A DNA stretch of 64,000 bases from NCBI GenBank assembly GCA_028282685.1, contig JANQHK010000094.1:1-64000 (forward strand), read 5' to 3'. Positions within the stretch are counted from its first letter, which is position 1; each line of letters opens with the position of its first letter. Origin of the DNA: Phycisphaeraceae bacterium (lineage in GTDB: Bacteria; Planctomycetota; Phycisphaerae; Phycisphaerales; Zrk34). Made by a program: the position numbers and the translations under genes. The notes under the pieces were generated by a model. The model saw nothing but the letters and a program-made list of their open reading frames with translations. It had not been told where the DNA came from and ran no database searches. Shown one piece after another: positions 1-64,000 of this stretch.

Positions 1-380
1 CCGCCGTCACCGTGGATTTCATCGACGGCAACGGCACGTTCCACGGCGGGGCGATCCTGCCCGGAGCGCAGATGATGCTCGACGCCCTGCACCAGCGCAC
101 CGCACAACTGCCTGAACTGACGTTCACCAGGCCGGACGAAGCGATCGGCCATTCGACCGGCCAGGCGATGCTCGATGGCGCATTTCACGGCATCCGCGGC
201 GCGGTGCGCGAGCTGGTCGAAAAATACGCCGAGGTGTACGGCGCGTATCCCCGCGTGATCGCCACTGGAGGCAACGCCCATCTGCTGTTCGATGGCTACG
301 AACTGGTGGAGCAGACCATCGACGACCTGACCCTGCGCGGCATGGTCGTCACCCACGCCAAGGCATTGGAGCAGGCGTAA
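1..380 (+). CDS. coaX: Type III pantothenate kinase CoaX, C-terminal part
   Basis: The window opens inside this gene; the frame is open from position 3 to the TAA at 378-380, about 125 residues. CoaX phosphorylates pantothenate in the first step of coenzyme A synthesis and belongs to the ASKHA fold. Visible signatures are the AVTVDFID strand, the GGAILPG loop just after it, STGQAML, and the late phosphate-binding ATGGNA motif. Type III kinases are usually about 250-260 residues, so roughly half is missing upstream. The next gene starts 10 bp downstream on the same strand, so they are probably cotranscribed. Assignment is firm from the ordered motifs. Confidence 0.88.
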
Positions 381-390
381 TCATTGCATC

Positions 391-1452
391 ATGTCATCGG
401 AACTGCACTACACGCTGGTCACCGCCGATGCGCCGGGCGCGATTGCGATCATCCAGTTGACCGGCGCCGGCGCCGCCGAGCGCATCGGCAGTTGGCTGGG
501 CAAACCCGTCGCAGCGCGCGCGCGACTGGTGGACCTGGGCGGCATCGATGAGGCAATCGCCGCGGCATTACGGGACGACTGGGTGCAACTGATGCCGCAT
601 GGCGGACTGCGCGTGATCCAGCGACTGACGGAGACGTTGGACACGCTCGGTTTCACCGCGGCCGATCGGATCGATCCCCGCCTTCTCTATCCCGAAGCCA
701 CCAGCGACCTGGAAGCGGACATGCTGTTGACCTTGGCGCGGGCGGCCAGTCCCGCGGCCATCGATCCCCTGTTGCGGCAACCGGCGTTATGGCGACAGGC
801 CATCGAACGCAACGACATCGATCACGAAATGATCCTGCGGGGCAGCCGAATGCGGAATCACTTGATCGATCCGCCGACGGTGGCCATCGTCGGGCGCGCC
901 AATGTCGGCAAGAGCACACTGACCAACCGCGTAATGGGTCGCGCGGCGAGTCTGACCGCGGACCTACCGGGCACGACGCGCGACTGGGTGGGCGGGTTGG
1001 CGGAGTTGCCGACGCCGATCGGCGACCTGGCGGTGCACTGGTTCGACACGCCGGGCTTGCGAGAAAGCGACGACCCGATCGAGCGGGAAGCGATCGCCCT
1101 TTCCCGCCGTGTACTGGAATCGGCCGACGTGCTGATCGCCCTGCGCGATCCGGAAACGGATTGGCCGGACGAAGACTCCCTGCCGCGCCGCGTTGACCTG
1201 CACGCGGTGAACAAGATCGACCTCGCCCCTGCCGTCCCTGACCAGGTTCCGGACGGCTCACCGGCCCTGCCAATCAGCGCAGTAACGGGCGAAGGCCTGG
1301 ATGCGTTGTTTGCGGCGGTGGTGGAAAAACTGGGCCTGACACGGCACGGAGCCAATGCCCCGGCCGACCTGTGGGCCTTTTCTGAACGCCTGCACGGGTT
1401 AATTTCCGATAAAGACGATGAGGGATTGGCCCGTTATTCGGATGCGTGTTGA
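391..1452 (+). CDS. MnmE-like GTPase paralogue lacking the C-terminal Cys motif
   Basis: A 353-residue protein with one Ras-like G domain at about residues 163-317: P-loop GRANVGKST, switch region with PGTTRDW, G3 DTPG, G4 NKID, G5 SAVTGEG. The first 120 residues resemble the tetrahydrofolate-binding N-domain of MnmE ([11 protein letters not shown] near the start, then [11 protein letters not shown]). The protein stops shortly after the G domain, so the second helical half and the FC(V/I)GK active-site tail of real MnmE are absent. A complete MnmE is encoded on the minus strand near 14 kb, so this is a second, shortened family member. A tRNA-modifying role cannot be assumed. It has only one G domain, which excludes Der/EngA. 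Confidence 0.8.
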
Positions 1453-1481
1453 TTGCCGGTCCCCGGGCATTGGATTACACT
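1453..1481 (+). promoter_or_regulatory. Sigma70-like promoter for the 1510 lipoprotein gene
   Basis: TTGCCG at 1453-1458 and TACACT at 1476-1481 are separated by 17 bp, followed by a leader of about 20 bases containing GTGAGG seven bases before the ATG at 1510. Hexamers and spacing match the sigma70 pattern; no transcript evidence is available. Confidence 0.5.
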
Positions 1482-1509
1482 GACCCATTCGCGGAAGTGA
1501 GGTGTCGGT

Positions 1510-2064
1510 ATGGATAAGCCGGTACGGATCGTAGCGGCGCTGGCTGGTCTGATTTTGGCCGGCTGCCAGACGAACAGCGCGTCACGGACGCCCCCCCCCA
1601 CGGACGCCGCCGCGGCCAACGGGACCAACCCGCCCCGATACGTTCAGCCGACGAGTCTGTTGGCCAAATCGCGTACGGAGGTGCCCGATCTGCCGGTGCC
1701 GGTGGGCTTCGACCTGATGGAGGACATCAGCCGCAGCTACGAATCGGCCGGCGCGCGATTCATCGACCACAGCTACCGCGGCAGGGACGACAAGGCGGAG
1801 GTGGAGCGGTTCTGCCGGATTCACCTGCCGATGAAAAGCTGGACGATGCGCGGCTCGCAGATGGTGCGCGGCACGTTCACGATGCGGTACGAAAAGGGCA
1901 GCGAGTACCTGGAAGTGCGCATCTGGACCGAGGAATCGTGGACCGGCGACAAAACCGTGTTTCAGTACAACGTGCAGACACTCGGGCGCGGAGAGTCCGA
2001 GATCTACAAACAAAGTTACCAGCGACTCCGGGAGCAGCACCGCTCCGATGAGTCGCGCCAGTAA
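1510..2064 (+). CDS. Hypothetical lipoprotein
   Basis: A 184-residue protein with a short lipoprotein signal: charged start, hydrophobic stretch and a lipobox ending LILAGC, so Cys19 would be lipidated. A Pro/Ala/Thr-rich linker follows, then a soluble domain of about 120 residues rich in aromatic and charged residues (GFDLMEDISRSYESAG near its start). The domain is not one I can name. A promoter lies just upstream, and the next gene starts 12 bp after the stop, so it probably leads a unit with the TPR protein and the pseudouridine synthase. Location is inferred as the outer face of the inner membrane or the outer membrane. Confidence 0.75.
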   Translation: MDKPVRIVAALAGLILAGCQTNSASRTPPPTDAAAANGTNPPRYVQPTSLLAKSRTEVPDLPVPVGFDLMEDISRSYESAGARFIDHSYRGRDDKAEVERFCRIHLPMKSWTMRGSQMVRGTFTMRYEKGSEYLEVRIWTEESWTGDKTVFQYNVQTLGRGESEIYKQSYQRLREQHRSDESRQ

Positions 2065-2076
2065 TCGGGACCGACC

Positions 2077-2907
2077 ATGGACAGCCAGGAACGGCATGAG
2101 CTGAAACAAAACGATCTGTACGAGTTTCTCACGCACTTCAAACAATGGTGGGAGAAAAACGGAACCGGCACGCTGCTGATCATCTGCTGCCTTCTCGGCG
2201 GTGTGGTGGGCTACCGCTGGTACAGCGGACGCGAGGCGCGTTTCCTGAATGATGCCTGGAGCGAGTTGGCCATGGCGCAGGAACCGGAGCAGATGGTGCG
2301 GGTGGCGGAGGATTATCCGGATACGCCGGTCGCCGCCAAGGCGCTGCTGCGCGCCGCCGACCGCTTGCAGGAACAGGCCCTGTTCGGCATCCCCGACGAA
2401 ACCGGCAACGCCCCGCCGCGCATCCTCAACCCCGAGCAGACGCAGCAGTATCGCGAACGTGCCGTCAAGCTGTATCAGAACGTCCTGGAGCAGGGACACA
2501 GTGGCGACCAACCTTCGTTAATTGCACTCAACGCACGCCTGGGGCTGGCCGCGGCATACGAATCGCTGGGCCAATTCGATCAGGCCGAGCAGCAATACCG
2601 CGCCCTGCAGGAAGAGGCCGGCGTACACGGGATACTGGCGAGCAAAGCCGCCGTCGGCCTTGAACAGCTGGACGAACTGCGCGAGCCGGTGATTTTTCCC
2701 GACGCTCCACCGCTGCCACCCGCGCCAATACTGCCCGAAACCACCGGGACGGTCGATCCGATCATGCCCGAGGTGACACCGATGCCGTTGCCCGGGTTCC
2801 AGAATCCGCTGGAACTGCCGCAGCCCGATGACGAGGCGACCGAACCGTCGGCTGACCAGACGGACGACATGCCGCTGAACAATCCGCTCGCCCCGGAAAC
2901 TCCATGA
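2077..2907 (+). CDS. Membrane-anchored TPR protein, YfgM-like
   Basis: 276 residues. A charged cytoplasmic start is followed by one transmembrane helix at about residues 31-48 (GTLLIICCLLGGVVGYRWY) and then helical TPR-like repeats to about residue 210. The last 65 residues are rich in Pro, Glu and Asp. Topology and layout resemble YfgM, a periplasmic-facing SecYEG-associated protein, but the match is by architecture only. The stop overlaps the start of the next gene (ATGA), which implies translational coupling to the pseudouridine synthase. The likely role is scaffolding in the periplasm; partners are unknown. Confidence 0.7.
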   Translation: MDSQERHELKQNDLYEFLTHFKQWWEKNGTGTLLIICCLLGGVVGYRWYSGREARFLNDAWSELAMAQEPEQMVRVAEDYPDTPVAAKALLRAADRLQEQALFGIPDETGNAPPRILNPEQTQQYRERAVKLYQNVLEQGHSGDQPSLIALNARLGLAAAYESLGQFDQAEQQYRALQEEAGVHGILASKAAVGLEQLDELREPVIFPDAPPLPPAPILPETTGTVDPIMPEVTPMPLPGFQNPLELPQPDDEATEPSADQTDDMPLNNPLAPETP

Positions 2908-4127
2908 CCGAAGCACCGGACCAGCCATCGGGCGATGAGGTTGCCGGTGATGAACTGATCGATCCCGAAGCGCCGTCGGCATGCGAGGAGTCCGATCATC
3001 CCGAACATCGCCGATTCCGACTCACGCGCGATCTGAACAAGCGACTGGACCGCTATCTCTGCGATCGGCTGCCCGGCCTGAGCCGCTCCCGTCTTCAGAA
3101 ACTGATCAACGAAGGCGCGGTTTCGGTCAACGGGCGCACTCCGAAAAGCTCGACAAAAATCCGACTCGGCGATGAGATCGACGTCGTCGTCCCGCCCCCG
3201 CTGATCAAGCAGATTCCGCCGGAAGATATCCCGCTCGACATTCTCTACGAAGACAAGCACCTGATCGTGCTGAACAAGCAGCCGAGTCTTATCGTCCACC
3301 CGGCGCGCAGCAACCTGCACGGCACGCTGCTCAATGGGCTGGCCTGGCATTTCCGCGATGTGCAGACCACCGGCATGGCGGCTCTGAGCAACGTGGGCGT
3401 GGAGGAGTTTCGTCCCGGCGTCGTCCATCGACTCGATAAGGACACCACCGGCTGCATCGTCTTCGCCAAGAACGACGAAGCCCACTGGCGGCTCGGCAGG
3501 CAATTCGAGCAACGCACCGTGCAGAAATATTACCTGGCCATCGTGCACGGCGAGATCACCCCGCCCGGCGATGTCATCGACGCCCCCATCGGCAAGCACC
3601 CCAACATCACCGAGGCCTACGCCGTGCGCCACGACAACACCGGCCGCGATTCCGTGACGATCTATCGCGTGCGCGAAGTCTTCGACGGTTTTTCCCTGGT
3701 GGAACTGGAGCTGAAGACCGGCCGGACCCACCAGATCCGCGTGCACCTGACCTGGCTGGGCCATCCGATCGTCAGCGACATCATCTACGGCGGCGAGCCG
3801 ATCGGCGAACCGGAAATCGCCGCCCCCCCCACCGCCGCGGGCAGTCAGCCGATGTTGACGTTCGCACGCAACAAACCGGACGGCGTGAAAATCTGGGAAC
3901 AGATGGCCGAGCGGGATGACCTGTTGATCTTCCGCCCCGCGCTGCATGCGGCGGTGCTGGAGTTCGATCACCCGGACACCGGCGAACGCATGAGCTTCAC
4001 CGCCCCGCTGCGCGAAGACATGGCCGGATTGCTACGACGTTTACGAGACGAGCGCTCCAAGTCCGGCCCGCTCAAGGCCGACGGCGCGCGCGTGGAGTTG
4101 GACAAGATGGTGCCAAGTCAAACCTGA
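2904..4127 (+). CDS. RluA-family 23S rRNA pseudouridine synthase (RluD-like)
   Basis: 407 residues. An N-terminal S4 RNA-binding domain spans about residues 45-105 (RLDRYLCDRLPGLSRSRLQ). The catalytic domain carries the family motif HRLDKDTTG, whose Asp is the catalytic residue, and the later GRTHQIRVHL motif. The enzyme isomerises uridine to pseudouridine in rRNA; RluD modifies helix 69 of 23S rRNA, but RluA and RluC share these motifs, so the target is not fixed. An acidic 35-residue extension precedes the S4 domain, and about 60 residues near the C-terminus exceed the usual 320-330 length. It overlaps the preceding TPR gene by 4 bp. Confidence 0.88.
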   Translation: MTEAPDQPSGDEVAGDELIDPEAPSACEESDHPEHRRFRLTRDLNKRLDRYLCDRLPGLSRSRLQKLINEGAVSVNGRTPKSSTKIRLGDEIDVVVPPPLIKQIPPEDIPLDILYEDKHLIVLNKQPSLIVHPARSNLHGTLLNGLAWHFRDVQTTGMAALSNVGVEEFRPGVVHRLDKDTTGCIVFAKNDEAHWRLGRQFEQRTVQKYYLAIVHGEITPPGDVIDAPIGKHPNITEAYAVRHDNTGRDSVTIYRVREVFDGFSLVELELKTGRTHQIRVHLTWLGHPIVSDIIYGGEPIGEPEIAAPPTAAGSQPMLTFARNKPDGVKIWEQMAERDDLLIFRPALHAAVLEFDHPDTGERMSFTAPLREDMAGLLRRLRDERSKSGPLKADGARVELDKMVPSQT

Positions 4128-4175
4128 GCGCCGCGACTGTCCGTACAGACAGACAGGTGTTTGCGGTGGGATCAT

Positions 4176-4214
4176 CCGGACCTTCGTCATCCCTTCGGGA
4201 TTCCTCAGGTCCGG
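4176..4214. terminator. Hairpin between convergent genes
   Basis: CCGGACCT at 4176-4183 pairs perfectly with AGGTCCGG at 4207-4214, and inside it ATCCC (4189-4193) pairs with GGGAT (4197-4201) around a TTC loop; the internal gaps are symmetric. It lies between the convergent pseudouridine synthase and korB genes. There is no clear T-run on either strand, so it may be a bidirectional transcript end or a dispersed palindromic unit. Confidence 0.4.
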
Positions 4215-4256
4215 CTTGAGGTCGCTACGTGTCCGCATCACCGGATCGCATGCGAT

Positions 4257-5300
4257 TCACTCATGCAATGCGTGGGTGGGTGCTTGCTCTTTGACTTCGT
4301 AGCAGTCGCCGGTGTAGAGCAGCTTCTGCAGGTCGCCTTGGCCGTTGCGTTCGACCGCATCGGTAATCTGCTGTTCGAGCAACTGCTCGTAGCAGAAGTC
4401 CTGAATCTGGTAGAACACGCCCATCGGCTCGGGGAAGTGCGGATGCATCATACGGCTGAGCATGAAGGCCTTGGCTTCATCGTGCTCATCGTGAATCAGC
4501 AGTTCTTCTTCCTCAACGCCGTGGCCGAGTTCGACGACCTTCGGCTTGCCGCACCGGTCGAGCCAGATGCCCTTGTCGCGCTCCTTGCCGAACAACATGG
4601 GCTTGCCGTGCTCCAGCCAGAGCGTGGCGTCTTCCCTGGTCGCTTTGTCGGTGGCGTACTCGAAGGCCTTGTGATTGAAGATATTGCAATCCTGGTAAAT
4701 CTCGACAAACGCCGTGCCGCGATGCTCGGCGGCGCGCCGGAGAACATCGCCCAGGTTTTTCGAGACATCGACCGACCGCGCCACGAAACTGGCCTCGGCC
4801 GCCAACGCAATCGACAATGGCAACAGCGGCATGTCGATCGAGCCCATCGGAGAACTGCGGGTCTTTTTGCCTTCCTCACTCGTCGGCGAGTATTGGCCTT
4901 TGGTCAGGCCGTAGATGCGGTTGTTGAACAGCAACACGTTGATGTTGAGGTTGCGACGGAGCGTATGCAGCAGGTGGTTTCCGCCGATGGAGAGTCCGTC
5001 GCCGTCGCCGGTGATGACCCACACATCCAGTTCCGGGTTGGCCGCCTTGATGCCCGTGGCGATCGCCGGCGCCCGGCCGTGGATCGAGTGAAAGCCGTAC
5101 GTGTTCATGTAATACGGAAACCGGCTGGAACAACCGATGCCGGAAACGAATACCGTCTTCTCCCGCCGCGCCCCCAGCGCCGCACACACCTTGCGCACCT
5201 GGGTGAGAATGGCGTAATCCCCGCAACCGGGACACCAGCGCACATCCTGATCGGAAGCGAAATCCTTGGGCTTGAGTACGGGCAGTTCGGTGGTCGTCAT
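4257..5300 (-). CDS. korB: 2-oxoacid:ferredoxin oxidoreductase, beta subunit
   Basis: 347 residues, typical for the subunit. It binds thiamine diphosphate: RWCPGCGDY near the N-terminus, the GDGDGLSIGG metal/TPP motif, and NNRIYGLTKGQ after it. With the alpha subunit it oxidatively decarboxylates a 2-oxoacid (probably 2-oxoglutarate) to acyl-CoA and passes electrons to ferredoxin. The gene follows korA on the same strand after 40 bp. Substrate choice between 2-oxoglutarate and other 2-oxoacids cannot be settled from sequence alone. Confidence 0.9.
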   Translation of the reverse strand: MTTTELPVLKPKDFASDQDVRWCPGCGDYAILTQVRKVCAALGARREKTVFVSGIGCSSRFPYYMNTYGFHSIHGRAPAIATGIKAANPELDVWVITGDGDGLSIGGNHLLHTLRRNLNINVLLFNNRIYGLTKGQYSPTSEEGKKTRSSPMGSIDMPLLPLSIALAAEASFVARSVDVSKNLGDVLRRAAEHRGTAFVEIYQDCNIFNHKAFEYATDKATREDATLWLEHGKPMLFGKERDKGIWLDRCGKPKVVELGHGVEEEELLIHDEHDEAKAFMLSRMMHPHFPEPMGVFYQIQDFCYEQLLEQQITDAVERNGQGDLQKLLYTGDCYEVKEQAPTHALHE

Positions 5301-5340
5301 CGTGTGGTTCTTTATGCAGTCTGTGTTGTGCGGACTTCGG

Positions 5341-7263
<1,923 letters not shown>

Positions 7264-7395
7264 CCGATCGTCTCCGTGAACAGGCGGTGTGTTCCTGTCA
7301 TTGTATTCAGCACAAGCGTCGATGGCTACCCGCCTGAATCGACCGCCCGCTCCACTTTTTCAAACGCGGGAGTCCGGCGGCCTTGACCGAGCGCA

Positions 7396-7432
7396 TAAAA
7401 AAACGGCCCAACCGATACGCATCGGTCGGGCC
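7396..7432 (-). terminator. Rho-independent terminator after the 7493 gene
   Basis: Read on the minus strand, a 12-bp stem with one mismatch (7405-7416 with 7421-7432, loop of four) is followed by seven T (7397-7403). It lies about 60 bp past the stop of the small membrane-protein gene, which supports that gene being real. Confidence 0.8.
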
Positions 7433-7492
7433 ACCGGACGCGGGGGGAACGTCAAGGGAGCTTACCGTTCCCGGTCACTTGCCTGGATTCGA

Positions 7493-7681
7493 TCAAACGG
7501 CCTCGGTCCGGTCGGGGTCTGCGGTGCAGCGGGATCGCAGGTAAAGGCCTCCGCCGAGCATGCCCAGTCCGGCCGTCGCCATCGGGCCGACATGCATCAG
7601 CCCGCGCTCGGGCGCAAACAGCAGGAAGCACACACTCACCGCCAAAACCGCCCAGGTCGTTACGATCAAAAACGCTTTCAT
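7493..7681 (-). CDS. Small two-helix membrane protein
   Basis: 62 residues from the ATG at 7681. This start is chosen because GGAAGGGA lies just upstream, whereas the frame's earlier ATG has none. Helix 1 covers the first 20 residues (MKAFLIVTTWAVLAVSV), helix 2 about residues 30-50 with Gly-rich packing (GLGMLGGGLYL). The tail is charged. A strong terminator follows. The sequence matches no family I recognise; it is a predicted inner-membrane protein. Confidence 0.6.
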   Translation of the reverse strand: MKAFLIVTTWAVLAVSVCFLLFAPERGLMHVGPMATAGLGMLGGGLYLRSRCTADPDRTEAV

Positions 7682-7813
7682 CGTTGTTCCCTTCCGCATC
7701 AAGCAATCCGTTCCATACAGACACCATTAAGGTGGAATATAACCGGGGCAGACGCAAGTTCCCGGGCAAGATTTTATGAATCGATTGGAATTCGCTCATC
7801 ACCGCTTCACGGT

Positions 7814-7819
7814 TATACT
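7814..7819 (+). promoter_or_regulatory. Possible -10 box directly before the 7826 start
   Basis: TATACT lies six bases before the ATG at 7826, so transcription would begin at about the A of the ATG. No good -35 hexamer is visible at 16-18 bp, so the site is weaker than the similar one upstream of def. Confidence 0.35.
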
Positions 7820-7825
7820 GCGGAG

Positions 7826-9859
7826 ATGCTGCGATTGACGTGGATACGATGTGTACTGATTGTGACGGTTGTGGCGGCCCCATTCAACCACGCCCGGGCA
7901 CAGGGGGCCACTTCCCCAGCCATGCCGCCCGATCAGGTCCGGGACTTGCGCTCGGCGATATCCGATCTGGAGCAGAACCGACCCGACCGGACACTGGCCG
8001 CGTTAGAGCGATTGGCCCCACAGCCCTTGCATCCATTCATCGGTCATACCGCCGCCCTGCTTCACGGGCAACTGACCGGCGCGTTCCAGCAACGCCGGAA
8101 ATTCTATCTCAACCGCAGCGTGATGCCCGTGGTGGTGCTCGTACCGGATGAAGCGGCGCTGCTGGAAGCGCTGGAGGGATGGAACGATCAATTCTTCTAC
8201 CCGATTCTCATTGAGGACGGCTGGTTCACCCCGATCTTTGTGCGCAGCTTTCAGCCCCGGGCTGTAGTGCGCTGGGCGAAGACGCCGAGCGAGCAGAAAC
8301 CCCAGACCCTTCGGAAAGCGTTGGAACAACGTATCGCCCGGCACAACCGGTCTTTCAACACACCGACCGCACCCCCCCCGCCGGGCCTGGTGGTGATCGA
8401 TCCGGACGACCCGCAGCGCATGGCCGGACTGGCGCTGGCGCTGGGGCACGGCCAACCGATCCACCTGCTGCCCAACAACCAGCGCGTCACCACGATGACC
8501 AAGCCCGGGCAGGCCGAAAAGATGAATGCCGATCTTTTCGAGGCGTTGAACAAAGCCGGCCTGCTGAAGCCGGGCCAATGGTGCGGCCTGACACTGGCCG
8601 GGGAATACCCGCTGCGCTACTCGAGCAAGCAGGGAGAAAAGACGCACCGCATGGCGATGGACGATCGCCTGGGCCGCACGCCCAACGGCCTGCGCATGGC
8701 GGTGACGGGACGGCTGTGGGGCGACGCGCCCCAATCGGTCTACATGGCGATGGGCAGCTTGTTTCTCAATCCCCACCGTGCTCTGTTGTTCGATGACTAT
8801 CCCAACCGGGGCGGTACTTTCATGTCCTACCGTCTCGACCACGCCGTGGCGACGTTGAGCGATCGGCTGACCATCCAGCATATCTCGGGCAAAGATGCTT
8901 CACCCCTGATGCTGCGCAAGGCCGCTCGCACCGGCGCACCGATCGACCTGCTCTGGATGAACACCAGCGGCAACGCCAGGGACATGGCCTTGCGCGGCAA
9001 GGGGTTTCCCAGCGATCTGCCCTGCGATCGGGCCTACGCCTTCTATCTGATTCATAGTTACAGCGCAGCAGCACCCTGGTCGAAGAACACGATGGCGGGC
9101 TGGGCCTTATCCGGCGGGGCCTACTGGATGTTCGGATCGGTCCACGAACCGTACCTGCATGCATTCGTCATGCCGACCGGCATGGCCCACAAAATCAAGG
9201 CCGGCACACCCATCGCCTTCGCCGCGCGGCACCTCCTCGGCCATCCGATGTCACGTCCGTGGAAACTGGCCGCATTCGGCGATCCCTTATTCGCTTTGCG
9301 CACCACCCCCGCCGCGCGTCAGCCGGTGCAATCGATCGCCTACACGCAGGCCATCGATGAAGAAAACACCGCCGATGCGCTGCCCATCGCGTTTCACGAT
9401 GCGCTGCTGAACCACCGGGACAGCGCGCTGCCCCTGGCCCGGCAGATACTCCAATCCGCGAACCATGCCGCCCCGGGCGATCTGGCCCGCGCCGTCTGGC
9501 TGCTCTACCGGGATGAGCAATACCAGGAACTGGCAGTCATCCCACCCCTCAGGGTCAAATCCAGCTACCTGGCACGATGGTGCGTCTGGAAAAGCGGGTT
9601 GATTCTCTTCAACAAATCCGCCGAAGCCGGCAGCGAACAAGCCGCTCGACTGATGCTCCAACGCTTGCTCGAGCAGGGTCTGGATCAAAGGCCGTTGCAA
9701 GCCTGCATGGATCGCTGGATGGAACTGGCCGGCGGAGCGAAAGCCAAAGACCAAATCCTCGCCTTCATCAAGCGGCAATCGCGTAAGGAACTGCCCGGGG
9801 CCTCGAAAAAAGTCCTGGAAAGTACGCTGAAAACACTGGAAGCAGCCGACTCCAAGTAA
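7826..9859 (+). CDS. Large secreted protein of unknown function
   Basis: 677 residues from the ATG at 7826. The open frame extends further upstream, but this start gives a signal peptide (hydrophobic core CVLIVTVVAAPF, cut after ARA). Residues about 35-450 form a globular region with many Trp/Tyr motifs (FDDYPNRGG, WALSGGAYWMFGS); the segment ending AAFGDPLF is reminiscent of the end of caspase-fold secreted peptidases, but I see no certain His/Cys pair. The last 150 residues are helical, possibly TPR-like. A TATACT box ends six bases before the ATG, so the message may be leaderless. Function unknown. Confidence 0.72.
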   Translation: MLRLTWIRCVLIVTVVAAPFNHARAQGATSPAMPPDQVRDLRSAISDLEQNRPDRTLAALERLAPQPLHPFIGHTAALLHGQLTGAFQQRRKFYLNRSVMPVVVLVPDEAALLEALEGWNDQFFYPILIEDGWFTPIFVRSFQPRAVVRWAKTPSEQKPQTLRKALEQRIARHNRSFNTPTAPPPPGLVVIDPDDPQRMAGLALALGHGQPIHLLPNNQRVTTMTKPGQAEKMNADLFEALNKAGLLKPGQWCGLTLAGEYPLRYSSKQGEKTHRMAMDDRLGRTPNGLRMAVTGRLWGDAPQSVYMAMGSLFLNPHRALLFDDYPNRGGTFMSYRLDHAVATLSDRLTIQHISGKDASPLMLRKAARTGAPIDLLWMNTSGNARDMALRGKGFPSDLPCDRAYAFYLIHSYSAAAPWSKNTMAGWALSGGAYWMFGSVHEPYLHAFVMPTGMAHKIKAGTPIAFAARHLLGHPMSRPWKLAAFGDPLFALRTTPAARQPVQSIAYTQAIDEENTADALPIAFHDALLNHRDSALPLARQILQSANHAAPGDLARAVWLLYRDEQYQELAVIPPLRVKSSYLARWCVWKSGLILFNKSAEAGSEQAARLMLQRLLEQGLDQRPLQACMDRWMELAGGAKAKDQILAFIKRQSRKELPGASKKVLESTLKTLEAADSK

Positions 9860-9923
9860 CTGATTTTTCACCTGTTAGACCCGCTCTGGCCGATAGGGGC
9901 TCACAAGGAGGTGTTGCGCGCCG

Positions 9924-12557
9924 ATGGCTGTGACACGTAAAAAGAAATCGAAATCCAAGGCCCCGTCCGAATCGCCCGCCGCATGGAAGCGCATCGCCTG
10001 GGCGGTGCTGGCCTGCTTGTGGATGTTTCTCACCGCATCGCTGCTCGGCTTCAACGCCGCCGACTGGCCCAGTCATGCCGTCGCCCCGCAGAACCAGCCG
10101 GTCACCAACTGGTGCGGACCGGTGGGCGCGTTTGTCGCTTACCACGTCTACTTCATGCTCGGACCGGGCGTGTGGGTGATCGCGGCCTCGACGCTGGTCT
10201 ACCTGGCCGCCACGGCGTTCGGCAAGCCGATCAAGGACCTGTCGCTGCGCGCCGCGGGGATGGTGCTGATCGCCCTGGCTGTCAGCGGGTTCGTGGCGGT
10301 GCAGGCGCCGAACAGTTCGTCCCTGCCGGAAGGCGCGGGGGGACTGCTGGCCATCTTCATCACCGGCAAACTGGTCAGCAGCTTCTCCCATCTGGGCACC
10401 GTGCTGGTGCTTCTGGGATTGCTGGGCGTGGGCGCGGTGGTGGCGTGGGAAGAGGCGGTGGTCGCCATGCCGCGTCTGATCGCCGCCGGGGGCGCGAAGC
10501 TGCGCCACGTGCGCATTCCCCGGCCGGTGCTGGTGGGTGTCAATCCGTTGCGCTGGTTACGGAGAGCCGGTGGTGCGGCGGTCCCAACGCTCAAGCCGCG
10601 CGCCGTGCCCCTGCGCCACAGCGGACGGACCGTCGACGAGGAACCGATCGACGAAGACCTCGCCGAAGCCGGTCCCGAATACGCAGAGGAATACGAGGAA
10701 GAATACGACGAGCCCGACGAGCCGTTGATGGAAGACGAAGAGGAGGAAGAAATCGAAGACGCCGCGCCGCGCGCCTTCGATCCCGCCGCTTTGCGCGAGA
10801 AGATCAAGAAGCTGCCGATCTCGATCGCCTCGGCCACGCAACAAGCCGCCCCCCCTCCCCCGCCGCCGCAGGATCTGACCGGTTACCAGTTTCCGCCGGT
10901 CGGCCTGCTGGAGGATGCGGTCGACAATTTCACCGAGGAGATGTCGCGCGTGGTGCGCGAGCAGGCCGAAGTGCTCGAGCGCTCGCTCAACATCTACCGG
11001 ATCGACGCCGAAGTGGTCGCCATCGACGCCGGCCCGGTCATCACGCTCTATGAAGTCCAGCTCGCCCCCGGCACCAAGGTCAGCCAGATCAACGCCATCA
11101 GCTCCGACATCGCGCGCGAGCTCAAAGCCCAGAACATCCGCATCGTGCCCAACACCGCCGGCAAATCGACCGTCGGCATCGAGGTGCCCAATCCCAAGAA
11201 GGAAATGGTCCGCCTGAAAGACCTCATGGGCCTGGGCGGAAGCAACATCCGCAAGACCATGCGTCTGCCGATGTTCCTCGGCAAGGACGCCTCGGGCAAT
11301 CCGCTCATCGCCGACCTGGCCGCCATGCCCCACATGCTCATCGCCGGGACCACCGGCTCGGGCAAGAGCGTCTGCCTCAACACGATCATCATGTCGTTCC
11401 TGTTCTTCCGCCGTCCCGATGAACTGAAGCTGGTGCTGGTGGATCCGAAGATGGTGGAGATGGCGCAGTTCAAGTCGATCCCGCACCTGATGTGCCCGGT
11501 GGTGACGGAGATGAACCGGGCCACGGCGATTCTCGAATGGGCCGTGACCAAGATGGACGAACGCTACGCCCTGCTGGCCGAAGCCGGTGTCCGCGATATC
11601 GACAGCTACAACGAACTGACCCCCAATGAACTGCAAGACATCTTCGATCCGCAAACGCCCGAGGAGCAGGCCCGCATCCCCAAGAAGCTGTACCGCATGG
11701 TGTTCATCGTCGACGAACTGGCCGACCTGATGATCACCAACAAGGAAGTGGAGGGCCACATCGTGCGCATCGCGCAGAAGGCCCGCGCGGTCGGCATCCA
11801 TCTGATCCTCGCCACGCAGCGTCCGCAGGCCAACGTCGTCACGGGATTGATCAAGTCCAACATGCCCTGCCGCATTTCGTTCCAGGTGGCCAGCGGCATG
11901 GACAGCCGCATCGTGCTCGACAGCAAGGGGGCCGAGCTGCTGCTGGGCCACGGCGACATGCTCTTCCTCAACCCCCGCTCCAGCAAACTCACCCGCGCCC
12001 AGGGCACATTCGTGGCCGACAAGGAAATCCGCAAGTCCGTCCGTTTCCTCACGGACATTGCCCAGCAGAGCTTCGAGCCGCAACTGCTGCAAATCAAGGA
12101 ATCGTCCGCCGACGGCGCCTCGGAAAGCCCGCGCGATCCGCTGTTCGACCAGGCCGTCGAAATCGTCCTCGAAACCAAGCGTGGCTCGGTATCGCTGCTG
12201 CAACGCCGCCTGACCATCGGCTACAGCCGGGCCTCGCGGCTCATCGAAGAAATGGCCGACGCCGGCATCATCGGCGAATACAAGGGCTCCCAGGCCCGCG
12301 AGGTGCAGATCACGCTCGAGGAATGGCAGGCGCTGAAGGAACAGGCCTCGGAAATGGCGCAGAACCAGGTTGTCGAATCCGATGTGAAACACGAGGAACC
12401 GGAGGCAGAGCAGGCCGAAGATGAAGGCGAAGAAGTGATGGAATACGAATACGACGAAGAAGGCGCCGACGAAGAATACGAGGACGACCCCGGCGAAGAC
12501 GAAGAATACGAGTACGAAGAAGAAGAAGAAGAAGAAGAAGAAGAAGAAGAGAAGTAA
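9924..12557 (+). CDS. ftsK: DNA translocase FtsK/SpoIIIE
   Basis: 877 residues. The N-terminal about 185 residues contain four membrane helices that anchor the protein at the septum. An acidic, Pro-rich linker (about 230-315) follows, then the RecA-like motor with Walker A GTTGSGKS near residue 476 and Walker B FIVDELADL near 593. The gamma winged-helix domain near 740-800 (GSVSLLQRRLTIGYSRA) reads KOPS-type sequences. FtsK pumps the terminus region and activates XerCD dimer resolution. AAGGAGGT lies 11 bases before the start. The unusual feature is a C-terminal tail of about 55 residues made almost entirely of Glu, Asp, Tyr and Gly, ending in 12 Glu and Lys. Confidence 0.95.
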   Translation: MAVTRKKKSKSKAPSESPAAWKRIAWAVLACLWMFLTASLLGFNAADWPSHAVAPQNQPVTNWCGPVGAFVAYHVYFMLGPGVWVIAASTLVYLAATAFGKPIKDLSLRAAGMVLIALAVSGFVAVQAPNSSSLPEGAGGLLAIFITGKLVSSFSHLGTVLVLLGLLGVGAVVAWEEAVVAMPRLIAAGGAKLRHVRIPRPVLVGVNPLRWLRRAGGAAVPTLKPRAVPLRHSGRTVDEEPIDEDLAEAGPEYAEEYEEEYDEPDEPLMEDEEEEEIEDAAPRAFDPAALREKIKKLPISIASATQQAAPPPPPPQDLTGYQFPPVGLLEDAVDNFTEEMSRVVREQAEVLERSLNIYRIDAEVVAIDAGPVITLYEVQLAPGTKVSQINAISSDIARELKAQNIRIVPNTAGKSTVGIEVPNPKKEMVRLKDLMGLGGSNIRKTMRLPMFLGKDASGNPLIADLAAMPHMLIAGTTGSGKSVCLNTIIMSFLFFRRPDELKLVLVDPKMVEMAQFKSIPHLMCPVVTEMNRATAILEWAVTKMDERYALLAEAGVRDIDSYNELTPNELQDIFDPQTPEEQARIPKKLYRMVFIVDELADLMITNKEVEGHIVRIAQKARAVGIHLILATQRPQANVVTGLIKSNMPCRISFQVASGMDSRIVLDSKGAELLLGHGDMLFLNPRSSKLTRAQGTFVADKEIRKSVRFLTDIAQQSFEPQLLQIKESSADGASESPRDPLFDQAVEIVLETKRGSVSLLQRRLTIGYSRASRLIEEMADAGIIGEYKGSQAREVQITLEEWQALKEQASEMAQNQVVESDVKHEEPEAEQAEDEGEEVMEYEYDEEGADEEYEDDPGEDEEYEYEEEEEEEEEEEEK
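12518..12555 (+). repeat. GAA trinucleotide tract in the ftsK tail
   Basis: A run of GAA codons, with one GAG, encodes the terminal poly-Glu of FtsK. The near-perfect triplet repetition makes it a candidate slippage tract: in-frame changes would alter tail length, frame changes would shift the stop. Confidence 0.75.
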
Positions 12558-12588
12558 GAAGGGTGATGAGCGATGTGATTATTCAGCG

Positions 12589-12609
12589 ACGCGGTTTACC
12601 GCGTTTTCT
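12589..12609 (+). terminator. Terminator after ftsK
   Basis: ACGCGG (12589-12594) pairs with CCGCGT (12599-12604) around TTTA, and four T follow, about 30 bp past the ftsK stop. A short but well-formed intrinsic terminator. Confidence 0.6.
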
Positions 12610-12681
12610 GTCAGCCCAAGGTTGAGGGGGAGTCACGAAGTAGCGAGTCCGAAACCCGGGATCAAACCGTCAACCCTTTTC

Positions 12682-12712
12682 TGGATTCCCGCCTTCACGG
12701 GAATGACCGTGC
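12682..12712. repeat. Short dispersed palindrome
   Basis: A TGGATTCCCG-type half pairs with CGGGAATGAC around CCTTCA. This hairpin type recurs between genes in many bacterial genomes (from memory). Here it sits between the convergent ftsK and smpB genes and may help end transcription. Confidence 0.4.
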
Positions 12713-12722
12713 CCGGCGCCCG

Positions 12723-13202
12723 CTACCCGATCCTTTTCCGTGTCATCGCGCGTTGCATGTCGCGCTTGGCGTCCTTGGTTTTCATGGATTCGCGTTTGTC
12801 GGACTTGCCTTTGCCGCGCGCCAGGCCGATCTCCAGCTTGCACAGGCCGCGGCTGTTGAAGTACATCGCCAGGGGAATCAGCGTCACGCCCTTGCTGCGC
12901 GTTTCGGTCAGCAGCTTGTCGATCTCGCGGCGGTGGGCCAGCAGACGCCGCCGACGTTTGGGCTCATGCTGGCGCTCGGCGGGGGCATTTTCGTAACGGG
13001 CGATGTCCACATCGTGCAGCCACAGCTCGCCCGTGGCCGGCTCCACCCGCGCAAAACCTTCCGACAGGGAGACCTTGCCCTGACGTACGCTTTTCACCTC
13101 GCTGCCCATCAGCGCGAGGCCCACCTCGAGCGATTCGAGAATGTGGTACTCGTGCCGGGCCTTGCGGTTGGCGATGCGGGGTTGGTCGGACGGCTTACTC
13201 AT
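12723..13202 (-). CDS. smpB: SsrA-binding protein SmpB
   Basis: 159 residues, the normal length. SmpB binds tmRNA and positions it in stalled ribosomes during trans-translation. The N-terminal beta-barrel signatures are present (NRKARHEYHI, LMGSEVKSVRQGKVSLSEGF), followed by HDVDIARYENA, RRLLAHRREI and the basic C-terminal tail (KSDKRES, then TRKRIG) that enters the decoding centre. No tmRNA gene is recognisable nearby. It is monocistronic by position: the mnmE gene ends 215 bp upstream, beyond a long inverted repeat. Confidence 0.95.
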   Translation of the reverse strand: MSKPSDQPRIANRKARHEYHILESLEVGLALMGSEVKSVRQGKVSLSEGFARVEPATGELWLHDVDIARYENAPAERQHEPKRRRRLLAHRREIDKLLTETRSKGVTLIPLAMYFNSRGLCKLEIGLARGKGKSDKRESMKTKDAKRDMQRAMTRKRIG

Positions 13203-13223
13203 AACACCTCAGCGTATCAGATT

Positions 13224-13425
13224 TAACCACCAAGAACACAAAGAACGCCAAGAAATGAACCACAGAGACACAGGGGCGCAGAGAAGAAAGATACAGACAG
13301 AAGAACGAGTTGCATTATTAACCGATTCATGCTGTTTATCGTCTCAGAATAGATTGTTTTTCTCTGCGCCTCTGCGGTTTAATCTGCTCCCTGGGCGTTC
13401 TTGGTGTCCTTGGCAGTTTATTTCC
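13224..13425. repeat. Long imperfect inverted repeat (dispersed-repeat type)
   Basis: The left arm (13224-13290, containing CACCAAGAACACAAAGAACG and then CACAGAGACACAGGGGCGCA) is the approximate reverse complement of the right arm (13363-13425, TCTCTGCGCCTCTGCGG and GGGCGTTCTTGGTGTCC). The centre of about 70 bp is AT-rich and unpaired. It carries no plausible gene. It fills the gap between smpB and the mnmE stop. Elements built from this CACAGAGACACAGAG / ACCAAGAACACAAAG vocabulary recur between genes in many environmental bacteria (recollection, not a search). Confidence 0.7.
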
Positions 13426-14821
13426 CTACACAAAAAGTCGCGAAGACCTGCCCGATCACATCGTCCGGACTCATGCGCCCGCCCAGTTCGCCCAGTGCAT
13501 CCAACGCGGCGCGCATCGGTTCGGCGACCAGTTCCGGCTGATCCAGATCGGGCCGATCACGCTCCCCGGCGATCTGCCGGCGCGCTTCATGCAGGTGCCG
13601 CAGTGTCTGGCGGATGGCCGCTTCATGACGCGGTTGCAGCGCCAGCATCTGGCCGCCCAATGACACGGCTCGCTGCCGCATCAGTTCCTCGATGCGATTC
13701 CGCAGGGAATTCAGCCCCGTTCCCGCCACGGCGCTGACCGCCAGGTCGCAGGACGCATCGTCAGGGACCGGCTGCGCATCGACCTTGGTGCGCACGCGGA
13801 GCAGCGGCGCTGCCGTCTCGACCTCGATCCACGGGGCCGAACCGTCGCTGATCAGCAGCACCAGTTCCGCGCGGCGCAGCGCCTCGGCGGCGGCGTCCTG
13901 CATCGCCCGGTCCAACTCCGCTTCGGCGCGCGCCAGACCCGCCAGATCGACCAGCATCACTTCCGCCGTATTGTCACCGGTGACAAGCTGCAACGGTTCG
14001 GTCAACACATCGCGCGTGGTCCCGGCGACCGGACCGGTAACCGCACGACGATGGCCGAGTAATGCATTGAACAGCGTGCTCTTGCCGGCGTTGGGCGGAC
14101 CGGCCAACACCACCCACGGCAGTGCCTGCAAGGCCGACCAGGGCCGGCTCTGGCGAGTCAGTTCCGTTAGCTGCCGCTCGATGGCTTCCAGTCGGCGATC
14201 CAGATCGGCCGGGGTGATGGCGATTACATCGTCCTGGTCGATGAAATCGATGCCCGCCTCGACGCGCGCCAGCGCCTCGGCCAATGCGCTGACCAGTTCC
14301 TCGCTCCACTGCCCCAGCCGCCCTCGCCGCAGCCAGCCCGCCGCCTGCAATTGCGCATCGCATACGGCGGTGACCGTCGCGGCGATGCCCTCGGCGCGCG
14401 TCAGATCGATGCGCCCGGCGGCAAAAGCCCGCTGGGTAAACTCGCCCGCCTCGGCCAGGCGCGCTTCCGGAACCCCCGAAAGCCCCGGAAGGTGATCCAG
14501 CAAAACGTGCAGGATGCGCTCGAGCAACGCCGGATTTCCCGGAACCTGTAATTCGCAGACATCCTGCCCCGTGAACGATTGCGGCGCGGGGTGGAACAAC
14601 GCGAGACCGGGACAAGTCAATTCGTCCTGAGTAACCCCACCCTGAAGTGTGGGGCTTGAATGCAATCGAAATCGCGTGGGGGTGAGCGTGCGCGGCGGTG
14701 GAAACGGATCGAGCAAATCAGACAGATGCGGCTTGAGGCAATCGCCGCTGAGACGAATCAGCCCGCGGGCGCTGCGCCCCGCGGGTGAAGAGACGGCGAG
14801 GATGGTCGCACCGGCATCCAT
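13418..14821 (-). CDS. mnmE: tRNA modification GTPase MnmE (TrmE)
   Basis: 467 residues, full family length. The N-terminal folate-binding domain begins ILAVSSPAGRSARGLIRLSG; the helical domain is interrupted by the G domain with GPPNAGKST, DVLTEPLQ near switch I and DLAGLA at G3. The C-terminal FCVGK supplies the catalytic-loop Cys. With MnmG it makes the 5-carboxymethylaminomethyl group on wobble U34. G3 reads DLAG rather than the usual DTAG, and the G4 position reads TKVD. The gene starts 6 bp after yidC on the same strand, the common yidC-mnmE arrangement, so the two are probably cotranscribed. Confidence 0.94.
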   Translation of the reverse strand: MDAGATILAVSSPAGRSARGLIRLSGDCLKPHLSDLLDPFPPPRTLTPTRFRLHSSPTLQGGVTQDELTCPGLALFHPAPQSFTGQDVCELQVPGNPALLERILHVLLDHLPGLSGVPEARLAEAGEFTQRAFAAGRIDLTRAEGIAATVTAVCDAQLQAAGWLRRGRLGQWSEELVSALAEALARVEAGIDFIDQDDVIAITPADLDRRLEAIERQLTELTRQSRPWSALQALPWVVLAGPPNAGKSTLFNALLGHRRAVTGPVAGTTRDVLTEPLQLVTGDNTAEVMLVDLAGLARAEAELDRAMQDAAAEALRRAELVLLISDGSAPWIEVETAAPLLRVRTKVDAQPVPDDASCDLAVSAVAGTGLNSLRNRIEELMRQRAVSLGGQMLALQPRHEAAIRQTLRHLHEARRQIAGERDRPDLDQPELVAEPMRAALDALGELGGRMSPDDVIGQVFATFCVGK

Positions 14822-14827
14822 CGCAGG

Positions 14828-17017
14828 TCACTTTCGGCGCTTCTTGGGGCCCTGCTGCTTCTGTTGCATTTCGCGCTGCTTGGCCTCGGCCGCCTTCTGA
14901 AGCCGATCCATGAATCCGCCCTGCTTCGGTGTTTTCTTCTTGAACAGTTCGCCCGAATCCTCCAGCCGCTTCAGTTCCTTACGGACCAACTTGCTGTCGA
15001 TGATGCCGCCGAAGGTGGAAGCGAGAATGTACAGTGTTAAACCGCACGGCGCCTTGTAGAGCATGACGGGGAACAGAAAGATCATCATCACCTTCATGAT
15101 CTTCTGCTGCTGCGCCTGCTGCTCGCTCATTTCGGCCTGCGGTTGGGCCATGTATTTCTGCTGAAAATAGAAGACCACGCCCATCAGCATAGGCAGCAGG
15201 TTGATCGAGTCGATGTGCCAACCGACCAGCGGAATGGTGAACGCCGCCTTGCCCAGCGGTATGAAACGGTCGGCACTGGACAGATCGGCCATGAACTTCC
15301 AGTCGCCGAACATCTGGAACAGACCGTACAGCGCCGACTCATGGCGCAGTTCGATCGCAAAATAGAGCATGGCGTAGAGGGCGATCCAGATCGGCATTTG
15401 CAGGAACATCGGCAGGCAGCCCAGCCCCATCGCCGCGGGATTGACGCCCTTCTCGCGGTAGAGTTGCATCATTTCTTGGTTGAGCTTGGACTGGTTGTCC
15501 TTGTACTTCTTCTTCAGTTTCTCCATCTCGGGCTTGAGCGACGCCATCTGCTTACCGACTTTCATCATCTGCAACTGCGATTTCTTCGTCAGCGGGTGCA
15601 GCAGCAAGCGCACCACGATCACGAGGATGATAATGGCCACGCCCCAGTCAGCCAGGCCCGCATACAGCAACGCCAAGAAGGCAAGCAAAAACTTGGCCAA
15701 CCACTGGAACGTGAGATACGAACAGCAGCCGCCAATGTTGTAGATGATCAGTTGCTCGAGTCCCAGAGCCGTGTATACCGGATCGTCGGCGAGCACCTCT
15801 TTCTTCTTGGGCCCGGCGTATATCTCCAGGTCGATCCGTTGTGACGCGCCGCCGGCCAGTTTCCGCGGCGCGCTGGTCAGCGTCAGCGCCAGCAGCCGGT
15901 CTTCGCCCGAGCCGATCACGTGACGGCCCAGCGTCGAAAACATCGGTTGCATGGCCCGAGCGCGGTAAGTCTCGCCCTGCTCGCCGCTGCGTTTGTCGAT
16001 CGGCCGATGCACCGCGACGGTGAAATAGCGATTGCTCATCGCCGCGTAGACCAGTTCGTACTTTTGCTCAAGACTGTTGGGGTTCGGCCAGATCGTCTGG
16101 AAATCTTCGTCCTCGATGACGTTGGCGCGCGTGTGCTGGGCATCGTCTTCCAGGTATGTCCGTGTGCGAGACGGATCGTACTGCGGATTGAAGTAACCGG
16201 TGAGCACCGTGCGGCGATCGCCCATGTACCCGCCCTTCATCGGCAGATCGCCCTGGGCGAACTGGTTGAGCCGAACGGTCAGGGGATCGTCCGTGAGATT
16301 GGTCAGCTCCTGTTCGAGTTGCAGATCGTAGCGTCCCGGCGCCACGCGATAGGTCCGCGTGATTTTCAACAGCGGACTGTTGTCTTCTTGGCGGGCAATC
16401 GTGATCGACATCACCACGCGATCGGTTTCGTGTTGATCCACGGTCCACAAGGCGCCGGCCAGGTTGATCCACTTGCCGTTGATCTCAACCGAGCGCACAC
16501 CCATGGGGTAGATGCGATCCTCGTCCGATGCGAGAAAACGTTCCTGGATGCGGTAATGTTCTTTCTTGTCAATTTCCTTGAAGTAGTTGACCAGATCGAC
16601 GTGCATGACACCGGCGCCGATGATGGTCAGCTTCGCCTGCAGGGGGTAATCCCCGGGCTGATCGAGCGCGGCGCCGATGACCGGATCGACCTGGTCGCCG
16701 TATTCCTCCGCGGTTCGACGCGGCCCCGGTATGACGGTCAGCAGTCCCGGATCGGGCAGGGGCGGCTCGACCGACTCCGGTTGCGGCGTGGCGGCAAGGC
16801 CGTTGTCCCGGTTATCGTCGCTGGACGTATCCCGCGGCTGCGGACCGTCCGCGGCCGGGACGTCGGAAGTCGCCGGCGGCGGCGCAGCATCCTGCGGCTC
16901 AGTCGTCCGGCCGTTCTCGGGAATCGGCTTTGAGCCGTTCTCTTCCTTATTGGCCAGCATGAGCACCAGGCCCAGGCCCAGACCGATCAGCACGATGGTA
17001 ATCAGCGTTCGTTGCAC
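14828..17017 (-). CDS. yidC: Membrane protein insertase YidC
   Basis: 729 residues, longer than most homologues. It has an N-terminal membrane helix (about 5-20), a Pro/Ala/Thr-rich linker, a large periplasmic beta-sandwich domain to about residue 430, and then the conserved insertase core with five helices (DWGVAIIILVIVVRLLLHP, the coiled C1 loop, GLGCLPMFLQMPIWIALY). The lysine/arginine-rich tail (ending KKRRK) probably contacts ribosomes. It inserts proteins alone or with SecYEG. The start codon is GTG at 17015-17017. A Gram-negative-type periplasmic domain fits a diderm cell. mnmE follows after 6 bp. Confidence 0.95.
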   Translation of the reverse strand: MQRTLITIVLIGLGLGLVLMLANKEENGSKPIPENGRTTEPQDAAPPPATSDVPAADGPQPRDTSSDDNRDNGLAATPQPESVEPPLPDPGLLTVIPGPRRTAEEYGDQVDPVIGAALDQPGDYPLQAKLTIIGAGVMHVDLVNYFKEIDKKEHYRIQERFLASDEDRIYPMGVRSVEINGKWINLAGALWTVDQHETDRVVMSITIARQEDNSPLLKITRTYRVAPGRYDLQLEQELTNLTDDPLTVRLNQFAQGDLPMKGGYMGDRRTVLTGYFNPQYDPSRTRTYLEDDAQHTRANVIEDEDFQTIWPNPNSLEQKYELVYAAMSNRYFTVAVHRPIDKRSGEQGETYRARAMQPMFSTLGRHVIGSGEDRLLALTLTSAPRKLAGGASQRIDLEIYAGPKKKEVLADDPVYTALGLEQLIIYNIGGCCSYLTFQWLAKFLLAFLALLYAGLADWGVAIIILVIVVRLLLHPLTKKSQLQMMKVGKQMASLKPEMEKLKKKYKDNQSKLNQEMMQLYREKGVNPAAMGLGCLPMFLQMPIWIALYAMLYFAIELRHESALYGLFQMFGDWKFMADLSSADRFIPLGKAAFTIPLVGWHIDSINLLPMLMGVVFYFQQKYMAQPQAEMSEQQAQQQKIMKVMMIFLFPVMLYKAPCGLTLYILASTFGGIIDSKLVRKELKRLEDSGELFKKKTPKQGGFMDRLQKAAEAKQREMQQKQQGPKKRRK

Positions 17018-17155
17018 GATGCGCGGTCTCTCTGGGTGGAATAAACCGGGCAGTATAAAGCCAATCGAGGGATTTTACTATGCGCAGCGTTCAACGGTCG
17101 ATCGGAGATCGGCGCAACCCCGCTGCGAGGGGCGGGGCTTGTACGGCGGAAACGG

Positions 17156-17923
17156 TTACCGCCCGTCCAGCAATCGCTGACCGAAGAAATCGTTGAGGTC
17201 GACCGTGGACTCGATCTTCTGGATCACGGCGGTAATATCGTATTCCAGTCGGACGAACTCCACGCGGCCCTCATACAGGATCACGTAACCGGCCCGGGGA
17301 TCGCGGTCGCGCGGCTGTCCGACCGAACCGACATTAATCATCACCTTCTCACCCGGACGGAATACGTAAACGTTGTTCAGTTCGGCAGGAGGATAGAAAT
17401 CCGGCTCGCTGGTGAACAGGCCCTGCACGTGCGTGTGACCGAGCAGACAGACGCGCTCGACACGCTCGAACAGTTGCATGATCTTCGACGGCGCGGTGGC
17501 CACATCGTCCGCGAAGATGTATTCGTTGATCGGCCGGCGCGGCGAGCCGTGGACGAACAGGAGGCCGTCATCGCTGTGACGGATGCGCGTGGAGCCCAAA
17601 AAATCCCATCGCTTGGCGCGCTTGGCTGAATCGTCCTCGCGCTCGAGCTGGCGGCGCGTCCAGAAGCTGGCCGATTCGGCGCCGGCGTTGAAGTTGGTCG
17701 GCTCGTAGAGGACCGCGTAGTCGTGGTTGCCCATCAGCGACCACCGGCACCGGTCGATCACCCGATCCAGGCATTCGCAGGGGTCAGGGCCGTAGCCGAC
17801 ATTGTCACCCAGGCAAACGATCTCCTCGATGCCGCGGCGGTCGATATCCAACAAGACCGCCTCCAGCGCTTCGAGATTGGCATGGATGTCCGAAATGACC
17901 GCGACCGGGTAGTCGATGATCAA
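17156..17923 (-). CDS. Metallophosphoesterase (calcineurin-like)
   Basis: 255 residues. All metal-binding blocks of the family appear in order: SDIHAN, CLGDNVGYG, MGNHDYA, FVHGSPR, LLGHTHV, followed by NVGSVGQPRDRDPR, typical of the YfcE/PrpE-like group. It would hydrolyse a phosphoester with two divalent metals; the substrate is unknown. The only start available in frame is TTG at 17921-17923, since an in-frame TGA lies three codons before it. AAAGGGG directly precedes the TTG, closer than usual, so initiation is probably weak or the true start is misread here. Confidence 0.85.
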   Translation of the reverse strand: MIIDYPVAVISDIHANLEALEAVLLDIDRRGIEEIVCLGDNVGYGPDPCECLDRVIDRCRWSLMGNHDYAVLYEPTNFNAGAESASFWTRRQLEREDDSAKRAKRWDFLGSTRIRHSDDGLLFVHGSPRRPINEYIFADDVATAPSKIMQLFERVERVCLLGHTHVQGLFTSEPDFYPPAELNNVYVFRPGEKVMINVGSVGQPRDRDPRAGYVILYEGRVEFVRLEYDITAVIQKIESTVDLNDFFGQRLLDGR

Positions 17924-17979
17924 CCCCTTTCATGGGTGGGAGTCCAAAGGGCTATGGTAGGGAATTGCCGTCCGTAGCG

Positions 17980-18711
17980 TCAAGATTCCATGCTATCGGG
18001 CGTGATCGTCATGACCTGGCCGCTCTGGAATGGGCGCCGGCCGGTCACGCATTCAGCAATCAATTCCGCCACTTGCGCCGGGTTCAGGGTAGCCGAAGCC
18101 GGCAGACTTTTCTCATCGAACAGCGCGCGCAACATGGGGGTTTCGACGGCGCCGGGCGCAATGGCCACGGCGCGCAACCCGGCCTTTGCCCCTTCGCGCG
18201 CGGTAGTCAGCGTCAGTTGATTCACCGCCGCCTTCGCCGCGCCGTAAAGTCCCAGTCCCGGAAACGGATCCATCGCCGCCACGGAAGAGATATTCACCAC
18301 AATGGACGAAGGGGACTGCGTCAAGGCCGACCACGCCGCACGCGTCAGGAAAAACACCGCATCCACATTCACCGCCAGTGTCTGCCGCCAGGTTGCGGTG
18401 GCGGTCGAAGCCATCGTGGACAGCTCGGCATAACCGGCGACGTTAAGCAACGCATCGAGTTGCCCCATGCGATCCAGGGTCGTTTTCACCAGTCGGTCGC
18501 AGGCCGATTCATCCGTGATGTCGGTCGGACAAACCAAGGTCGGCGGTGCATTATCGGGCAACCGACCGATCTGTTCGGCGGTTTCATTCAGCTTGGATTC
18601 GGTGCGTCCGGCCAGCACGGCCGCATAACCTTCCCGCGCCATCGCGATGGCGGTGGCCCGACCGATCCCGCTGCCTGCACCGGTGACGATAGCGACGGAG
18701 TAATCATTCAT
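17980..18711 (-). CDS. Short-chain dehydrogenase/reductase
   Basis: 243 residues from the ATG at 18711. An earlier in-frame start at 18801 would add 30 residues that overlap a non-coding hairpin, so it is rejected. The Rossmann glycine motif TGAGSGIG sits at residues 10-17, NVAGY follows the fourth strand, and the catalytic set is ISS plus YGAAK. The enzyme uses NAD(P)H to reduce or oxidise a carbonyl/alcohol; the substrate cannot be told from sequence. The 490 bp upstream contain no gene but two copies of a structured element that would be in its leader. Confidence 0.87.
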   Translation of the reverse strand: MNDYSVAIVTGAGSGIGRATAIAMAREGYAAVLAGRTESKLNETAEQIGRLPDNAPPTLVCPTDITDESACDRLVKTTLDRMGQLDALLNVAGYAELSTMASTATATWRQTLAVNVDAVFFLTRAAWSALTQSPSSIVVNISSVAAMDPFPGLGLYGAAKAAVNQLTLTTAREGAKAGLRAVAIAPGAVETPMLRALFDEKSLPASATLNPAQVAELIAECVTGRRPFQSGQVMTITPDSMES

Positions 18712-18777
18712 GGGCCATGACAGGTTGGTGGTATCGGCTGGTTCCAGACGTCCGCAACACACCCGCAGTGCACAAAC

Positions 18778-18830
18778 AAACAGCACCGCGTCTTTCGACA
18801 ACGGTGCTGGTGGGAAGAGAGAGAGAGCAA
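18778..18830 (-). repeat. Duplicated GNRA-hairpin element, copy A
   Basis: 53 bp, matching copy B (18991-19043) with four substitutions and no gaps, 213 bp apart. On the minus strand it reads as a CT-rich tract, then an 8-bp stem (18802-18809 with 18781-18788) and an inner GUC-GAAA-GAC tetraloop hairpin. The T-run after the hairpin is broken (GTTTGTTTG), unlike copy B. It lies in the leader of the SDR gene. Confidence 0.7.
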
Positions 18831-18987
18831 TCTAAGGTCCGGCGTATCTCCCTGTGGCTAACAGGGCCGCTCGGACATTGTTAAATATAACCACAAATCG
18901 GTTTGATGCAAGAAAAAAACGGCCTGGAGAAGATATTTTTTCGGTTCTGCAGGTTACTTGAAAAACCCCCGATTCCGGGCCCACCTG

Positions 18988-19043
18988 AAAAAACAGCACC
19001 CTGTCTTGCGACAAAGGTGCTGGTGGGAAGAGAGAGAGAGCAA
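18988..19043 (-). ncRNA. Duplicated GNRA-hairpin element, copy B, with terminator T-run
   Basis: On the minus strand a CT tract leads into a stem CAGCACC/GGTGCTG (19016-19022 with 18994-19000) capped by GUC-GCAA-GAC, followed directly by six T (18988-18993). It has the form of an intrinsic terminator. It lies 160-215 bp past the nuoI stop and just downstream of a possible new promoter, so it could end nuoI transcripts or regulate a leader RNA. Confidence 0.6.
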
Positions 19044-19051
19044 ATACCGTG

Positions 19052-19094
19052 ATCGGCCGCTTTCCCACTTTTTGCTCCCTCTCCGGCGGCCGAT
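19052..19094 (-). other. Perfect 9-bp inverted repeat next to copy B
   Basis: ATCGGCCGC at 19052-19060 pairs with GCGGCCGAT at 19086-19094. The loop holds a purine tract (on the minus strand GGAGAGGGAGCAAA, 19071-19084) that can pair along 14 positions, two of them G-U, with the CT tract of copy B. Two mutually exclusive folds are therefore possible, as in an attenuator or riboswitch; this is inference. Confidence 0.45.
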
Positions 19095-19115
19095 GACTTC
19101 AATCTTTGTCTATTA

Positions 19116-19144
19116 ACAATGTCACAACATCACCCTAATGTCAA
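19116..19144 (-). promoter_or_regulatory. Possible promoter upstream of the hairpin element
   Basis: On the minus strand a perfect TTGACA (19139-19144) is followed after 17 bp by CATTGT, a weak -10 match; TTAATA lies 5 bp further. Only the -35 is convincing. It would transcribe the duplicated hairpin region towards the SDR gene. Confidence 0.35.
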
Positions 19145-19204
19145 GGGGTTTCTGTATTATTTTTGTGGGTTTTCGGGTGCGATTTGCCCTTATCACGAGA
19201 AAAA

Positions 19205-19744
19205 TCACATCGGTTTTTTCTCAACCGTCTTGTCGTAAATAGACAAAAGCTTCTGCTTGTCGAATATCATTTCCTGACGCGTCAGGCCCACGACGTCGTA
19301 TTCCGGGGTCAGTTCGATGGCATCGACCGGGCAGGCCTCTTCGCACATTCCGCAATAAATGCAGCGCAGCTCGTCAATATCGAATTTTCGGGGGTATTTT
19401 TCGCGGTCCGGCCAGGGCGATTCCTCGCCTTCGATGTGGATGCAGTTGGCCGGGCAGGCCGTGGAGCACATGAAGCAGGCCACGCATTTGACGCGCCCCT
19501 GCTCATCGCGGTTGAGGCGATGGACGCCACGATAGTTGTTCGGATATTGCCCCCCCTCGCCGACGGGCAGGTGCTCCCGCCGTTCCTCGGGGTATTGCAT
19601 CGTCCGAGCCCGCTCACCCCGTCCGATCGTGCCGAAGATGTGCTTGAACGTCGTTCCCAAGCCGCGAAACACCTCCGGCAGGTAGCTGGCGGTCATGGCG
19701 TTCATCTTCGGCGGGTCAATGATGTAAACGTCCTGGTCACGCAT
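19205..19744 (-). CDS. nuoI: NADH-quinone oxidoreductase subunit I (2x 4Fe-4S)
   Basis: 179 residues from the ATG at 19744; a GTG three codons earlier is possible, but its upstream GAGG is too close. Two ferredoxin clusters are clear: CFMCSTACPANCI and CIYCGMCEEACPVDAI, each with the C-x2-C-x2-C-x3-C-P pattern. The N-terminal region (FRGLGTTFKHIFG) is the NuoI lead-in helix, and YPEERREHLP is a NuoI signature. It carries electrons between the peripheral and membrane arms of complex I. No other nuo gene is present here, so the subunit is separated from the rest of its operon. Confidence 0.88.
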   Translation of the reverse strand: MRDQDVYIIDPPKMNAMTASYLPEVFRGLGTTFKHIFGTIGRGERARTMQYPEERREHLPVGEGGQYPNNYRGVHRLNRDEQGRVKCVACFMCSTACPANCIHIEGEESPWPDREKYPRKFDIDELRCIYCGMCEEACPVDAIELTPEYDVVGLTRQEMIFDKQKLLSIYDKTVEKKPM

Positions 19745-19832
19745 GGGGGGCACATCCTCTATAGAGCGAAGTTAACGAATTGTTCCGCCTGTATCCCCCC
19801 GCGTCAAGCGACGCTCCGCATTACAAAGAACG

Positions 19833-19857
19833 AAAAAATCCCGGCTTTCACCGGGAT
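19833..19857 (-). terminator. Terminator after the pseudopilin gene
   Basis: On the minus strand ATCCCGG/CCGGGAT (stem 7 bp, loop TGAAAG) is followed by six T (19833-19838). It sits about 80 bp past the pseudopilin stop, upstream of nuoI. Confidence 0.7.
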
Positions 19858-19935
19858 GGGATTCCTGGGTATCAGGATGTCGTACAGCCAGTCAGGCGGC
19901 GGATCTGCCGGGGGCTTCAAATCACGAAACGGAAC

Positions 19936-20373
19936 TTACGGGACTGTGTAGGTAAGCGTCGTTTCGTCGAAGCCGACGGCATAGAACTTCTGGGCCGTAC
20001 TCGGATCGTACTCCCAGCCGTCCGTTGCGGTTCCGGAGCCGACCTCAGCGATCGTGCTCGATTCGGTAAAAGGATTATCCGGAGGATTTATCAGGTAGGG
20101 GCCGAACTCGCCGTCCGCCTGCAGGTTCCCGGCGCGGTCTGTTTTGGAAGTCAGATTATCCCACAGCTGATCGATGGTGGGATAGGTCTGGTGATCGGAA
20201 CGGTATCGCTCCAAGGCGGTGCGCACTCCACGTAGCGTGCTGGCGGTACTGGCTCCGCGCGCGTCGTCGGTGGCTGTCGTAAATTTCGGGATCACGATGA
20301 CCGCGAGTATCGCAAGAATCATCAAAACAATCATCATTTCAACGAGCGTGAATCCGACACGTTTGTTATGCAT
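19936..20373 (-). CDS. Type II secretion-like pseudopilin (GspG/PulG family)
   Basis: 145 residues. The N-terminus has the class III signal: short basic leader MHNKRVG, cleavage before FTLVEMM, Glu5 of the mature form and a hydrophobic helix (VLMILAILAVIVIP). Downstream lies a small globular head with TYPTIDQLW and a C-terminal region ending in a Trp/Tyr-rich strand (GWEYDPSTAQKFY). It would be processed by a prepilin peptidase and added to a pilus-like fibre. No secretion-system ATPase or secretin gene is near, so it is an orphan, a common arrangement in planctomycetes. GGTGGAGGG precedes the start. Confidence 0.88.
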   Translation of the reverse strand: MHNKRVGFTLVEMMIVLMILAILAVIVIPKFTTATDDARGASTASTLRGVRTALERYRSDHQTYPTIDQLWDNLTSKTDRAGNLQADGEFGPYLINPPDNPFTESSTIAEVGSGTATDGWEYDPSTAQKFYAVGFDETTLTYTVP

Positions 20374-20484
20374 GATTTGCCCTCCACCTTACCAACGAAG
20401 TTGTATCGTTCTGAAATGCTGCGACATTGCAATGGTCCAGCCATGCGGACATTCACTATTACCTATTCGGGTAAATTGCGGACG

Positions 20485-20505
20485 CGGTTTAATACCGATA
20501 AACCG
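20485..20505. other. Perfect inverted repeat upstream of the pseudopilin gene
   Basis: CGGTTTA (20485-20491) and TAAACCG (20499-20505) are separated by seven bases. No T-run follows on either strand, so it looks more like an operator or a weak transcript end than a strong terminator. It lies in the 155-bp gap between mqnD and the pseudopilin gene. Confidence 0.35.
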
Positions 20506-20528
20506 GGCTGACGGAGAGTTGACTGGAA

Positions 20529-21392
20529 TTAACCCGGCTCAATGAAATCGATGACGTCGATCGGTGGAACCATCTCGAGATTGGCCGCTTCGGTGAGCAG
20601 GGTGCGAACGGCCTGTCGGCCGCGGTCGCCGTAGTCCAGCGTGTAATCGTTGACGTACATGCCGACGAAGCGGTCGGCCATATCGGCGCCCATATCGCGG
20701 GCGTAGTTCAGGGCGTACCGGATCGCTTGTTCACGGTGGTCCACCGCGTAGCGGATCGAGTTATAGAGGATGCGACAGATTGCCGGGGCCTGGTCGGCCA
20801 GATCACGCCGGATGGCGTTGCCGCCGAGGGGCAGAGGCAGGCCCGTTTTCGCCCCCCACCACTGGCCCAGGTCGATCACGCGTTCCAGCCCCGCCTTGCC
20901 GTAGGTCAACTGCCCTTCGTGAATGATCAACCCGGCATCGAAATCGCCCGCCGCCACACGCTCGATGATTTGATCAAACGCCACCACCTCGTACCGAAAC
21001 GCCCCCTTGCCCAACCACAGGGACAAAGCCAGAAACGCCGTCGTCCGTTCGCCCGGTACGGCGATCGTTACGTGCCTCAAGTCTTCGTCGGTCAGCGGGC
21101 GCGGCGCCACGATCATCGGCCCGTAGCCATCGCCCATGGAACTGCCGCAGGAAGTTAGCGCGTATCGATCGGCCACGTGCGCATACTGATGAATCGACAG
21201 CGCGGTGATCTCCAATTCGCCCTTCTCGCAGCGGCGATTCAGCGTTTCGATGTCCTGAAGGACGTGCTCAAACCGGTAAGGTCCCGTGTCGATCTTCGCG
21301 CCGGCGCCATCGGGATCGGCCAGCGGATACCACATGAACGCATCATCCGGATCGGGCGAATGGCCGATGCGCAGTGTGGTGGGCATGCTCAT
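20529..21392 (-). CDS. mqnD: 1,4-dihydroxy-6-naphthoate synthase MqnD
   Basis: 287 residues, usual length. This periplasmic-binding-protein-fold enzyme converts cyclic dehypoxanthinyl futalosine to 1,4-dihydroxy-6-naphthoate in the futalosine route to menaquinone. Matching features are the N-terminal GHSPDPDDAFMWY, ITALSIHQYAHVADRYAL, SCGSSMGDGYGPMIV, and LIIHEGQLTYGKAGL. MqnA is a homologue with similar fold; the SPxPDDAFM start and the IHEGQLTY block favour MqnD. No other mqn gene is in the window. The lipoprotein gene at 21404 lies 11 bp upstream on the same strand. Confidence 0.85.
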   Translation of the reverse strand: MSMPTTLRIGHSPDPDDAFMWYPLADPDGAGAKIDTGPYRFEHVLQDIETLNRRCEKGELEITALSIHQYAHVADRYALTSCGSSMGDGYGPMIVAPRPLTDEDLRHVTIAVPGERTTAFLALSLWLGKGAFRYEVVAFDQIIERVAAGDFDAGLIIHEGQLTYGKAGLERVIDLGQWWGAKTGLPLPLGGNAIRRDLADQAPAICRILYNSIRYAVDHREQAIRYALNYARDMGADMADRFVGMYVNDYTLDYGDRGRQAVRTLLTEAANLEMVPPIDVIDFIEPG

Positions 21393-21403
21393 GGGAAGAA
21401 CAA

Positions 21404-22072
21404 TCAGGCGGGTTCGGGGGTATCGGCCGGTTCGGTGTCCGGCTGTGGGGGAGGTTCGGTCGTGCGCGTGGCGCGGCGGAGAATTTCAGCCACCAACCGC
21501 TTTTCCATCAGTTCGTCGCGGCCCACATCCCGCCAGAATGACTGGCGCGGTCCGGTTTCGGTCAACAGGCGCGGGGCGGTCCGGCCGCGTGTAAAAGTCA
21601 ATCGCGTGATCGCAGCGCTGGACGGCTGACGCTGCGGTGTCTGGCGACGTTGCATCCGCACCACCACGCGCAGCCAGTACTGATCGGACGGCTGGGTATC
21701 GGCGAGCGTCACCTGGCTATCCGCACCCGCTTCGATTTCAGCAACGCTCCGCGGCTCGATATGAACCTGCACGATCCGGCGCTGATAGTTCAGGGTCGAT
21801 CGCACCAGTTGACCCGGCTGGGAATGATCGCGCTCCCACGGCTCCAGCACACTCGAAGCAATGCGCGGCCGGGTGGTGATGAGCCCGAAACGCCGATCCT
21901 GCTGATCGATGAGGAATTTCTGGTCGCGCAGGATTTGGATCGAGGCATCGTAGAGACGATCGTACTCCGCCGGGGCGACGGGGATGGGGTTGTCGACCTG
22001 CTTGATTTTCGCGGTGCATCCCACCACGGCAAAACAGGCCAAGACCCATAACATCAGCGGACGCGGTTTCAT
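21404..22072 (-). CDS. Hypothetical lipoprotein
   Basis: 222 residues from the ATG at 22072, chosen because it gives a lipoprotein signal (MLWVLACFAVVGC, lipidated Cys). An upstream start would add 30 residues that spoil the signal. The mature part has a mixed alpha/beta domain (AEYDRLYDASIQILRDQKF, FGLITTRPRI) similar in style to small outer-membrane-associated lipoproteins, and a Pro/Thr-rich tail. Only 11 bp separate it from mqnD, so the two are probably cotranscribed, although no functional link is obvious. Function unknown. Confidence 0.72.
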   Translation of the reverse strand: MKPRPLMLWVLACFAVVGCTAKIKQVDNPIPVAPAEYDRLYDASIQILRDQKFLIDQQDRRFGLITTRPRIASSVLEPWERDHSQPGQLVRSTLNYQRRIVQVHIEPRSVAEIEAGADSQVTLADTQPSDQYWLRVVVRMQRRQTPQRQPSSAAITRLTFTRGRTAPRLLTETGPRQSFWRDVGRDELMEKRLVAEILRRATRTTEPPPQPDTEPADTPEPA

Positions 22073-22188
22073 GCCGCTTAGTGTATCGCCCGTCGGGCCG
22101 ATCAGCCAGCCGGTTTTTCCCACACACCGGTAAAAAGCCCCCCGTAGTCGGCCGATGCTCATGGATGAGGAAGAAACACGACGGACGC

Positions 22189-23877
22189 ATGCCGATGCCC
22201 AATGAACCGGCCCCCAAGCCGACCGAATCCCCCACCGCGTGCGCTGACGGTTCGCCGCCGGTTGCCATGCCGCTGACGCTGCAGACCAAGGCGATCCTGG
22301 GCATCGGGGCGTTGGTGGTGGTTTCCACCGGCCTGTGCGCTTATCTGACTGCCACCGTGGCCGAGCAGGCGATGCAACGGACCATGCGCATGGACGCCGA
22401 GGTGCTCATGCAGACCAGCGGTCGCGTCCTGTCGCATTACCTGACGCGCCGGGACCATGCCACCGCCGGCCACCTCGACGATCTGCTCGAAGACGAGCGG
22501 GTCGCTTTCATTGTGCTGACCGATGCCCAGGGCCGAACCCTTCAGCGTCGCATCGCCGATCCATGCGTCTGGCAGACCTTTCAACAAAACAAACCGGAGG
22601 CGGTCAGCCGCTCGGCCATCGGACAGAGTGTGGAACTGGTCGACGGGGAAACACACGCGCTGGTGCGCGGCAGGGCGCTGTTCGTCCCGGCCGAGGAAAG
22701 CGCGGGCTCGATCTCCGCGCGCCACGGTGAGCCCAACCCTCAACTGCTGGGCTACCTGTGGATCGGCTTCCGCGACCGCGGCACGCCGGCCATGCGCGAG
22801 CTGCTCTGGGCGGGGGTGCTTGGCGTCGTTTGCCTGGTCACCCTGGTGGCTCTGCCCGTGGTGATCTTGCTCGTCCGTCGGCTCACGCGACCCCTGCGCT
22901 CGGTCATCGTGGCCATCCACCGTTTCAGCAGCGGCCAGATGCCCGATCCCCTGCCCGTTTCACAGGACGATGAAATCGGCCTGCTCATTCGCTCTTTCAA
23001 CACCATGGCCAACAACCTCAGCCGCGCCCGCGACCAGCTCGAGCGCACCAACCTCTACCTCGAGGAGATGGTCCGGCAGCGCACCGACGAGCTGGAAGAA
23101 GCCAACCGCAAGCTTCAGCAGGAAATGCGCGACAAGGACGATTTCGTCCGCACCATCAGTCACGATCTCAATGCCCCGGTGCGCAACATCGCAGGCCTGA
23201 CCAAAATGCTGCTTCTCAAACACGAGGCGGAGTTGACCGAAGACGTGCTCGAAAAACTCGAACGCATCGCCGCCAACGCCCGCGTGGAAAGCGAATTGCT
23301 CGGCGACCTGCTCGAGCTGAACCGCATCAAGAGTCAACCCGGCAAAACCCAGGCGGTCGATCTGAACGAACTGCTGGCCAGCATCGCCGATTCCCTGTCG
23401 TTCGACATCGAAGCCAGGAAGATCGAACTGAGCATCCAGCCGCGCCTGCCGGTGATCCATGCCGACCGCAACCGCATCCGCCAGGTCTTCCAGAACCTGA
23501 TCGACAACGCCATCAAATACATGCCGGCTGACGCGTCGAACCGCCGCATCGAAGTCGGCCAGTGCGGTGAAGAATACCAGTTCGCTTTCTATGTCTCCGA
23601 CACCGGCCGAGGCATCGACGAAAAAGACCGCCACCGCATCTTCCAGATCTTCCAACGCGCCCGGTACTCCGGCCATGACGACACGCCCGGCCGCGGCGTC
23701 GGACTGGCCTCGGTCAAAACCATCGTCGAATCCTACGGCGGACAGGTCCGGGTGTGTTCCCGCCCCGGCCACGGCACCTGCTTTCGGTTCACGCTCGATA
23801 TGGGCCTCTTCTCCCACTGCCCGTTGAATGCCGCCGAGGAGGAAGTCTGCCAAACCGGTGGTGCGACCGGGGAATAA
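22189..23877 (+). CDS. Membrane sensor histidine kinase
   Basis: About 562 residues from the ATG at 22189; the open frame begins earlier and ATGs at 22165 and 22267 are alternatives, none with a strong ribosome site. Order of parts: membrane helix at about 32-57, periplasmic sensor of about 150 residues, second helix at about 205-230, HAMP linker, a coiled coil, then HisKA with ISHDLNAP (phospho-His about residue 325), and HATPase with N box (FQNLIDNAIKY), G1 box SDTGRGIDE and G2 region GRGVGLASV. It autophosphorylates and should pass phosphate to a receiver, perhaps that of the GGDEF protein 194 bp downstream. Confidence 0.88.
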   Translation: MPMPNEPAPKPTESPTACADGSPPVAMPLTLQTKAILGIGALVVVSTGLCAYLTATVAEQAMQRTMRMDAEVLMQTSGRVLSHYLTRRDHATAGHLDDLLEDERVAFIVLTDAQGRTLQRRIADPCVWQTFQQNKPEAVSRSAIGQSVELVDGETHALVRGRALFVPAEESAGSISARHGEPNPQLLGYLWIGFRDRGTPAMRELLWAGVLGVVCLVTLVALPVVILLVRRLTRPLRSVIVAIHRFSSGQMPDPLPVSQDDEIGLLIRSFNTMANNLSRARDQLERTNLYLEEMVRQRTDELEEANRKLQQEMRDKDDFVRTISHDLNAPVRNIAGLTKMLLLKHEAELTEDVLEKLERIAANARVESELLGDLLELNRIKSQPGKTQAVDLNELLASIADSLSFDIEARKIELSIQPRLPVIHADRNRIRQVFQNLIDNAIKYMPADASNRRIEVGQCGEEYQFAFYVSDTGRGIDEKDRHRIFQIFQRARYSGHDDTPGRGVGLASVKTIVESYGGQVRVCSRPGHGTCFRFTLDMGLFSHCPLNAAEEEVCQTGGATGE

Positions 23878-24071
23878 CCGAATCGTGCCAAAGGCAGGTT
23901 CCGGTATCCCGTTGAAGGGACAGCAGGGCATACATTCGGGGCTCTGAGATCACCCAATCGTCACATCGCCAAAATTTCCAGATCAATTCCGCTTTTTCGT
24001 CGTTAACCGAGTCGCCGCGCCGGACGATATCAACTAAGACGAACGGCTGACTCCTGCGCGGACGGAGCGGA

Positions 24072-25094
24072 ATGAGTCTGAGAAACACCCCCTCCATTCT
24101 GGTGGTCGAGGACGACCCGGATACCGCAGTTCTGCTGTGCGAATCCCTGGCCGATCACTTCGGGCGCGATTGCACCAAACACATCGAAACGATGCAACAG
24201 GCGCAGCGGATCGATCTGGATCACTACGACCTGGCCTTGTGCGATCTGAACCTGCGGGACGGGTCGGGCCTGGATCTGCTGCCGCAATGGCTTCAACAGC
24301 GCGAGGACCTGCCGGTGGTCATGGTCACCAGCGAAGCGGGCATGGACACGGCCATGAAGGCCATCCGTCTTGGCGCCTACGACTACGTGGTGAAGATCGG
24401 CGACTACCTGTTCACCATTCCGCTGATCGTCGAAAAGAACATGGAGGTCTGGCGGACCAAGCAGGAAAACCTTCGCCTGCAGGAGGAACTGAAGCACACG
24501 CTCGAGCAGGTGCGCATCAAGAACCAGCAACTCGAGGAGGCCGTGCGCAAACTCGAAGACCTGGCCTCGACCGACCCGCTGACCGGTCTGGCCAACCGCC
24601 GCACCATTCAAAATGCGCTGGAGCAGAGTTTCGCCGAGTCGTTGCGGTACGGCGCGGACCTGACGGCCCTGATGATCGACCTCGATGGTTTTAAGCAGCT
24701 CAACGACTCGCTGGGTCACCAGATGGGCGACAAGCTGCTTCAGACGGCGGCGCGGGTGTTGCAGGCCAACTGCCGCCGATCCGATATCGCCGGGCGCTAT
24801 GGGGGAGACGAGTTCGTGGTGCTGATGCCGCACACCGGTCCGCAGACCTGCCAGCAGGTGGCGCGGCGTATTCAGCATGAATTCGCCACCACCACGCGCG
24901 CGATGGAGCTGGGTGGGAAAATGTGCACGATGTCGATGGGTTTGTCGAGCGTGTCGGTGGCGCGTCCGGCCAACGCCGACCAGCTCATCGCCCAGGCCGA
25001 CGCCGCGCTCTACAGCGCCAAGAAGACGGGCAAGGCGCGGATCGTCACCCACCAGTTGGACACCGCAGCCGAAGCGCCCAATCCGATGATCTGA
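24072..25094 (+). CDS. Response regulator with GGDEF diguanylate cyclase domain
   Basis: 340 residues. Receiver domain (ILVVEDDPD, phospho-Asp about residue 58 in ALCDLNL, late Thr in VMVTSE and Lys in YVVKIGD), then a coiled-coil linker of about 40 residues, then a GGDEF domain starting DPLTGLANRR. The active-site loop YGGDEF is intact, so cyclic di-GMP synthesis is expected; RRSD five residues before it matches the RxxD inhibitory site, so product feedback is likely. Two-domain proteins of this kind are PleD/WspR-like. The histidine kinase gene lies upstream on the same strand, 194 bp away. Confidence 0.92.
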   Translation: MSLRNTPSILVVEDDPDTAVLLCESLADHFGRDCTKHIETMQQAQRIDLDHYDLALCDLNLRDGSGLDLLPQWLQQREDLPVVMVTSEAGMDTAMKAIRLGAYDYVVKIGDYLFTIPLIVEKNMEVWRTKQENLRLQEELKHTLEQVRIKNQQLEEAVRKLEDLASTDPLTGLANRRTIQNALEQSFAESLRYGADLTALMIDLDGFKQLNDSLGHQMGDKLLQTAARVLQANCRRSDIAGRYGGDEFVVLMPHTGPQTCQQVARRIQHEFATTTRAMELGGKMCTMSMGLSSVSVARPANADQLIAQADAALYSAKKTGKARIVTHQLDTAAEAPNPMI

Positions 25095-25103
25095 GCGAAG
25101 GCA

Positions 25104-25144
25104 CAAAAAAACCTGCCGAGGCCGATGGTTCGGCCCGGGCAGGT
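25104..25144 (-). terminator. Rho-independent terminator after the 25-residue peptide gene
   Basis: On the minus strand a stem of ACCTGCC/GGCAGGT with an inner GGCC/GGCC pair ends in seven T (25104-25110). It lies about 120 bp past the stop of the tiny minus-strand gene at 25262; on the plus strand it directly follows the GGDEF gene. Confidence 0.75.
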
Positions 25145-25261
25145 CACTCCCTCGGAAGCCCTTTACGCACACTCAAGTCTCTTACAATCACTCCGGGCGA
25201 TTGATTTTCTTATTCATCAGGCACACCGCCGTCCGATCTGGTATCCTTACCGGGTTGCCTC

Positions 25262-25339
25262 TCAGCACAGGGCAGCGAAGACCAACAGCGTCAGGAGGAG
25301 GATGCGTTTAATCGGATTGCGTTTGGTTACCTGAGTCAT
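25262..25339 (-). CDS. Tiny membrane peptide, 25 residues
   Basis: ATG at 25339, 25 residues, stop TGA at 25262-25264. AAAGGA lies eight bases before the ATG, and a strong terminator follows. The sequence is a basic N-terminus (MTQVTKRNPIKR) and then a single hydrophobic helix (ILLLTLLVFAALC) ending in Cys. It could be a small membrane peptide or a leader; the FAALC end is not a standard lipobox. The reading is supported by initiation and termination signals only. Confidence 0.5.
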   Translation of the reverse strand: MTQVTKRNPIKRILLLTLLVFAALC

Positions 25340-25418
25340 GGCTGTGTTCCTTTCACCCGTAATGAGATTCAAGGGTGATGCCAGGGAGTCCCGCCCCCAC
25401 ATGAGTTTGTCTATTCTC

Positions 25419-27332
25419 ATGTATAACAACAATTTACGACCACAATACGGGCGGTTTCGCACAGGCCTGCTGCGCGGGATGTTGATTCTGTGCATCATGG
25501 TGGCCACCCCGGCGTGGGCCGAGGACAACGACGCCGACCCCGACGCACCGGCCGAGCCGACCGCCCTGCCGCTCGACGAAGCGCTGGTACGTCAGGCCTT
25601 TGCGCTGGCAGAAAACTGGGTGGCGCGAGGCCGGGTTCCCGATCGCACATTGCCGATTCACACGCGCGACCTGGGAGCGGTGCACGTCACGCTGCGACTG
25701 GACGGACTGACACTGGGCCAATCCACCGCCACCGTCCCCGAGCCGCAGCAGCGCAGCGCATCGATCGACCTGATGCAATACACGCAACGGGCGGTGACCG
25801 GAGCACTGAGCCAATGCGTAGACAATGTGAAAAAGCTGAATGCCCAGATGCCGCGCCGGCAATTGCCCGCCGAGTTACCGGATCTGGCGCCGCTTCTGCA
25901 ACTGGACCTGCAATGCGCCCGGCCGCCCGTGGTCTTGCGGTTTGAGTCACCGATGGAGTTGCCAAGCCGTTTCCGCGTCGACGAGCATGGCCTGATGCTC
26001 CGCCACGATCAGCGCAGCGCCTGGTTGTTCCCGGGCAACGCCGTCGCATCCAATCTCAACCTCCAGGCCCAGATCGATCGGCTGCTCGGACGGTTGGAAC
26101 TGCCTGCTTCCGAAATGCAGCGGATCGGGCAAGAGGAGGGGCCGGCGTTGCATCGGTTCCAAACGATCCACCTGGTGCGTGTGCGCGCCAACGAAGAACC
26201 GGTGGCGCTGACGCGCGGGCAAATCCTCCTTTCCTCCGCACCGCTGAATACCCAACAGACCCACGCCTTCACCGCCAGGTGGGCACAGCACCTGATCGAA
26301 CGGCAGCAGCCAAGCGGTTGGTTCGCCGGCACTTACCTTCCTTCGTCGAACAGTCACGAACCCGCCCTGTCCGACCCGGCCTCGTGCGGCCTGGCCTGTT
26401 TTGCGCTGGCGCGCTATGCCAACTCCCTGAAGCACGAAGCACCGCAACGCCAAGCCGCCCAAACCGCCGCCATGAAAGGCGTGACGGCGTTAACGGCTGG
26501 CCTGCTCGGTCAAACCGGCCTGTCCGCGGCCGAGCGTCCCATCCGCCTGCACCTGGCCGAATGTTCCACGGCATTGATTGCCCTGCTGGAGACACCGGGC
26601 ACAGCCAAGCTGAAAAGCCAGCGCGACCGCCTGGCCGGCGCCATCGTCGCCATGCAGAAGCCCAACGGCATTTTTCGCAACGCCAATGCATCCGATGCGC
26701 GCAATGCGACCATTCCCACCGCCTCGTTGGCCGCCTATGCCATGGCGCGGATGTACGAGCAGGTGCGTCAACCGCAATTCCACGATGCCGCGCGGCGCGC
26801 CATCGACGTGTTGTTGCAGGAAACACCGGCAACGAAGATGCCCTCGGCCTACCCGTGGCTGGCGATGGCCGAGTTTGAACTGGCGCGCGTGGGCAAACCC
26901 TCGACCGCACTGATAACGTTTCGTGAAGGTGCGTTGGCGATTCTCAAAAAGCAGGTCGATAGCGAGCGGATCAGCGATACGGGTATCGGCAATGACGCCA
27001 TGGGCGGTTTCATACAACAGGCGGGATTGCTCGGCGAACCGACATGGCTGTCGGCCCGGCCGCTGACGATGATCGCCGCGGCGCTACGCGTGGAGAGTTT
27101 CGTCAGCGAAGAAGAACGCACGCTCTGGCTGGTCGATGCCGGACGCGGCATGCGGTATCTGGCGCAACTGACCATGGACAAACCGACCTGTTACTACGTG
27201 CGCGATCCCGGGCGGGCGATCGGCGGCGTACGTACAGCCATGTGGGATAACCGCCAACCCCTGGCCGCCACCGCCATGGCCCTGCTGGCCGGGACGGAAT
27301 TGGACCTGTCTCTTCAAGCGATGAAAAACTGA
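25419..27332 (+). CDS. Secreted protein with probable alpha/alpha-toroid domain
   Basis: About 637 residues from the ATG at 25419; the start at 25479 is an alternative, and no strong ribosome site marks either. The N-terminus is a signal peptide (hydrophobic core MLILCIMVATPAWA, cut before ED). The second half carries repeats of helical pairs with small-residue helices (CGLACFALARYANS, ASLAAYAMARM, then AWLA-type blocks), as in terpenoid-cyclase/prenyltransferase-like toroids. No DxDD or zinc motif of a real cyclase is visible, so the fold is probably used as a scaffold. It shares this architecture with the C-terminus of the 1152-residue protein near 57 kb. Confidence 0.65.
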   Translation: MYNNNLRPQYGRFRTGLLRGMLILCIMVATPAWAEDNDADPDAPAEPTALPLDEALVRQAFALAENWVARGRVPDRTLPIHTRDLGAVHVTLRLDGLTLGQSTATVPEPQQRSASIDLMQYTQRAVTGALSQCVDNVKKLNAQMPRRQLPAELPDLAPLLQLDLQCARPPVVLRFESPMELPSRFRVDEHGLMLRHDQRSAWLFPGNAVASNLNLQAQIDRLLGRLELPASEMQRIGQEEGPALHRFQTIHLVRVRANEEPVALTRGQILLSSAPLNTQQTHAFTARWAQHLIERQQPSGWFAGTYLPSSNSHEPALSDPASCGLACFALARYANSLKHEAPQRQAAQTAAMKGVTALTAGLLGQTGLSAAERPIRLHLAECSTALIALLETPGTAKLKSQRDRLAGAIVAMQKPNGIFRNANASDARNATIPTASLAAYAMARMYEQVRQPQFHDAARRAIDVLLQETPATKMPSAYPWLAMAEFELARVGKPSTALITFREGALAILKKQVDSERISDTGIGNDAMGGFIQQAGLLGEPTWLSARPLTMIAAALRVESFVSEEERTLWLVDAGRGMRYLAQLTMDKPTCYYVRDPGRAIGGVRTAMWDNRQPLAATAMALLAGTELDLSLQAMKN

Positions 27333-27384
27333 AATCTCAGTGGGATGCCTCGGGAGGCATGCGGGCGTCGTACACGTCTTGTAT

Positions 27385-27615
27385 TTACAGGAACGTGGCG
27401 CGGATTGACCAGAAGATGACCAGTCCGGCCGCAGCAACGAGCACCAGATCAAGCAGTGCACGGGCGAACATCGCGCCTATTTCACTCCACCGCTCGCGCC
27501 GATCATCGACAGCCGGAGATTGTGTGTGCGTGATGCGACCTGTTGTGCGGGCCGTCGGCGTCGGCATGCTCAGTTTCTCAAGCCCATCGTTCTTGTGGGG
27601 GATGGTGATCTGCAT
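27385..27615 (-). CDS. Small tail-anchored membrane protein
   Basis: 76 residues, ATG at 27615 preceded by AAAGGAG at a spacing of about six bases, a near-ideal ribosome site. The first 50 residues are polar and probably disordered (rich in Thr, Arg); the last 25 form one membrane helix (LLDLVLVAAAGLVIFWSI). I do not recognise a family. The AT-rich 345 bp upstream presumably hold its promoter. Confidence 0.6.
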   Translation of the reverse strand: MQITIPHKNDGLEKLSMPTPTARTTGRITHTQSPAVDDRRERWSEIGAMFARALLDLVLVAAAGLVIFWSIRATFL

Positions 27616-27961
27616 GGCCTACTCCTTTCTAAAACCGAGCCGAGGGATTCGTGGCCTGTCGCTCGCAGCCGAATCAAGGCGTGATCCGGTTATCCATATC
27701 GACTATGAGCTTATCCAGGGACTAACATTTTCCTATCTATATCTTAATCTTATGCTAACAATATATTCAGACACACCCTCCATGTCCAGTTTTCAAGCCA
27801 TTTTCTTTGAAAGATTTATCTGAATTTTGCAGAATCATTCACTGCGGGTTTACCACGACACAACGAAAGTGTAAAATCACGCACCGTTTCCTCTGTATTT
27901 CAATGTGTATCTTGGCCCAAGTGAGGTGTCGAAGTGCCGGCAGTGGGCTGCGCAGCGCCGA
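27616..27961. other. AT-rich intergenic stretch
   Basis: This stretch separates the small membrane protein from the mraY stop. It is much richer in A and T than the surroundings, notably 27715-27850, with several TATATC/AATATA-like -10 candidates on the minus strand. I see no coding frame with a ribosome site, no tRNA and no strong hairpin. It is probably a promoter and spacer region. Confidence 0.5.
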
Positions 27962-29125
27962 CTATCGCAGTTTCAGCGTGGCCAAGGCCATGGCGGCCAG
28001 CAACGCGCTGATGAGCCAGAATCGGACGACGACCTGCTGCTCGGTCCAGCCGCCGAGGTGGAAATGGTGATGCAGCGGCGCGCAACGGAAGATGCGTGAG
28101 CCGCGCGACAGTTTGAAGTAGCCGATCTGCATGATGACGCTGAGCGTTTCGGCCACGAGCACGCCGCCGATCAGCACGAGCAGGATTTCCTGTCGAATCA
28201 CCACCGCCAGGTAGCCGATCAATCCGCCCAGCGGCAACGAGCCGGTGTCGCCCATGAAGACCTGCGCCGGATGGCAGTTGTACCAGAGGAAACCGAGGCA
28301 GGCCCCGACCATGGCGCCGGCGATGACGGCCAATTCCGTGGAGCCGGGGATGTGCGGGATCAACAGGAACTGCGCCCAGCGCTGCAAGCCCGCCGCCAGG
28401 CAAAGCACCATGAAGGCGAAAGCGACGATGGCCATGATGCCGCTGGCCAGCCCGTCCATGCCATCGGTGAGATTCACCGCGTTGGATGAACCGGTGATCA
28501 CGAAAATGCTCAGCAGTCCGAACCCCCAGAGCGTTAACTCGACCAAGCCGGGGGCTGGATCGTTGGTGCCGGGGATGAAGGTGCGCTGGAAGGGCAAGCC
28601 GAGCAGCCGGGTCTGCTCGTTGTTATAGCCGTACTGATAGATGAAGAAACCCAGCAACAGCGCGAGCCCAACCTGGAAGACGAGTTTTTCCCACATGTGC
28701 AGGCCCTGCCGGGAACCGGGGGCGCGGCGGGCGCTGGTGAGCTTCAGCCAATCGTCCACACCACCCAACACGGCCAGCCAGACCAGACAGAGCAGTCCCA
28801 TCACGACGTAGAAGTTGGTGATATCGGCCAGGAGCAACGCAGTGACGCCGATCGCCGCGGCAATGAGCACACCGCCCATCGTGGGTGTGGCGGCCTTCTG
28901 GCGCGTCAGACGGTTGAGATCGGCGTGGTCGAATTCGGGGCTGTCTCCGATTTTCTGCTTGATCAGCCAACGGATGGTGCGCCCGCCCATGGTGACCACA
29001 ATCCCGAACGCCAGGATGACCGCCGCCACCGCGCGGAACTCCGCCTGGTCGAGCACCATGAGCACCTTGTAGACCAGGTAATCGTCAAGCCATTCACGAA
29101 ACCAATTGAACAGGTTGTAGATCAT
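27962..29125 (-). CDS. mraY: Phospho-MurNAc-pentapeptide transferase MraY
   Basis: 387 residues with about ten membrane helices. MraY transfers phospho-MurNAc-pentapeptide from UDP to undecaprenyl phosphate, forming lipid I. Family blocks are present: QKAATPTMGGVLI, GGVDDWLKL (cytoplasmic Asp pair), AVNLTDGMDGLASG with the catalytic Asp, GDTGSLPLGG, and HHHFHLGGW near the end. It overlaps murF by 4 bp, the last gene of a murE-murF-mraY unit in dcw-cluster order. Its presence shows that this lineage makes peptidoglycan. Confidence 0.96.
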   Translation of the reverse strand: MIYNLFNWFREWLDDYLVYKVLMVLDQAEFRAVAAVILAFGIVVTMGGRTIRWLIKQKIGDSPEFDHADLNRLTRQKAATPTMGGVLIAAAIGVTALLLADITNFYVVMGLLCLVWLAVLGGVDDWLKLTSARRAPGSRQGLHMWEKLVFQVGLALLLGFFIYQYGYNNEQTRLLGLPFQRTFIPGTNDPAPGLVELTLWGFGLLSIFVITGSSNAVNLTDGMDGLASGIMAIVAFAFMVLCLAAGLQRWAQFLLIPHIPGSTELAVIAGAMVGACLGFLWYNCHPAQVFMGDTGSLPLGGLIGYLAVVIRQEILLVLIGGVLVAETLSVIMQIGYFKLSRGSRIFRCAPLHHHFHLGGWTEQQVVVRFWLISALLAAMALATLKLR

Positions 29126-30561
29126 GAACCGTTCTTTGTTTCCGAAACCGAAGCGGATGTTCCGAAGCGGGCTTCGATGGCCGGGACCAGACGCTCCAAA
29201 GCGGTGTCGCGCGAGCCCTTGATCAGCACCACGTCCCCGGCCTGTAACAGGTCGGCAATGCGCGCGGGCAGATCACCGGACCATTGGTCAAAGCCATGCA
29301 CGCGTTGCGGGCCAAGTCGCTCGGCGGCGCGTTCACGGGCCGCCTGCATGCGCCGGCCGATGCAGATCACCAGATCGAATGCGTGTTTGACCAGTGCCTT
29401 GCCCACCTGTTGATGCGCGGCCTGCTCCTGCGATCCCAATTCAAGCATGTCGCCCAGCACCGCGATGCGCCGCCCCGCCGCCGGATGCTCAGCCAACACC
29501 CCCAGCGCCGCAGTCATCGAATCGGGATTGGCGTTGTAGGCATCGTTGATGATGGTCACGGCCTTCTCTCCGGCGCCGCACCGTTGCGTCTGCAATCGCA
29601 TGGCGGGCAGTTCCACCTGCTTCAATCCTTCGGCGATCTGTTCGTCGGTGAGGTTCATGTGGCGCCCCACCGCCACCGCGGCCATCGCGTTGGTCGCACT
29701 GTGTCGGCCCAGAGTCGGCAGCATGTAGCTGGCGCGCTCGTTGATTTCAAACTGCGCGCCGTGCGGCGTCGGCTGGTAATCGGTCAGGCGAAGATCGCAC
29801 TCAGCGGTTTGGCCGAAGGTGATCAGGGAGCGCAGGGGCTTGAGATGCGGGCGCAGCGGTTCGCTGTCGCCGTTGACAATGGCCAGCCCGTCGTCGCGCA
29901 GGTGCGACAGCAGCGAGGCCTTTTCCCTGGCGATGGTGTCGGTATCGATCAGCTTGTCGGTGTGGGCCGGTCCGATGTGGGTGATGATGGCGATGTCCGG
30001 CTCGATCCAGCGCGCCAGGCGCGAGATTTCACCGGGCGCGCTGGTGCCGGCTTCGACGACGACGTAACGATCGGTCGGTCGCACGGAAAGCAATGTCAGC
30101 GGGACGCCGATGTGATTGTTGTAACTGTGGGGACTGGCGATGCCGCGGAAGGCCGTGCCCAGCACGGCGTGGATCATCTGGCGCGTGGTCGTTTTGCCGA
30201 CGGAACCGGTGATCGCAATCACGCGTGCGGCGAAACCGCGCCGGTAGTGCGCCGCCAACCGACCCAGCGCCCCCAGCGTATCGTCCACCAGCAACACGTA
30301 AGCGCCGCGCAAATCGAGCGTCTGCACCGCGTCTTCACGCTGCACGATCAACAGCGGCGAGCCGGCGTCGACCGCTTTTTGCAGAAAATCGTGACCGTCG
30401 AAGTTCGGCCCGACTAAGGCGCAGAAGGCCTGCCCGGCTTGCAGAGTGCGCGTGTCGGTGCTCAGACCGGTCAGCTCCATCTCGGCCGGATCGGGCTCGG
30501 GACGAACCAGCCAGCGGCCGGCGGTCACCTCACGAAATGTCTGCGGTAGCCAAAAGCTCAT
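29122..30561 (-). CDS. murF: UDP-MurNAc-tripeptide:D-Ala-D-Ala ligase MurF
   Basis: 479 residues. MurF adds D-Ala-D-Ala to the cytoplasmic precursor in an ATP-dependent step. Visible motifs are the ATP loop AITGSVGKTTT (about 115-125), HSYNNHIGVPLTLL, the carbamate/metal region EAGTSAPGEISRL, ITHIGPAHTD and INDAYNANPDSM in the C-terminal domain. The start overlaps the murE stop (ATGA), and its own stop overlaps the mraY start by 4 bp, so the three enzymes are translationally coupled. Confidence 0.96.
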   Translation of the reverse strand: MSFWLPQTFREVTAGRWLVRPEPDPAEMELTGLSTDTRTLQAGQAFCALVGPNFDGHDFLQKAVDAGSPLLIVQREDAVQTLDLRGAYVLLVDDTLGALGRLAAHYRRGFAARVIAITGSVGKTTTRQMIHAVLGTAFRGIASPHSYNNHIGVPLTLLSVRPTDRYVVVEAGTSAPGEISRLARWIEPDIAIITHIGPAHTDKLIDTDTIAREKASLLSHLRDDGLAIVNGDSEPLRPHLKPLRSLITFGQTAECDLRLTDYQPTPHGAQFEINERASYMLPTLGRHSATNAMAAVAVGRHMNLTDEQIAEGLKQVELPAMRLQTQRCGAGEKAVTIINDAYNANPDSMTAALGVLAEHPAAGRRIAVLGDMLELGSQEQAAHQQVGKALVKHAFDLVICIGRRMQAARERAAERLGPQRVHGFDQWSGDLPARIADLLQAGDVVLIKGSRDTALERLVPAIEARFGTSASVSETKNGS

Positions 30562-32024
30562 GCCATGTCCGCCATGCTCTGCAACGCGCGGCGCGCTTCG
30601 GTGCGATCATCGAACGGCTGTCTTTCACTGCCGATGATCTGGTACGTCTCGTGCCCTTTGCCGGCCAGCAACACCACGTCGCCCGGCTCGGCCCCAGCTA
30701 CAGCGCGACGGATGGCGGCGCGGCGATCGACCTCGATCGTCACCGCATCGCGCTTCCCATCCGGCACGCTCTTGAGAATATCGGCGATGATCGCCTGCGG
30801 ATCTTCGGTGCGCGGATTGTCGCTGGTCACGATGATATCGTCCGCCAGTGCGCACGCCACTTTCGCCATGCGCGGCCGCTTGGTGTCATCGCGATCGCCC
30901 CCGCAGCCGAACATCACACGTAGCCGCCGGTCCGTCACCGGGCGCAGGGCCTGCAACACGTTGCGCAACGCATCGTCGGTGTGGGCGTAATCGACGACCA
31001 CCGTGAACGGCGCGCCGGCTGCGCTGACGCGTTCCAGGCGACCGGGAACCGATGGCATGCTTTGGATGGCCGATTCAACCGACTTCAAGCCAACGCAATC
31101 CACGCCCGACACTCCCACTGCCGCCAATAAATTCGCCACGTTATGCCGACCCATCAGCGGCAACGTGAATTCACACGACTTATCAGTAAAATCGATTCGC
31201 AGACGAGTGCCGTCTGCACCGCTATTGAGAATTTGTGCAAACAAGCGTGCTTCGCTCTGCTCCAACGAATACCCAAGCACGCCTTTATGCTTTAAATCGC
31301 AAATCCGATCAGCCCAGGGATCGTCCAGATTGACAATCCTCGTGCCACATCGCGTAAACAACTTCGCCTTCGCCGCAGCGTAATCTTCCATCGTGTTGTG
31401 ATAGTCCAGGTGATCTCCGGACAAATTGGTGAACACGGCGACGTCGAAATCCAATCCATCGCAGCGGCCCTGCTCCAATGCGTGTGAACTGCATTCCATC
31501 ACGCACGCCTCGTAGCCGTTATCCACCATCGTCGCCAGCGTGGCGCTCAGTTCGATCGCGCCGGGCGTGGTGAGATCGGCCGGGCGCGTTTCCGCCCCGT
31601 CATCCACCTCAATGGTCGTCATCATGCCGCACTTTCGCCCCGCGGCGTTCAGCAGGTGGCGGACCATGTACGCGGTGGTCGTTTTGCCGTTGGTTCCCGT
31701 GATACCGATCAGGGTCAGCTTGCGCGAGGGGCGCCCGTAGAACCGCTCAGCCAATTCGCCCAGCAGCGCCGAGGCATTTTGCGTCCACAGTAACGTAACA
31801 CCTGATGGGACAGACACATCCCGCTCGGCAAGGACAGCCGCGGCCCCGGCTTGCAGGGCCGATGCGACGTAGGCATGGCCATCGCTGTCGTGCCCCTTGC
31901 GCGCGACAAACAGCGCCCCCGGCGTCACCCGACGGGAATCGTCGGCCAGGCCGGCCACATCGCAATCCACCGGGCCGGACATCGGCTCAATCGGAAGTTT
32001 CTCAATCAACGCTTCGATGCGCAT
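30558..32024 (-). CDS. murE: UDP-MurNAc-L-Ala-D-Glu:meso-DAP ligase MurE
   Basis: 488 residues. MurE adds the third amino acid to the peptidoglycan precursor. The ATP loop GITGTNGKTTT lies at about 107-117, the carbamylated-Lys region includes YAAAKAKLF, and the C-terminal domain carries DNPRTEDP; the DNPR motif marks enzymes selecting meso-diaminopimelate rather than lysine. First gene of the murE-murF-mraY unit. The 168 bp to the divergent sensor gene at 32193 must hold promoters for both. Confidence 0.96.
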   Translation of the reverse strand: MRIEALIEKLPIEPMSGPVDCDVAGLADDSRRVTPGALFVARKGHDSDGHAYVASALQAGAAAVLAERDVSVPSGVTLLWTQNASALLGELAERFYGRPSRKLTLIGITGTNGKTTTAYMVRHLLNAAGRKCGMMTTIEVDDGAETRPADLTTPGAIELSATLATMVDNGYEACVMECSSHALEQGRCDGLDFDVAVFTNLSGDHLDYHNTMEDYAAAKAKLFTRCGTRIVNLDDPWADRICDLKHKGVLGYSLEQSEARLFAQILNSGADGTRLRIDFTDKSCEFTLPLMGRHNVANLLAAVGVSGVDCVGLKSVESAIQSMPSVPGRLERVSAAGAPFTVVVDYAHTDDALRNVLQALRPVTDRRLRVMFGCGGDRDDTKRPRMAKVACALADDIIVTSDNPRTEDPQAIIADILKSVPDGKRDAVTIEVDRRAAIRRAVAGAEPGDVVLLAGKGHETYQIIGSERQPFDDRTEARRALQSMADMA

Positions 32025-32192
32025 GGGACAACCATTGCTTTTACGGAGCCCAAAATCCTTGGCATTATCGGCCCGAGGCGCGTGGTTTCGACAAATATCA
32101 GTCGCGGACCCGTGCTGGTCGATAAAACACTGGACGCCGTAACCGCCGGAGGTATGATGTCCTGCGGAGAGGCCAGAAAGACGGACAATTGC

Positions 32193-33944
32193 ATGAGTGA
32201 CGACAAGCCACGCGTTCTGGTTCTAGCCGGCAAGAGCACCGCCCAGCAGGGCTTGGTGGAAGCTCTCGCCCCGTTCTTCCAGGTCGATGTTTTTGAGAAT
32301 GCCGACGAGGCGATCGGCTCATTGCGCCACGAAATGTACGCGGCGATCTTCGCCGACGTCGGCGACTACCTTCCGCTGGAGCGCACGCTCTTCGACCGCC
32401 AGGCCTCGCTTGTGCTCAACACGATCGGCGAGGGGGTGTGCATCGTCGACGACACCGGCGTGTGCGTCTGGGCGAATAACAAAATGCGCTCCTTCCCGCC
32501 CGAAGTGTACGACCGTGTGAAGCAGACGTGCATTTCAGCCCAATCGATTTTCTCCCGGCAGGTCAGTCCGCATCACGGCAAAACACACGAAACGCCGCGC
32601 ATGCGAAGCAAGAAATACGGCTTCCAGGTCGGCAACGATCGTTACTTCGAGATGATCGTCTCGCCGATCGTGGACGAGCAGATGCACATCCACCAGGTGG
32701 TGGCGGTGGTCTGGGACGCTTCGAGCGGTCGTCGGCTTCAGCAGAAGATCGACGCCATCGACGCCGCCGGACGCGAACTGGTGCGACTGGAATCCGAGGC
32801 GGTGTGCAAGATGAACGTCGGCCAGCGTCTCAAGCTGCTGGAAGACAAGATCATCAAGTTCACCAGCGACCTGCTGCATTTCGATCACTTCTGCATCCGT
32901 CTGCTCAACAAGCGCACCAACAAACTGGAACTGGTGATGGCCAAGGGCCTGCCGCCCGAGGCATTGGAAGTGGATCTCTACGCCCAGCCCGAGGGCAACG
33001 GCATCAGCGGTTATGTCGCCGCCACCGGCCGCAGCTACATCTGTCACGATGTCGAAAAAGATCCCCGCTACGTGCTGGGACTATCGCATGCGAAAAGTTC
33101 ACTGACCGTCCCGCTCCGCCTGCAGGACAAGGTGATCGGCGTCTTCAACATCGAATCGTCCGAGCCCGGCGCTTTCAATGAAGACGACCGCCAGTTCGCC
33201 GAGATTTTCGCCCGCAACGTCGCCGTCGCCCTGAACATTCTCGATCTGCTGGTCGTGGAGCGGTACACCACCACCGGACGTCTGGCCGATTCCGTGGCCC
33301 GGGAAATCTCCGCCCCGCTCAACGACATCGTCACCGAAACCCAGACCCTGATCGACGATTACATCGGCGACGACCAGATGCGCCGGCGCCTGGGCAGTGT
33401 GCTCGATCACGTGGAACAGATTCGCCAGGCCATGCGCGATGTCGGCGGCGCGCCGAAAACCATTCTCGGCTCGGCCGATGTTTCCGAGGACGCCGATGCG
33501 TCGCTGGAAGGCAAGCGCATTCTGGTAGCCGACGATGAAGAGAATATCCGCCAGACGCTATGCGACGTGTTGACCAAAATGGGCGCCACCGCATTCGACG
33601 CAGCCGACGGTCACCAGGCCGTGACCATCATCGACCGCGAAGTGCTCGACCTGGTGATCTCCGATATCCGCATGCCCCACCGCAACGGCTACGAGATTTT
33701 CTCCGCCTCCCAGCGTCGCGACGCCACCCTGCCGGTGATCCTGATGACCGGCTTCGGATACGATCCGCACCACTCGGTGGTCCGCGCCTCGCAGGAAGGT
33801 TTGCATTCGGTGCTGTTCAAGCCCTTCAAGATCGACCAGATGCTCGAGGACGTGCGCAAGGCGTTGGGCATCGAGGACGAGCCAGCCCCATCCCCCGCCC
33901 CCGATCAGGCCGCCGAATCCGCCGAGCCCACCGAAGAGGCCTGA
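32193..33944 (+). CDS. Multidomain signalling protein: receiver-like, PAS, GAF, degenerate HisKA, receiver
   Basis: 583 residues from the ATG at 32193. The N-terminal about 65 residues resemble a decayed receiver (VLVLAGKSTAQQGL then FADVGDY). A PAS domain follows (LNTIGEGVCIVDDTGVCVWANN), then a GAF domain at about 200-350 (GNGISGYVAATGRSYICHDV, LQDKVIGVFNIESSE), a helical dimerisation-like segment (about 355-420) and a C-terminal receiver (ILVADDEENIR, phospho-Asp about 491 in VISDIRMP, Thr in LMTGF, KPF). The dimerisation segment reads VAREISAPLND where a kinase would have a His, and there is no ATPase domain, so it is not a kinase. Confidence 0.83.
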   Translation: MSDDKPRVLVLAGKSTAQQGLVEALAPFFQVDVFENADEAIGSLRHEMYAAIFADVGDYLPLERTLFDRQASLVLNTIGEGVCIVDDTGVCVWANNKMRSFPPEVYDRVKQTCISAQSIFSRQVSPHHGKTHETPRMRSKKYGFQVGNDRYFEMIVSPIVDEQMHIHQVVAVVWDASSGRRLQQKIDAIDAAGRELVRLESEAVCKMNVGQRLKLLEDKIIKFTSDLLHFDHFCIRLLNKRTNKLELVMAKGLPPEALEVDLYAQPEGNGISGYVAATGRSYICHDVEKDPRYVLGLSHAKSSLTVPLRLQDKVIGVFNIESSEPGAFNEDDRQFAEIFARNVAVALNILDLLVVERYTTTGRLADSVAREISAPLNDIVTETQTLIDDYIGDDQMRRRLGSVLDHVEQIRQAMRDVGGAPKTILGSADVSEDADASLEGKRILVADDEENIRQTLCDVLTKMGATAFDAADGHQAVTIIDREVLDLVISDIRMPHRNGYEIFSASQRRDATLPVILMTGFGYDPHHSVVRASQEGLHSVLFKPFKIDQMLEDVRKALGIEDEPAPSPAPDQAAESAEPTEEA

Positions 33945-33951
33945 TGCATCG

Positions 33952-34989
33952 TCAGGACTTCGAGGTGCGCGCCGCATCAAATCCCACCAGTCGCTCAGTT
34001 CGTTCGTCCCAGAGCTTCAAACGCGGACAACGCAAGCTGGAGCGCAGGGTCAATGCGGGAATGTCCAATAGTTCCGGATGGGAATCGAGGCATGCCTGAA
34101 GCCGGTAGTTGGGAATGCGGCTGTCGAGATGGTGGATGTGATGCAGACCAATGTTGCCGGTGAACCACTGCAACAGTTTCGGCAGGCGATAATAGCTGCT
34201 GCCCCGCAAGGAAGCGTGGACGCGGTCCCATTGCGCGCTGCGTTTCCAGTAGGTGGGATCGAACTGGTGTTGGACGTAGAACATCCACACGCCCAGCGTG
34301 GCCGCAATCACCCAGACGGGGCCAAAGATCATCAACATCTCCAACCAGCCCATCCATGCGCCCAGGCCGACCAGCCACGCCGCCAGGCCGAGATTCGTCA
34401 GCCGGATGCTCAGCCGTTCTTTCTTTCGATCGCGCGGAGTGAATAAAGCAGTCCGAAAGCGCACGGCAAACAGAAGCGTGGGAAACACACCGAACAACAC
34501 CAGCGGATGGCGATACAGGCGGTAACCCAACCGTCCCCACCACCCGAGCCGGCGGTATTCGTCCACGGTGAGCGTCATGACATCGCCATCGCCGCGGCGG
34601 TCGAGATCGCCGTTGGAGGCATGGTGCAGGGCGTGGTCGTGTCGCCAGTCGTAATAGGGCGTGAAGGTGAGCAGCCCGAGAAGGGAACCGACCAGGTGAT
34701 TGGCCCGCTGCGCCGGAAAGAACGAGCCGTGTCCGCAATCGTGCTGGAAGATGAACAGGCGGACCAGCAGCCCCGCCGCCGGCAAGGCCAGCAATACCAC
34801 CAACAAATAGCTGATCTCCAGTCCCAGCCGCATCAACACGATCAACGCGACAAACGCCCCCAACGTCGAGAGCAACTGCCACAGGGCCGTCCACCATACC
34901 GGACGGCGAAATGGCGACAACAGCTTACGAATTTCACCGGCCGAAAGTGAACCGATAGCGTTTTGCGAGGGTGCGCAGACTGTTGTCAT
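33952..34989 (-). CDS. Membrane fatty acid desaturase
   Basis: 345 residues with about four to six membrane helices. The three histidine boxes of di-iron desaturases are complete: HDCGH, HDHALHH and HHIHH. This acyl-lipid class introduces a double bond into membrane fatty acids using ferredoxin or cytochrome b5-type electrons; position specificity is not predictable. It is convergent with the sensor gene, seven bases apart. A role in membrane fluidity is likely. Confidence 0.9.
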   Translation of the reverse strand: MTTVCAPSQNAIGSLSAGEIRKLLSPFRRPVWWTALWQLLSTLGAFVALIVLMRLGLEISYLLVVLLALPAAGLLVRLFIFQHDCGHGSFFPAQRANHLVGSLLGLLTFTPYYDWRHDHALHHASNGDLDRRGDGDVMTLTVDEYRRLGWWGRLGYRLYRHPLVLFGVFPTLLFAVRFRTALFTPRDRKKERLSIRLTNLGLAAWLVGLGAWMGWLEMLMIFGPVWVIAATLGVWMFYVQHQFDPTYWKRSAQWDRVHASLRGSSYYRLPKLLQWFTGNIGLHHIHHLDSRIPNYRLQACLDSHPELLDIPALTLRSSLRCPRLKLWDERTERLVGFDAARTSKS

Positions 34990-35140
34990 GGCTGGGTACT
35001 CGCCGGGTTGGCCGGATTATAGACCTGTCATCCGCGGCGGGCGCGTAGAGGTGATTTCAATACGTGAATCCACCCACCTTGCCCTTCGAGCGCAGGTGGG
35101 GCGCCCGGCTTCGTGCCTTATGCCTTCGTGCCGTCTGTGT

Positions 35141-36940
35141 TTACGCCGGCTGTTTGGCCGTGGCGGCAAGCCAGCGTTTGGAGATGTCGGCAGGGTTGAC
35201 CTGGGGATGGCGACGGCGGACGGCCGCGGCTACCAGACCCATGAACATCGGCGACGGATGCAGCGGGCGGCTGGTCAGTTCCGGGTGGAACTGGCTTCCC
35301 ACGAAATAGGGATGCACCGCCGTGGGCAGTTCCAGGAACTGCATGATGGGATGTTCGGGGTGACGACCGGAGAAGACCAGCCCCTTCTTTTCGAACACGG
35401 GGATGTATTGCGGATCGACTTCGTAACGATGACGGAAGCGCCGCCGCACGGTCGGCTTGTTATCAAAGAGAAACGCGGCGAGGGTGTCCGGGTGGATTTG
35501 CACGTCCTTGCCACCGAGGCGCATGTTGCCGCCGAGCCCTTCGATTTCTTTCTGCTCAGGCAGGAGACTGATGACCGGATGCTCGCATTTTTCGTTGAAC
35601 TCGGTGGAACCGGATCCGCTCAGTCCGCAGACGTTGCGGGCAAACTCGATCACGGCCATCTGGAATCCCAGGCAGATGCCCAGGTAGGGAACCAGTTGCT
35701 CGCGGCAGTAGCGCACGCAGGCGATCTTTCCTTCGGTGCCGCGCAGACCGAAGCCGCCGGGAACGATCACGCCGTCCAGCCCCTCCAGGCCCCCGGCAAT
35801 GGCCGAGCCGTCCAGTGAATCCATTTCGGTGGTGTCGAGCCAATGCAGGCGGACGGTGGCGTTGAGATGCGTGCCGCAGTGTTCCAGAGCTTTATCAATG
35901 GAGGCGTAAGCATCGCGCAGGGCGGCGTATTTGCCGGTGATGCCGATGTTGACTTCGTATTTGCGCTCGCCGGTCAGTCGGGTGACGAATCCGTGCCAGG
36001 TTTTACGGGCTTTGTCTTCGTAAGCGGGTTTGACGCGATTGTGCAGATCGAGAATCGAGAGGATTTCCAGGTCCTGCCCGCCGAGGTGAATGTCTTCGGG
36101 GATGGAATAGATCGACGCGCGATCGTGCATGGAGAAGACGCGGCGGATCGGCACGTTGGTGAACATGGCGATCTTCTCGCGCACCTTCTCGTTGAGCGGG
36201 TTTTCGCAGCGGCAGGCGACCATGTGGGGCTGGATGCCCAGTTCCATCAGGCGCTTGATGCCGAGTTGGGCGGCCTTGGATTTCTGCTCGCCCAGGGTCG
36301 GGGGTTCGAGAATGTACGTCAGCGCCACGAAACAGACCGATCCCGCCCCTTCCTCGAAGGCCAACTCACGCAGGGCTTCGAGGTAAAATGCATTCTCGAA
36401 GTCGCCCACCGTTCCGCCCACCTCGACGAACACCACATCGGCGTTCTGCTTCACCGCCAAGTTGCGCAGCAGGTACTTCACCTCGCCGGTGACGTGGGGA
36501 ATCATCTGCACATCGCGCCCGAGGTATCCGCCGTGGCGTTCCTTGTCGAGCACGTGCCGGTAAACCTGCCCGGAGGTGACGAAGTTGTCGGCGGTGAGGT
36601 TCTGGTCGAGCAGCCGCTCGTAGGTGCCCAGGTCCATGTCGGTCTCGGTGCCGTCGTCGAGGACGAACACCTCGCCGTGGCGGTAGGGATTGAGCGTGCC
36701 CGAATCGAGATTGAGGTAGCCCTCCATCTTGATCGGGGCGATGCGCAGTCCTTTATCCTTGAGCAGTTTGGCCAGCGAACTGGAAAAGATGCCCTTGCCC
36801 AGGCCGCTGATGACGGTTCCCATCACGACGACGAACTTGTGGTGTCCGCGGCGATAGCCGTCGGGAAGCGGCGAGAAAAACTCGGTTTCAATCGTTTTGG
36901 CGCCAACCTCGGCGAGAATGTTGTTTGATTCGGTGGGCAT
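35141..36940 (-). CDS. pyrG: CTP synthase, divergent N-terminal half
   Basis: 599 residues, about 50-60 longer than typical, with a 35-residue N-terminal extension. CTP synthase aminates UTP using glutamine. The synthetase half has VISGLGKGI as ATP loop, YLNLDSGTL and VEVGGTVGDFE, which keep the Mg-binding Asp and Glu. The usual KLDPYINVDPGTM, however, reads KMEGYLNLDSGTL, so the nucleotide site is unusual. The glutaminase half is complete: GICLGFQMA (catalytic Cys), with SQFHPELTSRP giving the His-Glu pair. kdsB precedes it by 55 bp on the same strand, a common pairing. Confidence 0.93.
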   Translation of the reverse strand: MPTESNNILAEVGAKTIETEFFSPLPDGYRRGHHKFVVVMGTVISGLGKGIFSSSLAKLLKDKGLRIAPIKMEGYLNLDSGTLNPYRHGEVFVLDDGTETDMDLGTYERLLDQNLTADNFVTSGQVYRHVLDKERHGGYLGRDVQMIPHVTGEVKYLLRNLAVKQNADVVFVEVGGTVGDFENAFYLEALRELAFEEGAGSVCFVALTYILEPPTLGEQKSKAAQLGIKRLMELGIQPHMVACRCENPLNEKVREKIAMFTNVPIRRVFSMHDRASIYSIPEDIHLGGQDLEILSILDLHNRVKPAYEDKARKTWHGFVTRLTGERKYEVNIGITGKYAALRDAYASIDKALEHCGTHLNATVRLHWLDTTEMDSLDGSAIAGGLEGLDGVIVPGGFGLRGTEGKIACVRYCREQLVPYLGICLGFQMAVIEFARNVCGLSGSGSTEFNEKCEHPVISLLPEQKEIEGLGGNMRLGGKDVQIHPDTLAAFLFDNKPTVRRRFRHRYEVDPQYIPVFEKKGLVFSGRHPEHPIMQFLELPTAVHPYFVGSQFHPELTSRPLHPSPMFMGLVAAAVRRRHPQVNPADISKRWLAATAKQPA

Positions 36941-36995
36941 GTCTTACTGTAACACGCCCGCAGTGCGGTTGACAAGTGCCGATGAAAAATCGTCA

Positions 36996-37745
36996 TCACG
37001 CGCGCGGCTCGGCCCGCCACTGCTGAACGAACTGCTCGTATTGTTCGGGGGTGTCGATGCCGTGGTGGGCGGCGGAACGGACGGCCACGCCGATCGGATA
37101 TCCGTGCTCCAGCGCCCGCAACTGCTCGAGTTTTTCGGCCCGCTCGGCTGGAGTCGGCTCCAGCGCGATGTAGGTGGCCAGAAACGGACGCCGGTAGGCG
37201 TACAGACCGATGTGCTTGAGAAGCCGGGCATCGGGCGGGGAAGATTGCGGATCGCGTACGTGCGGAACGACGCTGCGCGAGAAGTACAGCGCCCTGCCCC
37301 GTCGATCGAGCACCACCTTGACGATGTTCGGATCGGACGGATTCTCACCTTCGACAAAGGGCGAAGCGATGGTGGCCATCGGTTCATCGCCGCCGCGCAA
37401 ACGTTCGACCGCCGCATCAATCAGGCCCGGTTCGATCATCGGCTCGTCGCCCTGCACGTTGACGATGCAATCGATTTCTTCGCCAAGCGTCTCGGCCACC
37501 TCGGCGATGCGCGCCGTGCCGTTGGGATGATCGGGACGTGTCATGGCGGCTTCGTAGCCGTGGGTCTCTGCGGCCTGTGCGATTCGCCGGTCGTCGGTGG
37601 CGATGATCACGCGGCTGATGCAATCGGCGGCGGCGGCGCGCGCGGCAACGTGACAAATCAGCGGCAATCCCGTGCGATCCAGCAGCGGCTTGCCGGGCAG
37701 GCGCGTCGACGCATACCGAGCGGGAATCAGAGCGACCACAGACAT
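36996..37745 (-). CDS. kdsB: 3-deoxy-manno-octulosonate cytidylyltransferase KdsB
   Basis: 249 residues. KdsB activates Kdo as CMP-Kdo for lipid A/LPS core assembly, so the cell likely has an LPS-bearing outer membrane. Motifs: IPARYASTRLPGKPL at the start (nucleotide binding), IATDD, NGTARIAEVAE, NVQGDEPMI, and HIGLYAYRR. It sits 55 bp before pyrG, which supplies CTP, so the pair may be cotranscribed and functionally linked. Confidence 0.94.
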   Translation of the reverse strand: MSVVALIPARYASTRLPGKPLLDRTGLPLICHVAARAAAADCISRVIIATDDRRIAQAAETHGYEAAMTRPDHPNGTARIAEVAETLGEEIDCIVNVQGDEPMIEPGLIDAAVERLRGGDEPMATIASPFVEGENPSDPNIVKVVLDRRGRALYFSRSVVPHVRDPQSSPPDARLLKHIGLYAYRRPFLATYIALEPTPAERAEKLEQLRALEHGYPIGVAVRSAAHHGIDTPEQYEQFVQQWRAEPRA

Positions 37746-37813
37746 GGGAATATCCCAGATTTGATTGTCAGATTTCAGAACGCGGACCGTTGAACAGAAA
37801 TCCGGCGGAGCAA

Positions 37814-39373
37814 TTACCCGCCGTTGTCACCGTTACCGCCGTCGCGCAGTTCGCCGGCCAGGGCTCGCAAACCTTCCACGCGCTCCCGGATATCCTTGAA
37901 GCCGAGGTTGACCTGCGCGATTTGCGAGGCGACCTTGCCCGCTTCCTGCGCCAAGGCCAAGTCCTTGTCACGACGGGCCTTGCCTTCCAGTGCGTCCATC
38001 AGGTTGTAACGCAGCGCCAGGGCGAGGGCGTCGTCATCGGTCGGATGCATTTCGATGCCGTCGCGGAAGCTGTCGATCGCTTCATCCCACCAGTTCTTGG
38101 CCGCAAAGGACTCGCCCAGGTACCGCAGCGATGCGGCGCGGTGTTTGGGATCGGAACGGGCCTCCTGGAACGAACCGATCGCCGCGTCGTGATCGTGCAT
38201 CGCGAACTGGCGACGGCCCAGTTCAAAGCGCAAGCTCATGTCGGTGGGGTAATTCTTCACGCGATCGGTGTATTCATCCAACTCGAACTTGATCTGCTTG
38301 GTCGCCAGTTGGCGCATTTCGCTTTTGAGCGCTTCGTCGCTGGGCGTCTCGTCCAGTCGCGTCCGCATTTCACGCAGGGTGCGGCGAAACTGCTTGATGA
38401 GCACATCGCCCTTGTGCATCTTGAAACGGTACTGCTCGGTATCAGTGAAAAGTTCTTCGAGCAGCTTGACCGCTTCGGCTTCCGCCTTTTCCTCTTCCTT
38501 ATCGAGCAGGGCGCGAACGAGCTTGTACTTCATGTCCGGATCGTCCGGATTCTCGGCCAGATCGTGACGGGCCCGCTTGATCATCTGCTCCTTGGCGACT
38601 TCGGTCTTGGCGATCGCCTCTTCCTGGGCGGCTTCAACCTGACCTTTCAGGTCCTTGACGGACTTACGGAAACCGCCGCCCTCATCGTACTGGCCCTGCA
38701 TGATGGTGCGTTCGGCCTCGAGTGTTTTCAATTCGCGAGCCAGCGCCATGTTCTGCGGGTCCATCACCAGCGCCAGCCGACAGGCGTCGGCGGCCTTGTC
38801 AAAGGCGCCGATCTGGGCGAAAAAATCGCGCGCCTTGATGTAGACGGCTTTGGCCGGTTTCTTGGCGATGCGGTTGGCCTCGACAACGTGTTCACCCAGC
38901 CAGAACGCCACCTCTTCCAATTCCGCCTTGGCCGCATGCTCCATGGCCGACAGGACATGGGCGGCGTTGAGCGGGTCCTTGGCCCACTTGTATTCCGCCT
39001 CGAGCATCTTCTCGACCGAATGTTTTCCAGAGACCGGCGGCTTATCGAGGAACCCGGCCGGCTTGCCGCCGGTGGCCTTGCGCTTGGCCGCCACTTCGTG
39101 CAGCGCTTCGTGCTGCTCCATCCGATCCGGGTCAAAACGCAAGCCGTTGAGCAGGCATTGAATGGCGTAATCGTACTGCCGGGAGTCGGCCACGGTCTTG
39201 GCCCGATCAAACCAGGCCCGGGCCTTGCGCGGATCGCGCATGTATTGGTCGCCGCCCGATTCGGATTCGCCGCCGGAATCGGAATCGCCGTCTCCCGAGC
39301 CGCTTCCACCGTTTGTGGTGACGCTGGTGTCGGATTCACTGTCAGACTTGTTTTTTTTCTTGAAAAATGCCAC
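37814..39373 (-). CDS. TPR-containing protein
   Basis: About 519 residues from the GTG at 39371-39373, chosen because it gives the start (M)AFFKKKNK, a basic beginning, with GGAAG eight bases upstream; the open frame extends 22 codons further with no better signal. A Ser/Gly/Asp-rich linker (about residues 15-40) is followed by TPR-like helical repeats (YDYAIQCLLNGLRFDPDR, later FELGRRQFAMHDHDAAIGSF) and a charged helical middle. It ends in Gly/Asn (NGGNGDNGG). No catalytic motif is visible; a scaffolding role is likely. Confidence 0.7.
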   Translation of the reverse strand: MAFFKKKNKSDSESDTSVTTNGGSGSGDGDSDSGGESESGGDQYMRDPRKARAWFDRAKTVADSRQYDYAIQCLLNGLRFDPDRMEQHEALHEVAAKRKATGGKPAGFLDKPPVSGKHSVEKMLEAEYKWAKDPLNAAHVLSAMEHAAKAELEEVAFWLGEHVVEANRIAKKPAKAVYIKARDFFAQIGAFDKAADACRLALVMDPQNMALARELKTLEAERTIMQGQYDEGGGFRKSVKDLKGQVEAAQEEAIAKTEVAKEQMIKRARHDLAENPDDPDMKYKLVRALLDKEEEKAEAEAVKLLEELFTDTEQYRFKMHKGDVLIKQFRRTLREMRTRLDETPSDEALKSEMRQLATKQIKFELDEYTDRVKNYPTDMSLRFELGRRQFAMHDHDAAIGSFQEARSDPKHRAASLRYLGESFAAKNWWDEAIDSFRDGIEMHPTDDDALALALRYNLMDALEGKARRDKDLALAQEAGKVASQIAQVNLGFKDIRERVEGLRALAGELRDGGNGDNGG

Positions 39374-39508
39374 GGTGGGATGCTTCCAAGGGGTTCCGGG
39401 GATTCCGGGGGTTTCGGAGATTCCGGGGCGGGTCGCCAATTCGCCCCAGCGGGGGCAGTATTAATCTAGAGTTTTAACCACGTTTGTCAAAACGACTCTC
39501 CAAGCGAA

Positions 39509-39536
39509 TTGCCCCATCGGGGCGGTTACCTATTAT
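39509..39536 (+). promoter_or_regulatory. Promoter of def, leaderless arrangement
   Basis: TTGCCC (39509-39514), a 16-bp spacer and TATTAT (39531-39536). The ATG at 39544 lies seven bases after the -10, so the transcript would begin at or next to the start codon and contain no ribosome site; none is visible upstream. Confidence 0.5.
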
Positions 39537-39543
39537 AGTGCAA

Positions 39544-40065
39544 ATGCAGGTCGAACCGGAAAAGCTCGCCATTATCCACTACCCGCATCCGGCTTTGCGC
39601 CGAGAATGCCGACCGATCCAGACCATCGACGAGTCGGTGGTCGCCGTGGCGCAGCGCATGCTCGAACTGATGCACGAAAGCGGTGGCGTGGGGCTGGCGG
39701 CGCCGCAGGTCGCTCTCGACTGGCGACTGTTCGTCGCCAATCCGACCGGAGAGTCCAAAGACGATCGCATCTTCATCAATCCCCGGTTGTCCGAACCCTC
39801 GACGGAAACCGAGCCGCACGAGGAGGGCTGTCTGAGCATCCCCTCCGTGACCGGGCAGATCATGCGGCCTCGAGCGATCACCGTCACCGCCCAAGACGAA
39901 CTCGGCCAGGCCTTCACCCTCCGCAGCGACGAACTGGCCGCTCGCATCTGGCAGCACGAGACCGACCATCTCGATGGCGTGCTGATTCTCGACCGGATGA
40001 ACCGGATGGACAAAATGGCCAACCGGCGGGCCCTTCAGGAACTGGAAGCGGCGTTCAAGATGTGA
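39544..40065 (+). CDS. def: Peptide deformylase
   Basis: 173 residues from the ATG at 39544. PDF removes the N-formyl group from new proteins using Fe2+/Zn2+. The three family motifs are present: GVGLAAPQV (motif 1), EEGCLSIPS (motif 2, metal Cys) and QHETDHLDG (motif 3, HExxH). The upstream promoter implies a leaderless message. Its usual partner fmt lies convergent on the other strand, 51 bp away, so the two are not in one operon here. Confidence 0.95.
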   Translation: MQVEPEKLAIIHYPHPALRRECRPIQTIDESVVAVAQRMLELMHESGGVGLAAPQVALDWRLFVANPTGESKDDRIFINPRLSEPSTETEPHEEGCLSIPSVTGQIMRPRAITVTAQDELGQAFTLRSDELAARIWQHETDHLDGVLILDRMNRMDKMANRRALQELEAAFKM

Positions 40066-40116
40066 ATGGTGTTTTGTTGCGACAGTCGCGCTGCAAAGCG
40101 ATCCGGAACCGTTGGA

Positions 40117-41046
40117 TTATCCAACCAGCCGAGCTTCCGGCGGGATCGTGCGGCCGCGCTCGTAATCGGCCCAGCGCATCGCGCGCTTGCCGGGGGATTG
40201 CACCTCGAGCAACTGGACCGCCCCTCTTCCGCACGCAATCACTCCCCCACCGAGCAATTGGCCTGGGGCGCCATTTCCCGCGGCCGGCGCAGCGCGGCAG
40301 AGTTTCAAGGTCGCATCCGTATCCTGTTCAACACCCGCCCATCGCACCGACACACCCGGCCAGGGTGACAAACCATTGATCCGGCAGCGCACCGTATCCG
40401 CATCGTCAGAAAAATCGATACGCCCATCGGCCCGGCCCAGCTTCGGCGCCACGGTGGCCTGCGCTTCGTCCTGTTCGATTTCCTCGGCCGTGCCCGCGGC
40501 CAGTTGTTCCAGCACATCAAGCATCAGTTCCGGGCCCATCGCCGCCAGACGATCGTGCAATTCGCCTGCGGTTTCGGTCGGTTCGATGCGCGTCGGTTGT
40601 CGGCCCAGCATCGCCCCGGCATCCATCTTCGGCGCGATGCGTATGACCGTGTTGCCCGTTTCGGTTTCCCCGTTCAGGATCGCCCAGTGGATCGGCCCGG
40701 CGCCGCGGTATTTCGGCAGCAGCGAAGCGTGCAGGTTCACCGAGCCCAGCAGCGGCAGGTTCGCCAGTGCCTTTTTGATGTACTGACCGAACGCAATCAC
40801 CACAATCGCCGTCGGCTCCACCCCACGAATCGTTTCAATCACCCGTGCGTCGTTGCAGTTGTCCGGCTTGATCAGCGGCAATCCCTGATCCGCCGCCCAT
40901 TGACCGATCGGCGGCGCGGCGAGATGCCGGCGACGGCCGGCCGGGCGCTCCGGCTGCGTGACCACCAACGGCACCTCGTGACGCCGATGCAATTGCTCCA
41001 GCGTCGGTAGTCCAAAAGCGCCGGCTCCCATGAAAACGATTCGCAT
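40117..41046 (-). CDS. fmt: Methionyl-tRNA formyltransferase
   Basis: 309 residues. It formylates initiator Met-tRNA with 10-formyltetrahydrofolate. Motifs are intact: MGAGAFGLPTLEQL near the start, NLHASLLPKYRGAGPIHWA around the catalytic Asn-His-Asp site, and DAGAMLGRQ. The C-terminal OB-like domain (about 210-305) ends in a short basic tail. The 3D-domain gene ends 98 bp upstream on the same strand. def is convergent. Confidence 0.94.
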   Translation of the reverse strand: MRIVFMGAGAFGLPTLEQLHRRHEVPLVVTQPERPAGRRRHLAAPPIGQWAADQGLPLIKPDNCNDARVIETIRGVEPTAIVVIAFGQYIKKALANLPLLGSVNLHASLLPKYRGAGPIHWAILNGETETGNTVIRIAPKMDAGAMLGRQPTRIEPTETAGELHDRLAAMGPELMLDVLEQLAAGTAEEIEQDEAQATVAPKLGRADGRIDFSDDADTVRCRINGLSPWPGVSVRWAGVEQDTDATLKLCRAAPAAGNGAPGQLLGGGVIACGRGAVQLLEVQSPGKRAMRWADYERGRTIPPEARLVG

Positions 41047-41144
41047 GCGGTTACGTTAAACCCCGCTCCGCGCAGCGGCAAGCCAACAGGACGAACCTGA
41101 ATCCGCCAAGGTCCGAATCAACAATCCATCGAATAACCAATCGA

Positions 41145-41843
41145 CTACTCCCCCACGCGCTCCCAGACCATCACGTCGAGATACCGGATGCCCCACTGGC
41201 GGGCCTGCTTGTGGGAAGGGAAATAAAGATCCAATCGGTAGCCCTTGATCTTGCCGCCGCGATCGAGCACGGGCACGGGCTTGTCGCCGGCGTAACCGGG
41301 AATCGAAACCAGCGTTCCGAACGGGAGCAGGTTCGTATCCGCCGCGACGAGCTTGCCGCCGTTGATCCAGACGGGATAGCCCGATGCGGTTTTCCCATCG
41401 GCATGGCGCCCGCAGCACCGCGAGCAGGAGCAATATCCCGTCACGCGCATCCGAATCGTCTTGACCGGTCGGACTGCTTTGCCATTGAACATGACCGGCA
41501 AGGTCTCGGCTTGCTCTATAAACGGTGCTGTGGGTGTCAACGTGGTGGTCGGTGCCGTGGGTCTCTCGGGCAGGGGCAAGGGTTCGGCCGCGAAGGGCTC
41601 GGGCTGGACGAATGCCGCAGCAGCGAACGACCCGGGCTCGCTCGGCTCCAGCATGCGCAATGCCGGGGGCGCCTCACCGACAACGTTCCGCTGCGCGACG
41701 ATGAGCATGCCTGCCGTGACGGCGCACACGACCAGCAGCGCCAACAGCACCAGCCGCAGACGAAACGGCCTCGGGCGGCGACGTCGAAGTGCAACCGACA
41801 ACAAAGTGCGCTGTCGCTGTGACCATCGACGGGTTGAAGACAT
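41145..41843 (-). CDS. 3D-domain cell-wall protein, membrane-anchored
   Basis: 232 residues. One membrane helix at about 29-48 (LVLLALLVVCAVTAGMLIV) after a basic start, a Pro/Ala/Glu linker, then a C-terminal 3D domain of about 100 residues with the three conserved Asp: AADTNLLPFGT, VLDRGGKIKG and YRLDLYFPS. The 3D domain is found in lytic transglycosylase-like proteins such as MltA and YocH that act on peptidoglycan. CSCSRCCGRH before it is Cys-rich and suggests a metal or disulfide site. A promoter and a GC-rich leader of about 100 bases precede it. Confidence 0.8.
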   Translation of the reverse strand: MSSTRRWSQRQRTLLSVALRRRRPRPFRLRLVLLALLVVCAVTAGMLIVAQRNVVGEAPPALRMLEPSEPGSFAAAAFVQPEPFAAEPLPLPERPTAPTTTLTPTAPFIEQAETLPVMFNGKAVRPVKTIRMRVTGYCSCSRCCGRHADGKTASGYPVWINGGKLVAADTNLLPFGTLVSIPGYAGDKPVPVLDRGGKIKGYRLDLYFPSHKQARQWGIRYLDVMVWERVGE

Positions 41844-41951
41844 GGCGAGCGGCCTCCGGGGCCGGTTGGCCCACGGCGTTGGGGAGCGTCTCTTTTCCTT
41901 GCACTCAGCTGACCGCGGCGGACCGGACCGGCTCGATCAGCAAAGTCGGGA

Positions 41952-41979
41952 ATCGTACATCGTGCGTGCAGGCAGTCAA
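41952..41979 (-). promoter_or_regulatory. Promoter for the 3D-domain gene
   Basis: On the minus strand TTGACT (41974-41979) and TACGAT (41952-41957) with a 16-bp spacer. The transcript would start near 41945, leaving about 100 bases of GC-rich leader with several possible stems (such as GGCC-AACC-GGCC). I do not recognise a known riboswitch core in it. Confidence 0.45.
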
Positions 41980-42095
41980 GAGAAAAGCACCCCCATTAAA
42001 AAATTTAATTTCGCCTCCCTGATTTATAGCGGAATTCGGGCAGGTTTAGGACTTCCAAAGTCCACCGGGAGGCCCGAGCAATGAAAAAGTGATAC

Positions 42096-42788
42096 TCAGG
42101 AAGAGCTTTGCGGGGCGATGGTGTCGCTTGGCTTTTTCAGGCGGGTCTCGATCTTCACCAGAACCTGGGCGATGCCGTCCATGCGGGGATTGATTTGCAG
42201 CGCGCGCTGGTAACAGCGGGCTGCGGAGGGCAGGTCTTCCATCTGGGCGTAACAATGGCCCATCCCGGCCAAGGCGCCGAAATGGATCGGCACCAGTTCG
42301 ACCGCCGACAGGCAGTCTTCCAGTGCCTTGGCGTATTCCTCGAGCAGGTAGTGGGCGATGGCACACTGATTCAATGCTTCGGCAAAGTTGGGATCGACCT
42401 GAATTGCGCGGTGGAAGTGATCCAGTGACTGCGGCAGGTCGTTTTGGTTCAAGGCGTTTAGGCCGCGCTTAAAAAACGGCAACGCCTTGGCGTTGCCGGA
42501 TCGAAACCAGATGGACCACAAAGCGTGTTCGGCCATTTGCGACAGTTGTGTATCCTCGTCGCGTAACACGTGGGCCAGACAATCGGTACATTTTCGACAA
42601 CCGACCAGCCCCAACGTCAGGCAGACCACCTTGCGCACATCCAGCGAACCGTAATGCAGCAGTTGGCAGAGTTGTCCGGAGGTCCAGCGCAGCTTGACCG
42701 CTTCAGCGAGTGCGTGCGCCTCGCCCTGCTCGAGCAGAGGCAATACGACATGCATAAAATTTTCACTGTCGACCGGAGAACACTTCAT
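42096..42788 (-). CDS. HEAT-like and TPR protein
   Basis: 230 residues from the ATG at 42788; a GTG two codons earlier is possible. The first half has helical pairs of HEAT type (LCQLLHYGSLDVRKVVCLTL, MAEHALWSIW) and two Cys (CRKCTDC) that could bind metal. The second half has three TPR units (PQSLDHFHRAIQVDPNFAEA, YAKALEDCLSAVELVPIHFG, SAARCYQRALQINPR). It is cytoplasmic, as no signal is seen. A protein-interaction role is inferred. Confidence 0.75.
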   Translation of the reverse strand: MKCSPVDSENFMHVVLPLLEQGEAHALAEAVKLRWTSGQLCQLLHYGSLDVRKVVCLTLGLVGCRKCTDCLAHVLRDEDTQLSQMAEHALWSIWFRSGNAKALPFFKRGLNALNQNDLPQSLDHFHRAIQVDPNFAEALNQCAIAHYLLEEYAKALEDCLSAVELVPIHFGALAGMGHCYAQMEDLPSAARCYQRALQINPRMDGIAQVLVKIETRLKKPSDTIAPQSSS

Positions 42789-42951
42789 GAACACAACTCG
42801 CCAATGTGCGTCGTCCGATCCGCGATAGGAACATCCATGTCTGCGGACCCGTGATGTCTAAACGATAGGCCCGCGATGGGGTGTTGTCCAAAAACCGCGG
42901 TTTTCACGCTTTCAAGGCGTGATCGGCCCCGAATTGTCCTTTCATACCCTC

Positions 42952-42979
42952 TTGACCACTTCAGGCAGGCCGGTACACT
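42952..42979 (+). promoter_or_regulatory. Promoter of the leuA leader
   Basis: TTGACC (42952-42957), a 16-bp spacer and TACACT (42974-42979). The leader-peptide ATG at 42987 is seven bases after the -10, so the leader would be translated from the 5' end of the RNA without a ribosome site. Confidence 0.65.
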
Positions 42980-42986
42980 GATTGCC

Positions 42987-43064
42987 ATGCATTCGATCCA
43001 GGCCCCAATCCTGTCTCTACGGCTTCTAAGCGGCACGCTTGGCGGGCTGCGGCGATGGCGTTGA
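42987..43064 (+). CDS. leuL: LeuA leader peptide (25 residues)
   Basis: ATG at 42987, TGA ends at 43064. The peptide has six Leu in 25 residues (MHSIQAPILSLRLLSGTLGG, then a basic end), using CTG, CTA, CTT, CTA, CTT and CTG; CTA is rare in this GC-rich genome. It lies between a promoter and a terminator upstream of leuA. Ribosome stalling at Leu codons under leucine shortage would favour the antiterminator. This is the classical attenuation layout; the gene name follows that convention. Confidence 0.75.
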   Translation: MHSIQAPILSLRLLSGTLGGLRRWR

Positions 43065-43131
43065 TCGGGCCTGTGAACCGGATTTCCCCTTGCCCCCCCG
43101 CCCCGACCGCCACGCCCGGCCGGGGTTTTTT
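43065..43131 (+). terminator. LeuA attenuator terminator with antiterminator overlap
   Basis: CCCCG (43101-43105) pairs with CGGGG (43121-43125), CCG (43107-43109) with CGG (43117-43119) inside across one A-C mismatch, loop of seven, then six T (43126-43131). The segment TCGGG just after the leader stop (43065-43069) can pair with CCCGA (43102-43106), part of the terminator's left arm, so it can serve as antiterminator. Confidence 0.65.
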
Positions 43132-43190
43132 CTTTTCACCATCCCCTCGCAGTCGATAAGCATACGGCCGAAACGATACGGAGCAGCATC

Positions 43191-44756
<1,566 letters not shown>

Positions 44757-44810
44757 GTTGGTTGATTCGTTAATTCGTTAACTCGTTAATTGGTTATTTC
44801 GTTGGATCGT
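44757..44810. repeat. Tandem octamer repeat after leuA
   Basis: Six imperfect copies of an 8-base unit run from 44761 to 44808: GTTGATTC, GTTAATTC, GTTAACTC, GTTAATTG, GTTATTTC, GTTGGATC, with half a copy at each end. The GTT start is invariant. It begins directly after the leuA stop and precedes the terminator. Confidence 0.85.
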
Positions 44811-44816
44811 CCCAAG

Positions 44817-44845
44817 CCCCGCCGTTTACGGCGGGGTGTTTCTTT
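44817..44845 (+). terminator. Terminator of leuA
   Basis: CCCCGCCG (44817-44824) and CGGCGGGG (44829-44836) flank TTTA, and TGTTTCTTT follows. A strong intrinsic terminator 60 bp past the leuA stop, after the octamer repeat. Confidence 0.85.
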
Positions 44846-44860
44846 GGATACGTTAATCGG

Positions 44861-44882
44861 CATGGCCACTTCAGTGGCCATG
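44861..44882 (-). other. Perfect 10-bp inverted repeat over a stop codon
   Basis: CATGGCCACT (44861-44870) and AGTGGCCATG (44873-44882) are separated by two bases. The minus-strand gene's TGA (44871-44873) falls at the centre. There is no T-run downstream, so the meaning is open: transcript-end stabiliser, or chance of coding usage. Confidence 0.5.
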
Positions 44883-45629
44883 GGAGAACCCTGTGTGAGG
44901 CGCCATCCCGACTATATCGCGATCGGGGGCCGCGATATCGCGTGGTTTTTCCCCAACGATGCGGGTTGGCGGGATCGAAACAGGACCGTGCGGTCCTTCC
45001 ACTCCGCCGATATGCAGTTTTCCCCCTACTAATTCTCTGTATGAAAGATCAAAAAATATTAGGAATCCATCCTGAGGATAGTCGTTAGTAAATGATCCGG
45101 GAGTCCGCGACATCGGATATTTGCCAGGCGCCTCAGCATAGTCGTCAAGACGAGCAAACACATATCCCATCGATTTGTGTACGGTCCCTTTGAGCTCGAT
45201 GGTGACCGCCATCGGATTGAATCGGTACTGTTTGAATTTGGCTTTGGACTCTGCCGTACCATAAGCAGGACCGGGATTAATACCGATGATCGCCGGTTTG
45301 GTATCCAGAACTGCATACTCGTAGCTGGATACCGTGGGTGAATGTCTCGTGATTTTTATCGGCCGCTCCAAGCCCGTCATAACAAAAAGACGCAGTTGTT
45401 CATCCGGGCTGTTTGGATTGATGTAAATGTTCACACGGGGATGATGCTTCGGTTCTACCGGATACTTCTTGTAGCCATCTTGGTTCGGATTTTCAAGGAA
45501 CACGCCCGTGTCAGTGGTGGGGGTATATATCAGGAGGCAATAGACGATCAAGGCAAACACAGAAATTCCGACGATGACGAAAAATGGAGCAAGGATGATT
45601 GATAGGATCGTGAATCTCTTTCGAGCCAT
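44871..45629 (-). CDS. Hypothetical membrane-anchored protein
   Basis: 252 residues from the ATG at 45629 (MARKRF), with AAGG eight bases before; the earlier ATG at 45650 has none. One membrane helix at about 7-34 (ILSIILAPFFVIVGISVFALIV), then an extracytoplasmic domain of about 215 residues with many Pro, Tyr and Gly (PRVNIYINPNSPDEQLRLFV, YPQDGFLIFFDLSY). Base composition is visibly less GC-rich than in its neighbours, so it could be acquired or a fast-evolving gene. No family recognised. Confidence 0.65.
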   Translation of the reverse strand: MARKRFTILSIILAPFFVIVGISVFALIVYCLLIYTPTTDTGVFLENPNQDGYKKYPVEPKHHPRVNIYINPNSPDEQLRLFVMTGLERPIKITRHSPTVSSYEYAVLDTKPAIIGINPGPAYGTAESKAKFKQYRFNPMAVTIELKGTVHKSMGYVFARLDDYAEAPGKYPMSRTPGSFTNDYPQDGFLIFFDLSYRELVGGKLHIGGVEGPHGPVSIPPTRIVGEKPRDIAAPDRDIVGMAPHTGFSHGH

Positions 45630-45656
45630 TTCAGAACCTTCATTGGGCATTTTCGA

Positions 45657-46025
45657 TCAGGGCATCATCGGGACGTGCATTGCCACTATCACCACAACGA
45701 TCCAGATGAATCCGAGCAACATGGCGGCGAAGTTGATCCATGTGCTCCAGAGGGCGGGGACAAACGCCTGCTTGATCGAAACCATTACGATCAGCAGCAC
45801 CGCCGCCACCCAAAGCCACGAGGTGTTGTAGATCAGAAGTGTCAGGGCGGGCAATTTGGTGCCGAACTCGGAAAAGATCTGAAAAAATCGGGGCAGAAGA
45901 AACAGATACATCACAGCGACGCACACCAGCGCAAACAAGCCCAGCACCAGACTGGTCACGTTCAACACGCGCCAATTCGATGCCCGGGAATCATCGACCG
46001 AAAGCTCTACTTTGGGATTTGACAT
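45657..46025 (-). CDS. Hypothetical three-helix membrane protein
   Basis: 122 residues, three membrane helices at about 24-45, 65-85 and 92-118. Between helices 1 and 2 it has PRFFQIFSEFGTKLPALT, which resembles a conserved stretch of GspF/PilC-type inner-membrane secretion proteins; that may reflect descent or chance. It lies 27 bp upstream of the previous membrane-protein gene on the same strand and shares its lower GC, so the pair may form one unit. Function unknown. Confidence 0.62.
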   Translation of the reverse strand: MSNPKVELSVDDSRASNWRVLNVTSLVLGLFALVCVAVMYLFLLPRFFQIFSEFGTKLPALTLLIYNTSWLWVAAVLLIVMVSIKQAFVPALWSTWINFAAMLLGFIWIVVVIVAMHVPMMP

Positions 46026-46162
46026 GGTTCACCCGCATTTCATCATAACCGCACTGACACTCGGATAAAAGGCCGGCCCGGCCGTTCTGCGGGGTCCGTT
46101 GCGGTGCGGTACAATAACAGGTTGACGCTAAATATCGAACCATTCCACTCAGGGAGGCACCC

Positions 46163-46582
46163 ATGGCCGAGCCGACGAACAACGCGACCGTGATCGGGCC
46201 CGACACGAAGATCAAGGGCGAGATGAGTTTCGACAACAACTGCAAGCTGCTGGGGCGATTCGAGGGCACGATTCGTGCCAAGGGATCGCTGCACGTGGCC
46301 GAGGGAGCGGTCTGCCGCGCCGAGGTGAACACGACCAGCATTTCGATCGACGGTTCGGTCGAGGGCAACGTGACGGCGACGGACAAGATCCAGCTCAACG
46401 CCAAGAGCAAGATGACCGGCGACCTGGTGGCGGGCAAGCTGATCGTGGCCGAGGGAGCGACGTATGACGGTCACGTGTCGGTCGGAGCGGAGGCGGTCAA
46501 GGCGGCCCAGGGCGGAGCGCGTCAGGGCAACGAATCGGGCAAGCAGCCGCAAGGTCAGCCCCAGCCGGCCGGCGCCAAGTAA
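46163..46582 (+). CDS. Bactofilin
   Basis: 139 residues. The core is the beta-helix typical of polymer-forming cytoskeletal proteins: repeated short strands spaced by Gly and small residues (TVIGPDTKIKGEMSF, LGRFEGTIRAKGSLHVAEG, VEGNVTATDKIQL, MTGDLVAGKLIVAEG). Bactofilins polymerise without nucleotide and act in cell shape, stalks or chromosome organisation. The tail after residue 115 is Gly/Gln/Pro-rich and flexible. GGGAGG precedes the ATG by six bases. The zinc-ribbon bactofilin-like gene follows 30 bp later. Confidence 0.88.
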   Translation: MAEPTNNATVIGPDTKIKGEMSFDNNCKLLGRFEGTIRAKGSLHVAEGAVCRAEVNTTSISIDGSVEGNVTATDKIQLNAKSKMTGDLVAGKLIVAEGATYDGHVSVGAEAVKAAQGGARQGNESGKQPQGQPQPAGAK

Positions 46583-46612
46583 AACATCTCCATCGTCACA
46601 GAACGCCCTTGC

Positions 46613-47071
46613 ATGGGGCTGATGCTGATGGCCAAAGCCACCGGTCCACACCTGGTCGAGTGCTACCTGTGCGGCCACCGTTTCGAGGTGGGCGCGCGGA
46701 CCATGTCGACCAACTGTCCCGGATGCAACAAGCCGGTGATCGTCGAGGATGTGGTGGTCAAGGGATACAAACCCGTCAAGCGATTGCAGACGTGCGGTCG
46801 GCTGGTCATCCAGCGCGGCGGGCGCGTCGTGGCCGAGCGGATCGAAGCCCACAAAGGCATCGAGTGCAACGGCGCGCTGCACGGCGAGGCCTTGAGCGGA
46901 GGCCCGGTCTTGCTCGGGGCCAAGGCCGAATGGAAAGGCGATTGCCGCGCCCCGGTGCTGCGGATAAAAAAGGGGGCGGTGATTCTGGCCGGGCGCTTTT
47001 GCGTTCCCGAAGATCCGCTTCAACTGTCGGACCTGCACGAGCAGAACGCCCGACGCCTGACTGAACCGTAG
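46613..47071 (+). CDS. Zinc-ribbon protein with bactofilin-like repeats
   Basis: 152 residues. ATGs at 46613, 46622 and 46628 are all possible starts; the first is given. The N-terminal 40 residues form a zinc ribbon (CYLCGHRFEVGAR, then CPGCNKPV, two CxxC pairs). The remaining about 100 residues have short strands spaced like bactofilin (RLVIQRGGRVVAERIEAHKG, KGDCRAPVLRIKKGAVIL). It may regulate or join the bactofilin polymer encoded 30 bp upstream; this is inference. Confidence 0.72.
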   Translation: MGLMLMAKATGPHLVECYLCGHRFEVGARTMSTNCPGCNKPVIVEDVVVKGYKPVKRLQTCGRLVIQRGGRVVAERIEAHKGIECNGALHGEALSGGPVLLGAKAEWKGDCRAPVLRIKKGAVILAGRFCVPEDPLQLSDLHEQNARRLTEP

Positions 47072-47079
47072 GAGCCACC

Positions 47080-47631
47080 ATGCCCATTCCCCGTATCCGC
47101 CTGGAACAGGCGGTGTTGCTGCTGGTCGATATGCAGGAAAAATTCGTCCCTCACATCGCCGACTGGGACCGCGTTTTACAGCGGTGCACGGTGATGGTGC
47201 AGGGTTGCGTGGCGCTGGGAATTCCCATCCTCGTCACTGAGCAATACCCCAAGGGGCTGGGCCCCACGGTCGGTGAATTACGCCGGCATTTACCTTCCGA
47301 CCAGCCGATCCAGAGCAAGCTGAAATTTTCCGCCTACGTGGAGGCGATTCGCAAACAATTGGCCGACCTCAGCCGCAGGACGGTGTTGCTGTGCGGCATC
47401 GAAACGCACGTTTGCGTACTGCAGACCGCCCTGGATCTAACAGAATCCGGCTACCAGACGGCATTAATCGCCGATGGCTCCAGCTCCCGCCGAATTGATG
47501 ATAAGTCGTTGGCAATAAACAGAATGCGCGAAATCGGCGTCGTTATTTCTTCCGCGGAATCCGCCCTTCTGGAGATGGTTCACGAGGCGGGAACCGAGAG
47601 ATTTGAGAAAATCAGGCCTATTATCCGCTGA
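47080..47631 (+). CDS. Isochorismatase-family cysteine hydrolase
   Basis: 183 residues. The Asp-Lys-Cys triad of the family is visible: LLVDMQEKF (Asp), QSKLKFSAY (Lys region) and GIETHVCVLQT (Cys). Fold and length match YcaC-like hydrolases. It is a possible amidase or isochorismatase-type hydrolase of unknown substrate. It starts 8 bp after the zinc-ribbon gene, so all three may be cotranscribed. The last 40 residues are less conserved and end in a Lys/Arg-rich tail. Confidence 0.82.
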   Translation: MPIPRIRLEQAVLLLVDMQEKFVPHIADWDRVLQRCTVMVQGCVALGIPILVTEQYPKGLGPTVGELRRHLPSDQPIQSKLKFSAYVEAIRKQLADLSRRTVLLCGIETHVCVLQTALDLTESGYQTALIADGSSSRRIDDKSLAINRMREIGVVISSAESALLEMVHEAGTERFEKIRPIIR

Positions 47632-47753
47632 CGTTTACGAGGCAGAAAATGCCACTAACCGTTTTTTTTAACTTGCCATCGGGGGTAAGCTCCGGTTAGC
47701 TTGTTATTAACGAAAGGTCAGGAACACCCACACCTTCCCCTCAGGAGCCGCTC

Positions 47754-47927
47754 ATGCAATCCTACGAGAACCTCAAGGCATTGGTGGCATCGGCTGAAGA
47801 GGACATCCGCAAGGCCGAAGGCGGTAACAAAGCCGCCGGCACGCGGGCCCGCAAGCTGATGCAGGACATCAAGGCTGCTTCACAAGCCGTTCGCGTGGAA
47901 ATCCTGGAATTGCGCGAAGGCAATTGA
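47754..47927 (+). CDS. Short histone H1-like protein
   Basis: 57 residues, ATG at 47754, TGA at 47925-47927. AGGAG sits seven bases before the ATG. Sequence features: MQSYENLKALVASAEEDIRK, then GGNKAAGTRARKLMQDIKAA and a helical end. This matches the short planctomycete and chlamydial-type H1 proteins annotated as histone H1-like (recalled family pattern). It is a helical, DNA-binding candidate with mixed Lys/Arg and Glu. It is easy to miss because it is short. Confidence 0.7.
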   Translation: MQSYENLKALVASAEEDIRKAEGGNKAAGTRARKLMQDIKAASQAVRVEILELREGN

Positions 47928-48083
47928 TCGGCCGTCTCGCGGTCGTTAATCTACCTCACCGTCGTTTTCAGGCCCCGCATCCACGGTCTGATTTTGTCTC
48001 GGTTTCAATGCCCGACGTTTCCGCGACTCATCGCCTCCGCGGGAACGGTGCGGCTGGTCGATCCCTGCCCCCGATGAGCTGCC

Positions 48084-48557
48084 ATGGCCCCGCAACTGAT
48101 ATTTGATCTTTCCCGTTTCGACCTGAACAAAATCATTCACGATGTGGAGCAGATTGAATCGGTCAATCCGCAGCGCGGCCACATGCGCCAGCTCGACGGC
48201 ATCATCCACATGGATTTCGACGATGCCACCATCCTCGGCTTTAAGAATGTCCGCAAAGACGAATTCTGGGTCTCCGGGCACATCCCCGGCCGACCGCTCT
48301 ACCCCGGCGTGATGATGATCGAAGCGGCGGCGCAGATCTCGGCGTTCCTGATGAAAATGCACTCGCCGCACCTGGGATTCCTCGGCTTCCTGGGATGCGA
48401 CGATGTGAAATTCCGCGGGCAGGTGATCCCCGGCGATCGGCTATACCTGCTCGGTAAGGAACTGAAGCGCAACCGACGGCGATTCATCTGCAACACCCAG
48501 GGCGTGGTCAACGGCAACCTTGTCTTCGAGGCCACGGTACAAGGCATGCCGATTTGA
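48084..48557 (+). CDS. 3-hydroxyacyl-ACP dehydratase-like protein (FabZ family)
   Basis: 157 residues. The hot-dog fold signature SGHIPGRPLYPGVMMIEAAAQ, quoted here in part as GHIPGRP plus MIEA, supplies the FabZ catalytic His and the Glu. FKNVRKDEFW precedes it. FabZ dehydrates 3-hydroxyacyl-ACP in fatty-acid elongation. It is slightly longer than FabZ and carries a 30-residue N-terminal extension. A planctomycete paralogue of FabZ or a related thioester dehydratase is likely; exact substrate unknown. Confidence 0.82.
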   Translation: MAPQLIFDLSRFDLNKIIHDVEQIESVNPQRGHMRQLDGIIHMDFDDATILGFKNVRKDEFWVSGHIPGRPLYPGVMMIEAAAQISAFLMKMHSPHLGFLGFLGCDDVKFRGQVIPGDRLYLLGKELKRNRRRFICNTQGVVNGNLVFEATVQGMPI

Positions 48558-48588
48558 AACCGCCCGTTTGCGTCTGGGGACGTCATTG

Positions 48589-49749
48589 GTGACCGATCCG
48601 CACATCCAACCCTTCACCACCACCGACCCGCGTTTATCCCAGTCCCTACCGATCGATCCCGCCGAGCCGATCGAGCAGTGGCGCATGAAACTGCCCGGCA
48701 AGGGGGCGTGTTACCTGTTCAGCGATGGGGATGACCGTCCGGTGCTCATGGCCACGGTGGGGAACCTGCGCAACGCGGTGCATCGACGCTTCACCCAGCC
48801 GGACGATGACGAACAACCCTCAAAGCGCATCGATTACCGCGCGGTGGTGCGGCATATCCGCTGGCGACCGACATTCAGCCGATTCGAGGCCGACTGGGTG
48901 TATCTGGAAACGGCGCGCCGCCTGATGCCCGCCGAACATCGGCGCTGGGTCGGAACCTGGCGTTGTCACTGGCTGGCGGTCGATCCCGATGAGCCCTTTC
49001 CCCGCTGGGGGGCGATCCGGCGCATTGCCGAACCCGCAGGACAGGTGCTGGGCCCCCTGCCCGACGCCTCGGCGGCCCGGCGCTACATTGAAATGCTCGA
49101 AGACCTGTTCGATCTCTGCCGCTACCACGACATCCTCACCCAGGCCCCGCAGGGCAAGGCCTGTGCATACAAAGAAATGGGCAAATGCCCCGCGCCATGC
49201 GACGGGACGGTCTCCATGGGCCATTACCGTCAGCAGATCCGTGATTCCATTGCCTTCGCCACCGAGCCGTTGGAGCGGAGACAGCAGGCAATGCAACAGC
49301 AGATGCGCCGCGCTGCCGATGCACTGGATTTCGAACAGGCCGCACGGATCAAACAGCACACCGAACGGGCGCGCACCGCTTTGGCGCCGGCCTACCGCCA
49401 CATGTTTCCCCTCGACCGGTTCCGCTATCTGTCGCTTCAACGCGGCAGCGGCAAGCGCAAGGTGCGTTGCTTTTACATCGACCCCACGGCCATCCACTTC
49501 CTCGGCGAGATGCAGCCCAAGCAACAGACCGAACAGATCGACTGGATGTTGCAGCAGATCGAGCATCGGCGACAGTCACCCACCACCCCCACCGCACCCA
49601 CCCCACACATCGACAAGATCGCCGGCGAGCGCATCGGTCTGGCCGCCTGGCACCTGCTCCGCGATGATGACAGGGAAGGTCGCTTCCTGCCGGCGGATCA
49701 ATTGACTGTTGCAGTCATCCGCAAAACCATTGATGAGTTGACGCGGTGA
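48589..49749 (+). CDS. UvrC-like protein with degenerate GIY-YIG, no C-terminal nuclease half
   Basis: 386 residues from the GTG at 48589; the frame opens upstream, but that part overlaps the FabZ-like gene. Residues about 35-65 align with the GIY-YIG domain, yet the GIY is ACY and the YIG is MAT (GACYLFSDGDD, ATVGNLRNAV), so the nuclease is probably dead. GPLPDASAARRY, CAYKEMGKCPAPCDG and the UVR coil (ADALDFEQAARIKQHTERA) match UvrC closely. The RNase H-like and HhH parts of UvrC are missing. Possible roles are UvrB binding or regulation of repair; the UvrB link is inference. Confidence 0.78.
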   Translation: MTDPHIQPFTTTDPRLSQSLPIDPAEPIEQWRMKLPGKGACYLFSDGDDRPVLMATVGNLRNAVHRRFTQPDDDEQPSKRIDYRAVVRHIRWRPTFSRFEADWVYLETARRLMPAEHRRWVGTWRCHWLAVDPDEPFPRWGAIRRIAEPAGQVLGPLPDASAARRYIEMLEDLFDLCRYHDILTQAPQGKACAYKEMGKCPAPCDGTVSMGHYRQQIRDSIAFATEPLERRQQAMQQQMRRAADALDFEQAARIKQHTERARTALAPAYRHMFPLDRFRYLSLQRGSGKRKVRCFYIDPTAIHFLGEMQPKQQTEQIDWMLQQIEHRRQSPTTPTAPTPHIDKIAGERIGLAAWHLLRDDDREGRFLPADQLTVAVIRKTIDELTR

Positions 49750-49766
49750 TTTACAGAGCCCGACTG

Positions 49767-50336
49767 TTATTGTGAATTGTCATTATCAGCCGGTTCGCCC
49801 GCCCCGCCGGTTTTCTGCTCGATGGTATTCAGCACGGCCTCGCCGCCTTGGTACTTGTAGTCATCGATGGTGACTTTGCCCGGTTTGCCCTCGTGCTCGT
49901 AATGGACCACGGCGATTCCCTTGCTGTCCCAGCGCGACTTGTCGATGTTTTTCACCGAAGCGTAGGGAATCGTCTGCCCGCAGGCCCGGATACCCTGCTC
50001 ATCGGCCGCCACCTTGTTTTTCATGCCGATGCCGATCCAGATCAACAGCCCCAGGCCGATCACGCCACAGACTAACCCAATACCTTGTTGCGTCATGATG
50101 CTTTCTTCGGTGTGTCGTGTTTTGGGAATTGCGGTGGGCCAACCCTTTTCCTGGGCCAGGGGCTCCCAGGCGCCCGGATCATCTTTCACGTCCTCGTATG
50201 CTTGCCAGCGTTCGTTCTCCGCGGGGTAGCTCATCCAGCCGTCATAACTGAACCAGGCAGCGCCCACCACCATCATGACCGTCATCAGGCCGAATCGCAT
50301 CAGCCAGGCATTCGATAAACCAGAAGAGGTTGGCAT
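49767..50336 (-). CDS. Two-helix membrane protein, possible PH-like domain
   Basis: 189 residues. Membrane helix 1 at about 12-30 (LMRFGLMTVMMVVGAAWF), a loop of about 50 residues, helix 2 at about 85-105 (GIGLVCGVIGLGLLIWIGIG). The C-terminal 80 residues (ACGQTIPYASVKNIDKSRW, KGIAVVHYEHEGKPGKV) look like a bacterial PH-like sheet. GGGGAAC precedes the ATG. The gene at 50349 ends 12 bp upstream on the same strand, so they are probably cotranscribed. No function assigned. Confidence 0.65.
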   Translation of the reverse strand: MPTSSGLSNAWLMRFGLMTVMMVVGAAWFSYDGWMSYPAENERWQAYEDVKDDPGAWEPLAQEKGWPTAIPKTRHTEESIMTQQGIGLVCGVIGLGLLIWIGIGMKNKVAADEQGIRACGQTIPYASVKNIDKSRWDSKGIAVVHYEHEGKPGKVTIDDYKYQGGEAVLNTIEQKTGGAGEPADNDNSQ

Positions 50337-50348
50337 GGAGGTGTTCCC

Positions 50349-50558
50349 CTACAGATGTTCCAGGTTGTTAATCGCATCGGCCCACCAGCGGGCAAACACC
50401 ACGCGGGCTCCGGGCAAGCGCTGCAAAACTGCGAACCCACCCTCATCCACACGACGCGTGGGGATGCGCGGCGCCGGCATGTTGGTATCCAAGGCCCACG
50501 TGAGCCAGGCGCTGGTCTGATCGATCATCATTTGATGTCGGTCATAGCTGTTTCGCAT
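50349..50558 (-). CDS. Small soluble hypothetical protein
   Basis: 69 residues from the ATG at 50558. It is placed 12 bp before the 50336 membrane protein and reads in the same direction. The sequence has a polar helix, then GGFAVLQRLPGARVVFARWW and a helical end; no motif is recognised. No strong ribosome site is seen, so the start is uncertain and the gene is only moderately supported. Confidence 0.45.
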   Translation of the reverse strand: MRNSYDRHQMMIDQTSAWLTWALDTNMPAPRIPTRRVDEGGFAVLQRLPGARVVFARWWADAINNLEHL

Positions 50559-50654
50559 GGTCTTATGATAGTTCGCACATGGCAATCGATCCGCACGGGC
50601 ATCAGTATAATCATGACGGGCTGCCGATCCAAGCTCACGTTCCTTCGGCCGATA

Positions 50655-51200
50655 TCACGGCCCGGTCTTCTGCCGCCAGATGCCGCGTTCCGTGCTGCGC
50701 GCCCGTCTCTCCAGGCGGCCCATCCACCACTGCAAATCGTGCGGCGGATCGTCGGACGCAGGCGACAAGCCCTCGGCGACCACCCACTCGTTCAGCAATC
50801 GCCCATCCGGCAGATACGCCCACGCCCAGCAGGCCGACTCGTCCGGCGCCGACGTGTGACCCGCAACCAGCAGCAGGGTTTGCTCGGCGATTTGATGTTT
50901 AACCTGTTCGATGGATTGCGGATCGGCCGGGACATCGCCGCCCACACCGATCAGCCGCAGCGTGAATGTTTCCCGGGGGTTGTGCAGACGGGCGACTTGC
51001 AGCGTCGCCGGGTTGACGATGCGCACCACCCGCACCTCCACGCGATCGAACCGGCGGTGCTCGGCGATACGCATGGACGCAGCGAGAATCAGCGCTGTCG
51101 AAGCCAGCGCCAACACTCCAACCGCAGCGCGGCGGCGCCATGTCTGACGAGCCAGCCAGCGACGCAAAGACATCGGTCGGTGAGTACGGGATACAGACAC
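50655..51200 (-). CDS. Membrane-anchored SNase-like protein with decayed active site
   Basis: 181 residues with GTG start at 51198-51200; the ATG at 51173 is an alternative. One membrane helix at about 25-43. The rest follows the staphylococcal-nuclease fold: VVRIVNPATLQVARL, TLRLIGVGG, YLPDGRLLNEWVVAEGL and RRARSTERGIW. In active SNases the RLIGIDTPE block gives Arg, Asp and Glu; here it is RLIGVGGDVP, so the metal-binding acids are displaced or lost. It starts 3 bp after the 51668 gene ends, so the two are probably one unit. It may be a binding rather than a cutting protein. Confidence 0.7.
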   Translation of the reverse strand: MSVSRTHRPMSLRRWLARQTWRRRAAVGVLALASTALILAASMRIAEHRRFDRVEVRVVRIVNPATLQVARLHNPRETFTLRLIGVGGDVPADPQSIEQVKHQIAEQTLLLVAGHTSAPDESACWAWAYLPDGRLLNEWVVAEGLSPASDDPPHDLQWWMGRLERRARSTERGIWRQKTGP

Positions 51201-51203
51201 GTG

Positions 51204-51668
51204 CTAAACCGCCATCGCCTGCAAGCGCAACCAGCGCACCCCCGCCGCCATCGCCACCACCGTCACCCCCAGCGCCAGATTGATCGCCATCCACTGCGTC
51301 GGCTTGCGCTGCAATCGCCCCATGTCCTGCGCGAAAAGAATGATCAGTATGGTGATTGATCCCAGCACCTTCAGCCCCAGCAGCATGTGCACCATCATGT
51401 ACATTTCCGGTTCGGGCTCTTTGAGTTTGACGTAGGTGCCCATGTTGCGCCACCAGTTGTAGACGCCGGAGAGCAGGAGCAGGCCGATCGCCGGATGGAG
51501 CACGCGGTTGAATCGTTTGCGCGCCACGTCAATCAGCTTCGTGCGGAAATCGTCGTCGAGAATGTGCAGCGACGGCGCCAAACCAAACAGGCCGTAGAGG
51601 ATGCCGCCCAGCAGGGTGACGGCGCCCAGGATGTGGGCGATTCGCATGAGGATGTCAAGCCAGATCAT
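51204..51668 (-). CDS. Four-helix membrane protein
   Basis: 154 residues from the ATG at 51668; GGGAGG lies seven bases before. An upstream extension of the frame is rejected. Four membrane helices are seen (LMRIAHILGAVTLLGGILYG, VLHPAIGLLLLSGVYNWW, GLKVLGSITILIILF, MAINLALGVTVVAMAAG). Conserved His and Trp at helix ends (RIAHILG, LHPAIG, VHMLLG) may bind haem or copper, as in CopD-type proteins; that is a suggestion. The SNase-like gene follows after 3 bp. Confidence 0.66.
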   Translation of the reverse strand: MIWLDILMRIAHILGAVTLLGGILYGLFGLAPSLHILDDDFRTKLIDVARKRFNRVLHPAIGLLLLSGVYNWWRNMGTYVKLKEPEPEMYMMVHMLLGLKVLGSITILIILFAQDMGRLQRKPTQWMAINLALGVTVVAMAAGVRWLRLQAMAV

Positions 51669-51782
51669 GGTGCGCCTCCCGTAAGAACATGTTGCCGATA
51701 CGTCCGGCCGATGATGCTTCCCGGCGATATGCAGTCTATTCGCCGCCATGCGTTCAGGCCAATCCGTCCGTACAATGGAAGG

Positions 51783-52184
51783 ATGCACAACGAAGAATCC
51801 GGCGACAACCAGATCCACCGCCTGCGGCAATGGCGCAGCGGCCGTGAGCCCGACCAGTCGTTGAGCTTCATCAAAAAACTCTTTGATCGCCAGATCGCCC
51901 GGCCCCACAAGAAAGTCGCCAAGCTGGTGGCATTGTGGGAAAAGCATATCCCCCCGGAACTGGCCGCCCGAACCGCCCTGCTCAGTTATTCACGCGGCGT
52001 GCTGCGCGTGGAGGTGGCCGATTCCGCAACGCTCTATCAACTCGACCGCCTGCTGCGCAGTGGAGCCGAGCAGCAATTGCGACAGGCCTTCACCGGTTCC
52101 CTGCGCACCATCAAGCTCCAGCTCGGCCCGCCCGAACGATTCGGTAACGGCACGGATCCGACCGCCACGCCACCGCAACCATGA
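51783..52184 (+). CDS. DciA-like protein (DUF721)
   Basis: 133 residues from the ATG at 51783. The core VALWEKHIPPELAARTALLSYSRG, followed by VLRVEVADSATLYQL, matches the DUF721/DciA pattern. DciA helps load the replicative helicase in bacteria lacking DnaC/DnaI; whether this copy does so is unknown. A polar N-terminal extension of about 45 residues precedes the fold. The next gene overlaps its stop (ATGA), so they are translationally coupled although unrelated in obvious function. Confidence 0.78.
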   Translation: MHNEESGDNQIHRLRQWRSGREPDQSLSFIKKLFDRQIARPHKKVAKLVALWEKHIPPELAARTALLSYSRGVLRVEVADSATLYQLDRLLRSGAEQQLRQAFTGSLRTIKLQLGPPERFGNGTDPTATPPQP

Positions 52185-53788
52185 CCAGTCCATCGCCATT
52201 TACCGGAAAAATCTTCGGGATTGGATTGTCCCGCACCGGCACGCAGAGTCTGACCGCTGCGCTTCAGATGCTCGGATTCGATGCCGTGCACTGGCGCCAA
52301 ACCGTCTGGTTTCTTGAATACGACTGGCACAGCATCCATCCACGAAAAAGTGATTTCGAAAAGCACCAGGCCTTTGCCGACACCCCGATCGCACTGACCT
52401 ACAAAGAACTGGATGCCATGTTCCCCGGCTCCCGGTTCATCCTGACCACGCGGGATATCGACTCCTGGTGCGCCTCGGTAACCCGGCATATCGCGTATAC
52501 CGCAAGAAACGATTGGACCCTTGCCGCAGACCTGATTCATACCGAACTCTACGGCGAAAAGCCGCTCGATGGTCCGTGTCTGCAAATCGCCTACGAAAAG
52601 CATCTGGCCGATGTGCGGATATATTTTCAGGATCGCCTCGATGACCTGCTTGTTCTGAATATCTGTAGCGGTGCGGGCTGGGAAGACCTCTGCCGATTTC
52701 TGGACTGCCCCGTACCCGCAGCCCCCTTCCCCCTCAAAGGACAAAGCTCAAAAAAAGAACCCGGAAAAAAGCGATCGCTACTCGTGCGCACGCGCAAGCG
52801 CATCAAGGCCGGTCTGACCAACTGGTATCCACGGTGGAGCCGGCCCAAGCCCAAACCGTTGAGCGAGATCGCTCTGAAGTATTCGAGCAACTGCGACAAT
52901 CCCATCCTGCTGTTTTCCACGATACGCAACGAACGCGAGCGGCTCCCCGCATTCCTCGAATATTATCGCGCGTTGAAAGTCGATCATTTTTTCATCGTCG
53001 ACAACGATTCCACGGACAATGCGCAAGACTTTCTGCTCGATCAGTCCGACGTCTCGCTTTTTCATACCACCGAGCCGTTTTCACAGAGCCAATGCGGCAA
53101 TCGCTGGCGCAAAGAACTGGCCAGCCGATTCGCTCCCGGGTGCTGGTGTCTTTTCATCGATGCCGATGAATTGCTGATCTATCCACATGGGCCTTCGATC
53201 CCGTTGCCAACGCTCTGCGACTACCTGGATCGAGAAAAAACCACAGCCCTCTATTCCATTCTGCTCGACATGTACCCCGATGGCCCGCTCGAACAAGCCC
53301 ACTTTAGCGCGAACGAAAAACCGTGGGAAACCTGCCCCATGTTCGAGTTGGATACGATCCGACTCGGCCAGCAGGCCACCGGCGGCGTGCGCAGTCGCCT
53401 GTTTGATGTCGCGCCCTGCCTGTGCAAGTTTGTCCTTTTCAAGAACCTGCCCGGTGTCGAAATCGCCGAAGGAGCGCATGTCCAGCGGGGAGCTATCCCC
53501 TCCGCACTGCGCGGGGCGGTTCTCCATTTCAAATTCGATCACACCTTCTGGGACAGCGCCGCAGAAGAAGCCCGCCGCAAACAACACTGGCAGGCCGGTG
53601 CGGAATACCAGAAGTACGCCCAGCAGATCACGCGCCTGAAGGAAACGAGTTTCGTCTATCCCGGCTCGCAACGCTTTCGCAATGCCGACCAATTGCGGCA
53701 ACTGGGGCTGCTGCGCACGACGAAGGATTTTGAGAGTTTTGTCAACAATCTCCCCGGCCCGTGCCCTTTCCCCCAAGCACTCGTTTAA
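52181..53788 (+). CDS. Fused sulfotransferase and GT2-like glycosyltransferase
   Basis: 535 residues. Residues about 10-185 are a sulfotransferase fold: GIGLSRTGTQSL is the PAPS 5'-phosphosulfate loop, and FILTTRDIDSWCASV corresponds to the 3'-phosphate site. Residues about 225-500 are a GT-A glycosyltransferase (FSTIRNERERLPAFLEYYRA, FFIVDNDSTD, FIDADELL). The two halves are linked by a basic segment. It may sulfate and glycosylate the same polymer or cap; target unknown. Start overlaps the dciA-like stop by 4 bp. Confidence 0.78.
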   Translation: MTSPSPFTGKIFGIGLSRTGTQSLTAALQMLGFDAVHWRQTVWFLEYDWHSIHPRKSDFEKHQAFADTPIALTYKELDAMFPGSRFILTTRDIDSWCASVTRHIAYTARNDWTLAADLIHTELYGEKPLDGPCLQIAYEKHLADVRIYFQDRLDDLLVLNICSGAGWEDLCRFLDCPVPAAPFPLKGQSSKKEPGKKRSLLVRTRKRIKAGLTNWYPRWSRPKPKPLSEIALKYSSNCDNPILLFSTIRNERERLPAFLEYYRALKVDHFFIVDNDSTDNAQDFLLDQSDVSLFHTTEPFSQSQCGNRWRKELASRFAPGCWCLFIDADELLIYPHGPSIPLPTLCDYLDREKTTALYSILLDMYPDGPLEQAHFSANEKPWETCPMFELDTIRLGQQATGGVRSRLFDVAPCLCKFVLFKNLPGVEIAEGAHVQRGAIPSALRGAVLHFKFDHTFWDSAAEEARRKQHWQAGAEYQKYAQQITRLKETSFVYPGSQRFRNADQLRQLGLLRTTKDFESFVNNLPGPCPFPQALV

Positions 53789-53823
53789 TCATGGGCCGCA
53801 ATCGTGGATGCAACCAAACCACC

Positions 53824-54273
53824 ATGAGCACACTACCAATCCAGATCTTCACGATTGGCTTTTCGGGAAAGTCAGCAGAGCAGTTCTTCATGATTCTAAA
53901 AGAGGCAGGTGTTAAACGCGTATTGGATGTGCGACTACATAACAGTTCACAGTTGGCCGGCTACACCAAGAGAAGCGATCTGCCGTTCTTTCTCAGATCA
54001 ATCGTCGGCGCAGGATACGTCCATTTACCAGCGTTCGCTCCGACCAAGCAACTTCTCAACGGCTACAAGAAGAACGAATTTACCTGGACTGAATACGAGC
54101 GCGAGTATCAAGACATTATCGAGCGTCGGCAGCCGCATCGAGACCTCGAACCATCTGACATTGATTTCGGCTGCATACTCTGCTCCGAACCCACGGCCGA
54201 CCAATGCCATCGTCGGTTGGCCGCCGAATACCTACAACAGATTTGGCCGAATTTGACCATAACGCATCTTTGA
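53824..54273 (+). CDS. DUF488 protein
   Basis: 149 residues from the ATG at 53824. Family motifs: TIGFSGKSAEQF, VKRVLDVRLH, and the end block CSEPTADQCHRRLAAEYL. DUF488 proteins are small and of unknown biochemical role. Codon use and base composition are less GC-rich than in the neighbours, so horizontal gain is possible. The upstream gene ends 35 bp earlier; the downstream 240 bp run to the tRNA. Confidence 0.82.
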   Translation: MSTLPIQIFTIGFSGKSAEQFFMILKEAGVKRVLDVRLHNSSQLAGYTKRSDLPFFLRSIVGAGYVHLPAFAPTKQLLNGYKKNEFTWTEYEREYQDIIERRQPHRDLEPSDIDFGCILCSEPTADQCHRRLAAEYLQQIWPNLTITHL

Positions 54274-54511
54274 GTTTCCACATGCCTTGCCTGTAAACCG
54301 GCAAGATCATCCTGAGTAGTTCGTATCGGATTCTCCTATTCACAAATAAAAGATAGACTATCAAACGTCTCAGGCCTTCCGCCGAGCCGGGTGAAGTGGT
54401 AAAATCCGCTGTCGCGCTGGAAAAAGCGCTAGAACAGTAAAAACGCTCTGTGAAAACCCAAGACGGCTATGGGCACAAGCCAAGCGATTTCAGAGCATTA
54501 GGAAAGTTTCG
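54274..54511 (+). other. Intergenic region before tRNA-Gly
   Basis: No gene seen. It presumably holds the tRNA promoter, though no hexamer pair stands out. A purine-rich stretch (GGAAAAAGCGC, then AGTAAAAACGC at 54419-54451) has direct-repeat character but no clear hairpin. Confidence 0.4.
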
Positions 54512-54584
<73 letters not shown>

Positions 54585-54622
54585 TGATGTCAGGGAAGGT
54601 CAAGCAGGTCTTGTGAGGGGGA

Positions 54623-55171
54623 TCATTCCGTTTTTGCGGGGTGCAATTTCAAAGATGCGGAGTTGATGCAGTAGCGTTGGCCGGTCGGCGGCGGACCGTC
54701 GTTGAAGACATGGCCGAGATGCCCGCCGCAGCGGGCACAGACGATTTCGGTGCGGATCATGCCGTGGCTGTGGTCGGACTGTTCGTTGATGTGCTTTTCG
54801 ATGGACTGGAAGAAGCTGGGCCAACCGCAACCGGAATGAAACTTGGTTTCGGACTGGAACAGAGGCAGATCACAACCGGCGCAGTGGTAAGTGCCGGACG
54901 TTTGGGTATCGGTGTATTCGCCGGTGAAGGGGCGCTCGGTGCCCTTTTCGCGGAGGATGTGATACTGCAGCTCGGTCAGTTCCGCTTTCCACTGATCATC
55001 GGTTTTGGTCATCGGCTCAAGTGGCTGATCGTTGGCGCTCATGGCAGGTTGGCTCACGGAGGAATGTTCGGGAGGGCAGGCGGTTTGGGTCGAACGATTC
55101 TCGCAGCCGCCGCAAAGCATGCCTATCAGCACAATGGCGGGCAACACGACGCAATCATGCGGAATCTTCAT
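54623..55171 (-). CDS. msrB: Peptide-methionine (R)-S-oxide reductase, lipoprotein form
   Basis: 182 residues. The N-terminus is a lipoprotein signal ([10 protein letters not shown], lipidated Cys), then a Ser/Pro linker of about 25 residues. The MsrB domain begins at about 55: [13 protein letters not shown], two zinc-binding CxxC pairs (CAGC and CARC), [27 protein letters not shown] with the catalytic Cys. It repairs methionine sulfoxide, here in the periplasm or envelope. The domain is otherwise complete. Confidence 0.93.
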
Positions 55172-55257
55172 GCATACATGGTAGGTTCGTTCGCACGCGC
55201 AATCGAGAGAACACAGACAACTCGGGGGAGATTAACCCTCACCATGAACGGCGGAGC

Positions 55258-58200
55258 TTAACGACGGATCGGGCGGTACTTGTACATGGGCAGGTATCGG
55301 TAATAGACCTGGCAGGTCAGCGTGGCCAATGCGGTGGAGTAGATTCGGCCGCCGCGCTCGCCCCACTTGGACGGCTTGAAATCCCATGATCCGACCAACG
55401 GCCCGCTGGTGTGCTGCATTTGCAGCAGCGTTTGGCGGGTCTGCTGATTCCACTGCCGCCATTCCTTGCCGCCCAGTTGCATCATGGCCAGCGAACCATA
55501 GTACCAGTAATAGAAATTGATCCCTCGCTGTTGGCTCGGCATGTCTTTCAGCAAGTAATCGGCGGCGACCTGACGGCGCTGCGGCGAGATGTCTTCATCG
55601 AGAAGAAGGCGACTGAAGACGGCCTCGGCGGTCATGGGGCGCGTGGGATTATCATTCTGGTAACCGCTGAGGATGTCGTGCTCGTTTTCAGAAACGCGAA
55701 CCAGCCAGCGCATCGCTCCCTCGCGGGTTTCGGCGGGAATCCGCAAGCCGAGTTGTTCGCAGGAGTGCAACGCCATGATCTGCCAGCCGAACACGCTGGT
55801 GTCTCCGGCCTGGTTGGGCTTGTAGCGCCAGCCGCCGGTCGGCTGGTGTTGGGCTTCGATGATGAATTGCGCGCCGCGCAGGGCGGCATCGCGGTAATCC
55901 CGCCGATCGGTCATCACCGCGGCTTCCGCGAGAGCCAGTGTTGCGATCGCATGGCAATACATGCCGTAGCGTTCATCGCGATCGCGCAAATCGCCGTTGG
56001 ATTTCTGTATGTCCATCAGGAAATCCAGCGCTTTGGTGATGGTTTGCTGAAATGGGCCGGTCTTCTCGGGGGTGTGTTCCGAAGCGAGAAAGCATAAAGC
56101 GGCCAGGCCGGTTATGGCGGAGTCGTGATCGCCGCGGCCTTTGCCGGTGGGCGCGGCCTGATTTTCGATGTGGGTCCATCGGCCGTCGTCCTCCTGCAAA
56201 CGCGCCAGAAAACGCAAGGCGCGCTCGACGGCCTGCTCGGAAAGGTGCGTCCCGCCCATCTCCCGGAGTAACCGCTGACGTTGCATGACCGAACGCTGGA
56301 ACAACGACGCGGGGCTGGACAACCGGCTCGGACCGAGGTCGGCCGTGATGGGATACGTCACCAGCGCGGGGACGGCCGGCTCCATCGCAAGCGCCGGATC
56401 GGCCGGCTTCATGACCAACGCATCCGCCCGATGCGGGAGCGGCGCTTCCTCGGCACGCATCGGTTTGAGCATCTGCAAGTCGGGCGTGTTGATCTCCGCG
56501 GCGGCCAACGACTGCTCCGAGCTCGGCAACGGTTGAACGGTATCGGGTGAATCCACCGGATTGCGCGGCGTGGCTGGCGGTTCGGCCTGTTTGACCTGCG
56601 CCAGTTGAGGTACCTGAAGACGCGGGCCGACACTTGACTCCGGCAGGGCCACTTCCCGAGTTTCGATCGGCACATCCAGTCGGGGGGTGACGGCCTGAGC
56701 CAGCAGGATCGATTTTTCGGAAGCACGTGTCGCCGGCGCCTGACCAGGATTCTGTCGGGAGTGTTGCTCGCGTTCGGGCCGGGCGGCCAGAGGTTGGCTG
56801 GGGGTAGCGGGCTCGGTCCGTTGCGGCCATTTGGCCTCGTCGCTGGTAACCGCTGCGACATCGGCGGCGGGCTGGGTCAGGAGCGGCTGCACAGCGGAAA
56901 GATCGGCATCGGGCTTTACGTCTTCGTTGGGCTTGGTGGGGGGACGATCACCGGATGCGCTGGGCAGCAGGGCCAGTCGGCGTGGCTGAGTCGGCTCGAC
57001 GCTGGTCGAGTGCAACCTCGGCCGCGCTTCGGCCAACGGTTGTGCGATCGACGGTGTGGCCCGGGGTTTTGGGGTTTGCACCGCCTGTTCGGAAACGGGC
57101 TCGGCGGCGCGCAGGGGTTTGGTGATCGGCGGGGTCGGCTGAGGCGAAGCAGCGAAGAAATCCAACTCCCGCAATGCCACCGCTTCGATCGAATGCGCCG
57201 GTAATCGGCTGGGAGCTTCGGGTTGAATCACCATCCGCCCTTCGACACGTTGCGTGGGCGGCAGCACGACGGTGGGAATCTGTTCCGGGCGCGTGCGATA
57301 CACGACCACACGTCGCATGCTGGTCGGATTGATCTGCGGCGTTTCGGTGGGCATGTCGGTCAGTGTTTGGCGGGTCTGCAATCGGATTTCAACCTCGCGC
57401 GCGATGTCCAGGTTGACCGCGGTGGTCATGCCGGCATCGGGCGCGACGATTTCAACGATCTGCTGCGAGACCATCACCAGTGACAGCAACACCGAAACCA
57501 CCACGTGCAGCAGCAGCGAGAACAGCATGCACTTCTTCAGCAAATCCAGCCGGCGGTATCCGCCTTCGTGAATGTACAACGCCAGCGCCACCAGCAGCGC
57601 CAATCCACCGGCCAGCGCCCACCAGGCCCACGGAGCCAGAGGGAACGACCGATCCATCGGACGTGCGTAGACCTCGTGCGATTGAGCGCGGTAGAGATCA
57701 AACTGCAAAGGCGCGCCGTCCGGCGCATCGGGCGCAGGCCGATTGGAAGCGAACAGCAGGCTGAACCCTTCGATGGTGAGGCAGGGATCGGTCTCATCGG
57801 TGGGGCTGTTGATTTGCGGTCCGAGGTTTTTCGGCGTTGCGGGCTTGCCGCCGGTCAAGCGAGAGCGATACAGGTCCAGTCGCCCCTGGCCGCCGATACG
57901 ACCGGAGGCGAAATACAGAAAATCATCGGCGGGCGAAAAGCAGGGGCTGCCGTCGAAGGCGGCGCTATTCAGCGTCGCCATGGGCTGTGCGGGTTCGATC
58001 GACCGGTGCCATTTCGGTTTCCCCGGCGGATCGTTCAGCTGTGCCGTGTACAAATCGAAGTTTCGTTCGCTGAGCGATGGCGGTTGTTTTTTCTCACCGG
58101 AGGACACAACGTCCCCGGCCAGGCGATCGGAAGCGAAACAGAGGCGCATCTGATCGGGACTGAGCGCGGGATCGATTTCGTGGCTGGGGCTATTGACTGC

Positions 58201-58716
58201 GGGACCGAGATTGATCGGCGCCGACCACCCCCCCCGCGTACGTTTGCAAGCGTAGAGATCGTACCCCCCCTTCCCACCGGGCCGATCGGAACTGAACAGC
58301 AACCAATTCGCATCGGCCGAAAGGCAAGGCGACCGTTCGTTGTGTTTACTGTTCACCGCGGAAAGCGGAATCGGCGGTGTCCACTTTTCGCCCCGCAGGT
58401 GACTGACGAACAACTCGGCGTTGCCATCCCCGTTGTGACGGGCGAAGTATTGTTCGTTACCGAGTCGACTGACCGCGGGATGGGATTCCTCGGCGTGGGT
58501 ATTGAAGATCGGATCGAGCGGCCGGGGCGGAGCCCAAAGCACCAGGCGCAACTCGGCCCGGGCTTCGGGCATCTCGATAGCGCGATCATCGGTCAGCTGG
58601 TGCGGGCGCGGGCCGAAAAGACTGACCGCCGCCTGCACCAACATGACAATCACCACCGGCGCTGCGATCAGCAGCGAACGCCGCCGCCAGGTCACATTGA
58701 ATCGCTTCGATGCCAT
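55258..58716 (-). CDS. Giant PD40-repeat / alpha-toroid membrane protein
   Basis: 1152 residues. A membrane helix lies at about 14-33. Residues about 85-350 hold PD40-type beta-propeller units (LLFSSDRPGGKGGYDLY, RLCFASDRLAG, LYFASGRIGGQGRLDLY, LLFASNRPAP). Two more membrane helices lie near 370-430. A long Pro/Ala-rich region (about 480-830) is probably disordered. The last 320 residues form an alpha/alpha toroid related to squalene-cyclase/prenyltransferase folds (ITGLAALCFLASEH, QPTGGWRYKPNQAGDTSVFG). The first gene of the unit is the TPR gene and this is the last; exbD ends 11 bp upstream. Mechanical work powered by ExbBD is inferred. Confidence 0.83.
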   Translation of the reverse strand: MASKRFNVTWRRRSLLIAAPVVIVMLVQAAVSLFGPRPHQLTDDRAIEMPEARAELRLVLWAPPRPLDPIFNTHAEESHPAVSRLGNEQYFARHNGDGNAELFVSHLRGEKWTPPIPLSAVNSKHNERSPCLSADANWLLFSSDRPGGKGGYDLYACKRTRGGWSAPINLGPAVNSPSHEIDPALSPDQMRLCFASDRLAGDVVSSGEKKQPPSLSERNFDLYTAQLNDPPGKPKWHRSIEPAQPMATLNSAAFDGSPCFSPADDFLYFASGRIGGQGRLDLYRSRLTGGKPATPKNLGPQINSPTDETDPCLTIEGFSLLFASNRPAPDAPDGAPLQFDLYRAQSHEVYARPMDRSFPLAPWAWWALAGGLALLVALALYIHEGGYRRLDLLKKCMLFSLLLHVVVSVLLSLVMVSQQIVEIVAPDAGMTTAVNLDIAREVEIRLQTRQTLTDMPTETPQINPTSMRRVVVYRTRPEQIPTVVLPPTQRVEGRMVIQPEAPSRLPAHSIEAVALRELDFFAASPQPTPPITKPLRAAEPVSEQAVQTPKPRATPSIAQPLAEARPRLHSTSVEPTQPRRLALLPSASGDRPPTKPNEDVKPDADLSAVQPLLTQPAADVAAVTSDEAKWPQRTEPATPSQPLAARPEREQHSRQNPGQAPATRASEKSILLAQAVTPRLDVPIETREVALPESSVGPRLQVPQLAQVKQAEPPATPRNPVDSPDTVQPLPSSEQSLAAAEINTPDLQMLKPMRAEEAPLPHRADALVMKPADPALAMEPAVPALVTYPITADLGPSRLSSPASLFQRSVMQRQRLLREMGGTHLSEQAVERALRFLARLQEDDGRWTHIENQAAPTGKGRGDHDSAITGLAALCFLASEHTPEKTGPFQQTITKALDFLMDIQKSNGDLRDRDERYGMYCHAIATLALAEAAVMTDRRDYRDAALRGAQFIIEAQHQPTGGWRYKPNQAGDTSVFGWQIMALHSCEQLGLRIPAETREGAMRWLVRVSENEHDILSGYQNDNPTRPMTAEAVFSRLLLDEDISPQRRQVAADYLLKDMPSQQRGINFYYWYYGSLAMMQLGGKEWRQWNQQTRQTLLQMQHTSGPLVGSWDFKPSKWGERGGRIYSTALATLTCQVYYRYLPMYKYRPIRR

Positions 58717-58727
58717 GGTGCGGGACT

Positions 58728-59162
58728 CTAACGGACGCTCTGGGCGACGGGTTTCTCGAGGATGTAGCCGATCTTGACTTCACCGACACCGGCCTTGCGG
58801 CAAAGACCGGCCACGCCGGCGAAATATTTATGGATGCTGCGCTCATCGGCGCGGATGAGCACCTCGCGCTGGGGGGCATCGGTCACGACGCGGCGCAACA
58901 AGGATTCGAGACCGGCCGAATCGTAGGTCCGGCCCGCCACGCGCAACGCGCCATCGGAACGGATGTTGATGATCAGTTGCCGGGGCGTGGCCGACAACGG
59001 CTCCACGCTCGATGTGCCGGGCAGTTGCACAGCGATCTCCCGCTCTTCCTGCGCGATCGTCGTCGCCACCAGGAAAAAAATCAGAAGCAGAAAGACCATG
59101 TCGATCAACGGCATGAGGTTGACCGCGGCTTCTTCGTCGGCTTGTTCGATCTTGATGCGCAT
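58728..59162 (-). CDS. exbD: ExbD/TolR biopolymer transport protein
   Basis: 144 residues from the ATG at 59162; an earlier in-frame start would overlap exbB. One membrane helix with the essential Asp follows the N-terminus (VNLMPLIDMVFLLLIFFLVA), then the periplasmic ExbD domain (REIAVQLPG, VLIRADERSIHKYFAG, VGEVKIGYI). It converts proton flow into motion with ExbB. It starts 4 bp after the exbB stop and lies 11 bp before the giant gene. Confidence 0.92.
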   Translation of the reverse strand: MRIKIEQADEEAAVNLMPLIDMVFLLLIFFLVATTIAQEEREIAVQLPGTSSVEPLSATPRQLIINIRSDGALRVAGRTYDSAGLESLLRRVVTDAPQREVLIRADERSIHKYFAGVAGLCRKAGVGEVKIGYILEKPVAQSVR

Positions 59163-59166
59163 CGGA

Positions 59167-59988
59167 TCAGGCCGCCGCCCCGCCCCGCTTGGCGCGGGCG
59201 ATGGAGTGTTCAACAAAGTCGACCGACATATCGTTCATTTTACTGACGATGTGCTCGATCTTGCCCATGAAATAAAAGTAGGCCACCAGCACGGGGATGG
59301 CCACGCACAATCCGGCGAAGGTGGTGACCAGTGCTTCGTAGATGCCGGTGGCCAGGTGTTCGGCCGAACCCAGGCCCTTGGTGGAAGCGACCTGGAATGC
59401 TTCGATCATGCCCCAGACGGTGCCGAGCAGGCCGAGCATCGGAGCCACCGCCGCCACCCCGTAAAGCATGCGCAGGTTGCGGCGCAGCTTGGCCACCTCG
59501 TTGGCGCCGGCGTCTTCGATGGCTTGCTCGATCGAGGATTCATCGCGGTCGGACTTGCGGATGCCCGCCGCCGCCACGCGTGCAATCGGACAGTCGTGTT
59601 GATGGCAGTATTCCAGGGCGGCATCGCGATCTTCGTGGGCATCGGTGAAGATGAATTTCAACTCCTTCATGAACTGGCCCGGCGTCACCACGCCGTGGCG
59701 CAACGCCAATGCCCGCTCGATAATGATCGCCAGGCCCAGCAGCGAGCAGGCGCCGATGGGCACCATGAACCAGCGCCCTTTCATCAACAGCTCCAGCAAA
59801 CTCATCCGTTTGGCCGGCTCCTTGGCCGTATTGCTCTCTGCGGCTTGCGTCGCTTCGACATCGGGCGGCTGTGGCGCAATTTCCTGCGCCCGGGCTGGCT
59901 GGAGGATCGCCGCGGCCCCAAACAGCGCCACGAGGATGCAAAATCTCAGGGACATGCGACGTATGAAATGCGGGTTCAGGCCGGGCAT
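59167..59988 (-). CDS. exbB: ExbB/TolQ/MotA-type proton channel
   Basis: 273 residues. AAGGAGG eight bases before the ATG at 59988 fixes the start. A signal peptide (LVALFGAAAILQPARA) and a 30-residue linker are followed by three membrane helices of the MotA/ExbB family: WFMVPIGACSLLGLAIIIERA, VAAVAPMLGLLGTVWGMIEAF, and YEALVTTFAGLCVAIPVLVA. It forms the proton channel with ExbD. The extra secreted N-terminus is common in planctomycete ExbB. Confidence 0.92.
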   Translation of the reverse strand: MPGLNPHFIRRMSLRFCILVALFGAAAILQPARAQEIAPQPPDVEATQAAESNTAKEPAKRMSLLELLMKGRWFMVPIGACSLLGLAIIIERALALRHGVVTPGQFMKELKFIFTDAHEDRDAALEYCHQHDCPIARVAAAGIRKSDRDESSIEQAIEDAGANEVAKLRRNLRMLYGVAAVAPMLGLLGTVWGMIEAFQVASTKGLGSAEHLATGIYEALVTTFAGLCVAIPVLVAYFYFMGKIEHIVSKMNDMSVDFVEHSIARAKRGGAAA

Positions 59989-60051
59989 GGCCGTCGCCTC
60001 CTTCGTGTGGGGTTTCGTATCAGCAAAGACGACGTTGCAGACGGATATCGC

Positions 60052-63000
60052 TCACGGTTTCATTTGCTCCAACGCCTTCTTTGCCAGGTCGGCCACGGAC
60101 TCATCCTCGTACTTGTTCACGCACTGCCGGAACTGGGCCTTGGCCTTATCGGGTTGATCGATTTGCTGGAAGGCCCGGCCCGCTTCGTACAGTGCCTTGG
60201 CCGACCATTCCGGATAGTCGTAGACGATATCGACCTTGAGCAACTCGCGGGCGGCCCGCTCGTAAGCGCCCTCGGCGAAGTACGTTTCGCCGATCTGGAA
60301 CTGGGACCGGGCGGTCGTGGGGCCGTTGTGATGCTCGACCACCTTGGCGTACCACTGTCGCGCCGGGTCGTATTGCTTGAGGTTTTCCAGCGCCCAGCCG
60401 ATTCCGAACTGCGCCAGGAACCGGTAGGTGCTGTCCTGGAAGCGGCTGAGAAACTGCTCGTAAGTTGCCTTCGATTGATCGTACCATCCGGCGGCGGCCT
60501 GGACCTCACCCAGCTTGAGCATGGCCAAAGGAACCCATTCGTGCTTGCCGTACCGGGAAATGATCCGCTGGAATTGGGCCACGGCCTGGTCGTACTGGCC
60601 GGACGAGGCGTGTGCCTGGCCGACCTCGTAGATCGCCGAGACCTTGAGATCGGCGTCGTCGCTGGCTTCGATGAACCGGGTGAAGTGTTCTATCACCCGG
60701 TCCGGCTGCTCCAGCCGCACGCAGCACCAACCCATCTTGAACAGACTGCGCGTCCTCAACGTTTCATCGATGCCATCGCAGGCGAGCACCTGCTTCAGCA
60801 GCTTTGCCGCCTCGGCGAACTTGTGCTTGTCGTAGAGCAAGTCGGCCAATTCGGTGCGCGTGGTCATCGCCAGCGCGCTGTCGGAGTAGTCGGCCAACAA
60901 TCGACGGTAGGAGGCAATCGCCCGGTCTTCCTTCTTGAGCGTACGCTGCACCCAGGCCAGTTCGTAGAGCACGTTGTCGTTCACGGTTCCGCGGTCGTCG
61001 GCCAGCGGTTTGAGAATCGCCATCGCCTGCTCGGGCTGATTCATGCGGCTGTGGCAGAAACCCATCAGATATTTCGCCTGCGGAATGCGTTCGGAGTTTT
61101 TGTGCTTGACGATGTACTGTTGCAGCAGTTTGAGCGCGCGATCGTTTTTCCCGGCCAGGCGAAAGCACTCCGCCTGGAAATACGCCGCTTCGGACGCCTG
61201 CTCGTGACCGCCGTAACGCCGGACCGCCTGACCGAACAGGTTGGCGGCCTTCTCATGCTCCCCGGCGTCCATGGCTATGCACGCCAGCACGTAAAGCGCC
61301 GGCGCCCGCAAGTCCGGCGCCACCGCCTGCTCGCTGACCTGTTTGAGCAATGGCTCGGCCTGACTGTGCTTATCGCGGTTGTAAAAAAGCTGGCCCAACT
61401 CGTACCGGCCGCGAACCACCCACGGCTGTTTCGGATTGCCGCCGACCAATTCCTGGAACACCCCGATGGCCTGATCGGGCTGTCCGTTGCGCAGATGCGC
61501 CAGCCCCAGCTTGTACCGGGCCTCTTCGGTCTTCTGGTTCGACACGGCCAGGTAACGGCTGAGTGTTTCTACGGCCTCGGCATTTTGGCCGATCTGCAAT
61601 TGCGCATCGCCCAGCAAAAACACGCCGCGCTGAAGGTTGACCTCGTTCTCCAGTTGCTTGTCCGCGAGCATGGGTCGGAGCACCTCAACGGCGCGCCGGT
61701 AATTTTTCTGGAAGTAGGCACACCGACTGAGCTGGAGCGAGAGCCGCCACTGCCGCGCCAAATCCTTCTCCACGCGCATCGCATCGACGATCGCCTTGGA
61801 TGCCTGATCGTAACGCCCAAGAAGGAACAGGTTCTCGGCGCGCAGCTCCACCACCCCGAACTCCGGCTTGGTCGTCTGTTTGAGAATCCGCTCGCAAAGC
61901 TCCAACGAACGCTCGTACTGCCCCAGCTTGTGCAGGCAGAAAGCGCGGTGGTAGCGGGCTTCAAGGACATGCGCATCGTTGGGGAATCGCTCGATGAACC
62001 GGTCGAACCGATCGGCGGCCTGCTGGTATTCCTTGAGCGCCAGGGTGCATCTGGCGTAGTCGTACAGAATGTCGTTGAGATTGGCCGGGGCGTGCTTTTT
62101 TTGAATCAGTTCGTTGAGCTTGTCGCGTGCGGCCTTGTATTGTCTGTCCGAAATATCGCACTGGGCGAGATAATAACGGGCCATGTCCGCGCGGGCTTTA
62201 TCGTGTTGCACGACGTTGGCAAACGTTTTTCGCGCCTTGTCCATCCGGCCGGCGCCAAATTGCACCAGGCCCAGATCCAGGCGAGCCGCGTCGGCGTAAC
62301 GGCTGCCCGAATATTCCCGGATCACCTTATTGAACGCATGGATGGCCTTGTCGTGTTGTTGCCAGAGGTTGTACGCCACGCCCATCGAATACCATCCGAC
62401 GGCCTGCCGCGCTTTGGGGCCCTGCTCCACGATTCGCCGGTATTGATTGATCGCCTGTTCGTACTCGCCCATCTGCTCGTAGCACTGTCCGATCAGCAGC
62501 AAGGCGTCAAAACGCTGGGGATAATCCGCGTGCTCACCGAGCAGCGTGTTGAGCGTGGCCACGGCATCGGCCGGCTGGTTCAACGCCTGTTGGCATCTCG
62601 CCATCAGGTACTGCACCTGGGCAGTGCGCGCGCTATCGGCACGGTTCAAAAGAAATTGCGAGCAGGCCTGCATCGCCTCCGCATACCGATTGAGCAAGTA
62701 CAACACCTGCGCGCGGTTGATCTCGGCAACCTCGACGTGCCGGCTTTGCGGAAACTGCTTGAGCAGTTGGTTGAACACGCCCAGGGCTTTCTCGTTCCGC
62801 CCCGATGTCAGGTACGAATGGCCCAGCACCGTCATCGCCTCATCGCGCTTGTCGAAACGGTTGTCCTGGAGCACCTTTTCAAACAGCGGGATGGCCTTGT
62901 CGTACTCGCGCAGACGATATCGACAGACGGCATAGGCATAGCGGGCATCGGTCGCCTTGGCGTGCTTCGGATACGTCTTGAGAAATTCCTCGTACTCCTC

Positions 63001-63174
63001 ACACGCCAGCTTGTACAGCCCGCGCTGGTACAGTCCGTTCGCGGCCATCAACTTCTTGCCGGCGGCATCGACGGTGCGCCCGTCGTTGTTTTGCGCCAGA
63101 ACCATGGCGCCGGGGATCAGCGCCAGAACCAATACCGCGGCCAGCCGTATCCATCCGTGTCGCATGTGGTTCAT
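60052..63174 (-). CDS. Large secreted TPR protein, upstream of exbB
   Basis: About 1040 residues from the ATG at 63174; GAGG seven bases before supports it. A signal peptide (LAAVLVLALIPGAMVLAQ) leads into more than twenty TPR units with regular W/Y and P spacing (ACEEYEEFLKTYPKHA, AIPLFEKVLQDNRF, QAINQYRRIVEQGPKAR). It resembles the BamD/YbgF-type TPRs of Tol-linked proteins. It starts the apparent unit with exbB (63 bp later), exbD and the giant protein. It is periplasmic; a coupling role is inferred. Confidence 0.82.
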   Translation of the reverse strand: MNHMRHGWIRLAAVLVLALIPGAMVLAQNNDGRTVDAAGKKLMAANGLYQRGLYKLACEEYEEFLKTYPKHAKATDARYAYAVCRYRLREYDKAIPLFEKVLQDNRFDKRDEAMTVLGHSYLTSGRNEKALGVFNQLLKQFPQSRHVEVAEINRAQVLYLLNRYAEAMQACSQFLLNRADSARTAQVQYLMARCQQALNQPADAVATLNTLLGEHADYPQRFDALLLIGQCYEQMGEYEQAINQYRRIVEQGPKARQAVGWYSMGVAYNLWQQHDKAIHAFNKVIREYSGSRYADAARLDLGLVQFGAGRMDKARKTFANVVQHDKARADMARYYLAQCDISDRQYKAARDKLNELIQKKHAPANLNDILYDYARCTLALKEYQQAADRFDRFIERFPNDAHVLEARYHRAFCLHKLGQYERSLELCERILKQTTKPEFGVVELRAENLFLLGRYDQASKAIVDAMRVEKDLARQWRLSLQLSRCAYFQKNYRRAVEVLRPMLADKQLENEVNLQRGVFLLGDAQLQIGQNAEAVETLSRYLAVSNQKTEEARYKLGLAHLRNGQPDQAIGVFQELVGGNPKQPWVVRGRYELGQLFYNRDKHSQAEPLLKQVSEQAVAPDLRAPALYVLACIAMDAGEHEKAANLFGQAVRRYGGHEQASEAAYFQAECFRLAGKNDRALKLLQQYIVKHKNSERIPQAKYLMGFCHSRMNQPEQAMAILKPLADDRGTVNDNVLYELAWVQRTLKKEDRAIASYRRLLADYSDSALAMTTRTELADLLYDKHKFAEAAKLLKQVLACDGIDETLRTRSLFKMGWCCVRLEQPDRVIEHFTRFIEASDDADLKVSAIYEVGQAHASSGQYDQAVAQFQRIISRYGKHEWVPLAMLKLGEVQAAAGWYDQSKATYEQFLSRFQDSTYRFLAQFGIGWALENLKQYDPARQWYAKVVEHHNGPTTARSQFQIGETYFAEGAYERAARELLKVDIVYDYPEWSAKALYEAGRAFQQIDQPDKAKAQFRQCVNKYEDESVADLAKKALEQMKP

Positions 63175-63306
63175 GGTTACCCTCAAGCTCGTGCTACTCA
63201 TCTCTTTGAGAATAGACGCCAAGCGGTGGTCAATCCTGCCGACATTGACCAAACATCTTCTGTTTCCATACCGGCACCCCCTCGGGGGGTAAAAACACCG
63301 CTGCTT

Positions 63307-63942
63307 TCAGCCCTTGGCGGAGCGCGCCAAGGCCACGGCCTCGGCGGTCAGACGCGTAATTTCGTCGAAGCGTTGATCGCGCAACAGGTGGTGCGCCACC
63401 ATCCAACTGCCCCCGCAGGCAATGACGCCTGACAGCGCCAGGTAGCCGGCCAAGGTGTCTTGTCGGATGCCGCCGGTCGGAATGAACTGTACGCCAGCGA
63501 ACGGCGCGGCAATGGCCTTCAATGCTTCCACGCCCCCGAACGCTTCAGCCGGGAAGTATTTCATGACCTCCACGTCCATCGCCAGCGCGGCGGCGATATC
63601 GGTCGGTGTCGCCACGCCCGGGGCGATCGGCATGCGCTTGTCCTGGCAGAACTCGACCACCGCGGCGTCGAAGCCCGGCGTGACGATGAACTGCGCGCCC
63701 AGATCGATCACACGCCGCGCCTGCTCGATCGTCAGCACCGTACCCGCTCCGACCAGCAGGTCTCCGCGGTCGCAGAGCGTCTTGATCGTATCCATTGCTG
63801 CGTCAGTCCGGCAGGTGACCTCGAGGATCGGCAATCCACCGGCCAGCACCGCATCGCCGACGGGCATGGCATCCGCCGCGTTGTCAATCACCATGATGGG
63901 TACGAGCCGATGCTCGGTAATCGTCGCAATCGCTTCGTCCAT
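63307..63942 (-). CDS. eda: KDPG/KHG aldolase
   Basis: 211 residues. It cleaves 2-keto-3-deoxy-6-phosphogluconate to pyruvate and glyceraldehyde-3-phosphate (Entner-Doudoroff route), or a related substrate. The family shows GLPILEVTCRTDAAM, VGAGTVLTIEQARR, FIVTPGFD and EVMKYFPAEAFGG, where the Lys forms the Schiff base. The gene lies 14 bp after an SDR whose tail ends at 63957, suggesting a sugar-acid catabolic unit. Confidence 0.9.
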   Translation of the reverse strand: MDEAIATITEHRLVPIMVIDNAADAMPVGDAVLAGGLPILEVTCRTDAAMDTIKTLCDRGDLLVGAGTVLTIEQARRVIDLGAQFIVTPGFDAAVVEFCQDKRMPIAPGVATPTDIAAALAMDVEVMKYFPAEAFGGVEALKAIAAPFAGVQFIPTGGIRQDTLAGYLALSGVIACGGSWMVAHHLLRDQRFDEITRLTAEAVALARSAKG

Positions 63943-63956
63943 GGTTCGGGTTCCCG

Positions 63957-64000
63957 TTAAAGTCGCGGCAGACTCAATCCGCCGTCGATGATCAGCACCT
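63957..64000 (-). CDS. C-terminal end of an SDR-family oxidoreductase
   Basis: Only the last 13 codons plus TAA are inside the window: VLIIDGGLSLPRL. DGG followed by a hydrophobic end is the typical C-terminus of classical SDR enzymes. It is read on the minus strand and ends 14 bp before the aldolase start, so the two are likely cotranscribed. It is a partial call with limited evidence. Confidence 0.55.
   Translation of the reverse strand, partial: VLIIDGGLSLPRL

Follow-up and report, generated by a model that had tools for sequence, protein, structure and literature searches.

What is the short element that stands twice between nuoI and a short-chain dehydrogenase gene in this Phycisphaeraceae genome? 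A repeat search of the window (the whole 64,000-nt stretch of DNA analyzed) identified a direct-repeat family comprising 18775-18830 and 18988-19043 (spacing 213, 91% identity over 56 nt). On the minus strand, each copy reads TTGCTCTCTCTCTCTTCCCAC, followed by a CAGCACC...GGTGCTG hairpin and then T's. The first-pass annotation had described two 53-nt copies on that strand, 18778-18830 (copy A) and 18991-19043 (copy B), spaced 213 bp apart and separated by four differences, and our comparison gave exactly these. Three of the four differences keep or restore base pairs. As annotated for the minus strand, column 22/38 forms a G-C pair in copy A that becomes U-G in copy B, and the U-G pair of column 24/37 in copy A becomes U-A in copy B. 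The T-run, described as broken in copy A, is TTTTTT in copy B and TTTGTTTG in copy A. A proposed GNRA loop was borne out for these two copies (GAAA in A and GCAA in B), but the loops of the other copies vary (GUUC, UCAC, GCAU, GCUU, UAAC, and UUCG in aligned homologs and their folds). The loop was thus rejected as a conserved feature, since within the family it is confined to copies A and B.

A covariance-model search, proposed as a check in the annotation, found the element well beyond the two copies: 16 strong copies (59-77 bits) in 14 of the 301 genomes of the order Phycisphaerales. The annotation's refuting outcome, two copies only and no conservation in relatives, did not occur. The carriers represent 12 genera in two families, four in the window's own family (f1) and eight in f6. 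A third copy lies in the same genome (C132:3223-3275), and a DNA search also recovered the core from relatives within this family and order. Recurrence at this third genomic site and, at the same range of scores, in 13 other genomes is more than chance would give. The distribution among genomes of the order is patchy. Extending the covariance-model search to 397 genomes of the class produced no further strong match, and an exact-pattern scan of ∼85,000 species yielded 12 records, all planctomycete and mostly named Phycisphaeraceae or Phycisphaerales. In agreement with the statement that no known riboswitch was recognized, Rfam release 15 had nothing near the gathering threshold at the locus, the sole match in the window being a tRNA. 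An intrinsically terminated small RNA is a more apt description than a riboswitch-like element. Weak model matches (27-32 bits), from f2, f3, f5, and other parts of the class, were CU stretches or terminators of the CAGC type whose surroundings are unrelated, and we did not count them as members. In other families of the order, CUCUCUCUC stretches occur directly before terminators of unrelated sequence (L027, L028, L029, and L031, near 1500; 28-33 bits); these sites may be analogous RNAs or chance.

All 16 copies share an almost invariant CTCTCTCTTCCCACC tract joined to the terminator hairpin. Among the copies first aligned, the tract CTCTCTCTTCCCAC was identical in 10 of 10, although the adjoining NuoI protein is only 66-78% identical, and the outer stem AGCACC/GGTGCT was invariant. 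The upper stem covaries: in an alignment of 15 distinct sequences, both sides of a pair had changed in 11 cells, compared with 3.6 in shuffles. None of 500 shuffles reached the covariation score, and slid versions came nowhere near it, which upholds the annotation's proposal of selection on minus-strand RNA structure. Conservation is nevertheless strongest in the single-stranded CU tract rather than in the hairpin loop. Most f6 genomes have about four CU units, copies A, B, C132, and G001 of f1 have six, and G099 has at least a dozen. The much longer repeat in G099 (L022, just before the core at 1500-1560, minus strand) suggests that the number of CU units could vary like a microsatellite.

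All features of the locus lie on the minus strand. Upstream is nuoI (19205-19753), encoding NADH-quinone oxidoreductase chain I (NCBIfam TIGR01971, 116.5 bits with a cutoff of 113.05) in conserved synteny; downstream is the short-chain dehydrogenase (SDR) gene (17980-18711; Pfam PF00106, 2.8e-51), a neighbor conserved in the window's family. Copy B is preceded by a promoter-like site at 19116-19144 (TTGACA, 17 nt, CATTGT), a weak prediction from sequence (p 0.14 vs. shuffles) that was missed by a generic promoter scan, and by a 5′ hairpin at 19052-19094 with a purine-rich loop (GGAGAGGGAGC, GUGGGAAAG), which is predicted to pair with the tract no better than composition-matched shuffles do. 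The CU tract of copy B (19023-19043; UUGCUCUCUCUCUCUUCCCAC) is a putative pairing tract with a core invariant among aligned homologs. It is followed by the intrinsic terminator (18988-19022), a CAGCACC..GGUGCUG hairpin with UUUUUU, which a terminator scan matched at 19016-18999. A second terminator-like hairpin (CCCGGAAUCGGGGGUUUUU) is seen in the sequence after copy B, between the two units (18961-18979). Copy A has a predicted promoter at 18884-18911 (TTGCAT, 16 nt, TATATT), weak alone against shuffles and matched by the same TTGnnn-16-TATATT upstream of the homologs in G001, G005, and G006. Then come a predicted 5′ hairpin (18837-18876; GUCCG...CGGAC, with inner CCCUGU/ACAGGG), the CU tract UUGCUCUCUCUCUCUUCCCAC (18810-18830, delimited by aligned homologs), and, from alignment and fold, a terminator hairpin with an interrupted U-run (18773-18809; UUUGUUUG).

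Comparison across genera supports the predicted promoter, terminator, and structure. In f6, a TTGAnn-16..18-TAnnnT promoter ends 20-25 nt before the core CTCTTCCC in seven of eight genera, against a background of 0.31% at the same loci. The binomial p of ∼2e-17 is nominal and, given shared ancestry, too small; the sequence between the hexamers has diverged. In f1, TTGnnn-16-TATATT lies 64-103 nt upstream in four loci (A, G001, G005, and G006), so the RNA would have a longer 5′ part in this family. Promoter support is weaker in f1 than in f6, and copies B and C132 fall outside the clear cases. At the 3′ end, every copy has a Rho-independent terminator composed of a GC-rich hairpin and a U-rich tail. 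The predicted transcript is ∼65 nt in f6, where folding leaves the tract mostly unpaired, and 100-150 nt in f1.

A purine tract upstream of copy B had been proposed to pair with the CT tract along 14 bases and so to allow alternative folds. Such pairing is possible, but its 14 bases are no more than composition gives, and 5′ extensions shuffled with their dinucleotides kept sequester the tract equally well (fraction at least as high, 0.57). Because shuffled 5′ parts pair with the tract about equally, the alternative fold drops out as evidence. The tract is partly paired with the 5′ part in the folds of B, C132, and G001; a switch between the tract and upstream purines was rejected, as B, G001, G005, G006, and C132 are not above composition-matched shuffles. 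The 5′ part of copy A leaves the CU tract unpaired (0.13 vs. a shuffled mean of 0.45), making this tract unusually free.

The reading that we favor, and consider fairly likely, is a small RNA gene that stands alone, ends at its own intrinsic terminator, appears not to have been described before, and occurs here in tandem; its CU tract would be exposed and pair with purine-rich RNA. An unpaired CUCUCUCUUCCCACC stretch, short and followed by a transcription-stop hairpin, is kept with it nearly letter for letter in a dozen planctomycete genera, and the RNA probably acts by pairing with other RNAs. RNA polymerase would start at a sigma-70-type promoter, transcribe a 5′ part (about 10-20 nt in f6 and 60-110 nt in the window's family) and then the CU tract, and stop at the directly adjoining terminator hairpin. 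The unpaired tract would serve as the recognition site for purine-rich (GGUGGGAAGAGAG-like) stretches of other RNAs, with CUCUUCCCACC as the portion expected in hybrids with mRNA leaders and with an RNA encoded between nfo and upp. Ribosome-binding regions would be the likely targets, such that pairing blocks ribosome binding and represses, and titration relieves the effect. In several relatives, the conserved nfo-upp small RNA could act as a sponge or partner.

Gene context bears on two rivals to this small-RNA reading. The annotation had suggested examining adjacent genes in relatives, and we found the order nuoI-RNA-SDR in f1 (G000, G001, G005, and G006), nuoI-RNA-FIST in f6 (G099, G102, G117, and G156), and other contexts elsewhere: RNA-FIST with a divergent gene upstream in G033, G042, and G111, and an opposing-strand gene downstream in G165, G051, and G162 and at the C132 copy. 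An improbable alternative is that the element acts in cis on the SDR or FIST gene downstream, as an attenuator or leader whose terminator is read through in response to a signal. SDR or FIST is indeed next on the same strand in 11 genomes, and transcription might run on into the SDR gene past the interrupted U-run of copy A. However, the downstream gene differs between the families (SDR vs. FIST), the folds of the short versions have no antiterminator partner, and with the downstream gene on the opposite strand in G165, G051, G162, and C132, the element is not a leader there. We regard as more improbable still an ordinary nuoI terminator or 3′ untranslated region (UTR) whose sequence was kept by chance or duplication. 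Eight genomes have nuoI immediately upstream on the same strand, but G033, G042, and G111 have no close same-strand upstream gene, and their divergent upstream gene means that the element is not a 3′ UTR there. Moreover, the genes next to some copies are unrelated (argF-like, nfo), nuoI and the tract are separated by a promoter, and a terminator would not need the invariant 15-nt upstream tract. In 24 further genomes, the nuoI locus was read and showed no copy of the element immediately after the gene. Judged by these sequence comparisons, the predicted small RNA is neither a nuoI 3′ UTR nor an SDR/FIST leader. The gene following the RNA in seven f6 genomes encodes a FIST_N/FIST_C sensor-domain protein (L041:6545-7756 and homologs), with a weak, below-cutoff similarity to NosP.

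Two further rivals concern the tract itself. The CUCUCUCUUCCC repeat might be bound by an RNA-binding protein, or by Rho with its preference for YC dinucleotides, so that the RNA acts as a decoy for that protein; this is unlikely in our judgment, if less so than the attenuator. A dinucleotide repeat of variable length suits a repeat-binding protein, and the hairpin stem is invariant too, which pairing by the tract alone would not need. On the other hand, the nonrepeat part UUCCCACCAG is kept just as strictly, and part of the nfo-upp RNA is nearly complementary to the tract. Rho sites are usually longer and not sequence-invariant, which counts against Rho in particular. We give almost no credence to a small peptide gene in the frame TTG CTC TCT CTT CCC ACC AGC ACC GT (LLSLPTSTV): the frame is open in several copies with TTG near the 5′ end, but it runs into the terminator, G117, G001, G005, G006, and G099 lack the TTG of this sole shared frame, and the tract shows no synonymous change anywhere, its third codon positions never varying.

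Searching the carriers for the complement of the tract, we found one homologous intergenic element, between nfo and upp, initially in two genomes; no other complement recovered was as well conserved. Its features are a promoter (TTGACT-17), GRAAGGAGG, the sequence CTGGTGYGAAGAGAG, and a terminator (GGCCGAGCG). With a pattern search and a sequence model, the complement was also recovered in G017, G042, G033, and G111, and inspection of upp loci added G165. In all seven genomes, it has the form CTGGTG, 1-4 nt, and AGAGAG, two six-base arms around a center that is never a perfect fit. The predicted duplex with the tract has an energy of −24 to −26 kcal/mol (p 0.004-0.02 vs. dinucleotide shuffles). 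The small RNA is present in six of these seven genomes. In G017, the exception, there is a diverged candidate that scores 27.7 bits and comes with a promoter-like site; it pairs with the nfo-upp RNA of that genome no better than shuffles do. The nfo-upp RNA occurs without the complement in G081, G096, G093, G114, and G021, where the small RNA was not found, and in G156 and G162, where it is present. In the window's own genome, there was no upp match and no such partner by pattern. From these occurrences, the association between the two RNAs is suggestive and confounded by descent. A more specific idea, which we regard as possible and rather doubtful, is that they form a dedicated pair of chromosomally distant small RNAs in Phycisphaerales: the two 6-nt arms and mismatched center of the nfo-upp RNA would titrate the CU-tract RNA through an imperfect duplex and so link one RNA beside a respiratory gene with another beside a pyrimidine-salvage gene. 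In G051 (L019/L049), the CU-tract RNA itself lies just downstream of nfo, the place that the second RNA occupies in relatives.

Searches for mRNA targets gave no conserved candidate in the carriers. Matches to a 13-nt complement with one mismatch were few and, with the RNA itself set aside, not clearly above the reversed control. Long complements in mRNAs were scattered, mostly within genes, and none was common between genomes save the nfo-upp element. The start regions of nuoI, SDR, and FIST were rejected as targets, their pairing with the tract not being consistent. Genome-wide, TGGGAAGAGAG with one mismatch occurred 377 times vs. 245 for the reversed pattern in f6 carriers and 98 vs. 119 times in four f6 noncarriers, and counts were flat in f1; these are counts without a composition control, and the excess in f6 carriers is suggestive only.

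Several known systems offer comparisons, RepG of Helicobacter pylori being the closest. RepG binds G-repeats in mRNA leaders through a C/U-rich terminator loop and, like the RNA proposed here, is an independent small RNA with a C/U-rich stretch tied to an intrinsic terminator (PMC8295292). In RepG, the C/U stretch is the terminator loop, whereas here it is single-stranded, just 5′ of the stem, and the loops are variable. RepG serves as a comparison only, and we do not claim a family relation. C/U-rich anti-Shine-Dalgarno motifs are carried by the Cuckoo/CcsR RNAs of alphaproteobacteria. These RNAs are likewise tandem, adjoin a DUF1127 (CIN1) gene, and are processed from one precursor (PMC10253847). 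Unlike them, the copies described here have their own terminators and a different tract sequence, and the neighbors examined (NuoI, SDR, FIST, ornithine/aspartate carbamoyltransferase, and AP endonuclease) included no DUF1127 product. We place the present RNA in neither the RepG nor the CcsR family. In bearing a near-complement of the tract, the nfo-upp RNA would work like enterobacterial small-RNA sponges or antagonists, e.g., the PinT antagonist (PMC12721325), except that the partner here is only predicted and is found without the complement in relatives.

Literature searches retrieved no account of a base-pairing small RNA in any planctomycete, Phycisphaerae included. On comparative grounds, we take the small-RNA family of Phycisphaerales to be real, apparently undescribed, and ordinary in kind, and its RNA partner to be a candidate only. 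It would constitute a clear, compact, recurrent planctomycete family in which the recognition tract is strictly invariant, promoter and terminator are defined, and there is a candidate for the partner RNA. The host group has sequenced isolates, among them the carriers syqfu (CP087563) and ZRK34 (CP050848), making direct testing possible, and the family would open small-RNA regulation in a phylum where, as far as literature searches showed, it has been little explored.

The second RNA is itself apparently undescribed, and Rfam had no match for the nfo-upp element. It also occurs in relatives where the CU-tract RNA was not found. Spacers carrying it include L087:1370-1600, L103:1370-1600, L111:1420-1640 (minus strand), and L131:1430-1630, as well as those in L152, L155, L144, L145, L148, L157, and L160. 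It bears a GAAAGGAGG motif that is strongly Shine-Dalgarno-like, and the large loop of its terminator often holds UUAUU.
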